In this document: piece after piece, positions 1 to 64,000 of the stretch | How positions within the stretch are numbered: position 1 is the first letter of the stretch | Layout of the letters: every line of letters starts with the position of its first letter | Assembly: GCA_937922045.1 (NCBI GenBank) | Contig: CAKZXA010000051.1 | Span: 1-64,000 of the forward strand | Direction of reading: 5' to 3' | DNA: 64,000 nt | DNA from: an uncultured Acidimicrobiales bacterium | GTDB taxonomy: Bacteria > Actinomycetota > Acidimicrobiia > Acidimicrobiales > SZUA-35 | Position numbers and translations under genes: made by a program | Notes under the pieces: model-generated | The model's input: only the letters and a program-made list of their open reading frames with translations | Told to the model about the DNA's origin: nothing | Database searches by the model: none

Positions 1-312
<312 letters not shown>

Positions 313-470
313 TTTATCATTGTTATTCATTGCACAAGATCTTGCTCTCGAGGCTTCGGCTTCGAGGTTGAAATACATCAAGGCGTATGCCTTGGTTCGT
401 GCTCGCTGTTCAGTTCTTAAGGAACAAAGATCGTGATTCGATGCCGTCTATACCGCATCGATGACATAGT
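313..470 (+). other. 23S-5S intergenic spacer with hairpins
   Basis: About 158 bases of rRNA spacer with no gene. It holds an 8-bp stem closed by a TTCG tetraloop (347-354 with 359-366), a second 6-bp hairpin (379-384 with 389-394), and a 10-base palindrome caagatcttg (335-344). These are probably pre-rRNA processing structures. No tRNA is present in this spacer. Confidence 0.7.
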
Positions 471-586
<116 letters not shown>

Positions 587-595
587 TTTCTTGTC

Positions 596-628
596 AAAGG
601 CCCCGCCTTATAGGTGGGGCCTTTGCGC
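596..628 (+). terminator. rrn operon intrinsic terminator
   Basis: G+C-rich hairpin: aaaggccccgcc (596-607) pairs with ggtggggccttt (613-624, one G-U pair) around a five-base loop. It lies ten bases after the 5S gene and is the obvious end of the rrn transcript. Confidence 0.88.
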
Positions 629-718
629 GTCTCGGAACAGCCACTGTCGAGGTTCGGGATAGATCATCCACGACGCGTCTTGTTGACCTTGCCTGACAAC
701 TTCTCAGGCCCTGAACGG

Positions 719-724
719 TAGGTT
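719..724 (+). promoter_or_regulatory. Candidate -10 box (TAGGTT) of the TPR gene
   Basis: TANNNT hexamer whose first base is 15 bases before the ATG at 734, with no Shine-Dalgarno between. It fits the recurring leaderless pattern of this window. No convincing -35 is seen. Confidence 0.45.
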
Positions 725-733
725 GGATTTAGT

Positions 734-1732
734 ATGTCTCGTTCCCCTAGAAACCGAAGAGATGGTTCAGGAGCATCGTCGAGCCGCGGCGAAGGCCGCG
801 GTAGCGCTGGCGATGAACGGGGACGAGGCGGCGGCGGTGGGTCGTCTCGTGGCCGATCCGGGTCTGACGGAAGACCTGGTCGTTCTGGTTCGGGGCGACC
901 TGAACGCAGGGGCGGTAAAGGCGGCCCGGCGAGAACCGACCGCTCCCGAGGCCGTAAGGACGATGACGAACAAAGGCGCCCCCGCCGGCGGACTGTGCCC
1001 TCCGGAGGAAGAATCCCGCCTCCGCCTGTCATCCGCGACGAGGTTACGATCGAGCGAGTGCACGATGGGGGAGAAGACGCTCCGAAGCCGCGCAAGAAGC
1101 GCTCGCGCCGGTCGGTCGATGTTTCCGACGTCGAGATGGGTGGGGTGGCGCCGGCCACTGCCGCTAAGGCGCACCGCCGTCTGTCCGAAGCGGCGCAAGC
1201 CTTCGAAGCCGAACGCTTCCGCGATGCCGAGCGTTTGTTGACGTCGTTGACCACGTTGACCCCGGGTGTCCCTGAGGTTCACGAATTGCTTGGCCTGACC
1301 CACTACCGACAAGGAAAGTGGACTGCGGCCCTACGCGAGCTTGAGCGTTTCAGAGAGGCCACGGGCTCGGTCGAACAGAACCCGGTAATGGCAGACTGCA
1401 ATCGTGCGCTCTCGCGCTGGGATGCGGCCGAACAACTGTGGTTCGAGCTCGGTGACGCCTCACCGACCCCTGAGTTGGTCGAAGAAGGGCGCATAGTCCA
1501 GGCTGGCATTCTTGCTGATCGAGGCAAGTTGGCTGATGCCATCCGTTTCCTCGAAAAGGCCCCGAAGCCAAGGGGAAAGCCAGCGATCTACCACCTGCGT
1601 CGGTGGTATGTGATAGCTGATCTCTATGAGCGCGCAGGCGACAACTCGCGAGCTCGTCGGCTTTTCGCCGACATAACCCATGTAGAACCCGCTTTTGGCG
1701 ATGCGGCTGAACGGGCCGCCAACCTGGCCTAG
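734..1732 (+). CDS. TPR-repeat protein with a basic disordered N-terminus
   Basis: Protein of 332 residues. The first 130 or so are low complexity and very rich in Arg, Gly, Ser, Asp and Lys, typical of a disordered, possibly nucleic-acid-binding region. From about residue 140 the sequence becomes helical, with TPR-like repeats (AAQAFEAERFRDAERLL, LLGLTHYRQGKWTAALREL, the segment ending ARRLFADITHVEPAFGDA). TPR proteins mediate protein-protein contacts, so a specific role cannot be read from the sequence. The long open frames on the other strand and in frame 3 here are by-products of the biased composition. It stands alone between the rrn terminator and the aldolase gene. Function unknown. 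Confidence 0.8.
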   Translation: MSRSPRNRRDGSGASSSRGEGRGSAGDERGRGGGGGSSRGRSGSDGRPGRSGSGRPERRGGKGGPARTDRSRGRKDDDEQRRPRRRTVPSGGRIPPPPVIRDEVTIERVHDGGEDAPKPRKKRSRRSVDVSDVEMGGVAPATAAKAHRRLSEAAQAFEAERFRDAERLLTSLTTLTPGVPEVHELLGLTHYRQGKWTAALRELERFREATGSVEQNPVMADCNRALSRWDAAEQLWFELGDASPTPELVEEGRIVQAGILADRGKLADAIRFLEKAPKPRGKPAIYHLRRWYVIADLYERAGDNSRARRLFADITHVEPAFGDAAERAANLA

Positions 1733-1827
1733 GCCACTACCACCTGCTCAATCTTGCCTGTGTAGGGCCGATTCGATGACAGGCCATTGCTATCATCAGA
1801 GCGACAAATCACCTCGGAGGCACGTAC

Positions 1828-2718
1828 GTGAAAGACCAAGAACAGTTTGACAAGATCAAGGGTGCCGATGGCTTCATCGCCGCTCTCGATCAGAGTGGCG
1901 GCAGCACGCCAAAGGCACTGAAGCTGTACGGTGTCGAAGAGTCGGCCTATTCGGGCGAAGAGCAAATGTTCGACATGATTCACGAGATGCGGTCTCGCAT
2001 TATCATGAGCCCGTCGTTTACTGGCGACAAGGTCCTTGGGGCGATTCTCTTCGAACAAACGATGGATCGTTCGATCGAGGGAACGCCTACTGCGGAATAC
2101 CTCTGGACTGCCAAGCGCGTCGTGCCGTTCCTGAAGGTGGACAAGGGTCTGGCCGACGAGGAAAACTCGGCCCAGGTAATGAAGCCGATACCAGCATTGT
2201 CCGAGCTCCTCGAACGGGCTGTTGGCAAGGGTGTCTTTGGCACCAAGATGCGGTCGGTCGTCAAGATGGCCAACCCCGATGGGGTCAAAGCGGTTGTGGC
2301 TCAGCAGTTTGAGGTCGGTCACCAGATTCTTGAAGCAGGCCTGATGCCAATTATCGAGCCTGAGATCGATATCCACAGTCCAGAGAAGGCTGGCGCCGAA
2401 GCCTTGCTCCGAGACGCAATCATGGCCGAGCTAGACGCTCTCCCGGAAGGCCAGAGCGTCATGCTGAAGCTGACGTTGCCCGAGGCCGACAACTTCTACG
2501 CTGATCTCATCAGCCACCACAAGGTCCTGCGAGTCGTGGCGCTGTCCGGCGGCTACAGCCGCGACGAAGCCAATGCTCGGCTTTCGCGCAATCACGGCAT
2601 GATCGCTAGCTTCTCGCGCGCTCTAAGCGAAGGACTCTCAGCTCAGCAGAGCGACGACGACTTCAACAAGACAATCGGCGAGAGCATCGACAGTATTTTC
2701 GAAGCATCGAGGACCTAG
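1828..2718 (+). CDS. fda: Fructose-bisphosphate aldolase class I
   Basis: A 296-residue Schiff-base aldolase that interconverts fructose 1,6-bisphosphate with glyceraldehyde 3-phosphate and dihydroxyacetone phosphate in glycolysis and gluconeogenesis. The N-terminus contains AALDQSGGSTPKAL and the likely Schiff-base lysine is Lys214 in VMLKLTLPE. Length and motifs fit the bacterial class I family (Staphylococcus Fda type) rather than the zinc class II enzyme. Start is GTG with a good Shine-Dalgarno, cggagg at 1815-1820. A TATCAT at 1791-1796 is a plausible -10 giving a short leader. It is a monocistronic unit on sequence evidence. Confidence 0.93.
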   Translation: MKDQEQFDKIKGADGFIAALDQSGGSTPKALKLYGVEESAYSGEEQMFDMIHEMRSRIIMSPSFTGDKVLGAILFEQTMDRSIEGTPTAEYLWTAKRVVPFLKVDKGLADEENSAQVMKPIPALSELLERAVGKGVFGTKMRSVVKMANPDGVKAVVAQQFEVGHQILEAGLMPIIEPEIDIHSPEKAGAEALLRDAIMAELDALPEGQSVMLKLTLPEADNFYADLISHHKVLRVVALSGGYSRDEANARLSRNHGMIASFSRALSEGLSAQQSDDDFNKTIGESIDSIFEASRT

Positions 2719-2818
2719 TTGACCTCAACGCCGCTACAAGGCTCTTGAGAACGACCGAAGACGTGTCGAGCAGCCCGGTTCGGAGCTAGTAGGGCTCGCG
2801 GACAGCAAGGAGTACAGC

Positions 2819-3616
2819 ATGGCTCGTCGCCGTCTCGATGCCGAACTGGTTCGACGCCAACTCGTGGCAAGCCGTGAGACGGCTCGTCGTCTCATCCTCG
2901 ACAACAAGGTGTTGGTCGATGGTTCGTTCGCAGCGAAGCCTGCGCATATGGTCGAAGCCGGCCAGAGTGTCGAGCTCGTCGGCGACGCTCCTCCCTATGT
3001 CAGCCGCGCCGGTCAGAAGTTGGCCGGTGCGCTTGACGCCTTTGGGCTGGACCCGACCGGCCTATTATGTCTCGACGCTGGTTCGTCGACGGGTGGCTTC
3101 ACCGACTGTCTCCTTCAGAGCGGCGCCCGTCACGTGGTCGCAGTCGACGTCGGAACCAACCAGTTGCACGAAAAGATTAGAACCGATGACCGGGTGACGG
3201 CGCACGAACGCACCGATATCCGCACACTTGAACCAGCGATGTTCGATGCGGCCTTCGACCTCATCGTCGGCGACCTATCGTTCATTTCGCTGCGACTCGT
3301 GCTACCCGGGTTGCGTCAGCTTCTTGCCGAAGATGGCCGCATGGTCATGCTGGTTAAGCCGCAGTTTGAGGCTGGACGCGTCGAAGTGTCCAAGGGGAAG
3401 GGCATCATCTCTGATCCGGCAATATGGCGGCGCGTCATCCTCGATGTAGTAGATACAGCCACTGAACTAGGTCTTGCAACTACTGCGATAGAGCCGTCGA
3501 CTCTTAGAGGATCCGGTGGAAACGTGGAGTTTGTCGCCCTGCTCGACCCCTCTCGGCCTACGCTTTGTGAGCGTGAGAGCATCATTGATGATGTCGTTGC
3601 CAGGGTCGTGGTATGA
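2819..3616 (+). CDS. tlyA: TlyA-family rRNA 2'-O-methyltransferase
   Basis: A 265-residue protein with an N-terminal S4 RNA-binding domain (about residues 1-60) and a Rossmann-type SAM methyltransferase domain. The AdoMet-binding motif is LDAGSSTGGFTDCLL and the catalytic region contains DLSFISL. In mycobacteria TlyA 2'-O-methylates cytidines in 16S and 23S rRNA and conditions capreomycin sensitivity; the same reaction is inferred here. ATG start with an aaggag Shine-Dalgarno a few bases upstream. The stop overlaps the nadK start by four bases, making the conserved actinobacterial operon tlyA-nadK-recN. Confidence 0.93.
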   Translation: MARRRLDAELVRRQLVASRETARRLILDNKVLVDGSFAAKPAHMVEAGQSVELVGDAPPYVSRAGQKLAGALDAFGLDPTGLLCLDAGSSTGGFTDCLLQSGARHVVAVDVGTNQLHEKIRTDDRVTAHERTDIRTLEPAMFDAAFDLIVGDLSFISLRLVLPGLRQLLAEDGRMVMLVKPQFEAGRVEVSKGKGIISDPAIWRRVILDVVDTATELGLATTAIEPSTLRGSGGNVEFVALLDPSRPTLCERESIIDDVVARVVV

Positions 3617-4482
3617 CTAGACAGCTCGGCTTGGTATTGCACCACTACCGCGACGACGTGCGTGAGCTTGCTCGGCAAGCGATCGATTGGGCCGGAACCT
3701 CGGTGGAGGTTCGGCTGCCCAAGGTGGACGCTGAACTGATTGGCCATGGCGATCTCGGTGTCTCGGAGGACGAGTTCGCCAGCGAACTCGATTGCTGTCT
3801 GAGTCTCGGCGGCGACGGGACAATGCTGCGCTCGGCGCGCCTCGTGTCTGCTGATGGTGTTCCCATCCTTGGTATCAATGGTGGGCGGCTCGGCTACCTG
3901 GCCGAGATTGAGCCAGCGCATATGCTCGAGTCGTTGGATGGATGGCGGAACGGTGATCTTCAGATCGAAGAACGCATGATGCTCGAGGTCTCGACCGTGG
4001 GCGCTAGCGGCAAAGAGGTCGTGGCTGGTCGGGCCTTGAATGAGGCCGTCGTGTACCGCTCTGACAGTGGCCGAACGCTTGAGGTTCTGGCCACGATTGG
4101 GGGTAAGCCGTTCACGAACTATTTGGCCGATGGAGTGATCGTCGCAACCCCGACCGGGTCGACCGCCTACTCGTTGTCGGCCGGGGGCCCGATTGTTGAG
4201 CCCGATTTCCAAGCTCTCTTAGTGACCCCTGTGGCCGCCCATATGGTGTTCGATCGCTCGATGGTTCTGGCTCCGACTACCGAAGTGCAGCTGACCGTTC
4301 AAGGCCACCGCGGCGGCAGGCTGTCACTCGATGGGCGTACAGTTGTAGATCTACAACCGGGTATCACCGTCGTATGCCGCGCCTCGGCGACAAACGCCCG
4401 CTTTTTTACCACGCAAGATAGGGACTTTCACACTGTCCTTAAAGAGAAGTTTCACTTGATAGATCGACGCGATGATTCTTGA
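3613..4482 (+). CDS. nadK: NAD kinase
   Basis: A 289-residue ATP- (or polyphosphate-) dependent NAD kinase that makes NADP. The GGDGTMLR motif that binds the nucleotide is present near residues 68-75, followed by LGINGGRLGYL, and the NE/D motif and the glycine-rich TPTGSTAYSLSAGGPIV segment follow. Length is typical. The start ATG overlaps the tlyA stop (ATGA) and the 3' end overlaps recN by eleven bases, so the three genes are almost certainly co-transcribed and translationally coupled. Confidence 0.95.
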   Translation: MTRQLGLVLHHYRDDVRELARQAIDWAGTSVEVRLPKVDAELIGHGDLGVSEDEFASELDCCLSLGGDGTMLRSARLVSADGVPILGINGGRLGYLAEIEPAHMLESLDGWRNGDLQIEERMMLEVSTVGASGKEVVAGRALNEAVVYRSDSGRTLEVLATIGGKPFTNYLADGVIVATPTGSTAYSLSAGGPIVEPDFQALLVTPVAAHMVFDRSMVLAPTTEVQLTVQGHRGGRLSLDGRTVVDLQPGITVVCRASATNARFFTTQDRDFHTVLKEKFHLIDRRDDS

Positions 4483-6058
4483 ACTTTCAGTCTCAAATCT
4501 GGGCGTAATCGATTCGCTCGCTCTACCGATCCCGAGCGGCATGATCGCCCTTACCGGTGAGACCGGGGCGGGCAAGACCCTCCTGGTCGACGCCATCTCG
4601 CTACTCGTGGGCGCTCGGGCCGATCCCGGCCTCGTTCGCCCCGGCGCCAGCGAGGCGAGAGTCGATGGCCGGTTCGTCTTCGACGGCCAGGAAACGGTGA
4701 TCAGTCGGGTCGTGCCAGCCGAAGGTCGGTCACGAGCCTATGTCGACGGTCGGCCGGTGACGGCGACGGTCCTGGCCGAGATGGCTACCACGCTGGTCGA
4801 TCTACACGGCCAGCACGCTCACCAGTCACTGCTCGGCGTAGAAGCTCAGCGGGGAGCTCTCGACACGTTCGGCAAGGTCGATCTCGCCGCGCTCGACCAG
4901 CTGCGGACGGAAGCTAACGAGGTAGATAATGCGCTAGCCGAACTCGGCGGCGATGAACGCTCGCGAGCCCGGGAACTCGACCTCGTCCGTTATCAGGTCG
5001 ACGAGTTGGATCAGGCCGCGCTCGAGGATCCTGACGAAGATGCGGCGCTTCACGATCGCGAAGAGTTCCTGGCCAACGCGGTGGCGCACCAGGAAACAGC
5101 TCAGAATGCCCTCGCTCTCCTCGCCGGTGACGAAGGGGCGCGCGATGTGATGGCCCAAGCCTTGCAATCGGTAGCAGCTGGCGGCCCGTTCACCCAGCTC
5201 GCCGACCGTTTGCGGTCTATCGTCGCCGATCTCGACGATGCGACCGATGCCTTGCGCTCGCTGACCGAGGAGATCGAACCCGATCCTGAGGCCCTAGACC
5301 AGGTGCAGGCTCGTCGTCGGCTCCTCAGAGAACTCCAGCGCAAGTACGGCGACACGGTGGCAGAGGTTATGGAGGAGCGCAACCGTCTCGCCGCTCGCCT
5401 CACCGAGCTTGAGCAGCACGACGTCGTAGCGGCCGAGCTGGATGAGCGCCGCAGCAAAATCGTGGCCGACCTGGTCGAGGAAGAGGCTCGGGTGTTGGCA
5501 CAGCGAAAGAAGGCTGCGCCGCTTCTGGCAAAGGCCATCGAGTCGATGCTTCCAGAGCTCGCGATGCCAAACGCAAAGATCGGCGTCAGCGTCGAGGGTT
5601 CGGATGGTGCTGAGGTTTCGTTTCAGCTCGCCGCCAATCCTGGCTCGCCCTTGCAAGCCTTGGCCAAGGTCGCCTCGGGCGGCGAGTTGGCCCGGGCGAT
5701 GCTGGCTTTGCGCAGCGTCCTATCTGAGGCCCCTCCGATCCTGGTGTTTGACGAAGTCGACGCCGGTATCGGCGGCGAGGCTGGGTTTGCGGTCGGTCGT
5801 TCACTGAGCAATCTTGGTGATCGGCATCAGGTGCTGGTGGTAACCCACCTGCCCCAGGTCGCTGCTTTCGCCGACGCCCACCTGGCCGTTCAAAAAGAGC
5901 AAGGTGTCGACGAAACGGTTTCGAGCGTACGGGAACTCGACGACGAGGAACGCCTCACGGAAATTGCTCGCATGTTGTCAGGACAACCAGATTCGCCGAC
6001 GGCGCGCCAGCACGCCAAGGAGCTGGTCGTCGAGGCTGCTAGCGCCCGCCGGCGGTAG
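4472..6058 (+). CDS. recN: DNA repair ATPase RecN
   Basis: SMC-like double-strand-break repair ATPase of 528 residues, a little shorter than the usual 550-590. The N-terminal Walker A lies in LTGETGAGKTLLVDAIS, a coiled-coil arm covers about residues 150-360 (Glu/Arg/Leu-rich heptads), and the C-terminal half holds the signature KVASGGELARAMLAL and the Walker B LVFDEVDAGIGG. The start ATG lies inside the nadK 3' end. The last 20 bases overlap the convergent receiver-like gene at 6039. Confidence 0.95.
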   Translation: MILELSVSNLGVIDSLALPIPSGMIALTGETGAGKTLLVDAISLLVGARADPGLVRPGASEARVDGRFVFDGQETVISRVVPAEGRSRAYVDGRPVTATVLAEMATTLVDLHGQHAHQSLLGVEAQRGALDTFGKVDLAALDQLRTEANEVDNALAELGGDERSRARELDLVRYQVDELDQAALEDPDEDAALHDREEFLANAVAHQETAQNALALLAGDEGARDVMAQALQSVAAGGPFTQLADRLRSIVADLDDATDALRSLTEEIEPDPEALDQVQARRRLLRELQRKYGDTVAEVMEERNRLAARLTELEQHDVVAAELDERRSKIVADLVEEEARVLAQRKKAAPLLAKAIESMLPELAMPNAKIGVSVEGSDGAEVSFQLAANPGSPLQALAKVASGGELARAMLALRSVLSEAPPILVFDEVDAGIGGEAGFAVGRSLSNLGDRHQVLVVTHLPQVAAFADAHLAVQKEQGVDETVSSVRELDDEERLTEIARMLSGQPDSPTARQHAKELVVEAASARRR

Positions 6059-6668
6059 CATCGCTTTGCGCCAGCGCCATGGCGGCCAACAAATCGCGTT
6101 GCGTTGGCTCGTCGATGGTGCCAGCTGCGTCCGACGGCTCGGACGGTTCCGTCTGCGGTGATCTGTCCGAGGTCTTTCGTCGCTCGTTCGTGCGGCGCTC
6201 GGCGAAGACCTTGGCCCAGTCCTGACGAAGTCTTCGTTCAAGGCCGGTGCGACGGTTAGGTCTATCGGAAGCTTGCGATCCGCGGGAGCGTGGGCTGTCT
6301 AGGAGGTGAAGAGCATGGGTAAGCGCCTCGTCTATCTCATCGAGGTCGCCGTCGGGAGCAAGGAAGTTGACACCTTCGACCGGGGCGTAGAGATCATGAG
6401 CTCCGTCGACGAGCAGGATGATCACGAGTTCAGGCACCGCCTCAAGCATTTCTGGCACCAGCTCACGGCCACGAATGCCAGGACCGCTGTCGGTTAGTAT
6501 GAGCACGTCCGGCTGTAACCGTTGGACGAGTTCTAGGGCGAGAACAGCGTTGGACGCCACGCCGACGCGGGTAAAACGCTCACTGGATTCGAGATCGAGG
6601 TCGATGAGTTGGGCGGTCGCTGGGTTTGAGACCCCCACAACGGTTCGATAGACGGCGTTGCCTGGCAT
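6039..6668 (-). CDS. Degenerate response-regulator receiver protein
   Basis: A 209-residue protein. Residues 1-120 have the alternating beta/alpha pattern of a receiver domain: RTVVGVSNPATA, then LQPDVLILTDSGPGIRG, where the Asp in LTDSG aligns with a phospho-acceptor, then VIILLVDG and NFLAPDGDL. The acidic pair normally following strand 1 and the conserved Lys near the end of the domain are not visible, so it is probably a pseudo-receiver. Residues 125-209 are hydrophilic, Arg/Ser/Asp-rich and probably disordered. There is no DNA-binding domain. It converges on recN with a 20-bp overlap of coding ends. Function unknown. Confidence 0.6.
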   Translation of the reverse strand: MPGNAVYRTVVGVSNPATAQLIDLDLESSERFTRVGVASNAVLALELVQRLQPDVLILTDSGPGIRGRELVPEMLEAVPELVIILLVDGAHDLYAPVEGVNFLAPDGDLDEIDEALTHALHLLDSPRSRGSQASDRPNRRTGLERRLRQDWAKVFAERRTNERRKTSDRSPQTEPSEPSDAAGTIDEPTQRDLLAAMALAQSDATAGGR

Positions 6669-6725
6669 AGTCGCCTTTCGGCTACATCATGGGCAAACCT
6701 GAAGACTTGACGTCGTGATCGATGC

Positions 6726-7379
6726 TCAGTCTTGGAAGTCTTCGACCGTCTGGGCAACGTCGGCGATCAGTTCGTTGGCGCCCGTGACGATTTTCGGCTG
6801 AACCTGTCGGAGCATCGTCGCCACCGTCGAAATGTCTACCTCTGAGAAGGCGAGACGTGCCCGAGGTGAGAGAATTCGCCAGAGCCGACGGGCGACGGCC
6901 AGAGGTTCGTGGTAGTCGTGGGGGAGATCCCAGGTTGCTACCCGCTCCAGGTGGCGGAGCCATTCGAGGCGCTCGGGCTCTGGGACGACGGCCCTCACAT
7001 CTGCATCCGTTTCACCGGCCAAGGCGAGGGCTCGCTGCGCATCGGGTCGGAGCGATGCATCAGCCAGCATGAGGTGGCCGTCGAGTAGCAACTCAGCCCC
7101 GACATGACCGCAGGCGCGAGCCGCCCCCCGATTGATATCAGCAGCCCGAAGGCTTTCATTGATCTCCCGGCTCCAGCCCAGAAAGGCGTGATGGCCGTGG
7201 AAGGCGTCATCGGTGGCGTGATGTAAACGAACACCTTGTCGGATGAGCGGGTTCGAGGAATCGGTGGCAAGCCGAAAACGCCCGATGGCAGCGATATCGG
7301 GCAAGGCTGAACCAAGGTGAACCATCGAGGCGTCGGGGAGCAGTTGGCGCGCTATTCGAATATGGCCGACGAAGTTCAC
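6726..7379 (-). CDS. AcpH-like (ACP phosphodiesterase family) protein
   Basis: A 217-residue protein starting MNFVGHIRIARQLLP, then GSALPDIAAIGRF, LHHATDDAFHGHHAF and GHVGAELLLDGHL. The order of His/Asp motifs and the MNF-x-x-H start resemble the AcpH acyl-carrier-protein phosphodiesterase family, which removes phosphopantetheine from ACP with a metal in an HD-like fold. The match is from memory of the family and the activity is unproven. Start is GTG at 7379; a TACGAT box 13 bases upstream suggests a leaderless message. Confidence 0.6.
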   Translation of the reverse strand: MNFVGHIRIARQLLPDASMVHLGSALPDIAAIGRFRLATDSSNPLIRQGVRLHHATDDAFHGHHAFLGWSREINESLRAADINRGAARACGHVGAELLLDGHLMLADASLRPDAQRALALAGETDADVRAVVPEPERLEWLRHLERVATWDLPHDYHEPLAVARRLWRILSPRARLAFSEVDISTVATMLRQVQPKIVTGANELIADVAQTVEDFQD

Positions 7380-7386
7380 CGATGAG

Positions 7387-7392
7387 ATCGTA
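7387..7392 (-). promoter_or_regulatory. Candidate -10 box (TACGAT), leaderless
   Basis: On the minus strand TACGAT begins 13 bases before the GTG start of the AcpH-like gene (7379). There is no Shine-Dalgarno in between. Confidence 0.5.
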
Positions 7393-7412
7393 TCGGCAAG
7401 CTGGCGCTTCGA

Positions 7413-8675
7413 TCAGGTCAAGGCGCTATAGACCAAGGCCTTGAGTTCCTCACGGATCGGGTAGGCCGATGATGGCATGAGCTGGGTCAGGCCGATGACG
7501 CTCAGTTCTTCGGCGGGGTCGATCCAGAACAGTGTGGATGCTGCGCCGCCCCAGGCGTACTCGCCGGCTGAGGTGAGCACCTGGGCCGCAGCTGGGTCCG
7601 TGATGACAGAGAAACCGAGTCCGAAACCGACGCCGTCATAGCGAGCTTCAGAGAAAACAGGTTGCCCCATCTCGGCCAGATCCCGACCGCCGGGTAGATG
7701 GTTCATCGTGGCGTAGTCGATCGTCTTGCGGCCGACGACTCGGGCGCCATCGAGCGCGCCACCCTGCAACAACATCTGGGTGAAGCGATGGTAGTCCCCG
7801 ATAGTTGAGACCAACCCACCGCCGCCCGAAAGGAATGTGGGTGGCCGACGGAACGGGCTCTTTGCCGTGCTGTCGTCGATCATTGCCATGTCGGAGCCGC
7901 TCGCCCCGTCCGGAAGCGGAAAGGGTGAGAGCGAGGGCACTGCATAGTTGGCGGCGAAACGGTGCTCGTCTTCATCGCTCACGTAGAACCCGGTGCTGTG
8001 CATACCTAGGGGATCGAAGATGCGTTGCTGGAGAAAGGTGTCAAACGGCTGCCCGCTGAGTATCTCGACGAGGCGGCCGCAGACATCGGTCGCGATGCTG
8101 TACGCCCATTCCGAGCCAGGGGAGAACAACAGGGGCAAGCCGGCGAGAATCTCGACGTAGTCTTCGAGGCGATGCCCAGCGTCGAGCTTGCTGTGACGGT
8201 AAAGACGGTCGACGGGGTGGCGCCCCATCCACGAATAGGTCAGACCAGAGGTATGGGTCAGGAGGTCGCGGACGGTCATTGCGCGCTCGGGAAAGCGGGT
8301 GGTGTAGTTCGTGGCGGTCCCGTCGGCGAATACTCGGAGGTCAGCCCATGATGGGATGAAGTCGCTCACGGGATCGTCCAGTCGGAACCGACCCTCCTCG
8401 TAAAGTGAGAGGAGCGCCATCGAGGTGATGGGTTTCGACATCGAGTAGATCCGAACGATGGTGTCGGCGTCCATCGGTCGTTGTTCTGCGGTATTTGCGT
8501 AGCCCTGGTAAGAGAGGTGGGCCACCTTGCCGCCACGGCTGACGAGCAGGGAGAAACCGGGGAACCGGCCACTCTTGATATACCGCTCGTCGATGAAGGT
8601 GTCGATTCGGGCCAGGCGTTCTGGGCTAAAGCCGAGTTCGGACGGATCGACGATGTTGAGATCGGCGCCCATCAT
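7413..8675 (-). CDS. Serine hydrolase, beta-lactamase/esterase fold
   Basis: A 420-residue serine hydrolase of the class C beta-lactamase / EstB-like esterase family. The nucleophile motif SMSK (S-x-x-K) is followed by LTHTSGLTYSW, the YSI segment that supplies the YxN-like tyrosine, and a C-terminal WGGAAST that corresponds to the KTG/HxG position. These proteins hydrolyse esters, D-amino-acid peptides or beta-lactams; the substrate here is not predictable. No signal peptide is seen, so it is probably cytoplasmic. The frame is open further upstream, but the ATG at 8675 forms an ATGA overlap with the acuI stop and gives a normal length. Confidence 0.85.
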   Translation of the reverse strand: MMGADLNIVDPSELGFSPERLARIDTFIDERYIKSGRFPGFSLLVSRGGKVAHLSYQGYANTAEQRPMDADTIVRIYSMSKPITSMALLSLYEEGRFRLDDPVSDFIPSWADLRVFADGTATNYTTRFPERAMTVRDLLTHTSGLTYSWMGRHPVDRLYRHSKLDAGHRLEDYVEILAGLPLLFSPGSEWAYSIATDVCGRLVEILSGQPFDTFLQQRIFDPLGMHSTGFYVSDEDEHRFAANYAVPSLSPFPLPDGASGSDMAMIDDSTAKSPFRRPPTFLSGGGGLVSTIGDYHRFTQMLLQGGALDGARVVGRKTIDYATMNHLPGGRDLAEMGQPVFSEARYDGVGFGLGFSVITDPAAAQVLTSAGEYAWGGAASTLFWIDPAEELSVIGLTQLMPSSAYPIREELKALVYSALT

Positions 8676-9670
8676 GCAGCGTTCTGACAGTTCACGACGG
8701 TGCGTCCCTTGACCGCGCCGGCCAAGATGTCGCCGGCCAGGTCGGCGACGCCAGCGAGGCCAACCTCGGTCGTCATCGCGTCGAGGCGATCGTTGTCGAT
8801 CACGTCGGCAATTCGGGACCAGACGGTAACCCGTTCGTCGTAGGGGCACATGACCGAATCGATGCCGAGCAGGTTGACGCCTCGCAACAGGAAGGGGATC
8901 ACAGTGGTCGCGAGACCATTACCGCCAGCAAGGCCACAGGCGGCAACCGAGCCTTTGTAGCGCATCTCGGCCAAGATATGGGCCAACGTGTCGCCGCCAA
9001 CCGCGTCGATGCAGCCAGCCCAGCGCTCAGCGAGGAGTGGACGGCTCGGATTCTCCGCAATCTCGTTGCGGTCTAGTACTTCGGCGGCGCCCAGAGCGAC
9101 GAGATCGTCTGTATTGTCTAGCCGCCCAGTGGATGCAACGACATGATGCCCAGCTGATGCTGCCCACATGATGGCGGAGCTGCCGAGGCCTCCCGAGGCG
9201 CCGGTGACGAGAAGGGGCGCATCGGGCCCAGGCACGAGGCCATGCTGTTCCAGCGCCACCAGCGCTTGCATGGCGGTGAAGCCAGCCGTTCCGATAGCCA
9301 TGGCTTGTCGGGTGCTGATTGCGTCGGGGAGAGGCACCAGCCAGTCAGCATTCACACGGGCGCGCTGGGCGTAGCCACCCCAGTGCATCTCGCCAACTCG
9401 CCAGCCGGTGAGCGCCACGCGGTCGCCTGCGTTGTACCGCCCGTCGCTCGATTCGATCACGGTTCCGGCAAGATCGACGCCGGGAACATGCGGGTAGTCA
9501 CGTACAAGGCGCCCGATGCCTTGCAGGACCATGCCATCCTTGTAGTTGAGTGACGACCATTCGACCTCGATGGTCACGTTTCCTTCGGGGAGCTGAGCAT
9601 CGTCGAGGGTTGTTAGCGACGAGGAGACCCCTGAATCGTTCTGTTCCAATACGAGAGCGGTAAAAGCCAT
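8672..9670 (-). CDS. acuI: Acrylyl-CoA reductase-type MDR oxidoreductase (AcuI/YhdH)
   Basis: A 332-residue zinc-independent medium-chain dehydrogenase/reductase. The start region MAFTALVLEQ, the SSLNYKDG motif, HVPGVDLAGTV and the NADPH-binding LLVTGASGGLGSSA are characteristic of the YhdH/AcuI group. AcuI reduces acrylyl-CoA to propionyl-CoA with NADPH, which matters in DMSP degradation and 3-hydroxypropionate metabolism in marine bacteria; that specific substrate is inferred. The ATG at 9670 is preceded at 14 bases by TAGCGT and, 18 bases further, by TTGGCA. It heads a two-gene operon with the serine hydrolase. Confidence 0.85.
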   Translation of the reverse strand: MAFTALVLEQNDSGVSSSLTTLDDAQLPEGNVTIEVEWSSLNYKDGMVLQGIGRLVRDYPHVPGVDLAGTVIESSDGRYNAGDRVALTGWRVGEMHWGGYAQRARVNADWLVPLPDAISTRQAMAIGTAGFTAMQALVALEQHGLVPGPDAPLLVTGASGGLGSSAIMWAASAGHHVVASTGRLDNTDDLVALGAAEVLDRNEIAENPSRPLLAERWAGCIDAVGGDTLAHILAEMRYKGSVAACGLAGGNGLATTVIPFLLRGVNLLGIDSVMCPYDERVTVWSRIADVIDNDRLDAMTTEVGLAGVADLAGDILAGAVKGRTVVNCQNAA

Positions 9671-9678
9671 AGTGCTTG

Positions 9679-9684
9679 ACGCTA
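9679..9684 (-). promoter_or_regulatory. Candidate -10 box (TAGCGT) of acuI with a -35
   Basis: TAGCGT on the minus strand begins 14 bases before the acuI ATG. A TTGGCA hexamer (five of six bases of the consensus -35) lies 18 bases upstream of it, near 9703-9708. This is the best two-part leaderless promoter in the window. Confidence 0.6.
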
Positions 9685-9789
9685 GGACCAATGAGGGCCG
9701 GTTGCCAAGCCACGGCGGCTGGTTCTGGGTTTTGTTCGACGCATCGGCGATGACGACAGGACTGGGATAGGGCGAGGTCACAATGGTGA

Positions 9790-11600
<1,811 letters not shown>

Positions 11601-11601
<1 letters not shown>

Positions 11602-12206
11602 TGGGCTTTGATCTCCTGGCTGGCCTCGACGAGCGTCTAGCCGAACAGAACGGTCGGATCCCAACCGAGGGGTTCACGATGGCGGAGCAGGCGCTCGTTC
11701 ACCGAGGAGCGGTCGTCTCGTTTTATGAAGGCAAGATCGCCGACGCCGCCGGAGCACTGCACGATCGAGACATTATCCGTCACCCCGGCGCGGTTTCTGT
11801 TGCGGCAATCGACGATGCCGGTCGTATCGTTCTGGTCCAGCAGTACCGCACGGCTGTCGACGCGGATCTGCTCGAACTGCCGGCAGGTAAGCGTGACGTC
11901 GCTGGTGAGCCCCCTCACATCACGGCTGCTCGGGAGCTTGAGGAAGAGGTCGGCCTTAAAGCTGGACGCCTCGAACTTTTGTGCAACATCCATCACTCGC
12001 CGGGATTCTGCGATGAGTACGGCTACATCTATTTGGCCTCCGAACTCAGCGACGTGCCCTTGCAGCGACAGGGACCCGAAGAGCAGCTGATGTCTGTCCA
12101 TCGGATAGATCTGGCCGAGGCGGCGCAGATGTGTCTCGACGGACGGATCACCGACGGCAAGTCTCTGGCCGGGATTCTGGCCGCGGCCCGCAAGTTTCAG
12201 GTCTAG
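11601..12206 (+). CDS. Nudix hydrolase, ADP-ribose pyrophosphatase type
   Basis: A 201-residue Nudix protein, probably cleaving ADP-ribose or another nucleoside diphosphate sugar. The Nudix helix is readable as AARELEEEVGLKAG (REUxEExGU core), preceded by LPAGKRDVAGE as in ADP-ribose pyrophosphatases, with the substrate-loop SPGFCDEYGYIYLA downstream. The start ATG shares a base with the pyrG stop. The same adjacency, CTP synthase then ADP-ribose pyrophosphatase, occurs in mycobacteria, which supports the assignment. Confidence 0.9.
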
Positions 12207-12223
12207 GCGGAGGCGTTCTGTCG

Positions 12224-12763
12224 GTGGCTGACGTTCTCCATCTGGCAAAACGGTTTTTTGGGGCTTTGTCGCAACGTCCTCCCGAGGCTGAGGATGAGCG
12301 TTGGGCGCTCGATCAGCTGATCGAAGCTGAGGTCGGTGTTTGGTCGCAGATGTCGAATCCCGATCGCCGCCACGCAATCGAGGTGGCGCGCCTTGTCGAT
12401 ACGGCGTTGGCCACCAGCACCTCGACGAGTGCAGGCGTGGAGCGCCGAACCGTGTTGGCCGCTGCGCTCCTCCACGACAGCGGCAAGGTGCTATCAGACT
12501 TTGGTACCTATGCCAGGGTTGGAGCGACGCTTGTGTGGGCGACCCTCGACGATGATGTAGCCCGGCGATGGTCGAGCGGTTCGGGGCTCCGGCGACGGTT
12601 AGCCGACTACCGCCTCCACCCAGAGCTGGGCGCCGACCGGTTGGCGGCCGGGAACTCCGACGCCTTTGTCGTGGCCTGGGCTCGTGAGCACCACCTCGCT
12701 CCGTCGAGCTGGACGACTGATGCAGCGCTTGGGTCGATCCTCAAACGTTGCGACGACGACTGA
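12224..12763 (+). CDS. HD-domain phosphohydrolase-like protein
   Basis: A 179-residue protein with an HD-type metal-binding core: an upstream His in RRHAIEVARLV, the HD pair in AALLHDSGKV, and a later AREHH. This is the pattern of HD hydrolases acting on phosphomonoesters or nucleotides; the substrate is unknown. Start is taken as GTG at 12224, ten bases after a ggcggagg Shine-Dalgarno. It follows the Nudix gene by 17 bases, so the operon is pyrG-Nudix-HD. Confidence 0.75.
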   Translation: MADVLHLAKRFFGALSQRPPEAEDERWALDQLIEAEVGVWSQMSNPDRRHAIEVARLVDTALATSTSTSAGVERRTVLAAALLHDSGKVLSDFGTYARVGATLVWATLDDDVARRWSSGSGLRRRLADYRLHPELGADRLAAGNSDAFVVAWAREHHLAPSSWTTDAALGSILKRCDDD

Positions 12764-12951
12764 GTCCTAAGGGGTAGGTCTCGTCACCGAATCGCCTTGG
12801 AATCCTCATCGAAGCGCAGCGTCGCTCATTTCAGGTGTCGGATTGATGATCTTCAGGATCCATTTCCCCTGAATCTAGGCGATTTGATCTGATCGGCGTT
12901 GCTTGCTGATGCGACGATCATCACAAAACGGCCGATATTTCCGCCATGGGG

Positions 12952-12979
12952 TTGCGGGCGGTCCGAGTTGAACTACGCT
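12952..12979 (+). promoter_or_regulatory. Candidate livK promoter
   Basis: TTGCGG (12952-12957) and TACGCT (12974-12979) are 16 bases apart, 57 bases before the livK ATG. This would give a leader of about 50 bases containing the ggggaggg Shine-Dalgarno. The remaining 12764-12951 shows nothing recognisable. Confidence 0.5.
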
Positions 12980-13035
12980 ACGGCGACGGCACCGAATTTC
13001 CGTCGCGTGCCCCTGTTCAACCCTGGGGAGGGTTT

Positions 13036-14466
13036 ATGTCCACGAAGAAACTCTGGCGGCTGCTAGCGCTGCTGTTCGCCTTTGCTTTGATCGGTGCCGC
13101 TTGCGGCGCTGATGAGGCTGTCGACGATGCAGTTGATGCTGTCGACGAAGCGGCTGATGACGTAGCTGATGCTGCCGATGACGCCATGTCTGATGAGGAT
13201 GAAGATCACTCTGACGACGACTCCATGGAAGAAGAAGACGACTCGATGGAAGAGGATGACGGCGCTGCAATGGCCGACACCGGTTCCGAAGAGGCAGCTC
13301 CTAGCTGTTCCGGCGAGAGCGATGGCCAGCTGGCCATCGGTGGCATCCTGCCTGAGACGGGCAACCTTGCCTTCCTCGGCCCGGCCGAATTCGCCGGCGC
13401 TGAACTCGCTGCTGCCGAGGTCAATGCCGCTGGTGGCGTGCTCGGCCAGGATGTTCTCTGGCTCGAAGGTGACTCTGGCGACAACGGTGACGTTGCTAAC
13501 CAGACCGTCGATCGCCTCATCGGCGACGTCGATGCCTTCCTGGGCGCCGCTTCTTCCGGCGTTTCTTTCACCGTGATCGACAAGATCACCGGTGCCTGCA
13601 AGATTCACTTCTCGCCAGCCAATACCTCTCCTGATTTCACCACCAAGGACCCCAACGAGCTGTACTTTCGTACCGCTCCGTCCGACGTGCTTCAGGGCCG
13701 AGTGCTCGCCGACCTGATCGTGGCCGAAGGTGCCGGCACCGTCGCCATCATGGCGCTGCAGGATCCTTACGGTGAAGGCCTTCTCAAGTACACTCAAGAG
13801 CCGCTGGCTGACGCTGGCGTCGAGGTAGTTGAGAGCTTCGTTTACGATCCAAAGGCCCCCAGCTTTGATGCTGAGGTCGAGAAGATGGTTGCTGCCGCTG
13901 CCGACGCTGTCGTCGTCATTGGTTTCGATGAGACCTCTTCCATCCTTACCGGCATGTTCGAAGCTGGCGTCACGCCGGACACCACGAGCATGTACCTCGT
14001 CGATGGCAACATCGGTAACGCCCTGGGTGAGAAGTTCTCCGAGGCCGGCATTCTGAGCGGGATCAAGGGCACCTTGCCTACGGCCCAGCTCGGTGACGAC
14101 TTCAAGAACCGCATGCTCGAGGTTGATCCCGAGCTCATCGACTTCTCCTACGGTCCTGAGACCTACGACGCCTTCATCATCATGGCCCTGGCTGCTGAGG
14201 CCGCCGGTACCGATGATCCGGCCGAGGTTGCCAAGCGCATCAACGGTGTAACCGGTGGCGGCGAAAAGTGCACCAGCTTCGCTGAGTGCAAGGAACTGAT
14301 CGCAGCTGGAACCGAGATCGACTACGACGGCCCGTCTGGTCCCCAGGACTTCAGCCAGGCCGGCGAGCCGACCGAGGCCAGCTTCGCCATCCTTTCCTAC
14401 GCTGACGATGCCAACACCATCGATGATTCGTTGACTGAGTTCCGTTTCGCCAAGATTGGCGGCTAA
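13036..14466 (+). CDS. livK: ABC transporter substrate-binding lipoprotein (LivK family)
   Basis: A 476-residue periplasmic-binding-fold lipoprotein for branched-chain amino acids or related solutes. Residues 1-23 are a lipoprotein signal, with the lipobox LIGAAC giving a lipidated Cys. Residues about 25-95 are an acidic Asp/Glu/Ala/Ser linker, then the type I binding fold follows (LAIGGILPETGNLAFLGP, FLGAASSGVSFTV). A strong ggggaggg Shine-Dalgarno selects the ATG at 13036. The partner permease and ATPase genes (livHMGF) lie on the other strand from 16202. A terminator follows directly. The 470-codon open frame on the opposite strand is composition-driven. Confidence 0.92.
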   Translation: MSTKKLWRLLALLFAFALIGAACGADEAVDDAVDAVDEAADDVADAADDAMSDEDEDHSDDDSMEEEDDSMEEDDGAAMADTGSEEAAPSCSGESDGQLAIGGILPETGNLAFLGPAEFAGAELAAAEVNAAGGVLGQDVLWLEGDSGDNGDVANQTVDRLIGDVDAFLGAASSGVSFTVIDKITGACKIHFSPANTSPDFTTKDPNELYFRTAPSDVLQGRVLADLIVAEGAGTVAIMALQDPYGEGLLKYTQEPLADAGVEVVESFVYDPKAPSFDAEVEKMVAAAADAVVVIGFDETSSILTGMFEAGVTPDTTSMYLVDGNIGNALGEKFSEAGILSGIKGTLPTAQLGDDFKNRMLEVDPELIDFSYGPETYDAFIIMALAAEAAGTDDPAEVAKRINGVTGGGEKCTSFAECKELIAAGTEIDYDGPSGPQDFSQAGEPTEASFAILSYADDANTIDDSLTEFRFAKIGG

Positions 14467-14506
14467 GTAACTCACGCTCTTTGAGCAGTAGTACGTAATG
14501 CGCTGA

Positions 14507-14537
14507 GTGGGTCGGACCTGTTGGTCCGGCCCACTTT
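14507..14537 (+). terminator. Intrinsic terminator after livK
   Basis: Perfect or near-perfect 12-bp stem, gtgggtcggacc (14507-14518) with ggtccggcccac (14523-14534, one G-U), four-base loop, then ttt. It separates livK from the channel-like gene. Confidence 0.85.
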
Positions 14538-14550
14538 GCCGTTTTGGCTC

Positions 14551-14556
14551 TACGAT
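14551..14556 (+). promoter_or_regulatory. Candidate -10 box (TACGAT), leaderless
   Basis: TACGAT begins 14 bases before the GTG at 14565 and directly follows the livK terminator. There is no Shine-Dalgarno. Confidence 0.5.
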
Positions 14557-14564
14557 TGGTGTCG

Positions 14565-15737
14565 GTGAAGGGTCTGGTCATCACGATTGGGTTGTTGCTC
14601 GTCGTCTCGGTGAGCGCCGACATGGTCAATACGCTTGTAACCACCAACACGCACCGTGGGCGGTGGTGGCTGACCGAGGTCTTGTACCGCCGGACGTGGC
14701 GTTTCCTGAGGGCGGTCGGGAACTGGCTTCCAACAGTGGCGGCACGAGAGGCCGTTCTCGGCTTCTTTGCCCCGGTGTCGGTGCTCTTGCTGCTCATTGC
14801 CTGGGTAGTGCAGCAGGTGGTCGGGTTCGGGTTGATCTGGTGGGGGATCGGCGCGGTTGGCCAAGACGCAACCTTGATCGACTCGATCTACTATTCCGGG
14901 GTTGTTTATCTCACCCTGGGGTTCGGCGAACTGGTGCCATCGAGCATCGTACCTCGCCTAGGAGCCCTGGTAGAGGCCTTCTCTGGCGTTCTGACCACGG
15001 CGATGGTGATCGGTTACTTGCCCTCGCTCTACGGCGCTTACAGCCAGCGAGAGCAGAAGTTGATGACTCTCGACGATGGAAGGGAAGAGCGAATATCGCC
15101 GACCAACCTTCTCATGAGCCGAGCCCCCACCGCTGAGGTTGACGACGTTCTGCGCTTTTTCGAAGGGTGGGAGGAGTGGGTGGCTAATGTCATTGAGACC
15201 CACACGACCTTTCCCATGCTGAAGCTCTTCCGGTCGAAGCACTCGGGTCAGAACTGGGTTACCGCCCTAGGTGTTGTCACCGACGCCGCCCTGCAATGCC
15301 AGCTCATCCATGGTGCTCGGGATCGGGCACCCTATTGGCTGTTGAGGCGTTCGATCCACCTCTTCGACGAATTGACCGAAGGCGTTGACCTGAGCGACTA
15401 TCGCCGACGGCTGGACGCCTTCTACGAGGAGGACCGTGATGAGGCCGGTCAGGTGCTGTTTCGCACGCTCTATCAGCAGCTGGAGAACCACGGCTTTGAG
15501 CTGGTGTCGCTCGAAGAGGGACGGCAAGAAACTCGCCAGCTGCGCCGCCGCTACGATGCCCAGATGGAATATCTGATTGACGAGCTACAGGCTCCGCGTG
15601 GGTTTTGGGGGCACAAGGTGGGAATACGCAACATGCGTCAAACCCGACAAGCTCGTCAACTGGCCGAGGACATAGCTACACCTCGTGAGGACCTCACGGG
15701 ACCAGAAGCCGGAGACGACAGCCGACGTGGTCTGTAG
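14565..15737 (+). CDS. Two-pore-helix ion-channel-like membrane protein
   Basis: A 390-residue protein with three or four hydrophobic segments in the first 160 residues (MKGLVITIGLLLVVSVS; FFAPVSVLLLLIAWVV; the pore region; ALVEAFSGVLTTAMVIGY). Between the last two lies SGVVYLTLGFGELVP, which aligns with the K+ channel pore and filter, TLGFGE in place of TVGYGD. The C-terminal 230 residues are cytoplasmic, helical and charged, with no recognised nucleotide-binding domain. Upstream in-frame TTG (14544) and GTG (14559) codons exist; GTG 14565 is chosen from the TACGAT spacing. The stop lies inside a 27-bp tandem duplication. Confidence 0.7.
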   Translation: MKGLVITIGLLLVVSVSADMVNTLVTTNTHRGRWWLTEVLYRRTWRFLRAVGNWLPTVAAREAVLGFFAPVSVLLLLIAWVVQQVVGFGLIWWGIGAVGQDATLIDSIYYSGVVYLTLGFGELVPSSIVPRLGALVEAFSGVLTTAMVIGYLPSLYGAYSQREQKLMTLDDGREERISPTNLLMSRAPTAEVDDVLRFFEGWEEWVANVIETHTTFPMLKLFRSKHSGQNWVTALGVVTDAALQCQLIHGARDRAPYWLLRRSIHLFDELTEGVDLSDYRRRLDAFYEEDRDEAGQVLFRTLYQQLENHGFELVSLEEGRQETRQLRRRYDAQMEYLIDELQAPRGFWGHKVGIRNMRQTRQARQLAEDIATPREDLTGPEAGDDSRRGL

Positions 15738-15777
15738 ATGAGCCATGACAGAAGTGGTCTGTAGATGAGCCATGACA
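15727..15777 (+). repeat. 27-bp tandem duplication at a gene junction
   Basis: 24 identical bases occur at 15727-15750 and 15754-15777 (period 27). Each copy carries a TAG stop followed directly by ATG. The first copy ends the channel gene and opens an eight-codon micro-ORF (MSHDRSGL) that stops just where the second copy starts the next gene. Confidence 0.9.
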
Positions 15778-16190
15778 TGAGTAGGCGACAAAACAGCGAT
15801 CTGGCGAACCGTGGCTTCTCGCGCCGATGGGTAGGGCTCTCAATGATCGTTTTTGTGGCCGCTGAAGTGCTGATTGGAGGGGTGCTTGGCGAGCTTATCG
15901 CAGGCCGCATGTTGTCGATCAACACCAGCTTCCTACTTCAGGGTCTGTTGAACCTGGCCGGCTTCGTCGTTGGTGGATTCGTTGTCGGAGTGATCTCACC
16001 AGGGCGCCGTGTCGCTGAGCCTGCCATGGCGGGCTTCGCCACCATCGTTCTGATAGCGATCCTGTCCGTCTTCGTGCCCTTCCGCTACATGGGCTACCGA
16101 GGTTCGTCGCTTCTCCTCGCCGGCGCTATCGCTGCTGGCCTAGCCGCTCTAGGAGCGACATGGGGTGAGCGTCTAACCGGCAATGGGTGA
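15765..16190 (+). CDS. Small four-helix membrane protein
   Basis: A 141-residue integral membrane protein with four predicted helices (about residues 22-45, 52-75, 85-107 and 115-132) and a short positively charged N-terminus. It resembles TIGR04086/DUF3792-type putative membrane proteins only in general character, so the function is unknown. Its start lies in the second copy of the 27-bp duplication, and the TAG of the preceding micro-ORF abuts its ATG, which suggests coupled re-initiation. It converges on livF with a 11-base gap. Confidence 0.65.
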   Translation: MSHDMSRRQNSDLANRGFSRRWVGLSMIVFVAAEVLIGGVLGELIAGRMLSINTSFLLQGLLNLAGFVVGGFVVGVISPGRRVAEPAMAGFATIVLIAILSVFVPFRYMGYRGSSLLLAGAIAAGLAALGATWGERLTGNG

Positions 16191-16201
16191 GAGCGCCGTG
16201 G

Positions 16202-16930
16202 TTAGGCCTGGGCCAGTGTCCCGAGATAGAGCTCTATGACCTTCGGATCGTTGAGCAGGTTGCGTCCGGTATCGGTGTAGGCGTTGGTGCCCTGGTCGAG
16301 CACATAGCCCCGGTCACAGATCTGCAGACAGCGTCGAGCGTTCTGCTCGACCATCACGATCGAGATGCCAGCGCTGTTGATTCGCTTGGTGTTGACGAAG
16401 ACCTGGTCTTGGAGGGCGGGGGAGAGGCCAGCCGACGGCTCGTCGAGCAGAAGAATCTGGGGATCCATCATAAGGGCCCGCCCCATCGCCAACATTTGGC
16501 GCTCGCCACCTGAGAGCGAGCCAGCGCGTTGCTTGCGACGCTCGGCGAGTCGAGGGAACATGTCGGCAACAACGGCGAAACGTTCGTCGAATCGGGATGG
16601 GTCCAAATACATGCCCATCTCGAGATTTTCCTCGATCGTCAAGCTGGGGAAGATGTTCTCGTTCTGAGGAACGAAACCGACGCCTCGGGAGACGAGTTCG
16701 TGGGCTTTCATGCCGGTGATGTCTTGGCCGTCGAGCGTAACGCTGCCTTCACGAACCGGGATGAGGCCGAAGAGTGTCTTCAGCAGGGTTGACTTCCCTG
16801 CACCGTTTGGCCCGACGATACCGATGAGTTCGCCTTCGGCGACCTCGAGGCTGCAGCCATTGAGAATGTTGACCTCGGGTACGTAGCCAGCGGTCACACC
16901 GTCGACGTGGATGAAGTGCTCGGATGCCAT
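16202..16930 (-). CDS. livF: Branched-chain amino acid ABC transporter ATPase LivF
   Basis: A 242-residue ABC ATPase. Walker A is GIVGPNGAGKSTLLK, the signature is GSLSGGERQMLAMGRAL, and Walker B is ILLLDEPSAGLSP, followed by the LivF-type VMVEQNARRCL switch region. The ATG at 16930 is preceded by gaggaggag at good spacing and does not overlap livG, so it is preferred over an upstream in-frame ATG at 16954. It is the last gene of livH-livM-livG-livF. Confidence 0.93.
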   Translation of the reverse strand: MASEHFIHVDGVTAGYVPEVNILNGCSLEVAEGELIGIVGPNGAGKSTLLKTLFGLIPVREGSVTLDGQDITGMKAHELVSRGVGFVPQNENIFPSLTIEENLEMGMYLDPSRFDERFAVVADMFPRLAERRKQRAGSLSGGERQMLAMGRALMMDPQILLLDEPSAGLSPALQDQVFVNTKRINSAGISIVMVEQNARRCLQICDRGYVLDQGTNAYTDTGRNLLNDPKVIELYLGTLAQA

Positions 16931-16934
16931 GTCG

Positions 16935-17798
16935 TTACTCCTCCTCGTCATCAAAGGTCAGATCTTCGTCGTGATGCGATCCGAGATAGGCATCGATCAC
17001 TTGCCGATTCTTGCCAATTTCTTCGTGGGTGCCCTCGGCGATGATCTTGCCCTCGGCCATCACCACCACCCAGTCGCTGATATCTCGAACAACGTCCATA
17101 TCATGCTCGACGAAGACGACGGTGCGTCCCTCGTCTCGGAGCTCCTTGACATGGCCGAGCAGGGATTGGGTGAGGGCCGGGTTAACACCGGCCATCGGCT
17201 CATCCAGCATGATGAGGTCGGGCTCGGTCATCAGAGCTCGAGCCATTTCTAGAAGCTTTCTCTGGCCGCCGGAGAGGCCGCCTGCGAACTCCTCACGCAT
17301 GTGATCCATCTTGAACCGCTTGAGCAGAGCGTCGGCACGCTCCTCGTTGGCCCGCTCTTCGTCTTTCCAGCCTCGCATCATGGCCCGGAAGAGGTTCTCG
17401 CCCTTCTGGTTCTGGGCACCTAGCTTCATGTTCTCAATGACCGACAGTCGGGCCAGAGCCTTGGTCAGCTGGAAGGTGCGAACCATGCCTTTGAGGGCAA
17501 CCTTGTGCGGCGCCAGCGAAGACATCGGCTCACCGTTGTAGGACCAGCTTCCAGCGTCGGGGGCATCGAAACCAGTGATCAGGTTGAAGAACGTCGTCTT
17601 GCCAGCGCCATTGGGCCCGATGAGGGCGGTTATCTTGTTGCGCTGAATCTCAAGATGGTCGACGTCGACCGCGGTCAGGCCACCAAAGGTACGGCGAATA
17701 CCGTCGACGACGAGAATCGGGTCGCTCTTCTTCGAGCCCGGTGTGCTCTCGGGCCGGTCGGCGCCCCAGGCTGTTTCAACTTCACTTGCGCTAGACAT
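16935..17798 (-). CDS. livG: Branched-chain amino acid ABC transporter ATPase LivG
   Basis: A 287-residue ABC ATPase, with Walker A ALIGPNGAGKTTFFN, the LivG/LivF-type FQLTKALARLSVIENM region, signature GGLSGGQRKLLEMARAL and Walker B LIMLDEPMAGVNP. About 25 hydrophilic residues precede the domain, and the last dozen residues are acidic (DEDLTFDDEEE). Its start overlaps the livM stop by eight bases. Confidence 0.93.
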   Translation of the reverse strand: MSSASEVETAWGADRPESTPGSKKSDPILVVDGIRRTFGGLTAVDVDHLEIQRNKITALIGPNGAGKTTFFNLITGFDAPDAGSWSYNGEPMSSLAPHKVALKGMVRTFQLTKALARLSVIENMKLGAQNQKGENLFRAMMRGWKDEERANEERADALLKRFKMDHMREEFAGGLSGGQRKLLEMARALMTEPDLIMLDEPMAGVNPALTQSLLGHVKELRDEGRTVVFVEHDMDVVRDISDWVVVMAEGKIIAEGTHEEIGKNRQVIDAYLGSHHDEDLTFDDEEE

Positions 17799-18783
17799 CG
17801 AACGCCATCTCCCTCTTGTCGCCGAATATGCCCTGGGGGCGGTAGAGCATGAGCAGCATCAGACCGACTCCGAGGAGAATAAACCGCATAACACCAACTT
17901 CGGTACCGCTGATGAACCACTCGGGAATCCACCCGGCGGATTGGGCGCCACGGATGAGGCCATCGGTGAACTGGAGAAGAGCGATGAAGATGATCGAACC
18001 GACAACGGGTCCCCAGAGCCGCGCGGTCCCACCGAGGATCAGAGCCGCATAGGCGAAGAAGGTTTTAGGTGGACCAAGATCTTGAGGACTCGGCTGGACC
18101 GAACCGGTGGAAATGGCGAGCATCATGCCAGCCAAAGCGCCGAATATGCCACCGATAATAAGGCTCTGCATCTTGATGCTGTAGGCGTTCTTGCCGAGAG
18201 CGCGGGCTGCGTCCTCATCCTCGCGAATCGCCTTCAACACTCGGCCCCACGGACTGTTCACGACGAGATAGCAGAATCCGATTCCGAGGAGAACCAGAAC
18301 CCATCCCAAGATGATGGCCCACATAGTTCGAGGCAAGAAGCTGAACGGTCCGAATTTGATCGACTCGGTGAACGGGTTGAGGTCATAGAAGTCGGAACTG
18401 AAACCGTTGATGCCGTTCGAGCCTCCGGTGATGTCGCTCAAGCTTGTGGCTCGAACCAGAAACCGAACGATCTCGGCTGCGGCGATGGTCACGATGGCCA
18501 GATAGTCGGCTCTCAGACGCAGCGTTGGAGCGCCGAGGGCCAAGGCGAAGACCACAGCGGCCAAGATGCCGAAGATAACGCCGGTCCATAGCGGCCAACC
18601 GAAGGCAAAGACCGGCACGGCGAGGCCGTAAGCGCCCATGGTCATGAAGCCGGCTTGGCCGAAGTTGAGCAGGCCCGTGTACCCGAAGTGGATGTTCAGG
18701 CCGATGGCTGCCAGGGCAAAGATGGCGGCCTCGGGGGAGACAGCAGCTTGAAGGGCGTTGACGATGATGCTTTGAAAGTCCAT
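17791..18783 (-). CDS. livM: Branched-chain amino acid ABC permease LivM
   Basis: A 330-residue permease with about eight to ten hydrophobic segments. The family signatures are present: LNIHFGYTGLLNFGQAGF near the N-terminus and GRVLKAIREDEDAARALGKN, the EAA-like cytoplasmic loop that contacts the ATPases. The frame stays open upstream into livH, but ATG 18783, four bases after the livH stop, gives the family length. It forms the membrane channel with LivH. Confidence 0.92.
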   Translation of the reverse strand: MDFQSIIVNALQAAVSPEAAIFALAAIGLNIHFGYTGLLNFGQAGFMTMGAYGLAVPVFAFGWPLWTGVIFGILAAVVFALALGAPTLRLRADYLAIVTIAAAEIVRFLVRATSLSDITGGSNGINGFSSDFYDLNPFTESIKFGPFSFLPRTMWAIILGWVLVLLGIGFCYLVVNSPWGRVLKAIREDEDAARALGKNAYSIKMQSLIIGGIFGALAGMMLAISTGSVQPSPQDLGPPKTFFAYAALILGGTARLWGPVVGSIIFIALLQFTDGLIRGAQSAGWIPEWFISGTEVGVMRFILLGVGLMLLMLYRPQGIFGDKREMAFDV

Positions 18784-18787
18784 AGGT

Positions 18788-20098
18788 CTACCCGATCCGT
18801 TCTTTTTGTCCGAGGATGCCCTGGGGTCGAATGAGAAGAATGAGAGCGAGCACGAGCAAGGCACTGACGCTCTTGAGCTCAGCAGGTATCCAGTAGGTAG
18901 ACACTTGCACCATGATGCCGATGATGAGGCTGCCGACCAGAGCGCCGTAGGCCGTGCCCAAGCCGCCCAAGGTGACGGCAGCGAAGATGAGAAGGAGCAA
19001 ATCGAAGCCCATGTCCCAGTTGATGCCACGATCAAGGCCGTAGAGAATGCCTCCGAGTCCAGCCAAGGCGCCTCCGCTGATCCAGACATAGGAGATCACC
19101 TGTTCAACATCGATGCCCGATGAGGAGGCGAGGTCTCGGTTGTCGGCGACGGCTCGCATGGCCTTGCCGAAGCGGGTTCGCTGAAGGACCAGGGCTACGG
19201 CGACCAGCACGGCGATCGAGAGGAAGATCGTAACGACCTGCCGTGGAACCAGGCTGATTGGGCCGAGTTCGACTAATGGCTCCTGCAGGCTGTACTGACG
19301 GAAGGGATTGCGCCGTCCACCGAACTGCCAAAGGAAGAAGTAGCGAACCAGAATGCTCAAGCCGATAGAGATGACGAGCATGGCGATGAGGCCTGTGCTT
19401 CTGGCCCGCAGCGGCCGCCAGAGCAGACGATCGTTGAGCCCGCCGAGACCAGCGGTCAGTACGATTGCTAGCGGGGCGGCGAGGAGGAACGGCCAGCTCA
19501 GCCCGACGTTGAAGGCGTAGGTCAGAAGGGCACCGAGGGTGACCAACTCGCCGTGGGCGAAGTTGACAAGGCCGGTCGTGCCGAAGATGAGCGAGAGCCC
19601 GATTGAACACATGGCGATGATGAGGCCGAAGATGATGCCCACCATGCCTAGCCGTAGCAGGCTGTCGATCGCCGACTGGCTAACCGCTTCCTGTGTTCCA
19701 GCCTCTCCAGCCGCCATTGGAAAGGCAAGCGCTTTCGATTGGCCGTCGACCACGTTGAAGGTAAGCTCGGTCTTGTCAGGATTTCGGAGGCTGACCCCAG
19801 CGGGGATGCTCTCGACATCGATGCTCGCCGCGTAGTCGCCAGCGCCGGGGAGTTCGAGGGAGAACGTGCCGTCGGCACCGGACACGACTGATCCGAGGTC
19901 GCCACCCCCGGCATCCCGGAGCACGATTTCCACGCCTTCGACGGGGATACGTTCCCCTGAATCGTCCTTGTATTGCAGTGTTCCGTTGATGGATTGACCA
20001 TCATCTTGAGCGCCTGCGGTAGGCGAAAGGAACACGAGTAGGGCAACCGAGATGGCTAAAACCGCCCCAATCATCATCTGTAACCTGGTTCGTTCCAC
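18788..20098 (-). CDS. livH: LivH-family ABC permease with N-terminal secreted beta-sandwich domain
   Basis: A 436-residue protein, about 140 longer than ordinary LivH. Residues 1-30 look like a signal peptide ending in SPTAGAQ. Residues about 35-125 form a beta-rich domain like carboxypeptidase-regulatory or SdrD B-type folds (GTLQYKDDSGERIPVEGVEI, SGADGTFSLELPGAGDY). The permease begins near 145 and carries IFGTTGLVNFAHGEL and the cytoplasmic TRFGKAMRAVADNRDLA loop. The extra domain should lie outside the membrane next to the binding protein. Start is GTG at 20098, placed 15 bases after TATACT; an upstream in-frame GTG at 20131 is possible. Confidence 0.88.
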   Translation of the reverse strand: MERTRLQMMIGAVLAISVALLVFLSPTAGAQDDGQSINGTLQYKDDSGERIPVEGVEIVLRDAGGGDLGSVVSGADGTFSLELPGAGDYAASIDVESIPAGVSLRNPDKTELTFNVVDGQSKALAFPMAAGEAGTQEAVSQSAIDSLLRLGMVGIIFGLIIAMCSIGLSLIFGTTGLVNFAHGELVTLGALLTYAFNVGLSWPFLLAAPLAIVLTAGLGGLNDRLLWRPLRARSTGLIAMLVISIGLSILVRYFFLWQFGGRRNPFRQYSLQEPLVELGPISLVPRQVVTIFLSIAVLVAVALVLQRTRFGKAMRAVADNRDLASSSGIDVEQVISYVWISGGALAGLGGILYGLDRGINWDMGFDLLLLIFAAVTLGGLGTAYGALVGSLIIGIMVQVSTYWIPAELKSVSALLVLALILLIRPQGILGQKERIG

Positions 20099-20107
20099 GA
20101 TCGGCAG

Positions 20108-20113
20108 AGTATA
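20108..20113 (-). promoter_or_regulatory. Candidate -10 box (TATACT) of livHMGF
   Basis: TATACT on the minus strand begins 15 bases before the GTG at 20098. It is the closest match in the window to the consensus TATAAT. The -35 is unclear. Confidence 0.55.
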
Positions 20114-20248
20114 TGGTCCTTGCCCCAACACACATCCTGTTAAGTAATGATCGTTCGCGTTTTGTTGCGTCCGACCTAGACCTGGACGGATGATCTACTC
20201 ATGGCGGATGGAGCGGGATTGGCTGGGGTGGCGACCTGTGAAGCCCTC

Positions 20249-20310
20249 GTCTCTGCCCGGCCTAATGAAGGTCGACGGCGTCTCTGCCCGGTCTAGTGAA
20301 GGTCGACGGC
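20249..20310 (+). repeat. 31-bp tandem duplication of the trpS 3' end
   Basis: Two 31-base copies, 20249-20279 and 20280-20310, differ at only two positions. Read on the minus strand each contains the last codons of trpS (Val-Asp-Leu-His) and a TAG stop. The copy at 20280-20310 is the one in the gene; the other is a downstream relic that repeats the stop in the same relative place. Confidence 0.9.
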
Positions 20311-21276
20311 TTGACGTACTCGGTCCATCACCGTCGTGGCTACTTCCCGGGCCTTGTCTTCTCCCATCTTGAGCATGGCATCGACGGTTCCATCATCGAG
20401 CTCGGCTCGACGGGCCTGGATCGGCTCGATAAGGCTGATGATCGCTTCAGCTGCATCGGCTTTCAGCGGCCCGTACTGCTCGTAGCGTTCGGCGACGGTT
20501 TCAGGAGCCTCTCCGGTTGCTACCGCGAGCAAGGTCAGGAGGTTTGATACGCCTGGCTTGTTCTCGGGGTCGAAGCGGACCTCGCCGTCGTTATCGGTGA
20601 CGGCACGCTTGAGCTTCTTTGTAATCTCAGCCGCTGTGTCGGTGAGCATCACGGTGCCGTTCACGGCGTCGGCCGACTTCGACATCTTGTTTGTCGGGTT
20701 CTGGAGGTCCATTATCCGGGCTCCGGCGGCTGGAATCCGGTGCTCGGGGACGACGAGGACTTCACCGAAACGACTGTTGAAGCGGTTGGCGATGTCTCGC
20801 GTGAGTTCGAGGTGTTGGCGTTGGTCGTCGCCTACCGGCACGACGTCGGTGTCGTAGAGCACGATGTCGGCCGCCTGGAGCGCCGGATAGGTGAACAGAG
20901 CGGCCGAGACGAAGTCATTGGATTCGCTCTTGTCTTTGAACTGCGTCATCCGACGTAGCTCGCCGAAAGCGGTCACACACTGCAGGTGCCAGGCAAGCTC
21001 GCTGTGCTCCCGAATCCTGGACTGAACAAAGAGCGTTGAGCGTTCTGGGTCGATGCCGATGGCGATCAGGTCCTTGGCGGCCTCGAGGGTTGCCTGTCGA
21101 ATCTCGCCCGGTTCGCGGGGAACCGACAATGCGTGCAGGTCGACGATGCAATAGATGCCGTCGGTTGTGTCCTGCATTGTCACCCAGTTGCGACACGCTC
21201 CCAGATAGTTGCCCAGATGGATGGTTCCGGTTGGCTGAATGCCTGAAAAGGCGCGGGGTCGAAGTGGGTCGTTCAT
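20293..21276 (-). CDS. trpS: Tryptophanyl-tRNA synthetase
   Basis: A 327-residue class I aminoacyl-tRNA synthetase that charges tRNA-Trp. The HIGH-like motif is GIQPTGTIHLGNYLGA and the KMSKS motif is NKMSKSADAV, with GDDQRQHLELTRDIA in between, all standard for bacterial TrpRS. Length is normal. The 3' end is duplicated immediately downstream. No SD is seen; TAGCCT begins 16 bases before the ATG, again compatible with leaderless expression. It is divergent from scpA. Confidence 0.96.
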   Translation of the reverse strand: MNDPLRPRAFSGIQPTGTIHLGNYLGACRNWVTMQDTTDGIYCIVDLHALSVPREPGEIRQATLEAAKDLIAIGIDPERSTLFVQSRIREHSELAWHLQCVTAFGELRRMTQFKDKSESNDFVSAALFTYPALQAADIVLYDTDVVPVGDDQRQHLELTRDIANRFNSRFGEVLVVPEHRIPAAGARIMDLQNPTNKMSKSADAVNGTVMLTDTAAEITKKLKRAVTDNDGEVRFDPENKPGVSNLLTLLAVATGEAPETVAERYEQYGPLKADAAEAIISLIEPIQARRAELDDGTVDAMLKMGEDKAREVATTVMDRVRQAVDLH

Positions 21277-21286
21277 AGCACGCCCT

Positions 21287-21292
21287 AGGCTA
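21287..21292 (-). promoter_or_regulatory. Candidate -10 box (TAGCCT) of trpS
   Basis: TAGCCT on the minus strand begins 16 bases before the trpS ATG; no Shine-Dalgarno is visible. It shares the 67-base divergent interval with the scpA promoter. Confidence 0.4.
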
Positions 21293-21309
21293 GATCAGGT
21301 ACGAAGAAC

Positions 21310-21336
21310 TTGCGGCGGAAATTTTTCGGGTAGAAT
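21310..21336 (+). promoter_or_regulatory. Candidate scpA promoter, leaderless
   Basis: TTGCGG (21310-21315) and TAGAAT (21331-21336) are separated by 15 bases. The first base of TAGAAT is 13 bases before the scpA ATG. The -35 sequence equals that proposed for livK. Confidence 0.6.
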
Positions 21337-21343
21337 CACATCG

Positions 21344-22126
21344 ATGTCATTCACGGTCCAGACTGAGACGTTCGAAGGTCCATTCGATCTTCTTCTCCAT
21401 CTGATTCTCAAGGAAGATGTGGACCTCTATGAGGTGCGCCTCTCGTCAATCGTCGACGCCTACCTCGATGAGATGTCCACGATGGAAGCCTGCGATCTTG
21501 AGCTTTCCACCGAGTTCCTGCTTATCGCGGCGACCCTGGTGGAGTTGAAGTGTCGTCGCCTACTTCCCGTCGATGACGATATTGATCTCGATGAAGAGTT
21601 TGGGCTGTGGGAGGAGCGAGATCTCCTCTTGGCGCGGCTCCTTGAGTGCAAGACCTTCAAGGACGCGGCCACGATGCTGCGCAGCCTGATGGAGGCGGCA
21701 GCGGAATCGGTGCATCGCCGGTTTGGCCTGGAGGAAGCTTTCCTCGACCTCGCCCCCGATCCGTTGGCGGGCATGACCGCACCGAAGCTCCGTCGTGCCT
21801 TTCTTCGTGTCGTATCCGAGCGTCCAAAGCCGCCCGAACTCACACTTCATCACGTGTCGGTTTCGCAAGCTACGGTGGCCGAAGCGCTGGAAGAATTCCT
21901 CGACGTGCTGCCTCAGAGCGGTCCCCGAACATTTCGTTCTCTGACCGACGGACTCACCGAACGGGTCGAGATCGTGGTTCGCTTTCTGGCCGTGCTCGAG
22001 TTGTTCAAGCAAGGCATGATCGAGTTGGACCAGGCGGAGTGCTTCGGCGATCTCACCGTCACCTGGCGTGGCAGCATGACCAGCCGTGAGTTGGCGCTGA
22101 GCGGCGTCGACGACTACGAGGGCTAG
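21344..22126 (+). CDS. scpA: Segregation and condensation protein A
   Basis: A 260-residue kleisin that links the SMC heads in the condensin complex together with ScpB. The N-terminal signature FEGPFDLLLHLILKEDVDL is nearly perfect, followed by LLIAATLVELKCRRLLP; the C-terminal winged-helix region ends VVRFLAVLELFKQGMIELDQ. The ATG at 21344 removes a 35-codon upstream extension that overlaps trpS. It is the first gene of a run through plsC. Confidence 0.95.
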   Translation: MSFTVQTETFEGPFDLLLHLILKEDVDLYEVRLSSIVDAYLDEMSTMEACDLELSTEFLLIAATLVELKCRRLLPVDDDIDLDEEFGLWEERDLLLARLLECKTFKDAATMLRSLMEAAAESVHRRFGLEEAFLDLAPDPLAGMTAPKLRRAFLRVVSERPKPPELTLHHVSVSQATVAEALEEFLDVLPQSGPRTFRSLTDGLTERVEIVVRFLAVLELFKQGMIELDQAECFGDLTVTWRGSMTSRELALSGVDDYEG

Positions 22127-22139
22127 CGAAGGACCGTAC

Positions 22140-24053
22140 GTGAAACAGGAACTTCCCTCGCTTGACGCGGTCGCCGAATCAAAGCGCGCTATCGAAGCAA
22201 TGGTGCTCGTCGCCTCGGAGCCCACTCCCGTGCACCTCCTCGCTCAGGTAGTAGAGCTTGCGCCCGAGGTTGTCGAAGTCTTGTGTCGCGATCTGGCGGC
22301 CGAGTACGAACAGCAGAAGCGAGGCTTTCAGTTTGTCGAGGTCGCAGGTGGGTGGATCTATCAGACCCATCCCGATCTCTATGCCTACGTAGAGCGCTAC
22401 GCGATGGAAGGCATCCCAAACCGGCTGTCGAGCGCAGCGCTTGAGACGCTGGCCATCGTGGCCTACAAGCAGCCTATTTCGCGGTCACAAATTGGCGCCA
22501 TCCGTGGTGTGAACATCGATGGCGTCCTCCGCACCCTGGAGCAGCGAGGCTATGTCGAGGAAGTTGGCCGCGACGATGGCCCAGGCCAGGCCGCACTCTT
22601 CGGCACCACGCCGATGTTTTTGGAAAAGCTAGGGCTGCCTTCGCTCAAGCATCTGCCTGCGCTCGGTGATTTCGTTCCGGCCGCCCATGTGGTTGAGGCG
22701 TTGGAACAGACCTTGCGAGTAAATCCGCATCAGCCCGACGAAGAGCCGGTGGACGAAGAGCTTGTGATCGACGAAGCGACGTCCGATGACGTTGCGTCCA
22801 ATGGCGTTGCGTCCAATGGCGTTGCGTCCAATGGCGTTGCGTCCGATGACGAGGGGTCCGGCCAGGATGCGTCCGATAGTCCATCTGGGGATTCATCAGA
22901 CCCTGAGATTGATGGCTCCGTCGAAGGGTCTACCACCGAGCAGTCAGAGCCCGCCGACGAACGTGAAAGAGTCGAAGCCGAGGCGCCAAGCGAAGACCTC
23001 GATCTCGATGTCGACGGCGACTCGATCGTTGCCGATTCTGATCTCGCTCAAGACGCACCTGCGTCCGAGCTCGACGACGTGGCAGTTTCGCTCGACGACG
23101 TCGTGGCAGCCGCGTCAGGGTTCACCGCCGACCCTGTCGGTGATGTCGACGAACCAGACAGCGGCGATCCAGACGGCGGCGAACCAGACAGCGGCGATCC
23201 AGACGGAGGCGAAGCTACGGCGGGTGATAAAGGCGACGCACCGGACGGTGATGACGTTGTGCTCGACCTGCGAGTTGACGAACCTATCATCCTGGAATCG
23301 GCGCCGGTACTTGCCTCGCCCGCGGTTCCTTCGGTTGACGAGAACGGCCTCTCCGACGCGCCTTCTAACTCGGTCCTGGGTGTGTCACTTTCTTCGTTTC
23401 TCCCGATGGGGCGATCAGAGGACGCCGAGCGATCAGAGGCGGGAAGCGAGTCGTTGTCTGGCGCGACCGAGCCAGAACCTAGGGGCTCAATCGATCAACT
23501 CGATGCCGATGATAATGGCCAGGCCGATGAAGCCCCGGTCGGTGCGGATACCGGCAGCGGCGATGTCGCCATGGCCTTCGATGCTGACGAGGTTCTGGTC
23601 GTCGACGACGGCGACCGTGGCGGATCCATGGTTGCCCGCCGATCGGATGAGCGGTCTGCCGAAGTAGTCCAAGCGGTCGAGCATGGCGAGTCTGCTCCGG
23701 ATCCGCTCGAGGTTGAGCAACGAAGCGATGCTGTTCCCATCGCAGCCGATGAGATTGCCGAGTCTAAGGATCTGGCCGAGGCTGACGATATCGAGCCCGA
23801 GTCTGAGGATCCCGTCGAGGCTGATCCGTCGATCGATGATCGGTTAGACGACCGACTGGACGATATGAATGCGGAGCAGCTCGAGTCGGCGGGGGAGGTG
23901 GATGCGGCTCCAACCGAAGCCGATGCCGGAGACGGTCCTCGGTTTCACATTGCGGACCAGGATCCGTCGACGTCTGGTCTCGATGGTCCCCGAGCGGGTG
24001 CGGCGCGGGCTGAGGCGGATCCGACCTCGTCGCCGGTAGACGACGAAGCGTGA
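22140..24053 (+). CDS. scpB: ScpB with a very long acidic C-terminal tail
   Basis: The first 200 or so residues are the two winged helices of ScpB (EAMVLVASEPTPVHLLAQVV, SSAALETLAIVAYKQPISRSQIGAIRGVN, YVEEVGRDDGPGQ). ScpB is usually 180-280 residues, yet this frame continues to 637. The extra 400 or so residues are low complexity, rich in Asp, Glu, Ser, Ala and Pro, with in-frame repeats of VASNG and EPDSGDPDGG. Codon phase is kept throughout, so the tail is genuinely translatable. Start is GTG at 22140 after gaagga. It probably makes a disordered tether on the condensin complex. Confidence 0.88.
   Translation: MKQELPSLDAVAESKRAIEAMVLVASEPTPVHLLAQVVELAPEVVEVLCRDLAAEYEQQKRGFQFVEVAGGWIYQTHPDLYAYVERYAMEGIPNRLSSAALETLAIVAYKQPISRSQIGAIRGVNIDGVLRTLEQRGYVEEVGRDDGPGQAALFGTTPMFLEKLGLPSLKHLPALGDFVPAAHVVEALEQTLRVNPHQPDEEPVDEELVIDEATSDDVASNGVASNGVASNGVASDDEGSGQDASDSPSGDSSDPEIDGSVEGSTTEQSEPADERERVEAEAPSEDLDLDVDGDSIVADSDLAQDAPASELDDVAVSLDDVVAAASGFTADPVGDVDEPDSGDPDGGEPDSGDPDGGEATAGDKGDAPDGDDVVLDLRVDEPIILESAPVLASPAVPSVDENGLSDAPSNSVLGVSLSSFLPMGRSEDAERSEAGSESLSGATEPEPRGSIDQLDADDNGQADEAPVGADTGSGDVAMAFDADEVLVVDDGDRGGSMVARRSDERSAEVVQAVEHGESAPDPLEVEQRSDAVPIAADEIAESKDLAEADDIEPESEDPVEADPSIDDRLDDRLDDMNAEQLESAGEVDAAPTEADAGDGPRFHIADQDPSTSGLDGPRAGAARAEADPTSSPVDDEA
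22776..22850 (+). repeat. 15-bp tandem repeat in the scpB tail
   Basis: Five units of 15 bases starting at 22776, 22791, 22806, 22821 and 22836. The middle three are identical (gttgcgtccaatggc) and encode VASNG; the outer two end in gatgac. They keep the reading frame. Confidence 0.92.
23151..23210 (+). repeat. 30-bp tandem repeat in the scpB tail
   Basis: Two 30-base units, 23151-23180 and 23181-23210, differing at one base. Each encodes EPDSGDPDGG. Confidence 0.92.
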
Positions 24054-24057
24054 ATCG

Positions 24058-24822
24058 ATGAACTGCTCGTCGGAAGCTGGCGAGGCCTCTGAAGAAGCCC
24101 CTACCACGTCGTCTTCGTCAGAACGCGTCCACAAAGTCATGGCCCGCCTGGGCTTGGCTAGCCGTCGGGCCAGTGAGGAGATGATCATCCAGGGCCGGGT
24201 CCGTATCAACGGCACCGTCGCTGAGATCGGTGATCGTCTTTCCGGCGACGATGAGCTGAAGGTCGACGGCCATGTCTATTCGGCAATGCCCGAAATGGAG
24301 ATCTACCTGCTCAACAAGCCAGCAGGCGTTGTAACCACCGCTGCGGACCCTCAGGGCAGAGAGACCGTCGTCGATCTGATCGAGACCTCGACACGAATCT
24401 TCCCCGTCGGTCGGCTCGATCTCGACTCGGAGGGGCTCCTCTTGTTGACCAACGATGGGCAGTTGACCCATCGGCTTACACACCCCAGCTTCGGTATCGA
24501 CAAGGAATATCTTGTTGCCGTCGAGGGACAACCCTCGCGCCTCGCGGTGCGCACCCTGCGAGAAGGTGTGGAGCTCGACGATGGCATGACGGCCCCGGCG
24601 AAAGTCTCCGTCGTCAATCCGGGCACGGTCAAAATCATCCTCCACGAAGGACGCAACCGTCAGATTCGGCGCATGTGCGATGCGGTCGGGCACCCAGTCC
24701 GTCGGCTGGTACGCACCCGGATCGGTCCGATCAGCGATCATCGGCTCAAGCCGGGCCAGTGGCGAAAACTTCTTCCTGACGAAGTGTTGTCGTTGCAACG
24801 TGCGGTGAAAGTGGCCCGCTAA
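24058..24822 (+). CDS. rluB: 23S rRNA pseudouridine synthase, RluB/RsuA family
   Basis: A 254-residue pseudouridine synthase. After a 20-residue acidic/Ser leader it has an S4 RNA-binding domain (VHKVMARLGLASRRASEEMI), then the catalytic domain with FPVGRLDLDSEGLLLLTNDG, where the Asp of RLD is the nucleophile, and HEGRNRQIRRMCDAVGHPV. This is the usual RluB/RsuA layout; RluB modifies U2605 of 23S rRNA in E. coli. scpA-scpB-rluB is a widely conserved order. It starts four bases after the scpB stop. Confidence 0.94.
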   Translation: MNCSSEAGEASEEAPTTSSSSERVHKVMARLGLASRRASEEMIIQGRVRINGTVAEIGDRLSGDDELKVDGHVYSAMPEMEIYLLNKPAGVVTTAADPQGRETVVDLIETSTRIFPVGRLDLDSEGLLLLTNDGQLTHRLTHPSFGIDKEYLVAVEGQPSRLAVRTLREGVELDDGMTAPAKVSVVNPGTVKIILHEGRNRQIRRMCDAVGHPVRRLVRTRIGPISDHRLKPGQWRKLLPDEVLSLQRAVKVAR

Positions 24823-24832
24823 CCTCCGCCTG

Positions 24833-25228
24833 ATGGCTTTACGTGCGCTTCGTGCAGCGACGACGGTTGATGGCGACACAAGCAAGGACATTGAGTCGCG
24901 CACCGTCGAGATGGTCAAGGCTCTCATGGACCGCAATCAGCTGTCCGCTGATGATCTGATCAGTATCCTCTTCTCGGTCACGTCAGACATAACGGCTCTG
25001 GCCCCTGCTGCGGCGGTGAGGTCTCTTGGCATCGTCGATGTGCCCCTGCTTTGCGTTCGTGAGATGGAGCTGGAGGATTCGCCGAACCTCTGCATTCGTA
25101 TGCTCGTTCACATCGAGACTGACAAGGACCGCTCCTCTATGCGCCATACCTATCTGCACGGAGCCGCCGTTCTACGTCCAGATCTGGTCACAGAGATGGA
25201 AGATCCCAACGAAGAAGTTTCCCCATGA
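24833..25228 (+). CDS. aroH: Chorismate mutase, AroH class
   Basis: A 131-residue monofunctional chorismate mutase of the Bacillus AroH trimeric type, which rearranges chorismate to prephenate for Phe and Tyr synthesis. The start LRALRAATTVDGDTSKDI contains the AroH signature Arg and the middle has FSVTSDITALAPAAAVR and PLLCVREMELEDSPNLCIR. It precedes tyrA with a four-base overlap, so chorismate is channelled to prephenate and then to tyrosine by adjacent genes. Confidence 0.93.
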   Translation: MALRALRAATTVDGDTSKDIESRTVEMVKALMDRNQLSADDLISILFSVTSDITALAPAAAVRSLGIVDVPLLCVREMELEDSPNLCIRMLVHIETDKDRSSMRHTYLHGAAVLRPDLVTEMEDPNEEVSP

Positions 25229-26346
25229 GCGACGATCGTCTGACAGCACCGTCCGAGAGCGTCACCGCCGGGAGCGGACAGCGCCGGGCGAATTTGCTCG
25301 GGTGTGGACTCATCGGCGGATCGCTGGGCATGGCGTTACGAGAGCATGGGTGGCATGTTTCGGCTACCGATCTCGATCTCGAGACACAATCGGCTGCCAT
25401 CGCCGAGGGAGCGGCCGACGAGGCTGGCCTCGACCCGTCGGCGGAGCTGTCGATCGTTGCCGCTCCGGTAGGTTCGATTCCCGCATTGGCCAGGGAAGCG
25501 TTGAGCAAGACCGATGGCGTCGTGACCGACGTTGGCTCAACGAAGCAGGCGATCTGCGCAGCAATCGACCATGAACGTTTCGTCGGCGGTCACCCGATGG
25601 CGGGTTCTGAGCTCGACGGGATTGCCGGCGCCCGGCCCGACTTGTTCAAGGGTGCGATGTGGGTGCTCACCCCAACCGAACAGACCGACGAGCATTGCTT
25701 CTCGGTTGTTCGCTCGATGATCCGACTTGTCGGCGCCGAGACGATCGCCCTCCAGCCCGACGTTCACGATCGGCTGGTGGCCCAGGTCAGCCATGTTCCC
25801 CACCTCACAGCCGCGGCGCTGATGAATCTCGCCGACAGCTCTTCGGTCGAGCATCGCGCCTTACTACGGCTGGCGGCTGGTGGCTTCAGAGACATGACAC
25901 GTATCTCGGCAGGCCGGACGACGATCTGGCCCGACATATGCGCAGACAACGACCACGCAATCGTCGAGTCGCTCGATCGCCTGATCGGCGCCCTCAGCTC
26001 TGTGCGCGACCTCGTCGAACGCCGAGATAAGGCCGGCTTGACGGAACTGTTGGAGAATGCACGCAGAGCGAGGCTTAACCTGCCGGTGGGCTACGGCAAG
26101 GTGGGCACGATCGCCGAGGTTCTGGTCCCAATCCCGGATCGCCCGGGCGAGATCGCGGCGATCGCAACCCTGGCAGCGGAGCTCGACGTAAACATTCTGG
26201 ATCTTGAGATCAGCCACTCTGGAGAGGGACGCCGAGGCGTGATGACCCTGATCGTTGATGAAGCCAAGACAGAGCGTCTGATCGGCGGACTCATCGCTCG
26301 TCAGTATCATCCGACGATGCGAGAGCTGGATCCGGGAGACGACTAA
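25225..26346 (+). CDS. tyrA: Prephenate dehydrogenase with ACT domain
   Basis: A 373-residue NAD-dependent prephenate (or arogenate) dehydrogenase, converting prephenate to 4-hydroxyphenylpyruvate. The dinucleotide site is LLGCGLIGGSLGMALR, and the active-site region has VGGHPMAGSELDG. Residues from about 295 onward form an ACT regulatory domain (VLVPIPDRPGEIAAIATLA), so feedback by an aromatic amino acid is plausible. Start overlaps the chorismate mutase gene by four bases, and its stop shares a base with the cmk start. Confidence 0.94.
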   Translation: MSDDRLTAPSESVTAGSGQRRANLLGCGLIGGSLGMALREHGWHVSATDLDLETQSAAIAEGAADEAGLDPSAELSIVAAPVGSIPALAREALSKTDGVVTDVGSTKQAICAAIDHERFVGGHPMAGSELDGIAGARPDLFKGAMWVLTPTEQTDEHCFSVVRSMIRLVGAETIALQPDVHDRLVAQVSHVPHLTAAALMNLADSSSVEHRALLRLAAGGFRDMTRISAGRTTIWPDICADNDHAIVESLDRLIGALSSVRDLVERRDKAGLTELLENARRARLNLPVGYGKVGTIAEVLVPIPDRPGEIAAIATLAAELDVNILDLEISHSGEGRRGVMTLIVDEAKTERLIGGLIARQYHPTMRELDPGDD

Positions 26347-27026
26347 TGGCCGATGACGGACAAATTATCGTCGTCGCAATCGACGGTCCCGCTGGCTCTG
26401 GAAAGTCGACGGTTGCCCGCCTGCTGGCCGACGCCTTGGCGCTCGGCTACCTCGACACCGGAGCCATGTATCGAGCCGTGGCGTTCGCCGTGCTGTCGGC
26501 TGGCATCGATCCTGAAGATGAGGACAAGGTCGCGGTGGTAGCCGAGACGCTCGACATCGAGCTGAGGGCCGATGGGTCGGTCATCGTCGACGGCGCCGAT
26601 GCCACCGCCGAGATTCGAAGCGCTGCGGTATCGCGTTCAGTTTCAGCGGTAGCCGCCAACCAGCGGGTACGAGCCGAACTGGTGGAACGCCAACGTCGCT
26701 GGACCCGTATCCGCGGCGGTGGTGTCCTTGAAGGGCGCGATATCGGGACTGCCGTGTTTCCCGATGCCGACCTTAAGGTCTACCTCACGGCCTCACCTGA
26801 GGTGAGAGCGGCCCGTCGGGCGGGAGAGGAATCAAGCCTTGATTATGCAACGGTCGCCGCCGACCTGGCTCGTCGCGATGCCTACGACTCCAGCCGCGTC
26901 CACGATCCTCTTCGTCAAGCGAGCGACGCGGTCACTGTGGACACATCGGATCTGACCATCGAGCAGGTGGTAGCCTCATTGGTCGTCATGGTGGAAGAGG
27001 GTTCGCAGCTCGGGGCGGAGCAATGA
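26346..27026 (+). CDS. cmk: Cytidylate kinase
   Basis: A 226-residue (d)CMP kinase. The P-loop is AIDGPAGSGKSTVARLLA, then LDTGAMYRAVAF, then GRDIGTAVFPDADLKVYLTA and SLDYATVAADLARRD. All match bacterial Cmk. Overlaps tyrA by one base (TAATG) and plsC by four bases. The order tyrA-cmk-plsC/ispH-der is common in Firmicutes and Actinobacteria. Confidence 0.96.
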   Translation: MADDGQIIVVAIDGPAGSGKSTVARLLADALALGYLDTGAMYRAVAFAVLSAGIDPEDEDKVAVVAETLDIELRADGSVIVDGADATAEIRSAAVSRSVSAVAANQRVRAELVERQRRWTRIRGGGVLEGRDIGTAVFPDADLKVYLTASPEVRAARRAGEESSLDYATVAADLARRDAYDSSRVHDPLRQASDAVTVDTSDLTIEQVVASLVVMVEEGSQLGAEQ

Positions 27027-27721
27027 ACGCCGAGGTTTCCGGCCGACCCGAGGCGACTGTTCTCGACATGGGCAACCGCCAGAGAAACGCCTACCGGATC
27101 TTGCGCAAACTTCTTAGCGGCGTGTTCGGCGCATGGTTTCGGTTCCGTGTGGTCGGGATGGAGAACGTTCCTTCCAAGGGAGCATTCATTCTGGCCGCAG
27201 GCGGTCATCGTTCTATTCTCGACACACCTGCGGTTTCATTGGCGACGCCGTCCAGAGTGTTGCGATATATGGGCGCCGATACGTACTTCAACAAGGCAGG
27301 CCTTGGAACGTTTCTACGCGCTATGGGTGGTTTCCCCGTTCAGCGAGCTGCGACCGACAGAGCGGCGATGCGCCTCGCCGAACTCGTTCTCCAGCGCGGT
27401 GAGCCGTTGGTCATCTTCCCCGAAGGGACTCGTCAAACCGGTCCGGTCGTAACCGAACTCAAGCAGGGCGCTGCCTTCCTGGCTTGTCGTCAACAGGTGC
27501 CGATTTTGCCGATCGGTATCGGCGGCGCAGAGCGAGCGTTGCCAAAGGGTGCTCGCGTACCACGGCCCCGTCGAATGGCGGTGGTCATAGGCGAACCGCT
27601 CTATCCACCCGATCGCGTCGATGACCGAGTGAAACGGTCGTCGATCGTTGCCCTTTCCGACGATCTCCGCAACGAGCTCCAGCGTCTCTATGACAAGGCC
27701 CAGATTCAGGCCGGAGCCTAG
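27023..27721 (+). CDS. plsC: 1-acyl-sn-glycerol-3-phosphate acyltransferase
   Basis: A 232-residue membrane-associated acyltransferase for phosphatidic acid synthesis. The catalytic HxxxxD motif is GGHRSILDTP (not the more common NHxSxxD), and the phosphate-binding motif is VIFPEGTRQTG. Start ATG overlaps the cmk stop (ATGA). The gene ends the scpA-to-plsC run and converges on ispH. Confidence 0.92.
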   Translation: MNAEVSGRPEATVLDMGNRQRNAYRILRKLLSGVFGAWFRFRVVGMENVPSKGAFILAAGGHRSILDTPAVSLATPSRVLRYMGADTYFNKAGLGTFLRAMGGFPVQRAATDRAAMRLAELVLQRGEPLVIFPEGTRQTGPVVTELKQGAAFLACRQQVPILPIGIGGAERALPKGARVPRPRRMAVVIGEPLYPPDRVDDRVKRSSIVALSDDLRNELQRLYDKAQIQAGA

Positions 27722-27733
27722 GACGACGACTCC

Positions 27734-27761
27734 TCTAAGCCGGTTTCTCCTAAGCCGGTTT
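27734..27761 (+). repeat. 15-bp tandem repeat after plsC
   Basis: The 11-base core taagccggttt occurs at 27736 and again at 27751, so a unit of 15 bases is duplicated just past the plsC stop codon. Confidence 0.75.
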
Positions 27762-27778
27762 CGAGGCGCTCGGCCTCG
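27762..27778. terminator. Possible bidirectional terminator between plsC and ispH
   Basis: cgaggc (27762-27767) pairs with gcctcg (27773-27778) around a five-base loop, in the gap between two convergent genes. There is no T-run, so it is a weak call. Confidence 0.35.
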
Positions 27779-27779
27779 C

Positions 27780-28805
27780 TCAGAGAGCGGCTAGGACGTC
27801 GGAGGCGTCGATTGTGCGGTCCTGCACGCTGGGCCGAGCCGGGATTGAACCTCCGGCTGCCAGGGTGGCGACGACGTCGACCGCTCCAAGCAACTCGCGT
27901 AGATTGCGGGGTGGCGGAAAGTACTCGTCTTCCTCGGTGATCTGGACCTCTTCGACGCCACTGGCTGGGCTTAGGAAGTCGATCACCGCCTGGACGACAT
28001 CTTCGGGAGCGGAAGCTCCGGCGGTTACGCCGACGGTTCCGCTCAGATCGGTCGGGAGCTCATCGGGGCCGTTCACGCGGAACACTCGATCGCAGCCTGC
28101 TTCGGTCGCCAACTTGGCCAGAGCGTTCGTGTTGGAACTATTCGAGGACCCAATGACGACGAAGGCATCGCAGCGATCGGCTATCGCCATCAATGCCGAC
28201 TGCCGATTGGTGGTGGCAAAACAGAGATCGGAACGCCCCGGAGTGAAGAGGTCAGGGAATCGGTCGCGGGCGGCATCGGCCACATCCGCCCAATCGCGAT
28301 GGCTGAGCGTTGTTTGAGCCAGGAGGGCGGTTGGTTGGTCGAACTCGGGGAGCGCAGCAACATCGGCCACTTCTTCTACCCGGTGAATAGCATCGGGTGC
28401 AACGGCCATGGTGCCGACCGCTTCCTCGTGGCCTTCGTGACCGATGTAGATGATCTGGTAGCCCTTGCCGGCTCGAACCTTGACCTCGTGGTGGACCTTG
28501 GTAACGAGCGGGCAGACGGCGTCGACGACATAGCTCCCTCGGGCTTTTGCCGCGGTAACGACCTCGGGCGCCGATCCATGGGCGCTCAGCATGATCGGGC
28601 GCCCGCTGGGAACTTCGTCGATGTCATCGACGAAGATCACGCCATGAGCCCGAAAGCGGTCGACAACGAGCTTGTTGTGCACGATTTCGTGATAGCAGTA
28701 CACGGGGGCGTCGAAAGCTCTAACCATCCAGGCCAGAGCCTTGATCGCCATCTCGACGCCAGCACAAAAGCCGCGAGGAGCGCATAAGAGGACACGTTCT
28801 ACCAT
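27780..28805 (-). CDS. ispH: 4-hydroxy-3-methylbut-2-enyl diphosphate reductase
   Basis: A 341-residue [4Fe-4S] enzyme that performs the last step of the MEP isoprenoid pathway, giving IPP and DMAPP. The three cluster cysteines are visible in PRGFCAGVEMAI, YVVDAVCPLVTKVHHE and RSDLCFATTNRQ, and the substrate-binding SAHGSAPEVV and SSNSSNTNALA follow. The frame is open far upstream across the neighbouring gene, but ATG 28805 begins exactly at the family N-terminus. TAGGCT begins 13 bases upstream, so the message may be leaderless. Confidence 0.95.
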   Translation of the reverse strand: MVERVLLCAPRGFCAGVEMAIKALAWMVRAFDAPVYCYHEIVHNKLVVDRFRAHGVIFVDDIDEVPSGRPIMLSAHGSAPEVVTAAKARGSYVVDAVCPLVTKVHHEVKVRAGKGYQIIYIGHEGHEEAVGTMAVAPDAIHRVEEVADVAALPEFDQPTALLAQTTLSHRDWADVADAARDRFPDLFTPGRSDLCFATTNRQSALMAIADRCDAFVVIGSSNSSNTNALAKLATEAGCDRVFRVNGPDELPTDLSGTVGVTAGASAPEDVVQAVIDFLSPASGVEEVQITEEDEYFPPPRNLRELLGAVDVVATLAAGGSIPARPSVQDRTIDASDVLAAL

Positions 28806-28812
28806 TGGTCTC

Positions 28813-28818
28813 AGCCTA
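28813..28818 (-). promoter_or_regulatory. Candidate -10 box (TAGGCT) of ispH
   Basis: TAGGCT on the minus strand begins 13 bases before the ispH ATG. It faces the divergent radical SAM promoter across 108 bases. Confidence 0.5.
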
Positions 28819-28901
28819 GCTGGAGCAGGTTCGACGCAGCGCCGTCGCTTCAGGGGCGTGTCGGTTGATGCGCTGGCGGACAAGCCGGGGGAGTGGCCCG
28901 T

Positions 28902-28907
28902 TATCCT
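28902..28907 (+). promoter_or_regulatory. Candidate -10 box (TATCCT) of the radical SAM gene
   Basis: TATCCT begins 12 bases before GTG 28914. It supports that start over the in-frame GTG at 28893. Confidence 0.5.
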
Positions 28908-28913
28908 AGAGAA

Positions 28914-30338
28914 GTGGACTTCCCTCGAGTAATCGCCATCAAGCCAGGGTCGGCGGCGCAAGCTGCCGGCGTGGCCGTTGGCGACCTCCTGGTGTCCATC
29001 AACGGTGAGCAGCCGCGAGACGTAATCCACTATCAGTTGCTGGTCGATGAGGCCGAGCCGATGTTGGAGATAGATCGAGGCGGTCTGGTGCGATCGATCA
29101 CGGTTGCAAAGGGTGATGGCGAACCGCTGGGGCTTGAGGTGCAGTCGGCCATCTTCGACCAGGTACGTACCTGCGACAACCACTGCAGTTTCTGTTTCAT
29201 CTACCAGCTGCCGAAGGGCATGCGAAAGAGCCTCTACCTCAAGGACGACGACTATCGCCTGTCCTTTCTCTACGGAAACTTCACCACACTGACCCGCTTT
29301 ACCGAGGCCGACCTGGAACGGGTCATTACCGAGGGTCTTTCCCCGCTCTATGTCAGCATCCACGCCACCGATCGGGCGCGGCGTAACGAGATGCTGCGGA
29401 ACCGGCGTGGCGGCCCAAGTCTGCGTTGGCTGCGGTTGTTGTTGGATGCAGGTATCGAAGTGCACGGCCAAGTGGTCGTTTGCCCTGATCTGAACGACGG
29501 CGCCGTGCTCGAGCAAACCCTCACCGATGTGTTGAACGAGTATCCGGAGCTTCATTCGGTGGCCGTAGTTCCGCTGGGTGTTAGCGATCATTCCAACGAA
29601 CCGACGATGCGACCTCACACCGTTGACGAGGCGGTTGCCGTCGTCGATCTGGTGACCGAATGGCAGGAGATCTTCGCCAGCGTTCTCGGTCGACGCCTCG
29701 TCTATGCCGCCGACGAGTACTACCTGCTCGCTGGCCGGAGTTTTCCCGGGTCCGAAACGTACGGCGATTTCGCTATGTATGAAGACGGGATCGGGATGGC
29801 TCGCCACTTTCAGGTTGAGTTCAGTGAGGGCGAGCTGGTCGGCAATATCGAGCGAGATGGCCGCGCCGGTGGCTTCTTCGCCTCGGTTGATGGGGCACCA
29901 GCCGCTGGCTATCGCGCTCCCCGAACCCAGGCCAGCCCCCAGGGGGCAGGCGAGGGCCAACCGGTTCAGTTGCTCGGCTCCCGACCGCGGAAAGACGCGC
30001 CGATCGCCATTCTGACGGGTACCTACGGGGCCCAATGTTTGGAGCCCTTGCTCGAAGATCTGGGTCGCGACGATGTTCGCGTCCTCCCGGTCGTCAACAC
30101 GTTCTTCGGTGGCAACATTGGCGTCACCGGCCTTCTTGTCGGCGAGGATCTCGCCCGAGTCCTAGACGCCGAGCCGGTTGGACACCGCTATCTACTTCCC
30201 GATGTTTGCTTGTCGGAGGGTCGCTTTCTCGACGGAAGCACACCCGCCGACCTGCCTCGACCAGTCGAAGTGGTCGCCACCGATGGCATAGCGCTTCGCC
30301 AAGCCCTAACACAACGATCGACGGTTGGATCCCCATGA
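28914..30338 (+). CDS. PDZ-radical SAM-DUF512 protein
   Basis: A 474-residue protein. Residues 1-65 form a PDZ-like domain (VIAIKPGSAAQAAGVAVGDL). A radical SAM cluster motif C87-x3-C91-x2-C94 (CDNHCSFCF) follows, then a DUF512 region (RRLVYAADEYYLLAGRSFP) and a C-terminal segment with TGTYGAQCLEPLL. The family is conserved beside der in many bacteria, but its reaction is not established as far as I know. It shares four bases with der (ATGA). GTG 28914 matches the domain boundary; GTG 28893 adds seven residues. Confidence 0.88.
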   Translation: MDFPRVIAIKPGSAAQAAGVAVGDLLVSINGEQPRDVIHYQLLVDEAEPMLEIDRGGLVRSITVAKGDGEPLGLEVQSAIFDQVRTCDNHCSFCFIYQLPKGMRKSLYLKDDDYRLSFLYGNFTTLTRFTEADLERVITEGLSPLYVSIHATDRARRNEMLRNRRGGPSLRWLRLLLDAGIEVHGQVVVCPDLNDGAVLEQTLTDVLNEYPELHSVAVVPLGVSDHSNEPTMRPHTVDEAVAVVDLVTEWQEIFASVLGRRLVYAADEYYLLAGRSFPGSETYGDFAMYEDGIGMARHFQVEFSEGELVGNIERDGRAGGFFASVDGAPAAGYRAPRTQASPQGAGEGQPVQLLGSRPRKDAPIAILTGTYGAQCLEPLLEDLGRDDVRVLPVVNTFFGGNIGVTGLLVGEDLARVLDAEPVGHRYLLPDVCLSEGRFLDGSTPADLPRPVEVVATDGIALRQALTQRSTVGSP

Positions 30339-31699
30339 CGACGACAAACGGCACCGATGGCGTGCTCGACGACTATGACGACCAAGAGGTAACCCCTGGC
30401 CTGCCGGAGGTAGTGATCGTCGGTCGGCCGAACGTCGGTAAGTCAACCTTGCTGAACCGGATCCTCGGACGGCGTGAAGCCATCGTCGAGGAACGGCCAG
30501 GCGTCACTCGAGATCGAAAGGTCGTCGAGGCCGAATGGCAGGGCCGACCTTTCCGCCTCGTCGATACGGGCGGCTGGCTTGCCCGTGGCAACGAGCTCGA
30601 CAAGAAGGTGTCCAAGCAGGCCGAAACGGCGCTCGCCCACGCCGACGCCATCCTCTTTGTTGTCGATGCCACGGTTGGCATCACCGATGAAGATACCGAA
30701 GCGGCCCGTCGGTTCCGTTCGAGCGATGTACCCCTATTCCTCGTGGCCAACAAGGTCGATTCTGAGACCCAGGCTGGCTTGATCTGGGACCTGGTCCGCC
30801 TTGGGCTCGGCGAACCTCGTCCGGTCAGCTCAATCCATGGCCTTGGCCTCGGCGATCTACTCGACGATGTCATAGCCGTTCTGCCCCCCGAGGACGAGGA
30901 CGGAACGTCTGACGCCGACGATGATCAACGTCTTTTTGGTATCGCCCTCGTCGGTCGGCCCAATGTCGGAAAGTCGACGCTGTTCAATCGCTTGATCGGC
31001 GAGGAACGCTCCGTTGTACACGACATGCCTGGGACGACGAGAGACACCATCGATACCGTGGTCACGACCTCGCTTGGCGACGTTCGGTTCTTGGACACCG
31101 CTGGTATGCGTCGTAGCTCACGAATCAGTGAAGACACCGAGTATTACTCGGTGGTGCGGTCTCTGAAGGCGGTCGACGGCGCCGATGTTGCTCTGCTGGT
31201 GATCGATGCCACCGAGGGAATAACGCAACAGGATCAACGCCTTGCCGAACGGGTCGACGGCGCTGGTTGCCCGATCGTTGTCGTCCTCAACAAGACCGAC
31301 CTCCTCAACACCGAGCAGCGCAATGACCTCAGCTTGCAGATCGAACGCAAGTTGAGCTTCTTGCACGATGTTGGGGTGCATCGCATCTCAGCTCTAACCG
31401 GACGAGGCGTCGAGAAGCTCCTGCCGTCGCTTCAGATCGCGATTACGGCCTATGAAACCCGGATCCCGACGCGCAAGGTCAACGACATCATCCGGCTCGC
31501 TCAGCAGTCGCAACCAGCCCCTGGTGGCGCCAGAATTCTCTACGCCACCCAGGGCGCGGTCTACCCGCCAACGTTCACACTGTTTACCAACCGCGCCCTC
31601 CCAGACCACTATCTGCGTTACCTCGAACGGCGTTTACGGGAAGAGTTCAACCTCGGCCCGACACCGATCAAGCTCCGGGTACGCCGCCGCAGCCAGTAG
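30335..31699 (+). CDS. der: Ribosome-biogenesis GTPase Der (EngA)
   Basis: A 454-residue GTPase with two tandem G domains, which acts in 50S subunit maturation. G1 of domain one is IVGRPNVGKSTLLNRI and of domain two ALVGRPNVGKSTLFNRL; each has DTGG or DTAG (G3) and NKxD (G4: VANKVDS, VLNKTDL). A C-terminal KH-like domain begins near 365 and contains FTLFTNRALPDHYLRYLERRL. ATG 30335 overlaps the DUF512 stop and removes a spurious 100-codon upstream extension. Confidence 0.97.
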   Translation: MTTTNGTDGVLDDYDDQEVTPGLPEVVIVGRPNVGKSTLLNRILGRREAIVEERPGVTRDRKVVEAEWQGRPFRLVDTGGWLARGNELDKKVSKQAETALAHADAILFVVDATVGITDEDTEAARRFRSSDVPLFLVANKVDSETQAGLIWDLVRLGLGEPRPVSSIHGLGLGDLLDDVIAVLPPEDEDGTSDADDDQRLFGIALVGRPNVGKSTLFNRLIGEERSVVHDMPGTTRDTIDTVVTTSLGDVRFLDTAGMRRSSRISEDTEYYSVVRSLKAVDGADVALLVIDATEGITQQDQRLAERVDGAGCPIVVVLNKTDLLNTEQRNDLSLQIERKLSFLHDVGVHRISALTGRGVEKLLPSLQIAITAYETRIPTRKVNDIIRLAQQSQPAPGGARILYATQGAVYPPTFTLFTNRALPDHYLRYLERRLREEFNLGPTPIKLRVRRRSQ

Positions 31700-31760
31700 C
31701 CCAACCGGTTGGGTCTGAGGCTGGGGTGTTCATGAGGAGGACCGGCCTTTCATCGCGGGC

Positions 31761-31766
31761 TACGAT
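31761..31766 (+). promoter_or_regulatory. Candidate -10 box (TACGAT), leaderless
   Basis: TACGAT begins 14 bases before the ATG at 31775; there is no Shine-Dalgarno. Confidence 0.5.
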
Positions 31767-31774
31767 GGTCGGTT

Positions 31775-32854
31775 ATGGAACGGCTTGTGCCCGCCATCGC
31801 TGCGCTTGTGTGCGCAGCTGCCGCCGTTGCATGGGCGCGAGCCACGATCGGTCGGCACCGAGTCGCTGAGCGGTTGGCGAGCGAGCGAAGCGACCCCGAC
31901 CTGTGGCGACTCGCAAACAACGATTATCGCCGTGATCTGCAAACGACGGCCTTCTCTGCCCTGGCTGCGTTGGCCCTCGTCATCGTTGCTGCGGTCGGCA
32001 TCGGAACGTGGTCGGCGCTGGGTGTCTCGCTGCTCGCCCTGCCTTCGGCTGTGGCCTTGCTCAACCGCGATGCTCAAACCGAGATCGCAAGAATCGCAGC
32101 CAACCGGGCCGAGGTTGAGAAGAAGGCTCGTGAGGTGCTCACCCAGGAGGAGTTGGCCCCGCTCCAGTGGGCCGCGAGATTGGCTCCATCGGATCTGCCC
32201 GATTTGGCTGGCTTCGAGATCGGCCAGGCCTATCAGGCTGGCAGCGGAGCGATGGCCGGGGATTTCTACGATGTCTTCAAGGTCGACGGTGATCGAGTGG
32301 CTGCGGTGATCGGCGATGTGACGGGGCACGGCATCGAACCGTCGATCACCGCTTTGCAAGCCAAGTACCTTCTTCGAGCCTTTCTGCTGCAGTACCGAGA
32401 CCCGGGCCAAGCCGTGCAGGAGCTCAACGCTCAGATGTCGGTCCTGGAGCGCGGCGAAGAGTTCATTTCACTCTGTGTTCTGGTCTTTGACCTCGAGGCC
32501 GAGACGCTGCGCTACTCGTCGGCTGGCCACCCGGCGGCCTTCGTCTGGGATGGGCGGGAGGTTCGTCCGCTCGGGGCGACGGGTCCTCTGTTGATGCTCG
32601 ATCCTGGGGCTCCCTACCATTCCCGCGAGATGGGTTGGGCGGTCGAGAACGTGGCCGTGATGTACACCGATGGCTTGGCCGAAGCTCGCAATGGCGACGC
32701 CCTCTTCGGCGAGGATGGGATTGCCGGTATGATCCGTCGAGACCCGACAGCCTCCCCCGATGTTCTGACCAAGACAATGGTGGAGGCCGCCCGCGACTTT
32801 GCGGGTGGGCCTATCGCAGACGATGTCGCCGTACTCGTCCTCCGGCGGGTCTGA
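31775..32854 (+). CDS. Membrane-anchored SpoIIE/RsbU-type PP2C phosphatase
   Basis: A 359-residue protein. Two hydrophobic segments (about residues 5-22 and 58-90, with VIVAAVGIGTWSALGVSLLAL) anchor it; a short helical linker follows; then a PPM/SpoIIE phosphatase domain covers about 145-358. The metal-binding acidic residues are seen in GDFYDVF, IGDVTGHG and the final ADDVAVLVL. Such phosphatases act on anti-anti-sigma factors in partner-switching; no anti-sigma gene is adjacent, so the target is unknown. Confidence 0.9.
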   Translation: MERLVPAIAALVCAAAAVAWARATIGRHRVAERLASERSDPDLWRLANNDYRRDLQTTAFSALAALALVIVAAVGIGTWSALGVSLLALPSAVALLNRDAQTEIARIAANRAEVEKKAREVLTQEELAPLQWAARLAPSDLPDLAGFEIGQAYQAGSGAMAGDFYDVFKVDGDRVAAVIGDVTGHGIEPSITALQAKYLLRAFLLQYRDPGQAVQELNAQMSVLERGEEFISLCVLVFDLEAETLRYSSAGHPAAFVWDGREVRPLGATGPLLMLDPGAPYHSREMGWAVENVAVMYTDGLAEARNGDALFGEDGIAGMIRRDPTASPDVLTKTMVEAARDFAGGPIADDVAVLVLRRV

Positions 32855-32888
32855 CCAAGCGGACCGACGACGATGATGGGGAACAATC

Positions 32889-33107
32889 GTGCCCTGGTGT
32901 GACAGCTGTGATGTGTATCTGGCTCCGAACACCGTGAGCGACGAGGGCGAGTGCCCTCGTTGCGACACCGTGGTTGATTCAGGCGACGCTAAGACGACCA
33001 CGGGTGAACGTATTCCGTGGCATTTCTGGCTCGTCGTTGTCGCTCTTGTTGGCTATCTCGGATGGCGGTTGATCGAGGCCTTCATGTGGCTGGGGCAACA
33101 GCTCTGA
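32889..33107 (+). CDS. Small zinc-ribbon membrane protein
   Basis: A 72-residue protein with four cysteines (C4, C7, C22, C25) in CDSC and CPRC pairs, forming a probable zinc ribbon, and one membrane helix at about residues 44-63. Start is GTG 32889 with a tgggga sequence upstream. Found only 34 bases after the phosphatase gene, so probably in the same transcript. Function unknown. Confidence 0.75.
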   Translation: MPWCDSCDVYLAPNTVSDEGECPRCDTVVDSGDAKTTTGERIPWHFWLVVVALVGYLGWRLIEAFMWLGQQL

Positions 33108-33185
33108 AACCCCCGGTCGTTCCTGCGAGCGGAACAACGTTTTGCTGCTAGCATGTGCGGACCGAGTACCGGTATCCCCATGTTT

Positions 33186-33260
33186 CGGGCTGTGGCGCAG
33201 CTTGGTTAGCGCGCTTGACTGGGGGTCAAGAGGTCGGGAGTTCGAATCTCCCCAGCCCGA
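33186..33260 (+). tRNA. tRNA-Pro (anticodon GGG)
   Basis: Cloverleaf of 75 bases. The acceptor cgggctg (33186-33192) pairs with cagcccg (33253-33259), discriminator A at 33260. The anticodon stem cttga/tcaag encloses ctggggg, giving anticodon GGG at 33221-33223, and the T arm contains the invariant ttcgaat. The CCA end is not encoded. Confidence 0.96.
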
Positions 33261-33266
33261 CAAAAA

Positions 33267-33309
33267 GCACGTGTGGTGGGAGCCGATGTATCGTCGGTTC
33301 TCACCGTGC
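33267..33309 (+). other. Long imperfect hairpin after tRNA-Pro
   Basis: gcacg (33267-33271) pairs with cgtgc (33305-33309), and, past a four-base bulge, gtgggagccga (33276-33286) pairs with tcggttctcac (33294-33304). This makes a 16-bp stem with G-U pairs. It could be a terminator or a small RNA element; no T-run follows. Confidence 0.5.
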
Positions 33310-33366
33310 GTGCCGCAAACGTGGCCGCCAACACGCCTTTGGGCGCGGCATTGGCTCAGGATGCAG

Positions 33367-33372
33367 TAGCGT
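33367..33372 (+). promoter_or_regulatory. Candidate -10 box (TAGCGT), leaderless
   Basis: TAGCGT begins 15 bases before the SRAP gene ATG at 33382. Confidence 0.45.
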
Positions 33373-33381
33373 TTGTTGGTT

Positions 33382-34128
33382 ATGTGCGGTCGGTTCGTCT
33401 CAGCAACGCCTCCAGATGAACTTGCGAACTACTTTGGCGCGCTTGCTGAGGGTGGCGATCACAAAGACCTCGACGCGAACTTCAATGTTGCGCCGACAAC
33501 CGAGGTCTACCTCGTTCGAGCCAGCGATGGCCACCGTCAGCTCAGCTCGGCGCGCTGGGGCCTGGTGCCTTTCTGGGCCAAGGACCTGAAGATTGGTTCC
33601 AAGATGATCAATGCGCGTAGCGAAACGGTTGCCGACAAGCCGGCCTTTCGGCGCGCTTACGCCAAGCGTCGGTGCCTGATTCCAGCCGACGGGTTCTACG
33701 AATGGGCCAAGCTGGCTGGCAGCACGTCGAAACAGCCGTACTTCATCGCCCGCAACGATGATGAACCCTTGGCCTTCGCCGGCCTCTGGGAACGATGGCG
33801 GCCAACTACCGATGAAACGGGTGATGCTGGTGATGCTGGTCAGGGTGGCGAGGGAGACGTCGTCGAGACCTGCACCATTCTGACCTGCGCTCCAAACAAG
33901 ACGATGAGCCCGATCCACAATCGGATGCCGGTGCTGCTTCCGAACCGCCACTGGGACTTCTGGCTCAGTCCCGACAGTGCGCTGGCCGAACTAGCGACGC
34001 TAATGCAGCCGGCTCCCGACGATCTTCTCGTGGCGACCCCGGTGACGACCGCTGTCAACAACGTCCGCAACAACGGCGCCCACCTGATCGACCCCGCTCC
34101 GCCCGACGACGAGGATGCAGCCAAATGA
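33382..34128 (+). CDS. SRAP-domain abasic-site DNA-protein crosslink protein (YedK/HMCES)
   Basis: A 248-residue SRAP protein. The family attaches its Cys2 covalently to abasic sites in single-stranded DNA. Here MCGRF opens the protein, with the other active-site residues in INARSET (Asn), GFYEWAK (Glu) and HNRMPVLLP (His). The start must be ATG 33382 so that Cys is residue 2 after Met removal; an ATG nine bases earlier would abolish this. A small DAG/GEGD insertion sits near residue 145. Overlaps the next gene by four bases. Confidence 0.93.
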   Translation: MCGRFVSATPPDELANYFGALAEGGDHKDLDANFNVAPTTEVYLVRASDGHRQLSSARWGLVPFWAKDLKIGSKMINARSETVADKPAFRRAYAKRRCLIPADGFYEWAKLAGSTSKQPYFIARNDDEPLAFAGLWERWRPTTDETGDAGDAGQGGEGDVVETCTILTCAPNKTMSPIHNRMPVLLPNRHWDFWLSPDSALAELATLMQPAPDDLLVATPVTTAVNNVRNNGAHLIDPAPPDDEDAAK

Positions 34129-35606
34129 CACAGCTGCCGCTGCAACGGCGGTTCGGGCGGGCCGTCGTGAGGTACCAGGCTCGCCTTGAGGGAGGTAGTG
34201 GCGACCGCTGGATTCCCGTGTCGGTTGCTCTGTTGCTCGCCATCGTCCTGGCCCAGCTGGGACTGAATCGATACGACGGATTGTTGGCGGGAAACGACCT
34301 GGCGGCCCACACTCAGTCGAGCTGGCTCTTGGCTAACGGCTATGTGCCGCGTGCCTCGCTTTTCGGCACCGATGTACACCTGCTCGAGCTGCGCTGGTCG
34401 TTCATCATGTACGCCTTCGGCGCCTTGGGCCTCGGCCTGCCGCTGGCCAAATCGCTGATCGTGCTGCAGGCAGCAGCTCTGGGAGCTGCTGTTTTCCCGC
34501 TCTGGGGGTTAGCACGAGTGGTGGCTAAGCTTCGCGTCGGAGCGGCGGCGGCGGTGGTATCGGCCTACGCTCTCCATCCAGCGACGCATCGGCTCGGCAT
34601 CGAAGACTTCCACCCCGAGGCGCTGGCCGTGCCAGCCATCATCGGGGTTGCCTACTTCGGCGCGACCAAACGGTGGGCTTGGTACTGGATCTGCTTTGTC
34701 GGTGCTCTCGCCTGCCGGGCCGATTTGGGCTTGGCTTTAGCCTTGTGGGGCCTGCTGCTCCTTGGCGATGGCGAGCGGCGTGCCGGTTTGTGGAGTCTCG
34801 GCGTTGGATCACTATGGACCCTGGCCCTGCTGCTGATCGGGCAACCGATTATCGCCCAGCCCGGCGGTGCTGTCGGCCGGTCAGGGTATGGAGGGTTCTC
34901 GCTCGGCGACATGGTGCTCAACTCCTTGCGCGATCCGCTGGCGGCAACACAGGGCCTGGTTACGCAAGACAATCTGACGCTGGTCGTCTCGCTGCTCGCT
35001 CCGGTAATTTTCCTGCCTCTCTTGTCGTTGAGACACCTGCTGCCGGTTTTCCCTCTAGCCGGACTTCTGCTGTTGTCCGACACGTTGCAGCCGACCCCCT
35101 TCGCCGAGCGTGGTGGGGTCCTCCTCGCCTTCATCATGATCGCAGCTGTCTATGCTCTCAACCGGCTCGGACACATGGGCGTGGATCGAGTCTTCCTCGA
35201 CGTGCGATTGCTGACCACGCTGGTAGCGGCGTCAGTCCTCTTTTTCGTTTCATCCTCGATCACCTCGCCCTATGAACGACCTTGGAACTGGGGCGATCGA
35301 GATCCGACCGATCAGGCGGTCGCCCGGGCCGTGCGGTTGCTGGACGAAACAGTGCCGGTGCGGGCGTCACCTTCGGCCCTGCCTCATTTGGCCGAACGAC
35401 CTTGGTTGTACGCCCTCGACGGCAGCACTAGCCCGTCAGCGGCAAACATGGGCTTCCCCGCGTTTACGAGAGCGGTGCTCATCGTCGAACGCGAGATACC
35501 TGAGCGAACCGATCAGGAACGTGAGACCTTCAACCGCGGGATGGAGGTTCAGGGGTTCCGGATCATGTTGGATGTTGAGGGAGTTGCGCTCTATGTCCGA
35601 GACTAG
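34125..35606 (+). CDS. DUF2079 multi-pass membrane protein
   Basis: A 493-residue membrane protein with about ten hydrophobic helices, then a soluble C-terminal 110 residues. The N-terminal loop DLAAHTQSSWLLANG and the HPATHRLGIEDFHPEALAVP segment fit DUF2079 proteins, which resemble GT-C glycosyltransferases or mannosyltransferase-like membrane enzymes. No catalytic activity can be assigned. Start overlaps the SRAP gene (ATGA). Its last 14 bases overlap the CDP-alcohol transferase gene. Confidence 0.75.
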   Translation: MTQLPLQRRFGRAVVRYQARLEGGSGDRWIPVSVALLLAIVLAQLGLNRYDGLLAGNDLAAHTQSSWLLANGYVPRASLFGTDVHLLELRWSFIMYAFGALGLGLPLAKSLIVLQAAALGAAVFPLWGLARVVAKLRVGAAAAVVSAYALHPATHRLGIEDFHPEALAVPAIIGVAYFGATKRWAWYWICFVGALACRADLGLALALWGLLLLGDGERRAGLWSLGVGSLWTLALLLIGQPIIAQPGGAVGRSGYGGFSLGDMVLNSLRDPLAATQGLVTQDNLTLVVSLLAPVIFLPLLSLRHLLPVFPLAGLLLLSDTLQPTPFAERGGVLLAFIMIAAVYALNRLGHMGVDRVFLDVRLLTTLVAASVLFFVSSSITSPYERPWNWGDRDPTDQAVARAVRLLDETVPVRASPSALPHLAERPWLYALDGSTSPSAANMGFPAFTRAVLIVEREIPERTDQERETFNRGMEVQGFRIMLDVEGVALYVRD

Positions 35607-36204
35607 TGACGGCCACCACGATGGTTTTCGAAGCTACTTCAGTCGCGACCAGCTCCTGACCTGGCCGAACCTCGTAACGCTGCTTCGCCTCGCTTGCATA
35701 CCCCTGTTTCTGTGGCTCTTGTTCATCGATGAAAATCGAGCGGCGGCAGCCTGGCTGCTGGCCATTCTGGGAAGCACCGATTGGGTGGATGGGTGGATTG
35801 CTCGAAGGTTCGACCAGGCGTCGGCCTTTGGTGCTGCCTTTGATCCGATCGTCGACCGTCTGCTTTTCGTCGTTGCCTTGCCTGCCTTGATTGTTGACGG
35901 GTCGGTCCCCCTGATCGTGGCGGTGCTGGCACTGCTTCGTGAAGCCTTACTCGTGCTCTTGGTGCCACTGGTTAGCGCCTTAGGCATGCGTCGTCTCGAC
36001 GTGACCTGGGAGGGCAAAACCGGCACATTTCTGATGATGTTCGCCGTGCCGATGTTTCTCGGTGCTGCCAGCACCTTGTCCTACGCCGCGGTGCTGAGCT
36101 GGCTCGCTTGGATATTCGCGATTCCCGGGCTGGCCTACAGCTGGTACGCCTTCTGCTTCCAGTATTTGCCCAAGATTCTGCAAGCGTCCCGGGATCGGGC
36201 CTGA
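35593..36204 (+). CDS. pgsA: CDP-alcohol phosphatidyltransferase
   Basis: A 203-residue membrane enzyme of phospholipid synthesis. The catalytic signature D-G-x2-A-R-x8-G-x3-D-x3-D is complete in DGWIARRFDQASAFGAAFD plus PIVD, and it is followed by several membrane helices. It could make phosphatidylglycerophosphate or another CDP-diacylglycerol product (phosphatidylinositol phosphate is common in actinobacteria). In mycobacteria a pgsA-like gene lies a few genes before gcvH and garA, as here. ATG 35593 is inside the end of the preceding gene; upstream in-frame codons overlap more. Confidence 0.88.
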   Translation: MSETSDGHHDGFRSYFSRDQLLTWPNLVTLLRLACIPLFLWLLFIDENRAAAAWLLAILGSTDWVDGWIARRFDQASAFGAAFDPIVDRLLFVVALPALIVDGSVPLIVAVLALLREALLVLLVPLVSALGMRRLDVTWEGKTGTFLMMFAVPMFLGAASTLSYAAVLSWLAWIFAIPGLAYSWYAFCFQYLPKILQASRDRA

Positions 36205-36251
36205 CGGAAATTTCCAATGCCGATTCTGGCGCCAGACGGTCCATTTCTCGC

Positions 36252-36257
36252 TAGCGT
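36252..36257 (+). promoter_or_regulatory. Candidate -10 box (TAGCGT) of gcvH
   Basis: TAGCGT begins 12 bases before the gcvH ATG. No Shine-Dalgarno lies between. Confidence 0.5.
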
Positions 36258-36263
36258 GGGTAG

Positions 36264-36647
36264 ATGCTTGCTCCTGAGAATCTCCGATACTCGTCAGATC
36301 ATGAGTGGATCAAGTCCGAAGAGGGGGGACGGGTTCGAGTTGGCATAACCGACTTCGCCCAAGACGCCCTAGGGGACATCGTGTTTGTCGAGCTTCCAGA
36401 GCTAGACGCCGCCATCGAGGCTGGAGCGTCGATTGCCGAGGTCGAGTCGACGAAATCGGTTTCCGACATCTACGCACCTGTCAGTGGCAAAGTCGTCGAG
36501 GTCAACGACGAGTTGAACGATGAACCTCAGAAGTTGAACAGCGACCCGTACGGAGACGGTTGGATCTTCGTGGTCGAAGTCCAGGATCAAGCGCAGGTCG
36601 ACGCCTTGCTCGACGCTGCAGCCTACGGCGAACTGACCGAGGGATAG
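36264..36647 (+). CDS. gcvH: Glycine cleavage system H protein
   Basis: A 127-residue lipoyl carrier that shuttles aminomethyl groups between GcvP, GcvT and Lpd. The lipoylation site is the lysine of EVESTKSVSDIYAP, within a normal H-protein sequence (RYSSDHEWIK, VGITDFAQDALGDIVFVELP). No gcvP or gcvT is in the window. Followed by an FHA gene as in mycobacteria (gcvH-garA). Confidence 0.96.
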   Translation: MLAPENLRYSSDHEWIKSEEGGRVRVGITDFAQDALGDIVFVELPELDAAIEAGASIAEVESTKSVSDIYAPVSGKVVEVNDELNDEPQKLNSDPYGDGWIFVVEVQDQAQVDALLDAAAYGELTEG

Positions 36648-36655
36648 AACCCACT

Positions 36656-37132
36656 ATGAATGCCGGATGTACGTCCTGCGGCTACGAGAATCCTCTAGCC
36701 GCCAGATTCTGTAGCTCGTGTGGCGCCCCGCTGCGTGTCAAGGTTGGAGGCGATGTGACGGTCGCCTACGATCCCACCGTCGATCACGAAGCGGTCGATG
36801 TCGATCTGACCACCGACCTGCCCGAAGGCACGCTGGCGATGTTCGTTGTTCGCCATGGCCCAAAGCGCGGTACCCGTATCGCCCTCGACGCCGACGAGGT
36901 CTCGATCGGCCGTCACCCCGAGAGCGACATTTTTCTCGACGATGTGACCGTCTCCCGACACCATGCCTACGTGCGTAAAGTCGGAACCGCCTATCACGTC
37001 TCTGACGCCGGGTCCTTGAACGGTACCTACGTCAACCAGTCGCGAGTGGAAACAGCGGCTCTCGGCGATGGCGACGAGGTGCAGGTCGGCAAGTTCAAGC
37101 TCGTCTATCTCGCTCTGGGGGGCCAGGGCTAG
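36656..37132 (+). CDS. Zinc-ribbon FHA-domain protein, GarA-like
   Basis: A 158-residue protein. An N-terminal zinc ribbon (C5-x2-C8 and C19-x2-C22) is followed by a linker and an FHA domain at about 70-155, with the phospho-threonine-binding signature ISIGRHPESDIFLDD-like sequence, SRHHAYV and SLNGTYVN. In mycobacteria GarA regulates 2-oxoglutarate metabolism through a phosphorylated N-terminal TT motif; that motif is not visible here, so regulation may differ. Start ATG is eight bases after gcvH. Probably an adapter reading Ser/Thr kinase signals. Confidence 0.88.
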   Translation: MNAGCTSCGYENPLAARFCSSCGAPLRVKVGGDVTVAYDPTVDHEAVDVDLTTDLPEGTLAMFVVRHGPKRGTRIALDADEVSIGRHPESDIFLDDVTVSRHHAYVRKVGTAYHVSDAGSLNGTYVNQSRVETAALGDGDEVQVGKFKLVYLALGGQG

Positions 37133-37195
37133 CTACCGTCGCCTGCGACCTGAAATTTCGTCCCTGGAAGTAGGACGACGGTCGCCGTTGTCGGC

Positions 37196-37201
37196 TACGT
37201 T
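37196..37201 (+). promoter_or_regulatory. Candidate -10 box (TACGTT), leaderless
   Basis: TACGTT begins 12 bases before the ATG at 37208. Confidence 0.45.
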
Positions 37202-37207
37202 TTGACT

Positions 37208-37708
37208 ATGACTATCGAAATGGAGCTGGTCGGTGTTCGGGTTCAAGTGCCTACCAACACGCCCATTCTCCTGTTGCGAGAGATAGTCGGCCAGCGCCGG
37301 GTTGTGCCGATTTACATCGGAGGGCCTGAGGCCCACGCCATCGACCTTGCGCTCTCTGGAACTCTCACCGCCCGTCCGATGACACATGACCTCTTCGTCG
37401 AGGTAATCGATGGTCTTGGCGCCTCGCTAGAGCGGGTGGTGGTAACGGATCTGCGGGAACGAACCTTCTACGCCGAGCTCCATCTTCGGGATGCCGCTGG
37501 CGGTGTTCAGGTCATTTCTGCCCGCCCGTCCGATGCGATCGCGCTGGCCGTGCGTTCAGGCAGTCCGATCTTTGCCGAGGAGGCGTTGATCGAGGAAGCC
37601 GGGATCGAAGAGGCCGACCCATCCGAAGCCGGCAACGAGGAACAGATGGTGGAGGAGCTACGTAAGTTCCTCGATCAGGTCAACCCTGAAGACTTCCACC
37701 TCGAGTAG
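37208..37708 (+). CDS. Bifunctional nuclease (DUF151) family protein
   Basis: A 166-residue protein of the BFN/DUF151 family. The typical MELVGVRVQ start, LREIVGQRRVVPIYIGGPEAHAI core and RPSDAIALAVRSGSPIF motif are present. The C-terminus is acidic. Some homologues are reported to have DNase or RNase activity. The gene lies between the FHA and MerR genes as in mycobacteria (Rv1827-Rv1829 region). ATG 37208 or 37202 (TTG) are equivalent starts. It converges with the phosphotransferase gene. Confidence 0.88.
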   Translation: MTIEMELVGVRVQVPTNTPILLLREIVGQRRVVPIYIGGPEAHAIDLALSGTLTARPMTHDLFVEVIDGLGASLERVVVTDLRERTFYAELHLRDAAGGVQVISARPSDAIALAVRSGSPIFAEEALIEEAGIEEADPSEAGNEEQMVEELRKFLDQVNPEDFHLE

Positions 37709-37725
37709 CCCGCTGACGGGCGATG

Positions 37726-38736
37726 TCAGCCTGAGGCTGCATCCCACACCTGAAGATCGACGACAGCGGCGCCGATGCGTTGGAGGCTGAGCGCTGTCGT
37801 TGCCCGCGAATGCTGGTTGTGTTCTCGAAGAGCGAGCATCAGTACGGCGAGCCCTGGGAGCACGAAACCGAGTCGGTAGCGATCGAACGACCCGCCGTAA
37901 GCCTCGATCAGCTCGGCTTCGTGCTGGCGGCGCTCGGTGGACTCCAGGCTGGTGCCGGCAAGCCACGCCACATCGGCCTCACCGAACTGAACAGCCATCT
38001 GCTGCCAGTCGAACAGCACCGGACTGCCGTCGTGGTCGAAGGCCAGGTTGGCCGCTCGCGGATCACCATGGCACAAGGTTGGCTGGCCAGCCTGCTCGAA
38101 CGCTCGAACCAGCACGTCACGCTTCTGGACGAGTCGACCGAAAGCCGATCGGATTGAGGCATCGAGGGTGTCGCCCCAACGCGAGTCGAGGGCGGCCAGG
38201 CCGGCCTCGAGTGTCTCGGTTCGAAAGCTGCTTACCGCGGCTCGCCGAACGGGGAGTGATTCCAGACCCGGTGAAGCGCTCCAGTTCGTATGGAACCGGG
38301 CCAGCTCAGTGACAACGACAACAGCGTCGGTAGAGCTCATGCCATCGTCCTGGTCGACGAACCGCATGGCATCTAGATCTTCCAAAACAAAGCTGACACC
38401 TCCTTGCCCGTCATCTTCGATTAGCCAGCATCCAGGTGTTCGCACAGGACTATGGATCAAGACGTGCTCATAGGCCAGAGCTTCTCGGTGGTAGGCGCCG
38501 GAACGCACGGCTGCGGCCCGATTTTCCGAATCTGCCGGCACCTTGACGATGACTGATGGCGGCAGCCATCGCGATGGCGAACCCGCCTTTGGTGAGAGAT
38601 GCACCCGGAGCACTCGACTGAAAACGCCGTTGCCTCGATTGGCGTCGGTTATGTCGATTGCCTCGGCGTGGGGGAGTGCATGCCTTGCGAGGCTGCGCAC
38701 CGCGTCGGAATCGATGGTCAAACGATGATTCGTCAT
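37726..38736 (-). CDS. APH/choline-kinase-type phosphotransferase
   Basis: A 336-residue protein-kinase-like small-molecule kinase. The Brenner motif HGDPRAANLAFDHDG (HxDxxxxN form) and LFDWQQM (the DxD/DW metal site) are clear, as is the VIVKVPAD lysine strand. Such enzymes phosphorylate sugars, aminoglycosides, choline or acyl alcohols; the substrate is unknown and resistance should not be assumed. ATG 38736 is preferred; an open frame continues about 34 codons upstream. Confidence 0.85.
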   Translation of the reverse strand: MTNHRLTIDSDAVRSLARHALPHAEAIDITDANRGNGVFSRVLRVHLSPKAGSPSRWLPPSVIVKVPADSENRAAAVRSGAYHREALAYEHVLIHSPVRTPGCWLIEDDGQGGVSFVLEDLDAMRFVDQDDGMSSTDAVVVVTELARFHTNWSASPGLESLPVRRAAVSSFRTETLEAGLAALDSRWGDTLDASIRSAFGRLVQKRDVLVRAFEQAGQPTLCHGDPRAANLAFDHDGSPVLFDWQQMAVQFGEADVAWLAGTSLESTERRQHEAELIEAYGGSFDRYRLGFVLPGLAVLMLALREHNQHSRATTALSLQRIGAAVVDLQVWDAASG

Positions 38737-38999
38737 GAGGTTTTGACTAGGTTTCTGAGCCGACAAGGGGGAGGCAGCTCCCACATGTGAGCGCTCATCG
38801 CGCGAATCGTTGACTCTTCGCGCGCATGTTACTACCATCAGTGCCAGTACGAATACTCAGCGAGTAATTACGAGCCAGTCGTTAGCGGTAGCGTTCGGCG
38901 TTGGGTGAGAAGGATGCGGCCTTGGACTGCGTAGTCTCTGGCGCGTCGGGTAAACAACTGTCTGGTTCAGCGAGCCAGACGTTAGGGAGCGAAATCAGC
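38737..38999. promoter_or_regulatory. Divergent regulatory interval upstream of merR
   Basis: 263 bases between the divergent phosphotransferase and MerR genes. It contains a hairpin, gtctgg/ccagac (about 38960-38981), shortly before the MerR start, which could fold in the 5' leader or serve as an operator. TACGAA and TACTAC hexamers occur around 38832-38860. No operator half-sites can be fixed by eye. Confidence 0.35.
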
Positions 39000-39494
39000 A
39001 TGACGGTAGAAGCGAGCTTTTCGGGCAAGCGCACAGCGGAGATTGTTGGTATCACCTACCGTCAGCTCGACTACTGGGCGCGTACCGACCTGCTGCGGCC
39101 GTCGGTAACCGACGCCCAGGGATCCGGCTCGCGCCGTCGTTACTCCTACAAGGACCTTCTCGAGCTAAAGGTCATCAAGACCTTGCTCGACGCCGGCATC
39201 AAGCTGGAATCGGTTCGTCAGGTATTTGCCTTCATGCGCGATCAGCTTGGCGAGGACGTCGCCTCCGCCAATCTAGTGATCCATGGGACAACCTCGGTGC
39301 TAACCCGTAGTGGTGAGGAACTGATCGACCTGGTGCGCAAGGGCCAGGGTGTCCTCAACGTGCTGCCGCTCGCTGGGATCAAGGATGAGGTCGATGCCAA
39401 GATCGTCGAATTCCAGCCCCGCCCGGCCGAGACGGCAGAACCATCTGCGGTCACATCGGACGTGTCCGATGTGGAGTCCGCCCTTCCGAGCTAG
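39000..39494 (+). CDS. MerR-family transcriptional regulator
   Basis: A 164-residue regulator. The N-terminal winged helix-turn-helix covers about residues 5-75 (TYRQLDYWARTDLLRPS, RRRYSYKDLLELKVIKTLLDAGIKLESVR). The C-terminal half has no metal-binding cysteines and lacks an obvious effector domain, so the inducer is unknown. Homologous to the mycobacterial MerR protein next to garA and the DUF151 gene. An agggag Shine-Dalgarno precedes ATG 39000. Confidence 0.9.
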   Translation: MTVEASFSGKRTAEIVGITYRQLDYWARTDLLRPSVTDAQGSGSRRRYSYKDLLELKVIKTLLDAGIKLESVRQVFAFMRDQLGEDVASANLVIHGTTSVLTRSGEELIDLVRKGQGVLNVLPLAGIKDEVDAKIVEFQPRPAETAEPSAVTSDVSDVESALPS

Positions 39495-39519
39495 TTCCTC
39501 GGTGGTGGGCGGCGCTCGC

Positions 39520-40938
39520 TCAGGCCCGGGTCTGGTTGACGAGCCACATCTTGGCCCGGTTCTTCCCGGCTTCTTTAGCCTGGTAAAGCGCCTGGTCGGC
39601 CCGGTCGAAGGTCTCGGTCACATCGACCGTTGACTCGTGGAGGGCCACGCCGGCGCTGAGCGTCGTCGATCGTCCATCGGCAGCCCAACCTCGAAGGATG
39701 CGCTGTGCGACCGCTACGGGGTCAGCGAAGGCCCGACGAGCGACGACGAGGAACTCGTCACCGCCAAGCCGGGCTGAGGTGTCGGAATCTCGAAGGCAGG
39801 CCTGCAAGTGGTTGCTTAGGTCCTGAAGGACCTGGTCGCCGGCTGCGTGGCCCAAGGTGTCGTTGACGGCCTTGAAGCCGTCGAGATCGAGAAGGATCAG
39901 CGCATCGCCGTGCTCGAGTGAGTTGAGCAGCGTGTCGGCGTGTTTGCGGTTGCCGATGCCGGTTAGTTCGTCGCGGGTGGTTGCCCGCTCCAGCTGGTTG
40001 ATAACGAAGAGATGCTCGATAGCAATGCCAACCTGGGTGCCGAAGAGCCGGGCCAGGTCGAGGGTGAAGGCCGGGTCTTCCTTTGGGATGGGGTGAACGA
40101 CCACGGCTCCTGCGGGGACGTCGGCAGCCGGTAGGGGAAGTACGAGCAGGGTCTCGTCGGCGTTCGGTACGAGCCGGGGTTCATCGCCACCGATCGCATC
40201 GGCGACAAGCTGGGCGGTGGCAGCGTCGGGGTCTTCGGTGCTGGACGGACCCACCGTCACAGGGATCAGGCCACCGACGGTGTCTCGTAGGACCACGGTC
40301 GCACGATCGGTCTCGAATATTTGAATCGCTGCTCTGGCTACCTCGTTGGCTGCCTCTTGAAGCGATGAGGGCCGGCGGAACCGTCGCAGTACATCCTCGA
40401 GCAGGGCCAGACGCTCACTGCGCGAACTGAACCAGGTAGCGGTGCGAAGGCTGCGGTCGACGAGGCCAGAGATGAGCTCACCGATACCGGCCGCGATCGG
40501 CACACCGATCAATGGGTACTGGAGGCCGACGTGGATCGCTTCTTGGAGGTGAGCGATCAGCAGCACACCGATGACCAGAGGACTGAAGGTCAGTGTGGAG
40601 CCTGGAGGCATCACGAGGCCCACGTAACACAGGATCAGAACGGCGCAGGAGATGAAGCCGATGTCGGAGTGGGTTTGTCCGGCCGAGTCGGCCCAGAAGA
40701 TTGACGCCAGCATGGCGGCCAGCACGCCGATGGCCGGAGCGAGGCGCCAAAGTGTGTGTACCGATTCCCACTCGACGAACCAGACGTAGGCCGCTCCGAG
40801 AGCGAGAGCGAGAGCGAGGTAGAGGATTGACGCAGAACGCTCCTCGGGAAACCGCGCAAAGTTGTCGAAGATGGCCAAAAGTGAGGCCACGCTGAGCAGA
40901 GCAACCGAAGCTGCTTTGTATCGTTCTCGCCAAATCAC
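39520..40938 (-). CDS. Membrane diguanylate cyclase with GAF domain
   Basis: A 472-residue protein. Residues 10-165 contain about five hydrophobic helices, 190-310 a GAF-like domain, and 320-470 a GGDEF domain with the intact active site ARLGGDEFLVVARR and the preceding LILLDLDGFKAVNDTLGH. It should make cyclic di-GMP. An RxxD inhibitory site is not obvious. Start is GTG 40938. It converges with merR over 25 bases. Its partner effectors are not in the window. Confidence 0.93.
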   Translation of the reverse strand: MIWRERYKAASVALLSVASLLAIFDNFARFPEERSASILYLALALALGAAYVWFVEWESVHTLWRLAPAIGVLAAMLASIFWADSAGQTHSDIGFISCAVLILCYVGLVMPPGSTLTFSPLVIGVLLIAHLQEAIHVGLQYPLIGVPIAAGIGELISGLVDRSLRTATWFSSRSERLALLEDVLRRFRRPSSLQEAANEVARAAIQIFETDRATVVLRDTVGGLIPVTVGPSSTEDPDAATAQLVADAIGGDEPRLVPNADETLLVLPLPAADVPAGAVVVHPIPKEDPAFTLDLARLFGTQVGIAIEHLFVINQLERATTRDELTGIGNRKHADTLLNSLEHGDALILLDLDGFKAVNDTLGHAAGDQVLQDLSNHLQACLRDSDTSARLGGDEFLVVARRAFADPVAVAQRILRGWAADGRSTTLSAGVALHESTVDVTETFDRADQALYQAKEAGKNRAKMWLVNQTRA

Positions 40939-41031
40939 GTTGTGCGTTGTCCCTTAATCGGCCCGACGCCAGGTCACCCGTGACCACCGGCTGTGTGTAT
41001 AACAATACCCTACGTGAGAGCAGTGCCACGA

Positions 41032-41769
41032 CTATGCGGTGGAAATCCGCCTTGGTGGTGGAGGTTCGTGAGGCTCAAAGTCTCGGGTCATATGACCCGA
41101 GTGAGCACCGTCGTTGAATGATCGAATGCGCCAGTGGAGATTGGTTTCGTTTGGCGGGCTAATGACGAGGTGGTTGACCGAGGTGTGGCGGGCGCCGGCG
41201 AAGACCCGCGGGCTACATCCTCCGGCGTAGCCCAGGAGGGCGGCGATAACGCCACCGTGGCAGAACACGGCGACGAGTTCACCGGTATTGGCGGCCACGA
41301 TACGGTCGAGCGCCTCCTTGGTCCGAGCGGTAAAGTCGGCGGTGGTTTCGGCACCAGGAATGTGACCCCATTCGCCGGTCTCCACCACAGCCTGGGCGGC
41401 GGGGTCACCCTTGGCCAGAAGTTCGCGAAACAATCCACCCTCGGCCTCGCCCAGAAAGATCTCCCGCAGGCCGGGATCGACATGAGGTGTGAGGCCAAGG
41501 CTCTCGACTAAGGGGGCGGCTGTCTGGTGGGTGCGTGTGAGCGTTGATGTGTAGATGGCTCCGATTCCTTCGCCTGCGAGCCGGTCGCCAACGAGTGCGG
41601 CTTGATGATGGCCGAGCTCGGTTAGCTCAGGGTCACCGTGTCCGTCGACGAGAGGAAAAGGGCTGCCGGGAACATAGGGCGCCGACTGGCCGTGGCGGAC
41701 AAGGAGCACTTGGGTCGAGCCATCTGGTGGCTGGTAGAAGCTCTGGGGATAGCTCGTCTGACTACTCAT
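41032..41769 (-). CDS. Histidine phosphatase (phosphoglycerate mutase-like) family protein
   Basis: A 245-residue branch-1 histidine phosphatase. The catalytic RHG is in VLLVRHGQSAPY, the second His in VAVFCHGGVIAALLG, with TSTLTRTHQTAAPL supplying the conserved Arg. A phosphoester substrate is not deducible. The protein has an extra C-terminal tail of about 25 residues rich in His and Pro. The start could be 41769 (MSSQTS) or an ATG 15 bases upstream. Confidence 0.88.
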   Translation of the reverse strand: MSSQTSYPQSFYQPPDGSTQVLLVRHGQSAPYVPGSPFPLVDGHGDPELTELGHHQAALVGDRLAGEGIGAIYTSTLTRTHQTAAPLVESLGLTPHVDPGLREIFLGEAEGGLFRELLAKGDPAAQAVVETGEWGHIPGAETTADFTARTKEALDRIVAANTGELVAVFCHGGVIAALLGYAGGCSPRVFAGARHTSVNHLVISPPNETNLHWRIRSFNDGAHSGHMTRDFEPHEPPPPRRISTA

Positions 41770-41879
41770 CGTCTGGGGCTCCAAGCGTTGTTCCGCTTCC
41801 GCGAGGTACGTCGCCGCGGGATGGCGAGGACCAACCTAGCCGGTTGTCTCACACGGTATCTAAGTTGATTGGGATGATC

Positions 41880-41885
41880 TAGGCT
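41880..41885 (+). promoter_or_regulatory. Candidate -10 box (TAGGCT) of ptrB
   Basis: TAGGCT begins 13 bases before the ATG at 41893; no Shine-Dalgarno is present. Confidence 0.5.
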
Positions 41886-41892
41886 CAGGACG

Positions 41893-44004
41893 ATGGTGTC
41901 CAAACCTCCCCATCGAGAAGCCGCATCCAAGCTCGAAGCCGACGACGCGCCGGTGGCGAAGATCGTGCCGTTTGAGCGGGTGACGTGGGGTGAGGCTGTG
42001 GTCGACAACTACCGATGGCTCCAGGACCGCGAAGATCCGGCGGTGATGGCTCACCTCGACGCGGAGAACGCCTACACGGCGATGGTCCTTGAACCGTTCA
42101 GCGACTTGCAGAACACGATCTATGAGGAGATGAAGGGCCGCATCAAGGAGACCGATATGTCGGTTCCCATCACGAAGGATCGCTGGACCTACTACAGCCG
42201 AACGACCGAGGGCGACTCCTACCAACGGCACTATCGTCGGCCTGCCTCGCCCGAGACCATCGATCCGGAGGCACCATCGGCCGATGAGCAACTCCTGCTC
42301 GATGAGAACGTCGAGGCTGGCGATAGTCCGTTCTTCGATCTCGGTGTCTTTGAGATCTCACCTGATCACAAGCGCTTGCTTTGGGGCTGTGATCGGACGG
42401 GCAACGAACGCTACGCAGTGTGCGTTCGAAATCTCGATACCGGCGAGGACCTTGATGAGGGCATCGACGAGGTCACCTACGGATCAGCCTGGGCTCTGGA
42501 CAACGAGACGTTCTTTTATGTTCGCCCCGATGATACGGAGCGACCGTTCCAAGTCTGGAGACATCGCGTCAACACACCGATCGGTGATGATGTCCTAGTG
42601 TTTGAAGAACCAGACGAACGGTTCTTCGTTGCGGTGGGCCGCGATAAGGACGACAGCTACATCTACGTCGCTTCAGGATCGAAGATTACCGATGAAGTCT
42701 TCGTCATCCCTGCGGATCAGCCAACGGTTGAGCCGCGAGTGCTCCTTGAACGCAAGCAGGGTGTTGAGTACAGCGTTGCGCACCATGGTTCTCAGTTTGT
42801 CATTCTGACCAACGATGGTGCCGAGAACTTTCGCGTGGTTGTCGCCGATGAGCATGATCTCGACCGCGGCGCCTGGGTCGAACTGGTCGGAGGCCAAGAC
42901 GACGTTTTCATAAGCGATATCGAGGTGTCCAATGCCTTCCTCGCTCTCTACGAACGGGCTGCTGGCGCAACCCGAATTAGGTTCCGTGATTGGGACGATG
43001 GATCGATTCGCTTACTCGACCAGCCCGAGGAAGTTTCAACGACCTGGGGTGGGGCGAACGTTGACATCGATTCGCCCTTGCTGCGCTACGGCTATAGCTC
43101 GATGGTGACGCCATCGTCGGTGATGACCTACGACTACCGCACCGGAGAGCGGTCGGTGCTGAAGCAGCAGGAGGTCGGCGGCGGCTACGACCCCGGCGAC
43201 TACGAAACACGGAGGCTGTGGGCGGTCAGCCACGACGGGGAACAGGTTCCGATCAGCTATGTGTGTCGTCGTGATCGCCCCGAAGGTCGGGGTCCGTGTG
43301 TCCTGTACGGCTACGGCGCTTACGAGGTTTCCATCGATCCGATGTTTTCCTCAGCCCGGCTGTCGTTGCTCGACCGGGGTTTCGGCTTCGCCATCGTGCA
43401 CGCTCGTGGCGGTGGTGAAATGGGGCGGCGCTGGTATCTGGACGGGAAGCTGGAGAAGAAGTCAAACACCTTCCATGACGTCGTGGCTGCCGCTCATCAT
43501 CTGATTGATGTCGATGTCACCTCGGCCGAGCAACTGGTGTTGCGCGGCGGCTCAGCAGGCGGACTGCTGGTGGGCGCAGTCCTGAACATGGCACCTGAGC
43601 TCTTTGCAGCCGCTGTAGCCGACGTGCCCTTCGTCGATGCGCTCAACACGATTCTTGATCCAACGCTTCCTCTAACGGTCACCGAATGGGAGGAATGGGG
43701 CAATCCCATCGCTGACGAGGAGATCTACAAGGCGATGAGAGCCTATAGCCCGTACGAGAATATTGATGTTGCTCGCTACCCGTCTGTGCTGGCAACAGCG
43801 GGGCTCAACGACAGCAGGGTGAGCTATTGGGAGCCGGCCAAATGGGTTCAGGCCTTGCGCATGATGTCACAGGGTGATGGCACGATTCTTCTATGGACCG
43901 ATCTGACCTCCGGCCACGGTGGCCCCTCGGGCCGATACGACAAGCTGGCAGAAGAATCAAGAAATTTGGCATACATTGTCTCTGCGGCCGGTTGTTATCT
44001 TTAA
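41893..44004 (+). CDS. ptrB: Oligopeptidase B (S9A serine peptidase)
   Basis: A 703-residue prolyl-oligopeptidase-family enzyme. The N-terminal two-thirds form a beta-propeller that limits access to peptides; the C-terminal alpha/beta-hydrolase domain holds the catalytic Ser554 in RGGSAGGLLVG, an Asp in LNDSRVSYWEP and a His in SGHGGPSGR. The YGSAYE-like FGAYEVS and VHARGGGEMGRRWYLDGK segments suit oligopeptidase B, which cleaves after basic residues in short peptides. Cytoplasmic, with no signal peptide. Confidence 0.92.
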   Translation: MVSKPPHREAASKLEADDAPVAKIVPFERVTWGEAVVDNYRWLQDREDPAVMAHLDAENAYTAMVLEPFSDLQNTIYEEMKGRIKETDMSVPITKDRWTYYSRTTEGDSYQRHYRRPASPETIDPEAPSADEQLLLDENVEAGDSPFFDLGVFEISPDHKRLLWGCDRTGNERYAVCVRNLDTGEDLDEGIDEVTYGSAWALDNETFFYVRPDDTERPFQVWRHRVNTPIGDDVLVFEEPDERFFVAVGRDKDDSYIYVASGSKITDEVFVIPADQPTVEPRVLLERKQGVEYSVAHHGSQFVILTNDGAENFRVVVADEHDLDRGAWVELVGGQDDVFISDIEVSNAFLALYERAAGATRIRFRDWDDGSIRLLDQPEEVSTTWGGANVDIDSPLLRYGYSSMVTPSSVMTYDYRTGERSVLKQQEVGGGYDPGDYETRRLWAVSHDGEQVPISYVCRRDRPEGRGPCVLYGYGAYEVSIDPMFSSARLSLLDRGFGFAIVHARGGGEMGRRWYLDGKLEKKSNTFHDVVAAAHHLIDVDVTSAEQLVLRGGSAGGLLVGAVLNMAPELFAAAVADVPFVDALNTILDPTLPLTVTEWEEWGNPIADEEIYKAMRAYSPYENIDVARYPSVLATAGLNDSRVSYWEPAKWVQALRMMSQGDGTILLWTDLTSGHGGPSGRYDKLAEESRNLAYIVSAAGCYL

Positions 44005-44212
44005 CCGCCGCATCAGGAACCGAGCATGGATCATGCGTTACCACGACACCACCAGACACAGCCTGGAACGGGTTCACAAATGACCGGTCGCGCCTCGGCC
44101 GGGACAGGGATTACGTCGTTGACGTTTACCTGTTCCGAGTTGACGTGGCTTGAACCGTCCACCATGCTGCCGATTGAGGGTGTAGGGTCCTGAACAGAAT
44201 CACCTTGAGGAG
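44005..44212 (+). promoter_or_regulatory. Upstream region of the proteasome locus
   Basis: 208 bases between ptrB and arc without a gene. It contains TTGACG at 44119-44124 and 44140-44145, and TAGGGT at 44183-44188, but these are not at standard spacing. TAGGGT could be the -10 for a leader of about 20-25 bases. The SD gaggagg lies at 44207-44213. Confidence 0.4.
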
Positions 44213-45979
44213 GTGGTCGTCATCAAAACTCCAGAATATGAACGACGACTGACCGAATACGAAACCGGCATGGCTGACTTACAGAAACAGCTGAAAGGCA
44301 TGGAGGAGGAGGTGGTTACCTTGCGTCGCCGCCTCCAGGACGCCCCCAAGAGGGTGCGATCCTTGGAGGAACGCCTTCTCGACACAAAGGGTCAGTTGGC
44401 CCAAGCGGTGAGCCAAAACGAGAAGCTGACCTACACCCTGCGGGAGGCCCGCGAGCATATTGCCGCCCTGCGGGAGGAAGTCGACAAACTCACGCAGCCT
44501 CCGAGCGCCTACGGCACCTTCCTCGGCCACAATGATGATGGCACCGCTGATGTGTATGCGAGCGGACGGAAGATGAGGGTCGAGGTTCATCCCGCGATCG
44601 ATGTCGAGCAGCTGGTTCGAGGCGCTGAAGTGGTGCTCAACGAATCGCTGAACGTCGTCAAGGTTCGTACCCCCGAACGCTCCGGTGAAGTTGTCACAAT
44701 CAAGGAAATGTTCGAAGACGGTATTCGCGCCTTCATTGTCGGCCGGGCCGACGAGGAGCGCGTCGTGGAGCTAGCCGAGCACCTGATCGGCACCGGCGTA
44801 CGCGCTGGTGATTCGATGCTGCTCGACGGACGCTCGGCTGTTCTGATCGAGAAACTGCCGAAGGCAGAAGTTGAAGAGCTTGTCCTGGAGGAGGTTCCCG
44901 ACGTCTCCTACGATGACATCGGTGGCCTCGAAGACCAGATCGAGACGATCGTCGATGCGGTCGAACTGCCCTTCCTCCATGCCGACCTGTTTGCCGAACA
45001 TCAGCTTCCCGCCCCCAAGGGCATCCTGCTGTACGGCCCACCCGGTTGCGGCAAGACGCTGATAGCGAAGGCGGTGGCCAACTCGCTGGCTGGCAAGGTT
45101 GGCGAGATGACGGGCGACCACGAGCGTCGCAGCTACTTCCTGAACATCAAGGGCCCGGAACTCCTCAATAAGTATGTCGGTGAGACCGAACGCCAGATCC
45201 GCCTGATCTTTCAGCGAGCGCGCGAGAAGTCAGACGAGGGCTGGCCAGTCATAATCTTCTTCGATGAGATGGAGTCGCTTTTCCGTACGAGGGGGAGCGG
45301 TATTAGCTCAGATATCGAAAGCACGATCGTGCCGCAGCTCCTGGCTGAAATCGATGGTGTAGAAACGCTGAAGAATGTAATCGTCATCGGCGCCTCCAAC
45401 CGCGAGGACTTGATCGATCCGGCGATCCTCAGGCCTGGACGCCTCGATGTCAAGATCAAGATCGAGCGCCCGGACGAGCGAGCGGCAACGTCCATCTTTG
45501 CTAACTATCTAACCGGTGAGCTTCCGATCCATGCCGAAGAGCTCGACGATGGGGATCTTCCATCAGCGCTTGCTCGGATGATCGACAAGACCGTCGAGTT
45601 CATGTATCGCACCGACGACGATACGCGATTCCTGGAGGTCACCTACCAGAACGGTGACAAGGAGATCCTCTACTTCAAAGATTTCTCCTCGGGCGCAATG
45701 ATCGAGAACATCGTGCGGCGGGCCAAGAAACTTGCTATCAAGAGGTTTCTCGACGTTGGCGAGAAGGGCATTAAGGTTGAGGATCTACTGCTCTCCGTGA
45801 CCCAGGAATACAAGGAACACGAAGACCTGCCGAATACAACGAATCCCGATGATTGGGCCAAGATCTCGGGCAAGAAGGGCGAACGGATAGTCTACGTTCG
45901 CACACTGGTTGGCCCGACCGGTGGAGAGAAGACAGGCGGGCGAACGATCGAACAGGTCGCAACCGGTCAATATCTCTAG
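44213..45979 (+). CDS. mpa: Proteasome-associated ATPase ARC/Mpa
   Basis: A 588-residue AAA+ ring ATPase that unfolds pupylated substrates and feeds them into the 20S core. The coiled coil that captures Pup is at about 1-95, then an OB-type inter-domain ([14 protein letters not shown]) and the AAA module ([30 protein letters not shown]). The C-terminus ends GQYL, the gating tail seen in mycobacterial Mpa. The frame-consistent GTG at 44213 lies within the SD gaggagg (44207-44213); the true start may be a non-standard codon or the ATG at 44270 (residue 20), so the first 20 residues are uncertain. Confidence 0.95.
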
Positions 45980-46011
45980 CCAACAATCTCATAGTTACTG
46001 TCGGAGGCCCA

Positions 46012-47523
46012 ATGGCCACACCAAAAATCGTCGGAATAGAAACCGAATTCGGAATTATGGTTCGGGGGACCGCCGAGTGGAACCCTGTGTCTGCGTCGTC
46101 CCTACTTATCAATGCCTATGTCGGGGCTGACGTCGGCTCACTCGACGAACGGTCCGCCCCGGTGGCTTGGGACTTTATCGACGAGATGCCGGGTGCTGAT
46201 GCTCGCGAAGGCATGGCTCCCGACTACGCGATGCCTCCCGAGGTAGAAACACACCTCGTGAACGCTGTGCTCACGAACGGCGCCCGCTACTACGTCGATC
46301 ACGCCCATCCTGAACTCTCAACCCCTGAATGCCGCGACGCTAGCTCCGTTGTTATCTACGACCGCGCCGCCGAGCTGATCCTCATCGAATCGATGCGAGC
46401 AGCTGGCAAGCTCCTGCCGGAAGGCCAGGAGATCATCATCTACAAGGACAACAGTGATCGCAAGGGCAACTCTTACGGCTGCCATGAGAATTACCTGCTC
46501 GATCGAAACCTTCCCTTTGGCCAAATCGTGCACGGCGCGACCACCCACTTTGTAACTCGTCAGATATTCACCGGCTCGGGCAAGGTCGGAAGCGAGCTAC
46601 CTGGCATCGGGGTTGGTGAGATCACCTATCAGCTGACGCAACGGGCCGAACACTTCGAGGAAGAGGTCGGCCTCGAGACGACACTCAAGCGGCCGATCGT
46701 TAACACTCGTGACGAGCCCCATGCCGATAGTCAGAAGTATCGACGTCTGCACGTCATAGCGGGCGACGCCAATATGTCGCAGGTTGCGACACTGCTGAAG
46801 GTTGGCACGTCGGCCATCATCTTCGCCATGCTTGAGGACGGGGCCTACGATCACCCGCTGATCATCGATAGCCCGGTGCAAGCCATGCACGCGGTCAGCC
46901 ACGACTTGACTCTACAGAAGCCTCTGACTTTGGAGGATGGGCGTACTGCGACGCCGATCGAGATTCAGTGGTCACTGCTCGAACAAGCCAGGGCCTGGGC
47001 TGATCGGCACGGTCTTGAGGCGGTGGGCGAGGACGCCGGCAAGCTTGTCATGGAGCGCTGGGAACAGGCTCTCGAAGGCTTGGAGTCGGATCCTGATTCG
47101 ATGGCTTCGACGATCGATTGGGTGGCTAAGCTTCGCCTGCTCCGGGGCTTTGTCGACCGCCATGACTGCGATTGGAACGACCCGCGTCTGCGGGCCCTCG
47201 ATCTTCAGTACCACGATTTGAGGCCCGAGAAATCGTTGGCTCGCCGAGCGGGTCTCGAAACGATAGTCTCCGATCATGAGGCTCAGCAGGCGGTCACAGA
47301 ACCACCGCTCGACACGCGCGCCTACTTCCGAGGACGCTGTCTGGAGAAGTTTCCCGACAACGTCGTGGCCGCCAATTGGGACTCGATTGTGTTCGATGTC
47401 GGCGACGAGCCGTTGCGACGGGTACCCATGCTCGAACCGGCGAGAGGCACGGTCGACCATGTTGGCAGTATTCTGGATTCGAGTGAAACGGCAGCAGAAC
47501 TTCTTGAAAAGTTAGGTGCCTAG
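46012..47523 (+). CDS. dop: Pup deamidase/depupylase Dop
   Basis: A 503-residue glutamine-synthetase-fold enzyme. It deamidates the C-terminal Gln of Pup to Glu and can remove Pup from proteins. The start GIETEFGIMV gives the metal-binding Glu pair, with [18 protein letters not shown] and NTRDEPHAD as further nucleotide/metal motifs, and the long insertion between about 55 and 85 that is the Dop loop, absent from PafA. The final EKLGA-type end is normal. tcggagg Shine-Dalgarno precedes ATG 46012. Confidence 0.97.
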   Translation: MATPKIVGIETEFGIMVRGTAEWNPVSASSLLINAYVGADVGSLDERSAPVAWDFIDEMPGADAREGMAPDYAMPPEVETHLVNAVLTNGARYYVDHAHPELSTPECRDASSVVIYDRAAELILIESMRAAGKLLPEGQEIIIYKDNSDRKGNSYGCHENYLLDRNLPFGQIVHGATTHFVTRQIFTGSGKVGSELPGIGVGEITYQLTQRAEHFEEEVGLETTLKRPIVNTRDEPHADSQKYRRLHVIAGDANMSQVATLLKVGTSAIIFAMLEDGAYDHPLIIDSPVQAMHAVSHDLTLQKPLTLEDGRTATPIEIQWSLLEQARAWADRHGLEAVGEDAGKLVMERWEQALEGLESDPDSMASTIDWVAKLRLLRGFVDRHDCDWNDPRLRALDLQYHDLRPEKSLARRAGLETIVSDHEAQQAVTEPPLDTRAYFRGRCLEKFPDNVVAANWDSIVFDVGDEPLRRVPMLEPARGTVDHVGSILDSSETAAELLEKLGA

Positions 47524-47584
47524 GCCGACAGGCCCAAGCAGAACGCCGTGATTACGGTCCACGCCACAACCAACGGGAGGCATC

Positions 47585-47776
47585 GTGGCTGAGCGAGAAC
47601 AAAAGAAGAGGTCGGCACCCCGACCACAAGAGAAGATCGAAGAGTCCCAGGCGACCAATGAGTCGGGTGAGGCATTGAAGGCCGAACTCGATGATCTGCT
47701 CGACGAGATCGATGAGGTCCTCGAGACCAACGCCGAGGACTTCGTAAAAAGCTATATCCAGAAGGGTGGCCAGTAG
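47585..47776 (+). CDS. pup: Prokaryotic ubiquitin-like protein Pup
   Basis: A 63-residue intrinsically disordered tag. Residues 20-50 form the Arc-binding helical segment ([19 protein letters not shown]) and the C-terminus is IQKGGQ, ending in Gln that Dop deamidates before ligation. Start is GTG 47585 with gggagg upstream. Placed directly between dop and the proteasome genes as expected. Confidence 0.97.
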
Positions 47777-47899
47777 CCAACTGTCCGCCAGCAGCGCCCT
47801 GTAGCGCTGTTCAGCCCGAACGACGAGGCTGGTACGAGGTTGTGGCACTAGCCGGGAGCGGCGCGCCATAAACCCGTTCTCAGCTCAGTCATCCACCGG

Positions 47900-47905
47900 T
47901 AGGAT
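47900..47905 (+). promoter_or_regulatory. Candidate -10 box (TAGGAT) of prcB
   Basis: TAGGAT begins 16 bases before the prcB ATG. A weak TTCTCA lies 17 bases upstream (47877-47882). The 139-base gap after pup also holds a small hairpin, cagcgc/gcgctg at about 47793-47811. Confidence 0.4.
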
Positions 47906-47915
47906 TGCTCCCGTT

Positions 47916-48734
47916 ATGACCCTTCCACACTTTGCTCCCTCCGATGATCCAGGGCCGAGCTTCGCCGCTCTCTTGCAGCGGCTTGAAGCAGACCGGCTCA
48001 CCGGAAGATCGGCACCATCCTCCAACGGTGGCGACACCTCCAATCTGGAGATAACCCACGGAACCACGGTCGTCGCCGCCAAGTACGCAGACGGCGTGAT
48101 AATCGCTGGTGACCGTCGGGCTACGTCAGGCAACCTGATCAGTCACCGCAACATGCAGAAGGTGTTTCCTGCGGACCGCTGGTCCGGCGTGGCAATCGCT
48201 GGAGCCGCAGGCCCGGCACTGGAGATGGTAAAGATCTTCCAGCTCCAACTGGAACACTATGAGAAGGTCGAGGGTCGGCCTCTTTCGATCGAGGGCAAGG
48301 CCAACCAGCTATCGCAGATGGTTCGAAACCATCTGCCCGCTGCCATGCAGGGTTTGGTCGTCGTCCCCCTGTTCGCAGGATTCGATCGTCGGCGAGGTTA
48401 CGGACGCCTCTATGCCTACGACGTCACCGGCGGGCGCTACGAAGAGGAAGATTACATTGCCTCAGGGTCGGGCTCGTTGTTCGCTCGAACCGTGATCAAG
48501 ATGGCCCACCGCGACGAAGCTGATCGTGACACAGCGGTCAATCTCATGATCCGGGCTCTGTTCGCTGCCGCCGATGATGATTCGGCGACCGGCGGCCCTG
48601 ACAGCATGCGGGGGATCTATCCAATCGTCGCCACCATCACCGAAGAGGGCTACGAAGAACTCCCTGAGCAGGAGATAGCGGAACGCTTCGAACGGGTTCT
48701 GGCCGAATTCACCACAAGGGAGAACGTCCAATGA
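47916..48734 (+). CDS. prcB: 20S proteasome beta subunit PrcB
   Basis: A 272-residue catalytic subunit. Residues 1-49 form an autocleaved propeptide and Thr50 (in THGTTVVAA) is the nucleophile, with Asp and Lys partners in the following strands (IAGDRRATSGN). Processed size about 223 residues. Overlaps prcA by four bases, ensuring balanced expression. Possibly also expressed from its own promoter. Confidence 0.97.
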   Translation: MTLPHFAPSDDPGPSFAALLQRLEADRLTGRSAPSSNGGDTSNLEITHGTTVVAAKYADGVIIAGDRRATSGNLISHRNMQKVFPADRWSGVAIAGAAGPALEMVKIFQLQLEHYEKVEGRPLSIEGKANQLSQMVRNHLPAAMQGLVVVPLFAGFDRRRGYGRLYAYDVTGGRYEEEDYIASGSGSLFARTVIKMAHRDEADRDTAVNLMIRALFAAADDDSATGGPDSMRGIYPIVATITEEGYEELPEQEIAERFERVLAEFTTRENVQ

Positions 48735-49411
48735 ACATGCCGTTCTATGTAGCGCCCGAACAGCTGATGAAGGATCGGGCAGATTTCGCCCAGAAGGGCA
48801 TCGCCCGAGGTCGCAGCATGGCGGCCGTCGAGTTTGCCGATGGCATCATGTTGTGCGCTGAGAATCCATCGCGGAACCTGCGGAAGATCTCGGAGATCTA
48901 CGACCGCATCGCATTCGCAGGGGTCGGTCGGTACAACGAGTACGACCAGCTCCGAATCGCCGGCATTCGCCACGCTGACATGAAGGGCTTCACCTACTCT
49001 CGTGACGATGTAGACGCCCAAGCCTTGGCCAACCAGTACGCCCAGATGCTGGGAAGCATCTTCACCCATGAAACCAAACCGCTCGAGGTAGAGATCCTCG
49101 TGGCCGCTGTTGGTTATGAGCGCGACGGCGACCGGATGTTTCACATCCGCTACGACGGATCGGTCTCCGACGAAGACGGATTCGCCGTTCTCGGTGGTGA
49201 AGCAGAAGCGATCCGCGGGCGCCTAGGTGAGGCCTACGCCGATTCGATGGATGCCTCAGCTGCGCTCAAGGCTGCGGTTGGCGCACTGGCCGGAACCGAA
49301 CGCACGCTGGGCAGTGACGAGCTTGAGGTCGCTGTCTTGGACAGGGCCGACGGTGGGCGTTGTTTCCGCCGCCTGGAGAACGGTGACATCACCGAACTGC
49401 TCGGTTCCTGA
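48731..49411 (+). CDS. prcA: 20S proteasome alpha subunit PrcA
   Basis: A 226-residue non-catalytic subunit that makes the outer gated rings. It begins MNMPFYVAPEQLMKDRADFAQKGIA-like sequence, continues SRNLRKISEIYDRIAFAGVGRY, and has no N-terminal Thr. Start ATG overlaps the prcB stop. Confidence 0.97.
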   Translation: MNMPFYVAPEQLMKDRADFAQKGIARGRSMAAVEFADGIMLCAENPSRNLRKISEIYDRIAFAGVGRYNEYDQLRIAGIRHADMKGFTYSRDDVDAQALANQYAQMLGSIFTHETKPLEVEILVAAVGYERDGDRMFHIRYDGSVSDEDGFAVLGGEAEAIRGRLGEAYADSMDASAALKAAVGALAGTERTLGSDELEVAVLDRADGGRCFRRLENGDITELLGS

Positions 49412-49478
49412 CCATCGAGTAGGCTGACCTGATCCACCAATCGAGCCGCATGTCGGCTCGAAGACCAGTTTGGACATC

Positions 49479-50840
49479 GTGCATTCCCGTCGTATCTATG
49501 GCATCGAAACCGAATACGGAGTCACATGTACGTTGCGGGGGCAACGACGGCTGAGTCCCGACGAAGTCGCCCGCTATCTCTTCCGACGTGTGGTCTCATG
49601 GGGCCGGTCTTCAAACGTCTTTCTGGTCAACGGCGCACGCCTGTATCTTGATGTCGGCTCCCATCCCGAATACGCAACCGCAGAGTGCGATTCGGTGCAT
49701 GAGGTGGTCGTCCATGACAAGGCTGGCGAACGGATCCTTGAGCAGCTACTCGACTCGGCAGAGGAACGCCTGCAAGACGAGGGCATTAGGGGTACGGTGC
49801 ACCTCTTCAAGAACAACACCGACTCCGCCGGAAACTCCTATGGCTGTCACGAGAACTATTTAACGACTCGAACCGATGACCTGAGCCACTACAACGAAGT
49901 GCTCATTCCATTCCTGGTCAGCCGCCAAATCTATGCTGGTGCTGGCAAGGTGCTTCAGACGGCTCGAGGCGCGATGTTCGCCGTCAGCCAGCGAGCTGAG
50001 CACATCTGGGAAGGTGTCTCGTCGGCCACCACGCGCTCGCGTCCAATCATCAATACCCGCGATGAACCTCACGCTGACGCAGAGCATTTCCGGCGTCTCC
50101 ACGTCATTGTTGGCGATTCGAATATGAGCGAGTACACCACCTTCCTGAAGGTTGGTGCGATGGCGGTACTCCTGCGCATGGTGGAAGACCCCGGCTGTGT
50201 CCTGCGGGATCTCACGCTCGAAAACTCAATCCGAGCCATTCGCGAGATCAGCCACGACCTGACCTTCGAACGCAAGGTTCGTTTGGCCAGCGGGAGGGAG
50301 ATGTCGGCGTGGGAAATCCAGTCCGAGTACCTAACTCGAGCACTTAAGTACGACGAAACCCACGGCTTTCCCGACGATGAGCGCCAAGCGTTGAGGATGT
50401 GGGAGCACGTGATGACCGAGATCGAGCGCGATCCGTTCAGCCTCGACACCAAGCTCGATTGGGTGATCAAGCACAACCTGATCGAGGCATACCGAGCCAA
50501 GCACGATCTGCCCCTCGGCGATGCCCGTGTTGCTCTGCTCGATCTTCAATACCACGAGATCCGGCGCTCAAAGAGCTTGTTCTACCGCATCCAAGATCGC
50601 GGCATGGCCGACCGGACGCTGACCGATGCTGAGATGTTTCAGGCCATTGATGAGGCTCCTCAGACAACACGTGCCAAGCTCCGTGGCGACTTCATACGTA
50701 AGGCAAAAGAGAAGAAGCGTGACTACACCGTTGATTGGGTTCATCTAAAACTGAACGATCAAGCGCAGCGTACGGTTCTCTGCAAAGACCCGTTCAAATC
50801 TGAAGACGAGCGTGTGGCCAAGCTGATAGACAGCCTCTAG
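49479..50840 (+). CDS. pafA: Pup-protein ligase PafA
   Basis: A 453-residue ligase, paralogue of Dop, that couples Pup's C-terminal Glu to substrate lysines with [13 protein letters not shown] supplies the metal ligands and [19 protein letters not shown] and [15 protein letters not shown] the ATP/Pup site; the C-terminal [21 protein letters not shown] is strongly conserved in mycobacterial PafA. GTG 49479 gives a normal family length; an in-frame TTG at 49470 adds three residues. TAGGCT at 49420-49425 may be a promoter. Confidence 0.97.
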
Positions 50841-50916
50841 GCCCGGTAGCCTCGGAAGCGATTGGTTTCACCGATCGAACCTCCCTAAACAACCTTGGTA
50901 CTCCGTCTCTCATGCC

Positions 50917-51900
50917 GTGTCTGTAAACAAGCTCGAACGCCTTCTCAACCTCACCGCTGTGCTGCTGAACACCAGCCGCCCCCTTAGCGCGGACGAGCTT
51001 CGACAGAAGGTTGAGGGATATCCGCCTCCCGGCGCTGCCTTTCACCGCGCTTTCGAGCGTGACAAAGACGATCTACGCGTTCTCGGGGTGCCGCTCAAGG
51101 TTGAACGTGTGCCGGCCACCGACCCGCCGGTGGATGGTTACCGGATCGATCCTGAAGAGTACTACCTCCCCGATCCGGATTTGGAAGGCGATGAACTCGC
51201 GGCCTTGCATCTGGCTTCACTCACGGTGCGGCTGGATGGGTTGGATGATCAGGAAGCGTTGTGGAAGCTCGGTGGGTTGGGAGCCACCGACTCGCCGGGT
51301 CTGCAAGGCGATGAGGTCATCGGCGTTGGTCAGATGGTGGCCTCGATCCCGACCGATCCTGGACTGGTGCCGATTTTCCAAGCGATTAGTGAGGGAGCCA
51401 GCATCGTCTTTGTCTACGGCGGGACCGAGCGTGAGCTCGATCCGTGGCGTCTCGACTTTCACCGCGGCCGTTGGTACCTGACCGGCTACGACCGGCTTCG
51501 CGAGGATGAACGCAATTTCCGTCTCGATCGCATCGAGGGCGAGGTGCGCCGGAGTGGTCAGCCGATCGTGCACCTCCCGAAGCCAGCGACCTCTGAGGAG
51601 CCCAGACGGCCATGGGAGGTCGGCGCCGACGAACCGACTGTTGCGTCTCTTCTCGTCGACGCTTCCCGAGTGGCTGGGGCGCGTCGCCAGCTCGGCGACC
51701 ACGTCCAGATCGATGAGCGCCCAGACGGCTCGGCCGTCTTCACCGTGCCTGTGACCCGCTACGACGCCTTCCGATACTTTGTGCTCGGATTCATGGAGTT
51801 CGCCGAACTCCTTGAACCAGCCGAATGGCGACAAGACATCATCACCTGGCTTGAGGCGATCGTGGTCCGTCACGAGGCGTCGACGGAGTCACCAGCATGA
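50917..51900 (+). CDS. pafB: WYL-domain regulator PafB
   Basis: A 327-residue regulator with an N-terminal winged-helix DNA-binding domain (LERLLNLTAVLLNTSRPLSADEL) and a C-terminal WYL-type domain (YLTGYDRLREDERNFRLDRIEG). In mycobacteria PafB and PafC together activate the RecA-independent DNA-damage response. Start GTG 50917, with no clear Shine-Dalgarno. Overlaps pafC by four bases. Confidence 0.94.
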   Translation: MSVNKLERLLNLTAVLLNTSRPLSADELRQKVEGYPPPGAAFHRAFERDKDDLRVLGVPLKVERVPATDPPVDGYRIDPEEYYLPDPDLEGDELAALHLASLTVRLDGLDDQEALWKLGGLGATDSPGLQGDEVIGVGQMVASIPTDPGLVPIFQAISEGASIVFVYGGTERELDPWRLDFHRGRWYLTGYDRLREDERNFRLDRIEGEVRRSGQPIVHLPKPATSEEPRRPWEVGADEPTVASLLVDASRVAGARRQLGDHVQIDERPDGSAVFTVPVTRYDAFRYFVLGFMEFAELLEPAEWRQDIITWLEAIVVRHEASTESPA

Positions 51901-52853
51901 GCCGCACAACCGCTTCGGACCGCCTCCGCCGGGTGCTGGCCATCGTTCCCTATATTGTGGCCAATCCAGGTCAGAAGGTCGCTGCGCTGGCCGACCGTTT
52001 CGGCGTTAGCGAGAAGTCACTGCTTGAAGACCTCAGCGTTGTCTTCATGGTTGGCTTGCCGCCCTACTCACCCGACTCGCTGATCGACGTCGAGATCGAT
52101 GACGAGAGCAGGGTGACGATTGGACTTGCCGATTACTTTTCACGACCGCTCAGGCTTACGCCGGCTCAAGGCCTAGGGCTGGTGGCGGCTTCGGATGCTT
52201 TGCTCTCGGTACCGGGAACCGATCCTGATGGGTCGCTCGCTCAGGCGCTGAGAAAGCTCGGAAACGTTCTCGGTATGTCCGATGGGGATTCGGTCGACGT
52301 CTTCCTCGGCTCGGCCGAAACGTCAGTGCTGGAGCAACTGCGCTCAGCCGTCACCTCTGGACTCGAGATCGATTTGGAGTACTACTCCTACGGTCGCGAC
52401 GCTACGTCTCGTCGTCGCGTGGCGCCGTGGCGTGTCTTCGCTGATAGTGGCTTCTGGTATCTGCACGCCTGGTGCCACCTGGCCGACGGCGAGCGACTGT
52501 TCCGCGTCGACCGGATCGAAGCTGTGGCCGACACCGGGACGCCCTCCACTGTTCTCCCCGACCCGAGCGCGGCCGAGAAGGGTGTGTTCAATGCGAGTGA
52601 CACCGATCCGAACGTTGTTCTTCGGCTGGCTTCCTCAGACCGATGGATTATCGAGGCCTTCCCTTGTGAGGTGGTTGCCGACGAGGGCGACACCTTCGAT
52701 ATCTCGTTAGTAATAAGTGCGGTCCCATGGCTTCAACGGTTGCTCGTGCGCCTCGGGTCCAAGGTTGAGGTGGTCGCCGAGGACGGCCTGCCACAGGCGA
52801 GTGACCTGGCGTATGAGGCCGCTTCGCGAATTCTGCAGCGATACCACCAATAG
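51897..52853 (+). CDS. pafC: WYL-domain regulator PafC
   Basis: A 318-residue paralogue of PafB: helix-turn-helix (RLRRVLAIVPYIVANPGQKV) and WYL domain (WYLHAWCHLADGERLFRVDRI). The second DNA-binding partner of the PafBC complex. Start overlaps the pafB stop (ATGA). Confidence 0.94.
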   Translation: MSRTTASDRLRRVLAIVPYIVANPGQKVAALADRFGVSEKSLLEDLSVVFMVGLPPYSPDSLIDVEIDDESRVTIGLADYFSRPLRLTPAQGLGLVAASDALLSVPGTDPDGSLAQALRKLGNVLGMSDGDSVDVFLGSAETSVLEQLRSAVTSGLEIDLEYYSYGRDATSRRRVAPWRVFADSGFWYLHAWCHLADGERLFRVDRIEAVADTGTPSTVLPDPSAAEKGVFNASDTDPNVVLRLASSDRWIIEAFPCEVVADEGDTFDISLVISAVPWLQRLLVRLGSKVEVVAEDGLPQASDLAYEAASRILQRYHQ

Positions 52854-52913
52854 CTGGTGATGGCTGAGCACGGTGGTTTCGCAGGTCAGGCAGGAATCAG
52901 ATAGTGTTTCTAC

Positions 52914-52931
52914 TTCGGCCAAAAGGCCGAG
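52914..52931 (+). terminator. Candidate terminator between pafC and lepB
   Basis: Seven-base stem ttcggcc / ggccgag with a tetraloop aaaa. No T-run follows, so either a weak terminator or a leader hairpin. Confidence 0.4.
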
Positions 52932-52975
52932 CCGACTCATCGGCGGGGTGAGTCAAATCTCTTACGGCGGCGGGC

Positions 52976-52981
52976 TAGGCT
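52976..52981 (+). promoter_or_regulatory. Candidate -10 box (TAGGCT) of lepB
   Basis: TAGGCT begins 15 bases before the lepB ATG; a second overlapping TAGGTT is at 52981-52986. Confidence 0.45.
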
Positions 52982-52990
52982 AGGTTCAGC

Positions 52991-53992
52991 ATGACGCGAC
53001 AACCTGAGTACGACCTCCAGTCGGGCACAAACGGAACTGGGCTAGGTGGACCAGACGTCGAGGAGTACGCTCTGTGGCCTTCTGGATCAGGCGTCGTCAG
53101 GTCAAGGGTTGGCGATACGTCCAGGGATGGTTCAGGACGTTGGGTTTCAGGCGATCGAGCTGCGGAGCTCCAACCTCGCCATGAGGAAACGACGACGCTT
53201 AGCCGCACGGTCAGTCGCTCCGAGATGCCGCTCGACGCTCCCGACATTGCCGGAGCCACCACCCTCGATCCGCACGTTACACCGGATCATTTTCCGGATT
53301 CGGGCTTCGCTCAGTCGGTGTCTGCCCTCGATGAGCCGGTATCGGTTGAGGAAAACCATGAGTTCTTCACCAACGATGTTCGACGCGGTCGCGTCGAGCG
53401 CGAGCTGTTTGACGACGACGATGATTTTGACGCAGTATCATCTCTCGACCGCGGCGCGGCGGCGAGGCGCAACGCCATCGAGTGGGTCGTGGTTCTCGTG
53501 GCTGCAGTTCTCTTAGCCCTTGTGCTCCGAGCGTTCCTGGTGCAGGCCTTCTGGATCCCATCGCCGTCGATGGAATCGACCTTGCTGGTCGACGACCGGG
53601 TCTTGGTAAACAAGCTCAGCTATCGGCTGAACGATATTGAACGAGGCGATGTCGTCGTGTTTCGTCGAACCGACGAGGAGATCGCCGCTACTCCATCGCT
53701 CCCAGCCGATGTGATCAAGCGGGTCATCGGTCTCCCGGGCGAGACGATTGAGCTCAAGGAGAACGCCGTCTACATCGATGGGCTTAAGCTGGTCGAGCCC
53801 TACCTCGACGACGACACCTACAACGCTGACTTCGAGCCTACGACCGTCCCTGAAGGTCACGTCTTTGTGCTCGGTGATAACCGAGCCCAGTCGCAGGATT
53901 CGCGTAGTGCGACTGGCCCGATCGAGGTCGATCGGATTGTTGGCCGAGCGTTCGTGCTGTTCTGGCCACCGGGCCGAACCTCGATGCTGTAA
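52991..53992 (+). CDS. lepB: Signal peptidase I with a long cytoplasmic N-terminal extension
   Basis: A 333-residue type I signal peptidase. Residues 1-160 are polar, with a DDDDDFD cluster, and are presumed cytoplasmic; residues about 164-186 form the membrane anchor. The catalytic Ser193 (WIPSPSMESTL) and Lys243 (DVIKRVIGLPGE) are in place, as is GDNRAQSQDSR. The extension is longer than usual for SPase I but the start is supported by the leaderless -10. It is placed between pafC and tat. Confidence 0.93.
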   Translation: MTRQPEYDLQSGTNGTGLGGPDVEEYALWPSGSGVVRSRVGDTSRDGSGRWVSGDRAAELQPRHEETTTLSRTVSRSEMPLDAPDIAGATTLDPHVTPDHFPDSGFAQSVSALDEPVSVEENHEFFTNDVRRGRVERELFDDDDDFDAVSSLDRGAAARRNAIEWVVVLVAAVLLALVLRAFLVQAFWIPSPSMESTLLVDDRVLVNKLSYRLNDIERGDVVVFRRTDEEIAATPSLPADVIKRVIGLPGETIELKENAVYIDGLKLVEPYLDDDTYNADFEPTTVPEGHVFVLGDNRAQSQDSRSATGPIEVDRIVGRAFVLFWPPGRTSML

Positions 53993-54007
53993 TCCAGCGT
54001 TTTGGCT

Positions 54008-54427
54008 CTACCGCACAGCGGACAGGCGAGGTACGAGTTCACCAGCGGTATTGACGAGCAGACAGCTTGAGGCACTAGGGGCTGCCCCGAACGCCTCCGA
54101 CGCGATCTCGATGAAGGTCTCAAGCTCGTTTGGTGACGATGTGGCTAGCCCTTCGTCATGGTGAAGGACCCACAGCGATCGCGTTTCGTAAGCCCAGTCA
54201 CCCAAGGCGTCGGCAAGAGCATCCCAGTTGTGGCCAAACCAATCGGCGAAGCCGAGGTCGGCCGCAATGGTGGTGAGAAGCTGTTCTTTGGTAGCGACAG
54301 CCACGAGGTCGGTCTGGACGACTCGAAAGCCAAGGCCTTCGGCTAGACGGCGTTCGGCGCCGTCGAAGTCCTCAATGGCCCATGCTCCCGGTGCGGCTCT
54401 TCTCAACAACAGTGTCAATAACGACAT
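54008..54427 (-). CDS. Barstar-family RNase inhibitor
   Basis: A 139-residue protein with the barstar fold core: WFGHNWDALADALGD is the typical inhibitory helix region. It should bind and neutralise a guanyl-specific RNase by occluding its active site. Located seven bases downstream of the RNase gene on the same strand, so it is the cognate immunity protein. It converges on lepB. Confidence 0.88.
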   Translation of the reverse strand: MSLLTLLLRRAAPGAWAIEDFDGAERRLAEGLGFRVVQTDLVAVATKEQLLTTIAADLGFADWFGHNWDALADALGDWAYETRSLWVLHHDEGLATSSPNELETFIEIASEAFGAAPSASSCLLVNTAGELVPRLSAVR

Positions 54428-54434
54428 AGCTCAC

Positions 54435-54926
54435 TCACCCGACGATCTCATGGAACGACTCGTAGTGATCGGCTGTGTAGTAAAGCTCTCCGTCGGCTCC
54501 GGCGACGATTCGTCGCGCCCCGCGGTCGTTCTCTCCTGGGGTAATCACCGTGTACTCCCGGTAGTGACCGCGTGACCGGTCAGGCAAGATGGCTTCCCGG
54601 TTCTGAAAGACGAGGTCGTCTCGATCGAAGGGGTAGGGGCCGTCCGAGTCGATCAGGTCGAGCGTGTCCCAGGCCTCGGGTGGTAGCTCCTCGACACGTG
54701 CGGTCGGCAGCTCAGAGAATCTTGTCTGGTCGTCTGAGATTTCGGACTCGGCAGCATCGGTCGATCTCTCTTCAACAGAATCTTGTTGGACCACCTCAGT
54801 CGAAGCGCCGCCACCATCATCGGTGGTTGTATAGACGCCAAATGCCCCGGCAAGAACTGCCACCAGGCCAATCGCTAGCCGCTTGAGTAGGGCAGGTGTC
54901 ATCGGTTGGGATACGTCGTCGCTCAC
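54435..54926 (-). CDS. Membrane-anchored RNase Sa/barnase-like ribonuclease
   Basis: A 163-residue protein. Residues about 14-32 form an uncleaved-looking membrane segment (LAIGLVAVLAGAFGVYT) and 36-75 a polar acidic linker. The catalytic domain (80-163) aligns with Streptomyces RNase Sa: SDGPYPF, VFQNREAILPD, YREYTVITPG, RGARRIV, ADHYESF. The catalytic residues appear intact (Glu124, Arg138/139, His154). The orientation is probably extracytoplasmic. GTG start with agaagg upstream. Barstar follows in the same operon. Confidence 0.9.
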   Translation of the reverse strand: MSDDVSQPMTPALLKRLAIGLVAVLAGAFGVYTTTDDGGGASTEVVQQDSVEERSTDAAESEISDDQTRFSELPTARVEELPPEAWDTLDLIDSDGPYPFDRDDLVFQNREAILPDRSRGHYREYTVITPGENDRGARRIVAGADGELYYTADHYESFHEIVG

Positions 54927-54953
54927 TCGTACCTTCTTAACTCGGAGAGGTTG

Positions 54954-55691
54954 TTAGGGTTGTTTCGGATAGAAGCGCTCGATTGTCGCCATCATTCGCT
55001 CGACATGGTCGCTGTAGACGGCGTCGATGCCGGCGTCGAGCATGGCGACGAGCTCTCGCTCGTGCACCGCACCCCAACCGAACGCTCGCAGGCCGAATCG
55101 GTGGACCATAATGATCTGTCCGCCCGTCCACTCGGTGTGATGCAGATTCAGGGCGTCACTCTCGCTGGCAGCCAGATCGGACAAGAGGCGTTCGAGCGCA
55201 TTCGGGTGGTCGTTTATCCGGGTGGACAAGACCAGGTTTGCCGTTGTCAGCGAACGCCACTGCTGCAGCTGCTGGAGAGAGTCGGTACAAAGCCAGAGCC
55301 GTTTCTCCGCTGAGCCATCGGGATCGATCGTGCGAGCCGTTGCAACGATCGGTTCGAACGCTCCAGGATCTTTGACATCGATCGACAGGTGTAGGTTGGG
55401 TGCGATTCGGTACAGGTCGTCGATAGTCGGAATGTGCTCGGGCAGTTCAGTACTGAGGGTGTCGCTAATCTTGCGGCGCCGAAGCCGGGGGCCAATAACT
55501 CCATCGTGGTCGAGCACGGCTATGCCGTCGCTGGTTAGCCAGGCGTCGGTCTCGATACCGGTGGCGCCAAGCTTGCAGGCCAGCTCGAACCCAGCTGCGG
55601 TGTTTTCGGGTGCGTCAGCTCTGGCGCCCCGGTGGCCGAAGCCGATGACGGTCGCGCCGAGCGCTGGGAACCGGGGAGCGATAGGACTCAT
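54954..55691 (-). CDS. Glycerophosphodiester phosphodiesterase
   Basis: A 245-residue GDPD with TIM-barrel fold: FGHRGARADAPENTAAGF opens the protein (His-Arg), followed by GIETDAWLTSDG and VLDHDG, which supply the metal-binding Glu/Asp and second His. It releases glycerol 3-phosphate from glycerophosphodiesters. No signal peptide. ATG 55691 has TATCCT 16 bases upstream. It is 27 bases before the RNase gene, so GDPD-RNase-barstar may be one transcript. Confidence 0.9.
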   Translation of the reverse strand: MSPIAPRFPALGATVIGFGHRGARADAPENTAAGFELACKLGATGIETDAWLTSDGIAVLDHDGVIGPRLRRRKISDTLSTELPEHIPTIDDLYRIAPNLHLSIDVKDPGAFEPIVATARTIDPDGSAEKRLWLCTDSLQQLQQWRSLTTANLVLSTRINDHPNALERLLSDLAASESDALNLHHTEWTGGQIIMVHRFGLRAFGWGAVHERELVAMLDAGIDAVYSDHVERMMATIERFYPKQP

Positions 55692-55701
55692 GACCTAGCG
55701 A

Positions 55702-55707
55702 AGGATA
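55702..55707 (-). promoter_or_regulatory. Candidate -10 box (TATCCT) of the GDPD operon
   Basis: TATCCT on the minus strand begins 16 bases before the GDPD ATG at 55691. Confidence 0.4.
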
Positions 55708-55941
55708 CTGGAATCGATGACTTCCGGAGCGCCTAGCGCCGCCTCGAGAGCCCCGGAACCAGCACGGGAAGTGGTCCTTCAGCACTCTCGGTGTTGGAAT
55801 GGCGCGGTTGTTTGGGTTGTTCTCCTATTCCCCTCAAGGGCCAGAGGGGCACTGCCGAATCTAGTAGGGACAGTAGATCGACCCGGTCGACTACAAGACC
55901 GAATCGATCGGTACGCATATCCGGTGGGAGGACAACCTCTG

Positions 55942-56274
55942 ATGGCAACAATACGCGCGAGCTGTTCAGATTGTGGAGACGTGGAGCTGACCACGGCAGA
56001 TGTTCACGTACGAATCTGTGACGACAACAACCAGGGCACCTATTCGTTCAGGTGCCCCCATTGCCGCATGACCGTCGTCAAGCCAGCTGAGGCTAGGACG
56101 ATAGATCTTCTCGTAGCCTCTGGTGTGTCATTCACGACCTGGCGACTGCCGGCTGAACTCTACGAACCCCGTGTAGGTGAACCAATCAGCCACGATGATC
56201 TCCTCGACTTCCATCACCTCCTTCAGGACGAGTCGAAGCTCAATGCAGCCCTAGCCGACTTCACGAGCGGCTAG
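55942..56274 (+). CDS. Small zinc-ribbon-like protein
   Basis: A 110-residue protein with cysteines C8, C11, C26, C38 and C41 (CSDC and CPHC pairs), probably a zinc ribbon, followed by a helical C-terminal half (TWRLPAELYEPR, DDLLDFHHLLQD). ggtgggagg before ATG 55942 is a good Shine-Dalgarno. It lies 51 bases upstream of tatB. Function unknown. Confidence 0.7.
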   Translation: MATIRASCSDCGDVELTTADVHVRICDDNNQGTYSFRCPHCRMTVVKPAEARTIDLLVASGVSFTTWRLPAELYEPRVGEPISHDDLLDFHHLLQDESKLNAALADFTSG

Positions 56275-56312
56275 CACCCCAATTAGCAGACCCCGTGTGC
56301 CCTTTGCGCAGG

Positions 56313-56318
56313 TAACCT
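56313..56318 (+). promoter_or_regulatory. Candidate -10 box (TAACCT) of tatB
   Basis: TAACCT begins 13 bases before the tatB GTG start. Confidence 0.4.
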
Positions 56319-56325
56319 AACTGTT

Positions 56326-56835
56326 GTGTTCAACATCGGCGCTGGAGAGTGGATAGTCCTAGCCATCGTCGTGTTGGTTTTTGTGGGGCCTGAACAACTG
56401 CCATCGGTCATCCGTCGCGCTGGCCAACTTATCGGCCAAGCAAGATCGATGAGTGAGGGCCTGCGCGGCGACTTCATGAGCGGCATGGCCGAAATCGAGG
56501 CTGCAGCCGACCCGACGAAGTGGGCGGCCAGTGCCGGCTCCACCGGGCCCCAGAAGAAGCCACCACCGTCCGAAGAGTTGGCGCCAGCCAAGGACGAACC
56601 TGCGTGGATCTCGACCGCTAGTGAATCACGCCCAGACCTAGACGAGTCAGATGTATCGCCAAACCACGAGGCTGAGGCCGACGGCGAAGACGCTGGCGTT
56701 ATCGAAGAAGCTGTCATTGTTGACGATGAGGTTGTTGACGATGAGGTTGTTGACGATGAGGTTGTTGACGATGGTGCATCTGACGAAGCGTTTGAAACGA
56801 CCGAAGAGCGCTTCGACGAGGACGAGCGGCTGTGA
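56326..56835 (+). CDS. tatB: Sec-independent translocase TatB-like protein with acidic tail
   Basis: A 169-residue protein. One N-terminal membrane helix (FNIGAGEWIVLAIVVLVFV) ends in GPEQLP, the TatB-type hinge, then an amphipathic helix to about residue 50. The remaining 120 residues are acidic and disordered, including four copies of a VVDDE-like pentapeptide. Within the Tat complex TatB binds twin-arginine signals with TatC. Start GTG 56326. Overlaps tatC by four bases. Confidence 0.88.
   Translation: MFNIGAGEWIVLAIVVLVFVGPEQLPSVIRRAGQLIGQARSMSEGLRGDFMSGMAEIEAAADPTKWAASAGSTGPQKKPPPSEELAPAKDEPAWISTASESRPDLDESDVSPNHEAEADGEDAGVIEEAVIVDDEVVDDEVVDDEVVDDGASDEAFETTEERFDEDERL
56716..56775 (+). 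repeat. 15-bp tandem repeat in tatB
   Basis: Four units of 15 bases from 56716, the middle two identical (gttgttgacgatgag), encoding VVDDE. They keep the reading frame and extend the acidic tail. Confidence 0.9.
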
Positions 56836-57626
56836 AAGTCCCCTTCAAGCGAACCAAAGCACCCGAGCGCGAAGGGGAGATGACACTACTCGAGCATCTC
56901 ATCGAGCTGCGCAAGCGAGTCATCCGATCGGTTCTCGGCATCTTCCTCGGTTGCACCATCATCTTCCTTTTCCGAGGACAGATCTTTGACATTCTGAAGC
57001 GCCCCTACTGCGACTATCAGACCGAAGCTTCCAACGAGTGCGAGTTTCTCCTCACCGGACCGCTCGACAGTTTCTCGTTCCTCCTGACACTCGTCGGCTA
57101 CGGCGGGCTGGTGCTCGCCACCCCGATCGTGCTGTACCAGATGGCGCGGTTCGTTCTGCCTGGGTTGTACCCCAACGAGAAGAAGGCGCTGATTCCCTTC
57201 ATCGTTGGCTCGGTCGTGTTGCTGGCCGGTGGCATGTTGGCCGCCTACACCGTGATGCCAAGGGCGCTGGCTGTTCTCGCCGACTTTGGTTTCGATGGAT
57301 TTGTCGCCTTCTTCTCGCCGGTTCAGTACGTCGGTTTCTTCGTGAAGATGCTCTTCGCCTTCGGGGTAGCGGCCGAGTTGCCGATCGTCTTGATCTTCCT
57401 CCAGATGGTCGGCGTGGTTAAGCCCGAGACATTGGCCAAGAATCGTCGAATCGCGATTGCAGCCATCACACTGCTTGGCGCGATCATCACGCCGACAGGG
57501 GATCCGGTCAATCTCGCCATCGTCGCCGTTCCGATGTATATCTTCTTCGAGATCTCGATCGTGGTCGGCAAATTGATCGTTAGGCGACGAGACTCGACGC
57601 CAACCAGCGCTGGTCTTACCGGGTGA
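56832..57626 (+). CDS. tatC: Twin-arginine translocase subunit TatC
   Basis: A 264-residue membrane protein with six helices. The family start is seen in EMTLLEHLIELRKRVIRS, and the first periplasmic loop carries a Cys pair (CDYQTEASNEC) that is extra. The ALIPFIVGSVVLL and PDFGFDGF-like segments and GVVKPETLAKNRRIAI continue the TatC pattern. Together with TatB/TatA it exports folded proteins. GTG 56832 start. Overlaps HelY by four bases. Confidence 0.95.
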   Translation: MKVPFKRTKAPEREGEMTLLEHLIELRKRVIRSVLGIFLGCTIIFLFRGQIFDILKRPYCDYQTEASNECEFLLTGPLDSFSFLLTLVGYGGLVLATPIVLYQMARFVLPGLYPNEKKALIPFIVGSVVLLAGGMLAAYTVMPRALAVLADFGFDGFVAFFSPVQYVGFFVKMLFAFGVAAELPIVLIFLQMVGVVKPETLAKNRRIAIAAITLLGAIITPTGDPVNLAIVAVPMYIFFEISIVVGKLIVRRRDSTPTSAGLTG

Positions 57627-60298
57627 GTGAGGCAGACGGCTTCGGCTCCGTCCGCCCAGAGTTTCTAGGTCGACTCGGGTTCATCCCTGACCAGTTCCAA
57701 GTCGACGCCTTCGACGCCCTGGATGACGGCCACAACGTGATCGTCGCCGCTCCTACCGGCGCCGGCAAAACGCTTGTCGCTGATTACGCCGTCGCCCAGT
57801 CGCTGGGCTCCGGCCGTCGGCTTTTCTACACGACGCCGATCAAGGCCTTGTCGAATCAGAAGTACCACGACTTTGTGAACGAGTACGGTGCTGAGAATGT
57901 GGGCCTCCTGACCGGTGACAACACGGTCAATGGCGACGCAGCGGTAGTGGTGATGACCACCGAGGTCCTGCGCAACATGCTCTACGCCGGCAATACCCTC
58001 GACCGGTTGCAGACTGTGGTTTTGGACGAGGTGCACTATCTACAGGACGCCTACCGGGGCCCTGTCTGGGAGGAGGTCATCATCCACCTCCCGCGGTCGA
58101 TCAGCCTGCTCTGCCTTTCGGCCACGGTGTCAAACGCCGATGAGCTCGCCGACTGGATCTCAGCCGTGCGTGGACCGACATCGCTTGTGCTTGAGCAACG
58201 TCGCCCCGTCGATCTGACCACCTTCTACATGACGGCGGAGCGACGCGGCTCGCATGTGCACACGCTTCGGGTGCTGCAAGGGACAAAGCCAAACCCCAAG
58301 GCCTTTCGGTTTGATCATGATCCCCGTCGTCGAGTGCCGAGGCAGGGAGGGGCTGGCAAGCAGCGGCGGCCGCAATCCTCCTTTCGAACGCCTCGCCGAG
58401 CCGAAGTCGTGCGGCAATTGGATAAACACGATCAGCTGCCCGTCATCTTCTTCATCTTCAGTCGTGCCGGGTGCGACGAAGCGGCACGATCGGTTGTCGA
58501 TGCCGGCGTCTCGTTCACAACCAAAGCAGACCGCAAACGCATCCGAACCATCGTGAATGACCACATCGATACGCTCAGCGATGACGATCTTGAGGTGCTC
58601 GACTATGAGAGTTTTCTGGCCGGGTTGGAAGCAGGTGTCGCCGCACACCATGCAGGCATGGTCCCACCGCTTAAGGAAGCGGTTGAGGCCTGCTTTGTCG
58701 CTGGACTCGTCAAGGTCGTCTTCGCTACCGAGACGTTGGCGCTTGGCATCAACATGCCAGCGCGAAGCGTCGTCCTCGAGAAGTTGACGAAGTTCACGGG
58801 GGAGCACCATGAATTTCTCAGCCCTGCCCAGTTCACTCAGCTGACGGGGCGAGCCGGTCGTCGTGGCATTGACACACACGGCAATGCATTCGTACTCTGG
58901 TCACCGTTTGTTCAGTTTGAACAGATTGCTGGTCTGGTCTCAAGCAAGAAGTTTGTGTTGACCTCGGCGTTTCGCCCGACCTACAACATGGCGGCCAATC
59001 TGGTCCGCCGATATGAGAGCGAGCGGGCCCGGCAGCTCCTCAATCAATCGTTCGCCCAGTTTCGGGCCGATGCCAACGTCGTGAATGCTGAGCGACGGAT
59101 CGAGAGTCTTGTCGAACGCAAGAAACGTCTCATCGGCGAGCTCGAGGCTGACTACGGCCCGATTGCCGACCTTCGCGCTGCTGCCGCCACCGAACCCGAG
59201 GATGACAAGGACACCGAGGCCATCGCCTTCGCCCTCGGCCACCTCGTGCCGGGAGAGATCATCGAATGCGTGGGGTCAGAGATTCCCCGCTACGTCGTGG
59301 TCATCTCCGTCTCGTTCCGCAAGAAGGGCCGAGTTCGGGTCAAGGCGGTTGACGAGGCCGGCGAAAGCTATGAGATCACGGCCGCTTCGCTTGAGAAAGC
59401 CCCAACCGTCGTCGGCGGGGTCGAACTACCTCAGCCGTATCTGCCGAACTCGATGACCTTCCTCCATCAGGTTGGGGCATCGTTAGCTCGCGCCCGTCTG
59501 GTCGGCGCGAAGAAGCGTAGGAAACTGGCAGGAACAAGTTCGCCGACCAATCGCGAGGATCTGCCGGTTGCGGCTGTGAAGCGTCTGAAACGCCTCGACA
59601 AGGTTGAGCGCGACCTCGGCAAGCTGCAGCGTTCTTCTCGCCAACGGGCAGATTCGCTGGGAGCCCAGTTTGATCGAGTCATCGACTTGCTCTCCGATCG
59701 TGGCCATCTCAACGGATGGGACCTCACAGATTCTGGTCAACGGCTGGCCCGCCTCTACCACGAGAGTGACCTGCTGCTGGTCGAGGCCTTGGAAGCGGGA
59801 CTGTTCGATGAGCTCGGGCCACCCGATGTGGCGGCACTCGCCTCCGTCTTTGTCTACGAGGAGCGGCGATCACAGGGCGGCCGTCTCGATGTGTGGTACC
59901 CGTCCACCGAGCTGAGGCGCCGGTTCCGCCAGATACAAGCCCTCCACCTCGACCTCGTGTCCGATGAATCAGACCAACATCTGCCTGCGACCAAGGCGCC
60001 TGATGCCGGCTTCATGGGCGTCGCCTACGGTTGGGCCAGCGGCGGCGATCTCAGTGACGTTCTCGATGGAGAGGAGTTGACGGCTGGAGATTTCGTGCGG
60101 ACCGCGAAGCAGCTCATCGACCTCCTTCGCCAGTTCGGAACAATAGCGGAACAGCCCTCGACCGCGTCAGCAGCTCGATCGGCCGCTGATCGGGTTCACC
60201 GAGACCTTGTTGCGGCCTCATCATTGATCAACGAAGGTGAAGGCGACGGCGATGATGAGGGTGGCGACGGGGCGACGGCCCCCAAGAGCGCCACGTGA
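57623..60298 (+). CDS. helY: Ski2/Mtr4-like DEAD-box helicase HelY
   Basis: An 891-residue superfamily 2 RNA helicase. Walker A is APTGAGKTLVADYAV, motif II is DEVHYLQD, motif VI is QLTGRAGRRGIDTHG, and the C-terminal 400 residues include the arch/KOW-like and winged-helix regions (from about 480). In actinobacteria this Mtr4-like protein (HelY) is linked to pafBC-tat. It probably acts in RNA processing or decay. GTG 57623 overlaps the tatC stop. Confidence 0.94.
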   Translation: MSEADGFGSVRPEFLGRLGFIPDQFQVDAFDALDDGHNVIVAAPTGAGKTLVADYAVAQSLGSGRRLFYTTPIKALSNQKYHDFVNEYGAENVGLLTGDNTVNGDAAVVVMTTEVLRNMLYAGNTLDRLQTVVLDEVHYLQDAYRGPVWEEVIIHLPRSISLLCLSATVSNADELADWISAVRGPTSLVLEQRRPVDLTTFYMTAERRGSHVHTLRVLQGTKPNPKAFRFDHDPRRRVPRQGGAGKQRRPQSSFRTPRRAEVVRQLDKHDQLPVIFFIFSRAGCDEAARSVVDAGVSFTTKADRKRIRTIVNDHIDTLSDDDLEVLDYESFLAGLEAGVAAHHAGMVPPLKEAVEACFVAGLVKVVFATETLALGINMPARSVVLEKLTKFTGEHHEFLSPAQFTQLTGRAGRRGIDTHGNAFVLWSPFVQFEQIAGLVSSKKFVLTSAFRPTYNMAANLVRRYESERARQLLNQSFAQFRADANVVNAERRIESLVERKKRLIGELEADYGPIADLRAAAATEPEDDKDTEAIAFALGHLVPGEIIECVGSEIPRYVVVISVSFRKKGRVRVKAVDEAGESYEITAASLEKAPTVVGGVELPQPYLPNSMTFLHQVGASLARARLVGAKKRRKLAGTSSPTNREDLPVAAVKRLKRLDKVERDLGKLQRSSRQRADSLGAQFDRVIDLLSDRGHLNGWDLTDSGQRLARLYHESDLLLVEALEAGLFDELGPPDVAALASVFVYEERRSQGGRLDVWYPSTELRRRFRQIQALHLDLVSDESDQHLPATKAPDAGFMGVAYGWASGGDLSDVLDGEELTAGDFVRTAKQLIDLLRQFGTIAEQPSTASAARSAADRVHRDLVAASSLINEGEGDGDDEGGDGATAPKSAT

Positions 60299-60891
60299 CG
60301 ATCGAGAAGGGTGGCGTTTGGGGGCGACCCGATGCACCCAAGCCTCAACAGATCGTTGAGCACGACCGAGCCTTGGCTGCCACGGTTCATGGCTCGCTGG
60401 TTGGTGATGAGGATCGGCCGACGCTCGGCGTGATGAGGGGTGATGTGTTGGCCTCGCTTGGCCTCGAGCGGCCCCGCGAGAGTGAAGCCATGGCCTACGA
60501 CATGGACATCGTGACGGCCGAACTCGACGAAACCGAGACGGTACCGTTCGTTGCTCACCTCCTCGTGCCTCCCGGTTTTCGTCGCCCCTGCGTCGCGGCG
60601 ATGAACACACCCTTGTGGCGTCGCTACCGGCTCGGTCCGCGGGCTCACCCAAACGACGGTCTCGTCGATGTCACGTCGGGCCGACTTCCTCTCCGTCAGT
60701 TCCCCGAGGCGTTGCGCCGGGCTCGGACCGGCACCCATCTGCCACATCCTGACCTCGTCTCGGAGCGGAGACAGGAGTGGACGGTGTCATTCGCTCGCCC
60801 AGCACCCTTGTTCGTCGACGGTACGTTCGTCGGAAGAGCGAAACATCTGCGGCTGACGGTTATTCCAGACGCCTTCACGCTGATCGCCTAG
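60295..60891 (+). CDS. Orphan lipid-kinase C-terminal-like domain protein
   Basis: A 198-residue protein. PNDGLVDVTSGRLPLRQFPEALR-like sequence, then RTGTHLPH and PAPLFVDGTFVG followed by LRLTVIPDAFTLI, match the C-terminal beta-sandwich half of diacylglycerol/YegS lipid kinases (NDGLLDV, the G-x-H stretch, DGE-like turn, VxPxAL end). The N-terminal half that holds the nucleotide-binding GGDGT motif is absent; instead the first 110 residues are a shorter beta-rich segment. It is therefore unlikely to be a complete kinase. It overlaps helY by four bases. Confidence 0.65.
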   Translation: MTIEKGGVWGRPDAPKPQQIVEHDRALAATVHGSLVGDEDRPTLGVMRGDVLASLGLERPRESEAMAYDMDIVTAELDETETVPFVAHLLVPPGFRRPCVAAMNTPLWRRYRLGPRAHPNDGLVDVTSGRLPLRQFPEALRRARTGTHLPHPDLVSERRQEWTVSFARPAPLFVDGTFVGRAKHLRLTVIPDAFTLIA

Positions 60892-60986
60892 TTGAAGCGC
60901 AGCCCAATCGCTGCACAATCGCGACGAAATGGACATGTTTCGACAGGCAGTTTTGGCAGGTCCGCCCTTTCGATGCGAATAGGCCC

Positions 60987-60992
60987 TACGAT
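60987..60992 (+). promoter_or_regulatory. Candidate -10 box (TACGAT), leaderless
   Basis: TACGAT begins 14 bases before the GTG at 61001. Confidence 0.5.
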
Positions 60993-61000
60993 CAGGCGCC

Positions 61001-62623
61001 GTGAGCGCATATGTAACTGAGGAGTTCACTTCAGAGGAACGAGACGTCCTCCGACGGTATTTTACCAACCTCGATCGTCCTGTATTTGCTCTGGTCAACC
61101 TGCCTGAGGTCGTCAAGGGTGCTTTGTTCGCCCGTTACTCTCGGTCACCCAAGAGCCTGCGTCGATTGTTCCTCGACGAGTTTGTAGGCGAGCTCGATAT
61201 TCAGGGCGACGAAACGATTGACGCCACGGTTGGCCTCAGCCAAGCTGAGGCGCTCTATGAGCGAATATTTGTCGAATACGGCGACGATTCGGTCGCCCAG
61301 CTCGGTGGCATTCATCTCGCTTGCGAACAGGCATCCAACCTGCTGACCAAGATTCTCGAGTGGGGGAGGGTTGCCGCCTATCTCGAACAGTCGACGCGCT
61401 ATATCGCCTACGACAACCGCACCAACGGACGCTATCGGTACTACCGCGATCCTGAGGTACTCGGCTCAGACCTTGGCACCCGCTACGTCGGCGACCTCGA
61501 CCGATTGTTCGATGCCTACCGAGGCCTGTTCAGCACTGTGCATGACCACGTGCGACGAGTCACGCCCAAGAACGAGAAGGACAGCGATTTCGTCTACCGA
61601 TCGGCGGTCAAGGCCAAGGCGCTCGACGCCGTCCGGGGCATCCTGCCGGCGGCCGCCCAGTCAAATGTTGGCATTTACGCAACGGGGCAAAGCTACGAGC
61701 AGATGCTCATTCGAATGCGGGCCGATCCTCTGCCCGAGGCTCGACTCTATGCCGATCTGATGCTCGAGGAGCTACGTAAGGTCATCCCTTCGTTCGTGAA
61801 GCGCGTCGACATTGCTGATCGTGGTCAGCAAACGAGCGACTACCAGTCGGCCAACCGAGACGCGATGTCAGCGCTAAGCCGCGAGCTGCTGACGCCGCCT
61901 GCTGCCTATGACCAGCAGGAGAGCGTCGAGCTTGTCGATTTTGATCCAGAGGCCGAAATCAAGCTCGTGGCCTCGATGTTGTACCCCTACTCGCATCTCT
62001 CGGAGTCGCAGATCGAACGACAGGCCGAAAAGATGACGGTCGACGATCGGTTGCGGGTGCTGAAGGCATACAACGGTGATCGGCAAAACCGTAGACATCG
62101 GCCTGGCCGGGCCATGGAGCGCCCCTTCTACCGATTCGACGTCCTGGCCGACTACGGAGCCTTTCGAGACCTCCAACGACACCGGATGCTCACGGTCGAG
62201 TGGCAACCGCTGAGTCCGCTTCATGGCTACACCCGGCCGCCGTTGGTGGATGAATGTGGTGAAGCCGCCGTGTTCGACGAAGCAATGCAGCGTTCGGGTG
62301 AGCTCTACGAGGCTCTCTATGAGCGTGGCTTTGTTGCCCAAGCCTCCTATTCGGTGGCGCTGGCCTACCGTGTGCGGTTCAACATGAATCTGAACGCTCG
62401 CTCGGCGATGCATACGCTCGAACTGCGCTCAACCCCACAAGGGCACCCTGCATACCGACGTGTGGCTCAGGTGATGCACAAACAAATCGCCGAAACCGCA
62501 GGTCATCGAGCGATTGCGGCTATGATGTCGTTCGTCAACCATTCTTCAGAAGCGGATCTGGAGCGGTTGGAAGCTGAAAGACGGGCAGAAGCAAAACGGA
62601 CAGGTAGCGCTGTCTCTCCCTAA
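61001..62623 (+). CDS. Two-module ThyX-like FAD-dependent thymidylate synthase homologue
   Basis: A 540-residue protein made of two tandem ThyX-like modules. Module one (about 1-270) has EYGDDSVAQLG, EWGRVAAYLEQSTRYIAYD and QSYEQMLIRMRADPLPEARL; module two (about 310-515) has FRDLQRHRMLTVEWQPL and NLNARSAMHTLELRSTP. Canonical ThyX is a tetramer of about 220-260 residues with an RHRxxSxNExSxRY motif. Here RHR is replaced by WGR in module one, and in module two the Ser/Tyr part after RHR is degenerate, so each half retains only part of the motif. Activity as a dTMP synthase is not assured. GTG start, leaderless. Confidence 0.85.
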   Translation: MSAYVTEEFTSEERDVLRRYFTNLDRPVFALVNLPEVVKGALFARYSRSPKSLRRLFLDEFVGELDIQGDETIDATVGLSQAEALYERIFVEYGDDSVAQLGGIHLACEQASNLLTKILEWGRVAAYLEQSTRYIAYDNRTNGRYRYYRDPEVLGSDLGTRYVGDLDRLFDAYRGLFSTVHDHVRRVTPKNEKDSDFVYRSAVKAKALDAVRGILPAAAQSNVGIYATGQSYEQMLIRMRADPLPEARLYADLMLEELRKVIPSFVKRVDIADRGQQTSDYQSANRDAMSALSRELLTPPAAYDQQESVELVDFDPEAEIKLVASMLYPYSHLSESQIERQAEKMTVDDRLRVLKAYNGDRQNRRHRPGRAMERPFYRFDVLADYGAFRDLQRHRMLTVEWQPLSPLHGYTRPPLVDECGEAAVFDEAMQRSGELYEALYERGFVAQASYSVALAYRVRFNMNLNARSAMHTLELRSTPQGHPAYRRVAQVMHKQIAETAGHRAIAAMMSFVNHSSEADLERLEAERRAEAKRTGSAVSP

Positions 62624-62678
62624 CTGAAGGCCAGTCCAGGCGGGCTTGGTCAGTGCTTTTGCTCGAAGGAGGCTCATC

Positions 62679-63593
62679 GTGGCCACGAAAGACAGCGGCG
62701 TATTCACGCCTTATCCGCAGCCGAACGATCGGCGTTGGACCAGAAAGCTAGCTGCCGCTCTTGTGGTCGTGATGGCGATCGGGGCCGTTCCATCTCTAGC
62801 CCTGGCCGAGACTCACACCGTCGAACCTGGCGATACGCTTTCTGTGATCGCCCGAGATTACGGTGTCTCTACCGCTGATCTCGCAAAGGCCAACGGTATA
62901 TCCAACCTGCATCTCCTCAGGGTCGGACAGTCGCTGGAGATACCACGGTCATTCCATCAGGTGCAGTCCGGTGACACGCTCAGCGAAATCGCTGTTGCCT
63001 ATGGGGTCTCGACCAGTGAGGTCATGGCACTAAATGGTCTAGACAACGCCAACGTCATCAGGGTTGGACAACAGATCGAGCTACCGGCCGGCGCATCCGC
63101 GGCGACGGGCGGAACCTCAACAGCAGCCGCCCCGGCCGACCCTGCGGCGCGATACGCCTCGCTGCCGGGACGCCTCATGGCTAATCCAGACCGTCTAAGC
63201 CTGATTCCGTCCTTTGAGAAGTGGTCGCAGCACTATGGCGTACCGACCGATCTTCTGATGGCGGTCGCCTATCGCGAATCGGGCTGGCAACAGAACGTCA
63301 TCAGTCCGAAGGGTGCGATTGGTGTGGGACAGATTCTGCCGAGAACGGCTGAATGGCTCGCCAACGATCTGATCCAGATACCGGAGCTTTCGCCCAACGT
63401 CGCTGATGACAACATCCGCATGAGCGCCCGGTTCCTAGCGTGGCTTGTTGGCTACATGGGCAGTGTCGATGCCGCCGTCGCCGGGTACTACCAGGGTCCC
63501 ACCTCGGTGAATAATCGGGGCCTTTACGATGACACCAAGGCCTACATCGATAACATCAACCAAATCCGCAGTCGCTTCGCCGCATCGACCTAG
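62679..63593 (+). CDS. LysM-containing lytic transglycosylase
   Basis: A 304-residue secreted cell-wall enzyme. Residues 1-43 form a signal peptide ending in LALAE. Two LysM peptidoglycan-binding domains follow (about 45-89 and 92-135), a linker rich in Ala/Thr, then a transglycosylase SLT domain (PTDLLMAVAYRESGW, with the catalytic Glu in YRESGW, and GAIGVGQILP). Cleaves glycan strands of peptidoglycan. GTG 62679 with gaaggagg upstream. Confidence 0.93.
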   Translation: MATKDSGVFTPYPQPNDRRWTRKLAAALVVVMAIGAVPSLALAETHTVEPGDTLSVIARDYGVSTADLAKANGISNLHLLRVGQSLEIPRSFHQVQSGDTLSEIAVAYGVSTSEVMALNGLDNANVIRVGQQIELPAGASAATGGTSTAAAPADPAARYASLPGRLMANPDRLSLIPSFEKWSQHYGVPTDLLMAVAYRESGWQQNVISPKGAIGVGQILPRTAEWLANDLIQIPELSPNVADDNIRMSARFLAWLVGYMGSVDAAVAGYYQGPTSVNNRGLYDDTKAYIDNINQIRSRFAAST

Positions 63594-63620
63594 GAATCAA
63601 GGGTGCCGAACGCTCACGGA

Positions 63621-63647
63621 GAGCCGCAATTATCGGGCTTGCGGTTC
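63621..63647 (+). terminator. Candidate terminator hairpin
   Basis: gagccgcaa (63621-63629) pairs with ttgcggttc (63639-63647, one G-U pair), loop of nine bases. It follows the transglycosylase gene by about 28 bases. There is no T-run. The rest of 63594-63813 shows no gene I can support. Confidence 0.4.
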
Positions 63648-63813
63648 CGTCCAGATGTGAGATGATTTGGTCGTTCTTGGAGCTTGCCGACACCCGTCGT
63701 TCAGGCAGCCAAGAGCGAGTTTCGAAAATGTAATGCGGAATAGTGACTGACTTGTCTTTGTACAGGCTAGAGTCCGGCCGTCCCGGCATAAGTTCCACGA
63801 TGAGGCTTGGTCG

Positions 63814-64000
63814 ATGATTGACGAAGACAGCGACGAAATTGAAGAGACTGAGGATGTCGATGCCGACGTTCTCGATGAGGATCTCGAAGAGGAGGAGATC
63901 GACCTCGATGAGGGCGATCTGGAGGACTTTGTCGACGTCGACGTCGAAGTCGATGCCGAAGTCGAGATCGTCGAAGAAGAAGATGACGATGAAGAGGAAC
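63814..64000 (+). CDS. Acidic protein, 5' part (truncated by window end)
   Basis: An open frame begins at ATG 63814 (MIDEDSDEIEETEDVDADV) and continues without a stop to the end of the window, 62 codons. About half of the residues are Glu or Asp, with alternating VD/VE runs. There is no similarity I recognise. The downstream domain lies outside the window, so function cannot be said. Confidence 0.55.
   Translation, partial: MIDEDSDEIEETEDVDADVLDEDLEEEEIDLDEGDLEDFVDVDVEVDAEVEIVEEEDDDEEE

Follow-up and report, generated by a model that had tools for sequence, protein, structure and literature searches.

The window (the whole stretch of DNA analysed, 64,000 nucleotides of contig C51) belongs to an Acidimicrobiales genome of 4.88 Mb and 96.9% completeness, and carries a GTG-initiated open-reading frame for a 540 aa protein made of two ThyX-like modules, M1 and M2 (Table 1), which we refer to as double ThyX. 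The GTG start is consistent with the starts of aligned homologues. The motif TACGAT lies 8 bases upstream of it (window 60987–61003) with no ribosome-binding site evident in between, and on this sequence the transcript may be leaderless. The neighbouring genes are unremarkable, encoding TatA, TatC, a DSHCT-type helicase, a YegS-C domain protein and a LysM/transglycosylase protein. The best 80 loci of a scan of genome contigs (64–81% identity) were actinobacterial only, chiefly from Acidimicrobiia, and the nearest relatives with names were Acidimicrobiales/Acidimicrobiia genomes. A cultivated relative, Ilumatobacter nonamiensis YM16-303 (L151), carries the gene as well.

A Pfam scan of the 540 aa protein returned Thy1 alone, matched twice along the chain (115.6 bits; cut-off 24.8), and no similarity to ThyA (PF00303). 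When the halves were searched individually in the genome with Thy1 (PF02511), both scored above the cut-off (E = 2e-15 for M1, 3e-15 for M2), which bears out an earlier reading made from the letters of the window (the sequence-only reading), where the protein was described as twice the length of ThyX with a repeated architecture. With the TIGR02170 thyX equivalog model the protein scored 43.6 bits, under the cut-off of 87.9 and a point against its being a synthase; other double proteins scored 100.6 (Bacillus) and 63.5 (Euzebya). An AlphaFold2 model (mean pLDDT 86.8, pTM 0.86) contains the ThyX-type order of elements twice, once per half, and the predicted fold is ThyX-like: the top Foldseek matches in the PDB were ThyX chains of Thermus and Thermotoga, together with PolB (4p5b), a UMP/dUMP methylase. 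Among viral matches, the best were the long LMM01 phage thymidylate synthase and an unnamed 461 aa protein, the same length as the Vibrio phage Yong homologue.

Table 1 Features of the double ThyX gene, in window coordinates (Mtb, M. tuberculosis; Tm, T. maritima).
Feature	Position	Strand	Basis or remark
Double ThyX gene	61001..62623	+	ORF call; two Thy1 domains
N-terminal region ahead of the M1 Pfam match, residues 1–79	61001..61237	+	Conserved LFARYSRS
Module 1 (M1), Thy1, residues 80–264	61238..61792	+	HMM alignment to M. tuberculosis ThyX 54–227
M1 Ser97, Mtb Ser71 equivalent	61289..61291	+	Invariant; alignment; PMC6514825
M1 degenerate RHR, W121-G122-R123	61361..61369	+	Alignment
M1 YLEQSTRY, residues 127–134, equivalents of Tm Glu86, Ser88, Arg90, Tyr91	61379..61402	+	
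M1 Arg212, Mtb Arg172 / Tm Arg147 equivalent	61634..61636	+	Invariant; no counterpart in M2
Connector between the two Thy1 matches, residues 265–310	61793..61930	+	Largely helical in the model
Module 2 (M2), Thy1, residues 311–499	61931..62497	+	HMM alignment to T. maritima ThyX
M2 complete RHR, R393-H394-R395, FAD/dUMP-binding motif	62177..62185	+	Alignment
M2 lost Ser88/Arg90/Tyr91 loop, ~5 residues gone near E400–P403	62198..62209	+	Alignment
M2 Arg467, Mtb Arg190 equivalent	62399..62401	+	Conserved only in the actinobacterial group
M2 Leu475-Arg476, Tm Arg174 / Mtb Arg199 equivalent	62423..62428	+	Alignment

The contiguous ThyX signature, RHR...S.RY, is found within neither module and is instead distributed over both, with RHR in M2 and E.S.RY in M1. 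M1 reads LEWGR followed by YLEQSTRY, so that RHR is gone and the Glu, Ser, Arg and Tyr are present (in T. maritima ThyX the Ser and Arg equivalents bind dUMP and the Tyr forms the lid). M2 reads DLQRHR (390–395) followed by MLTVEWQ--PLS, where RHR is present and the alignment has a gap at the loop of T. maritima residues Ser88, Arg90 and Tyr91. This is exactly the division that the sequence-only reading had described, with QSTRY kept and RHR changed to WGR in the first module, and RHR kept without the Ser/Tyr part in the second. Summed over M1 and M2, the whole set of FAD/dUMP contact residues of the signature is present on the polypeptide. In the N-terminal LFARYSRS stretch, A44, S47 and R48 are invariant (56 sequences). 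At the position of T. maritima His53 (M1 residue 95, window 61283–61285), the actinobacterial group has Asp95, a point against the ThyX assignment, and most members of the Bacilli/phage group have His.

Conservation of the divided residue sets

We compared 61 double ThyX proteins. The 49 of actinobacterial type comprised 45 actinobacterial proteins (the window protein included), three plasmid-borne members (Parabacteroides, Euzebya, Miltoncostaea) and one from a viral contig; the 12 distant members came from Bacillus/Paenibacillus plasmids, related viral contigs, Microcystis phage LMM01, Tunturiibacter phage Tunturi_5 and two Vibrio phages, and shared ~22–25% identity. Straightforward viral-contig searches with the window protein or the Tunturi phage protein were unproductive. 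The equivalents of Arg78, His79, Arg80 and Arg174 were located in M2, and those of Glu86, Ser88, Arg90, Tyr91 and Arg147 in M1, in all 61 proteins, as was M1 Ser97. An alignment of 56 of the sequences (A2) retained few invariant columns, among them S97, E129, S131, R133, Y134 and R212 in M1, and R393, H394, R395, L475 and R476 in M2. The sequence-only reading had staked its proposal on the FAD and dUMP pocket residues being conserved among long homologues, where these are invariant.

As the residues are invariant in 45 actinobacterial and 12 very distant homologues, the motif pattern is not one of chance or pseudogene decay. By this comparison, each half has lost one residue set and is evidently constrained to keep the other across ~22% identity. 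A frameshift or recent tandem-duplication artefact was ruled out, the modules being far diverged and the arrangement common to many species. In a tree of modules, the M1s formed one clade (support 0.996) and the M2s another (0.735), a grouping of short, degenerate modules which shared motif loss may aid. The tree is consistent with a single ancient fusion preceding the split of the actinobacterial, Bacilli and phage lines.

The double gene as the probable sole thymidylate synthase gene

The window's own genome contains no ThyA gene (PF00303 search) and no further Thy1 gene, so that neither of the separate synthases that would have counted against the sequence-only reading was found. It encodes a thymidylate kinase, has a match to thymidine kinase, and contains one sub-threshold DHFR match. 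In a survey of 149 actinobacterial genomes sampled evenly across the phylum, the double gene was present in 44, from 16 families; one genome (G040, ~5% contamination) had two copies, and in none of the 44 did a canonical ThyX stand beside it. A single double-gene genome (G124) gave a ThyA match, a 74-position fragment ending a 3.8-kb contig which also carries clamp-loader-like and DHFR genes and is therefore phage-like; we dismissed it as a counter-example, which leaves host ThyA in 0 of 44. Of the genomes without any Thy1 match, 34 of 36 had a ThyA match, against the one among the double-gene genomes (Fisher p ~5e-19, a value that ignores the relatedness of the genomes). By this survey the double gene appears to be the sole thymidylate synthase gene of its genomes, and a different function owing to another synthase was rejected, none being detected in the window's own genome. 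In 28 of the 44, thymidine kinase was unmatched as well, making double ThyX the only recognisable route to dTMP there. Automatic annotation that relies on the equivalog model alone overlooks what is probably the sole thymidylate synthase in many actinobacteria.

FolA loss is known to accompany ThyX (PMC1971073), since the folate product of the enzyme is THF instead of DHF. DHFR over the cut-off was missing in 43 of the 44 double-gene genomes, and the exception lay on the same phage-like contig, giving host DHFR in 0 of 44; in control genomes it was found in 15 of 15 with a strong ThyA match and in none of the 36 remaining genomes tested. The double-gene genomes therefore carry the genomic signature of ThyX, in which ThyA is replaced, commonly without a FolA-type DHFR. 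In family f21 one genome (G137) carries a canonical ThyX with intact motif instead of the double gene, and in genus g21 of family f16 its place is taken by another single gene, which is ThyX-like. These displacements point to double ThyX sharing the job of single ThyX.

The single gene that replaces double ThyX in genus g21 encodes a ThyX-like protein of ~290–300 aa with THR-[AV]-FSRNS-x-SSRAIP in place of RHR...S.RY (L082:2931-3791 in G039, L083:3016-3912 in G050; also G009 and G072). No other Thy1 match occurs in these four genomes; the protein scores 55.6 bits against the TIGR02170 cut-off of 87.9, and at L082 and L083 adjoins dapA-like and RNase J-like genes (at L082 a dapB-like gene as well). 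In 23 further actinobacterial genomes (G015, G020, G030, G035, G042 and others), Thy1 and DHFR were unmatched and PF00303 gave weak matches only (E ~1e-8 to 1e-12, in open-reading frames of ~220–570 aa); these genomes may use a divergent ThyA-like synthase that works without DHFR. Two genomes stated to be 96–98% complete (G034, G067) matched neither ThyA nor ThyX.

Proposed composite active sites and competing explanations

ThyX is an antibacterial target, and its textbook active site is shared by three identical subunits. In the M. tuberculosis and H. pylori enzymes, subunit A contributes RHR and Arg199 (Tm Arg174), subunit C contributes Ser105, Arg107 and Tyr108 (Tm 88, 90 and 91), and subunit B contributes Ser71 and Arg190, of which Ser71 contacts FAD from a neighbouring subunit (PMC6514825). 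An inhibitor overlapping the dUMP site of PBCV-1 ThyX is likewise bound by Gln75/Arg182 of one monomer and Ser88/Gln89 of the other (PMC3498832). Arg174 activates dUMP, and Ser88, Arg90 and Tyr91 assist methylene transfer (PMC8316439). These structures agree with the premise of the sequence-only reading that ThyX sites form between subunits. As they draw the residue sets kept by M1 and M2 from different subunits of one site, the two modules could complement one another, and the subunit origins of the residues give M2 the role of A and M1 that of C. The suggestion that one functional site may be built from both halves thereby gains support.

On the combined evidence of residues, genomes and predicted fold, we consider it very probable that the protein is a flavin-dependent thymidylate synthase with composite sites, which would convert dUMP to dTMP using the methylene of CH2-tetrahydrofolate, with FAD and NADPH. 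M2 would act as the subunit that holds FAD via RHR and activates dUMP via Arg476, and M1 as its neighbour, contributing the loop that binds dUMP and forms the lid (Glu129, Ser131, Arg133, Tyr134). The FAD contact of the third subunit would most likely come from M1 too (Ser97). The equivalent of M. tuberculosis Arg190, the other contribution of subunit B, is in M1 in 9 of the 12 distant members; in the actinobacterial group M1 has Gln and M2 has Arg, so that either module may play role B there, which weighs somewhat against the proposal. In the simplest assembly, two double chains would pair to mimic a ThyX tetramer. M2 would fill the place of subunit A and the two M1 modules those of C and B, and such a dimer would hold two complete M2/M1 sites and two dead sites. 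We infer this assembly, its stoichiometry and the activity; what the analysis shows is the sequence anatomy, the conserved residue division, the sole-synthase status in the genome survey and the ThyX-like predicted fold. As the two modules differ, four equivalent sites are impossible and pseudo-222 symmetry is expected. A natural fusion with divided catalytic residues tells which residues serve which role, and, as evolution would have removed half of the sites, it allows the relation of the four-fold symmetry of ThyX to catalysis to be probed. We advance more tentatively, and hold to be rather unlikely as a whole, a scenario in which an ancient fusion split the site by duplication, degeneration and complementation into an obligate half-of-sites synthase, on which whole actinobacterial classes depend for all their dTMP, with the two vacated sites free for another task such as NADPH/folate docking or nucleotide regulation.

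Three other explanations were weighed against composite sites. Double ThyX might methylate another pyrimidine nucleotide, with dTMP obtained elsewhere, as the ThyX paralogue PolB methylates UMP; PolB shows that the ThyX fold can take an altered substrate (PMC5954106) and was among the structural matches. PolB (4p5a/4p5b), the UMP/dUMP methylase of polyoxin biosynthesis, differs however in being a single module that acts on UMP in an antibiotic pathway, encoded by a second thyX beside the normal one (PMC5954106). Double-gene genomes offer little to supply dTMP from elsewhere, as no second synthase was found in the window's own genome, thymidine kinase is missing too in 28 of 44, and related genera exchange the double gene for a single ThyX, and we regard this explanation as very unlikely.

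We give even less credence to the halves acting separately as degenerate ThyX enzymes, or to one half being non-catalytic (structural or regulatory) while the other provides whole sites. Partial chemistry is conceivable, as M2 has RHR and the Arg174 equivalent and M1 the substrate loop, but neither half holds the full classical residue set, what one half lacks the other keeps, with each set invariant over very distant homologues, and a non-catalytic half would hardly retain exactly the catalytic residues of one role. Least credible of all is that the fusion no longer makes dTMP and performs an unrelated task, an option that the sequence-only reading had left standing. The degenerate motifs inside each module and the score under the NCBI equivalog cut-off would fit such a loss, yet both complementary catalytic sets are strongly conserved, the gene and ThyA or canonical ThyX are mutually exclusive, DHFR is missing and the genome holds no other synthase.

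Relation to described ThyX proteins and mobile elements

The fold common to both modules is that of classical homotetrameric ThyX/FDTS (PF02511; M. tuberculosis 2af6/3gwc, T. maritima TM0449 1o26, H. pylori 3n3y, PBCV-1 4fzb). The full signature set is reached once M1 and M2 are added and the same chemistry is expected, but classical ThyX has four identical chains of ~220–250 aa and four equivalent sites, whereas the window protein has ~540 aa, two non-identical modules and a split signature. Most Chloroflexi ThyX proteins were noted to have a domain duplication, then uncharacterised (Valas and Bourne 2009, PMC3224940). By that description, they very likely belong to the same class as double ThyX; the passage on the duplication mentions neither a partition of motifs, nor a mechanism, nor phage or plasmid members. 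We found no account of a signature split between halves in the open-access literature. The ThyX of Chlamydia trachomatis, which we take to be ~530 aa long, may also be a double ThyX. This enzyme is reported as active (Griffin et al. 2005, as cited in PMC8316439), and chlamydiae are without thyA and folA (PMC3498832, PMC3932018).

Long ThyX proteins are already annotated as 'FAD-dependent thymidylate synthase' or 'thymidylate synthase' by NCBI and phage annotators. The class is thus known by name, and its division of labour and the breadth of that division are the new part. The annotated proteins on plasmids of Bacillus, Paenibacillus, Euzebya, Miltoncostaea and Parabacteroides, and in Microcystis phage LMM01, Tunturiibacter phage Tunturi_5 and Vibrio phages, have the module order and residue division of the window protein. 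The Bacilli and phage proteins differ from it in their low identity and, for most of them, in the His at the T. maritima His53 position, and the Bacilli proteins additionally in an M1 that retains Arg190 and an M2 that reads RHNR.

In these Bacilli-type proteins (L167, L168, L169, L176–L180), one residue is inserted into RHR. They sit on 200-kb plasmids and viral contigs, and their carriers are therefore probably phage-plasmids or prophages. A Parabacteroides distasonis record labelled as a plasmid (L164, NZ_OY725790.1) encodes a double ThyX of actinobacterial type (46% identical), which suggests acquisition by horizontal transfer.
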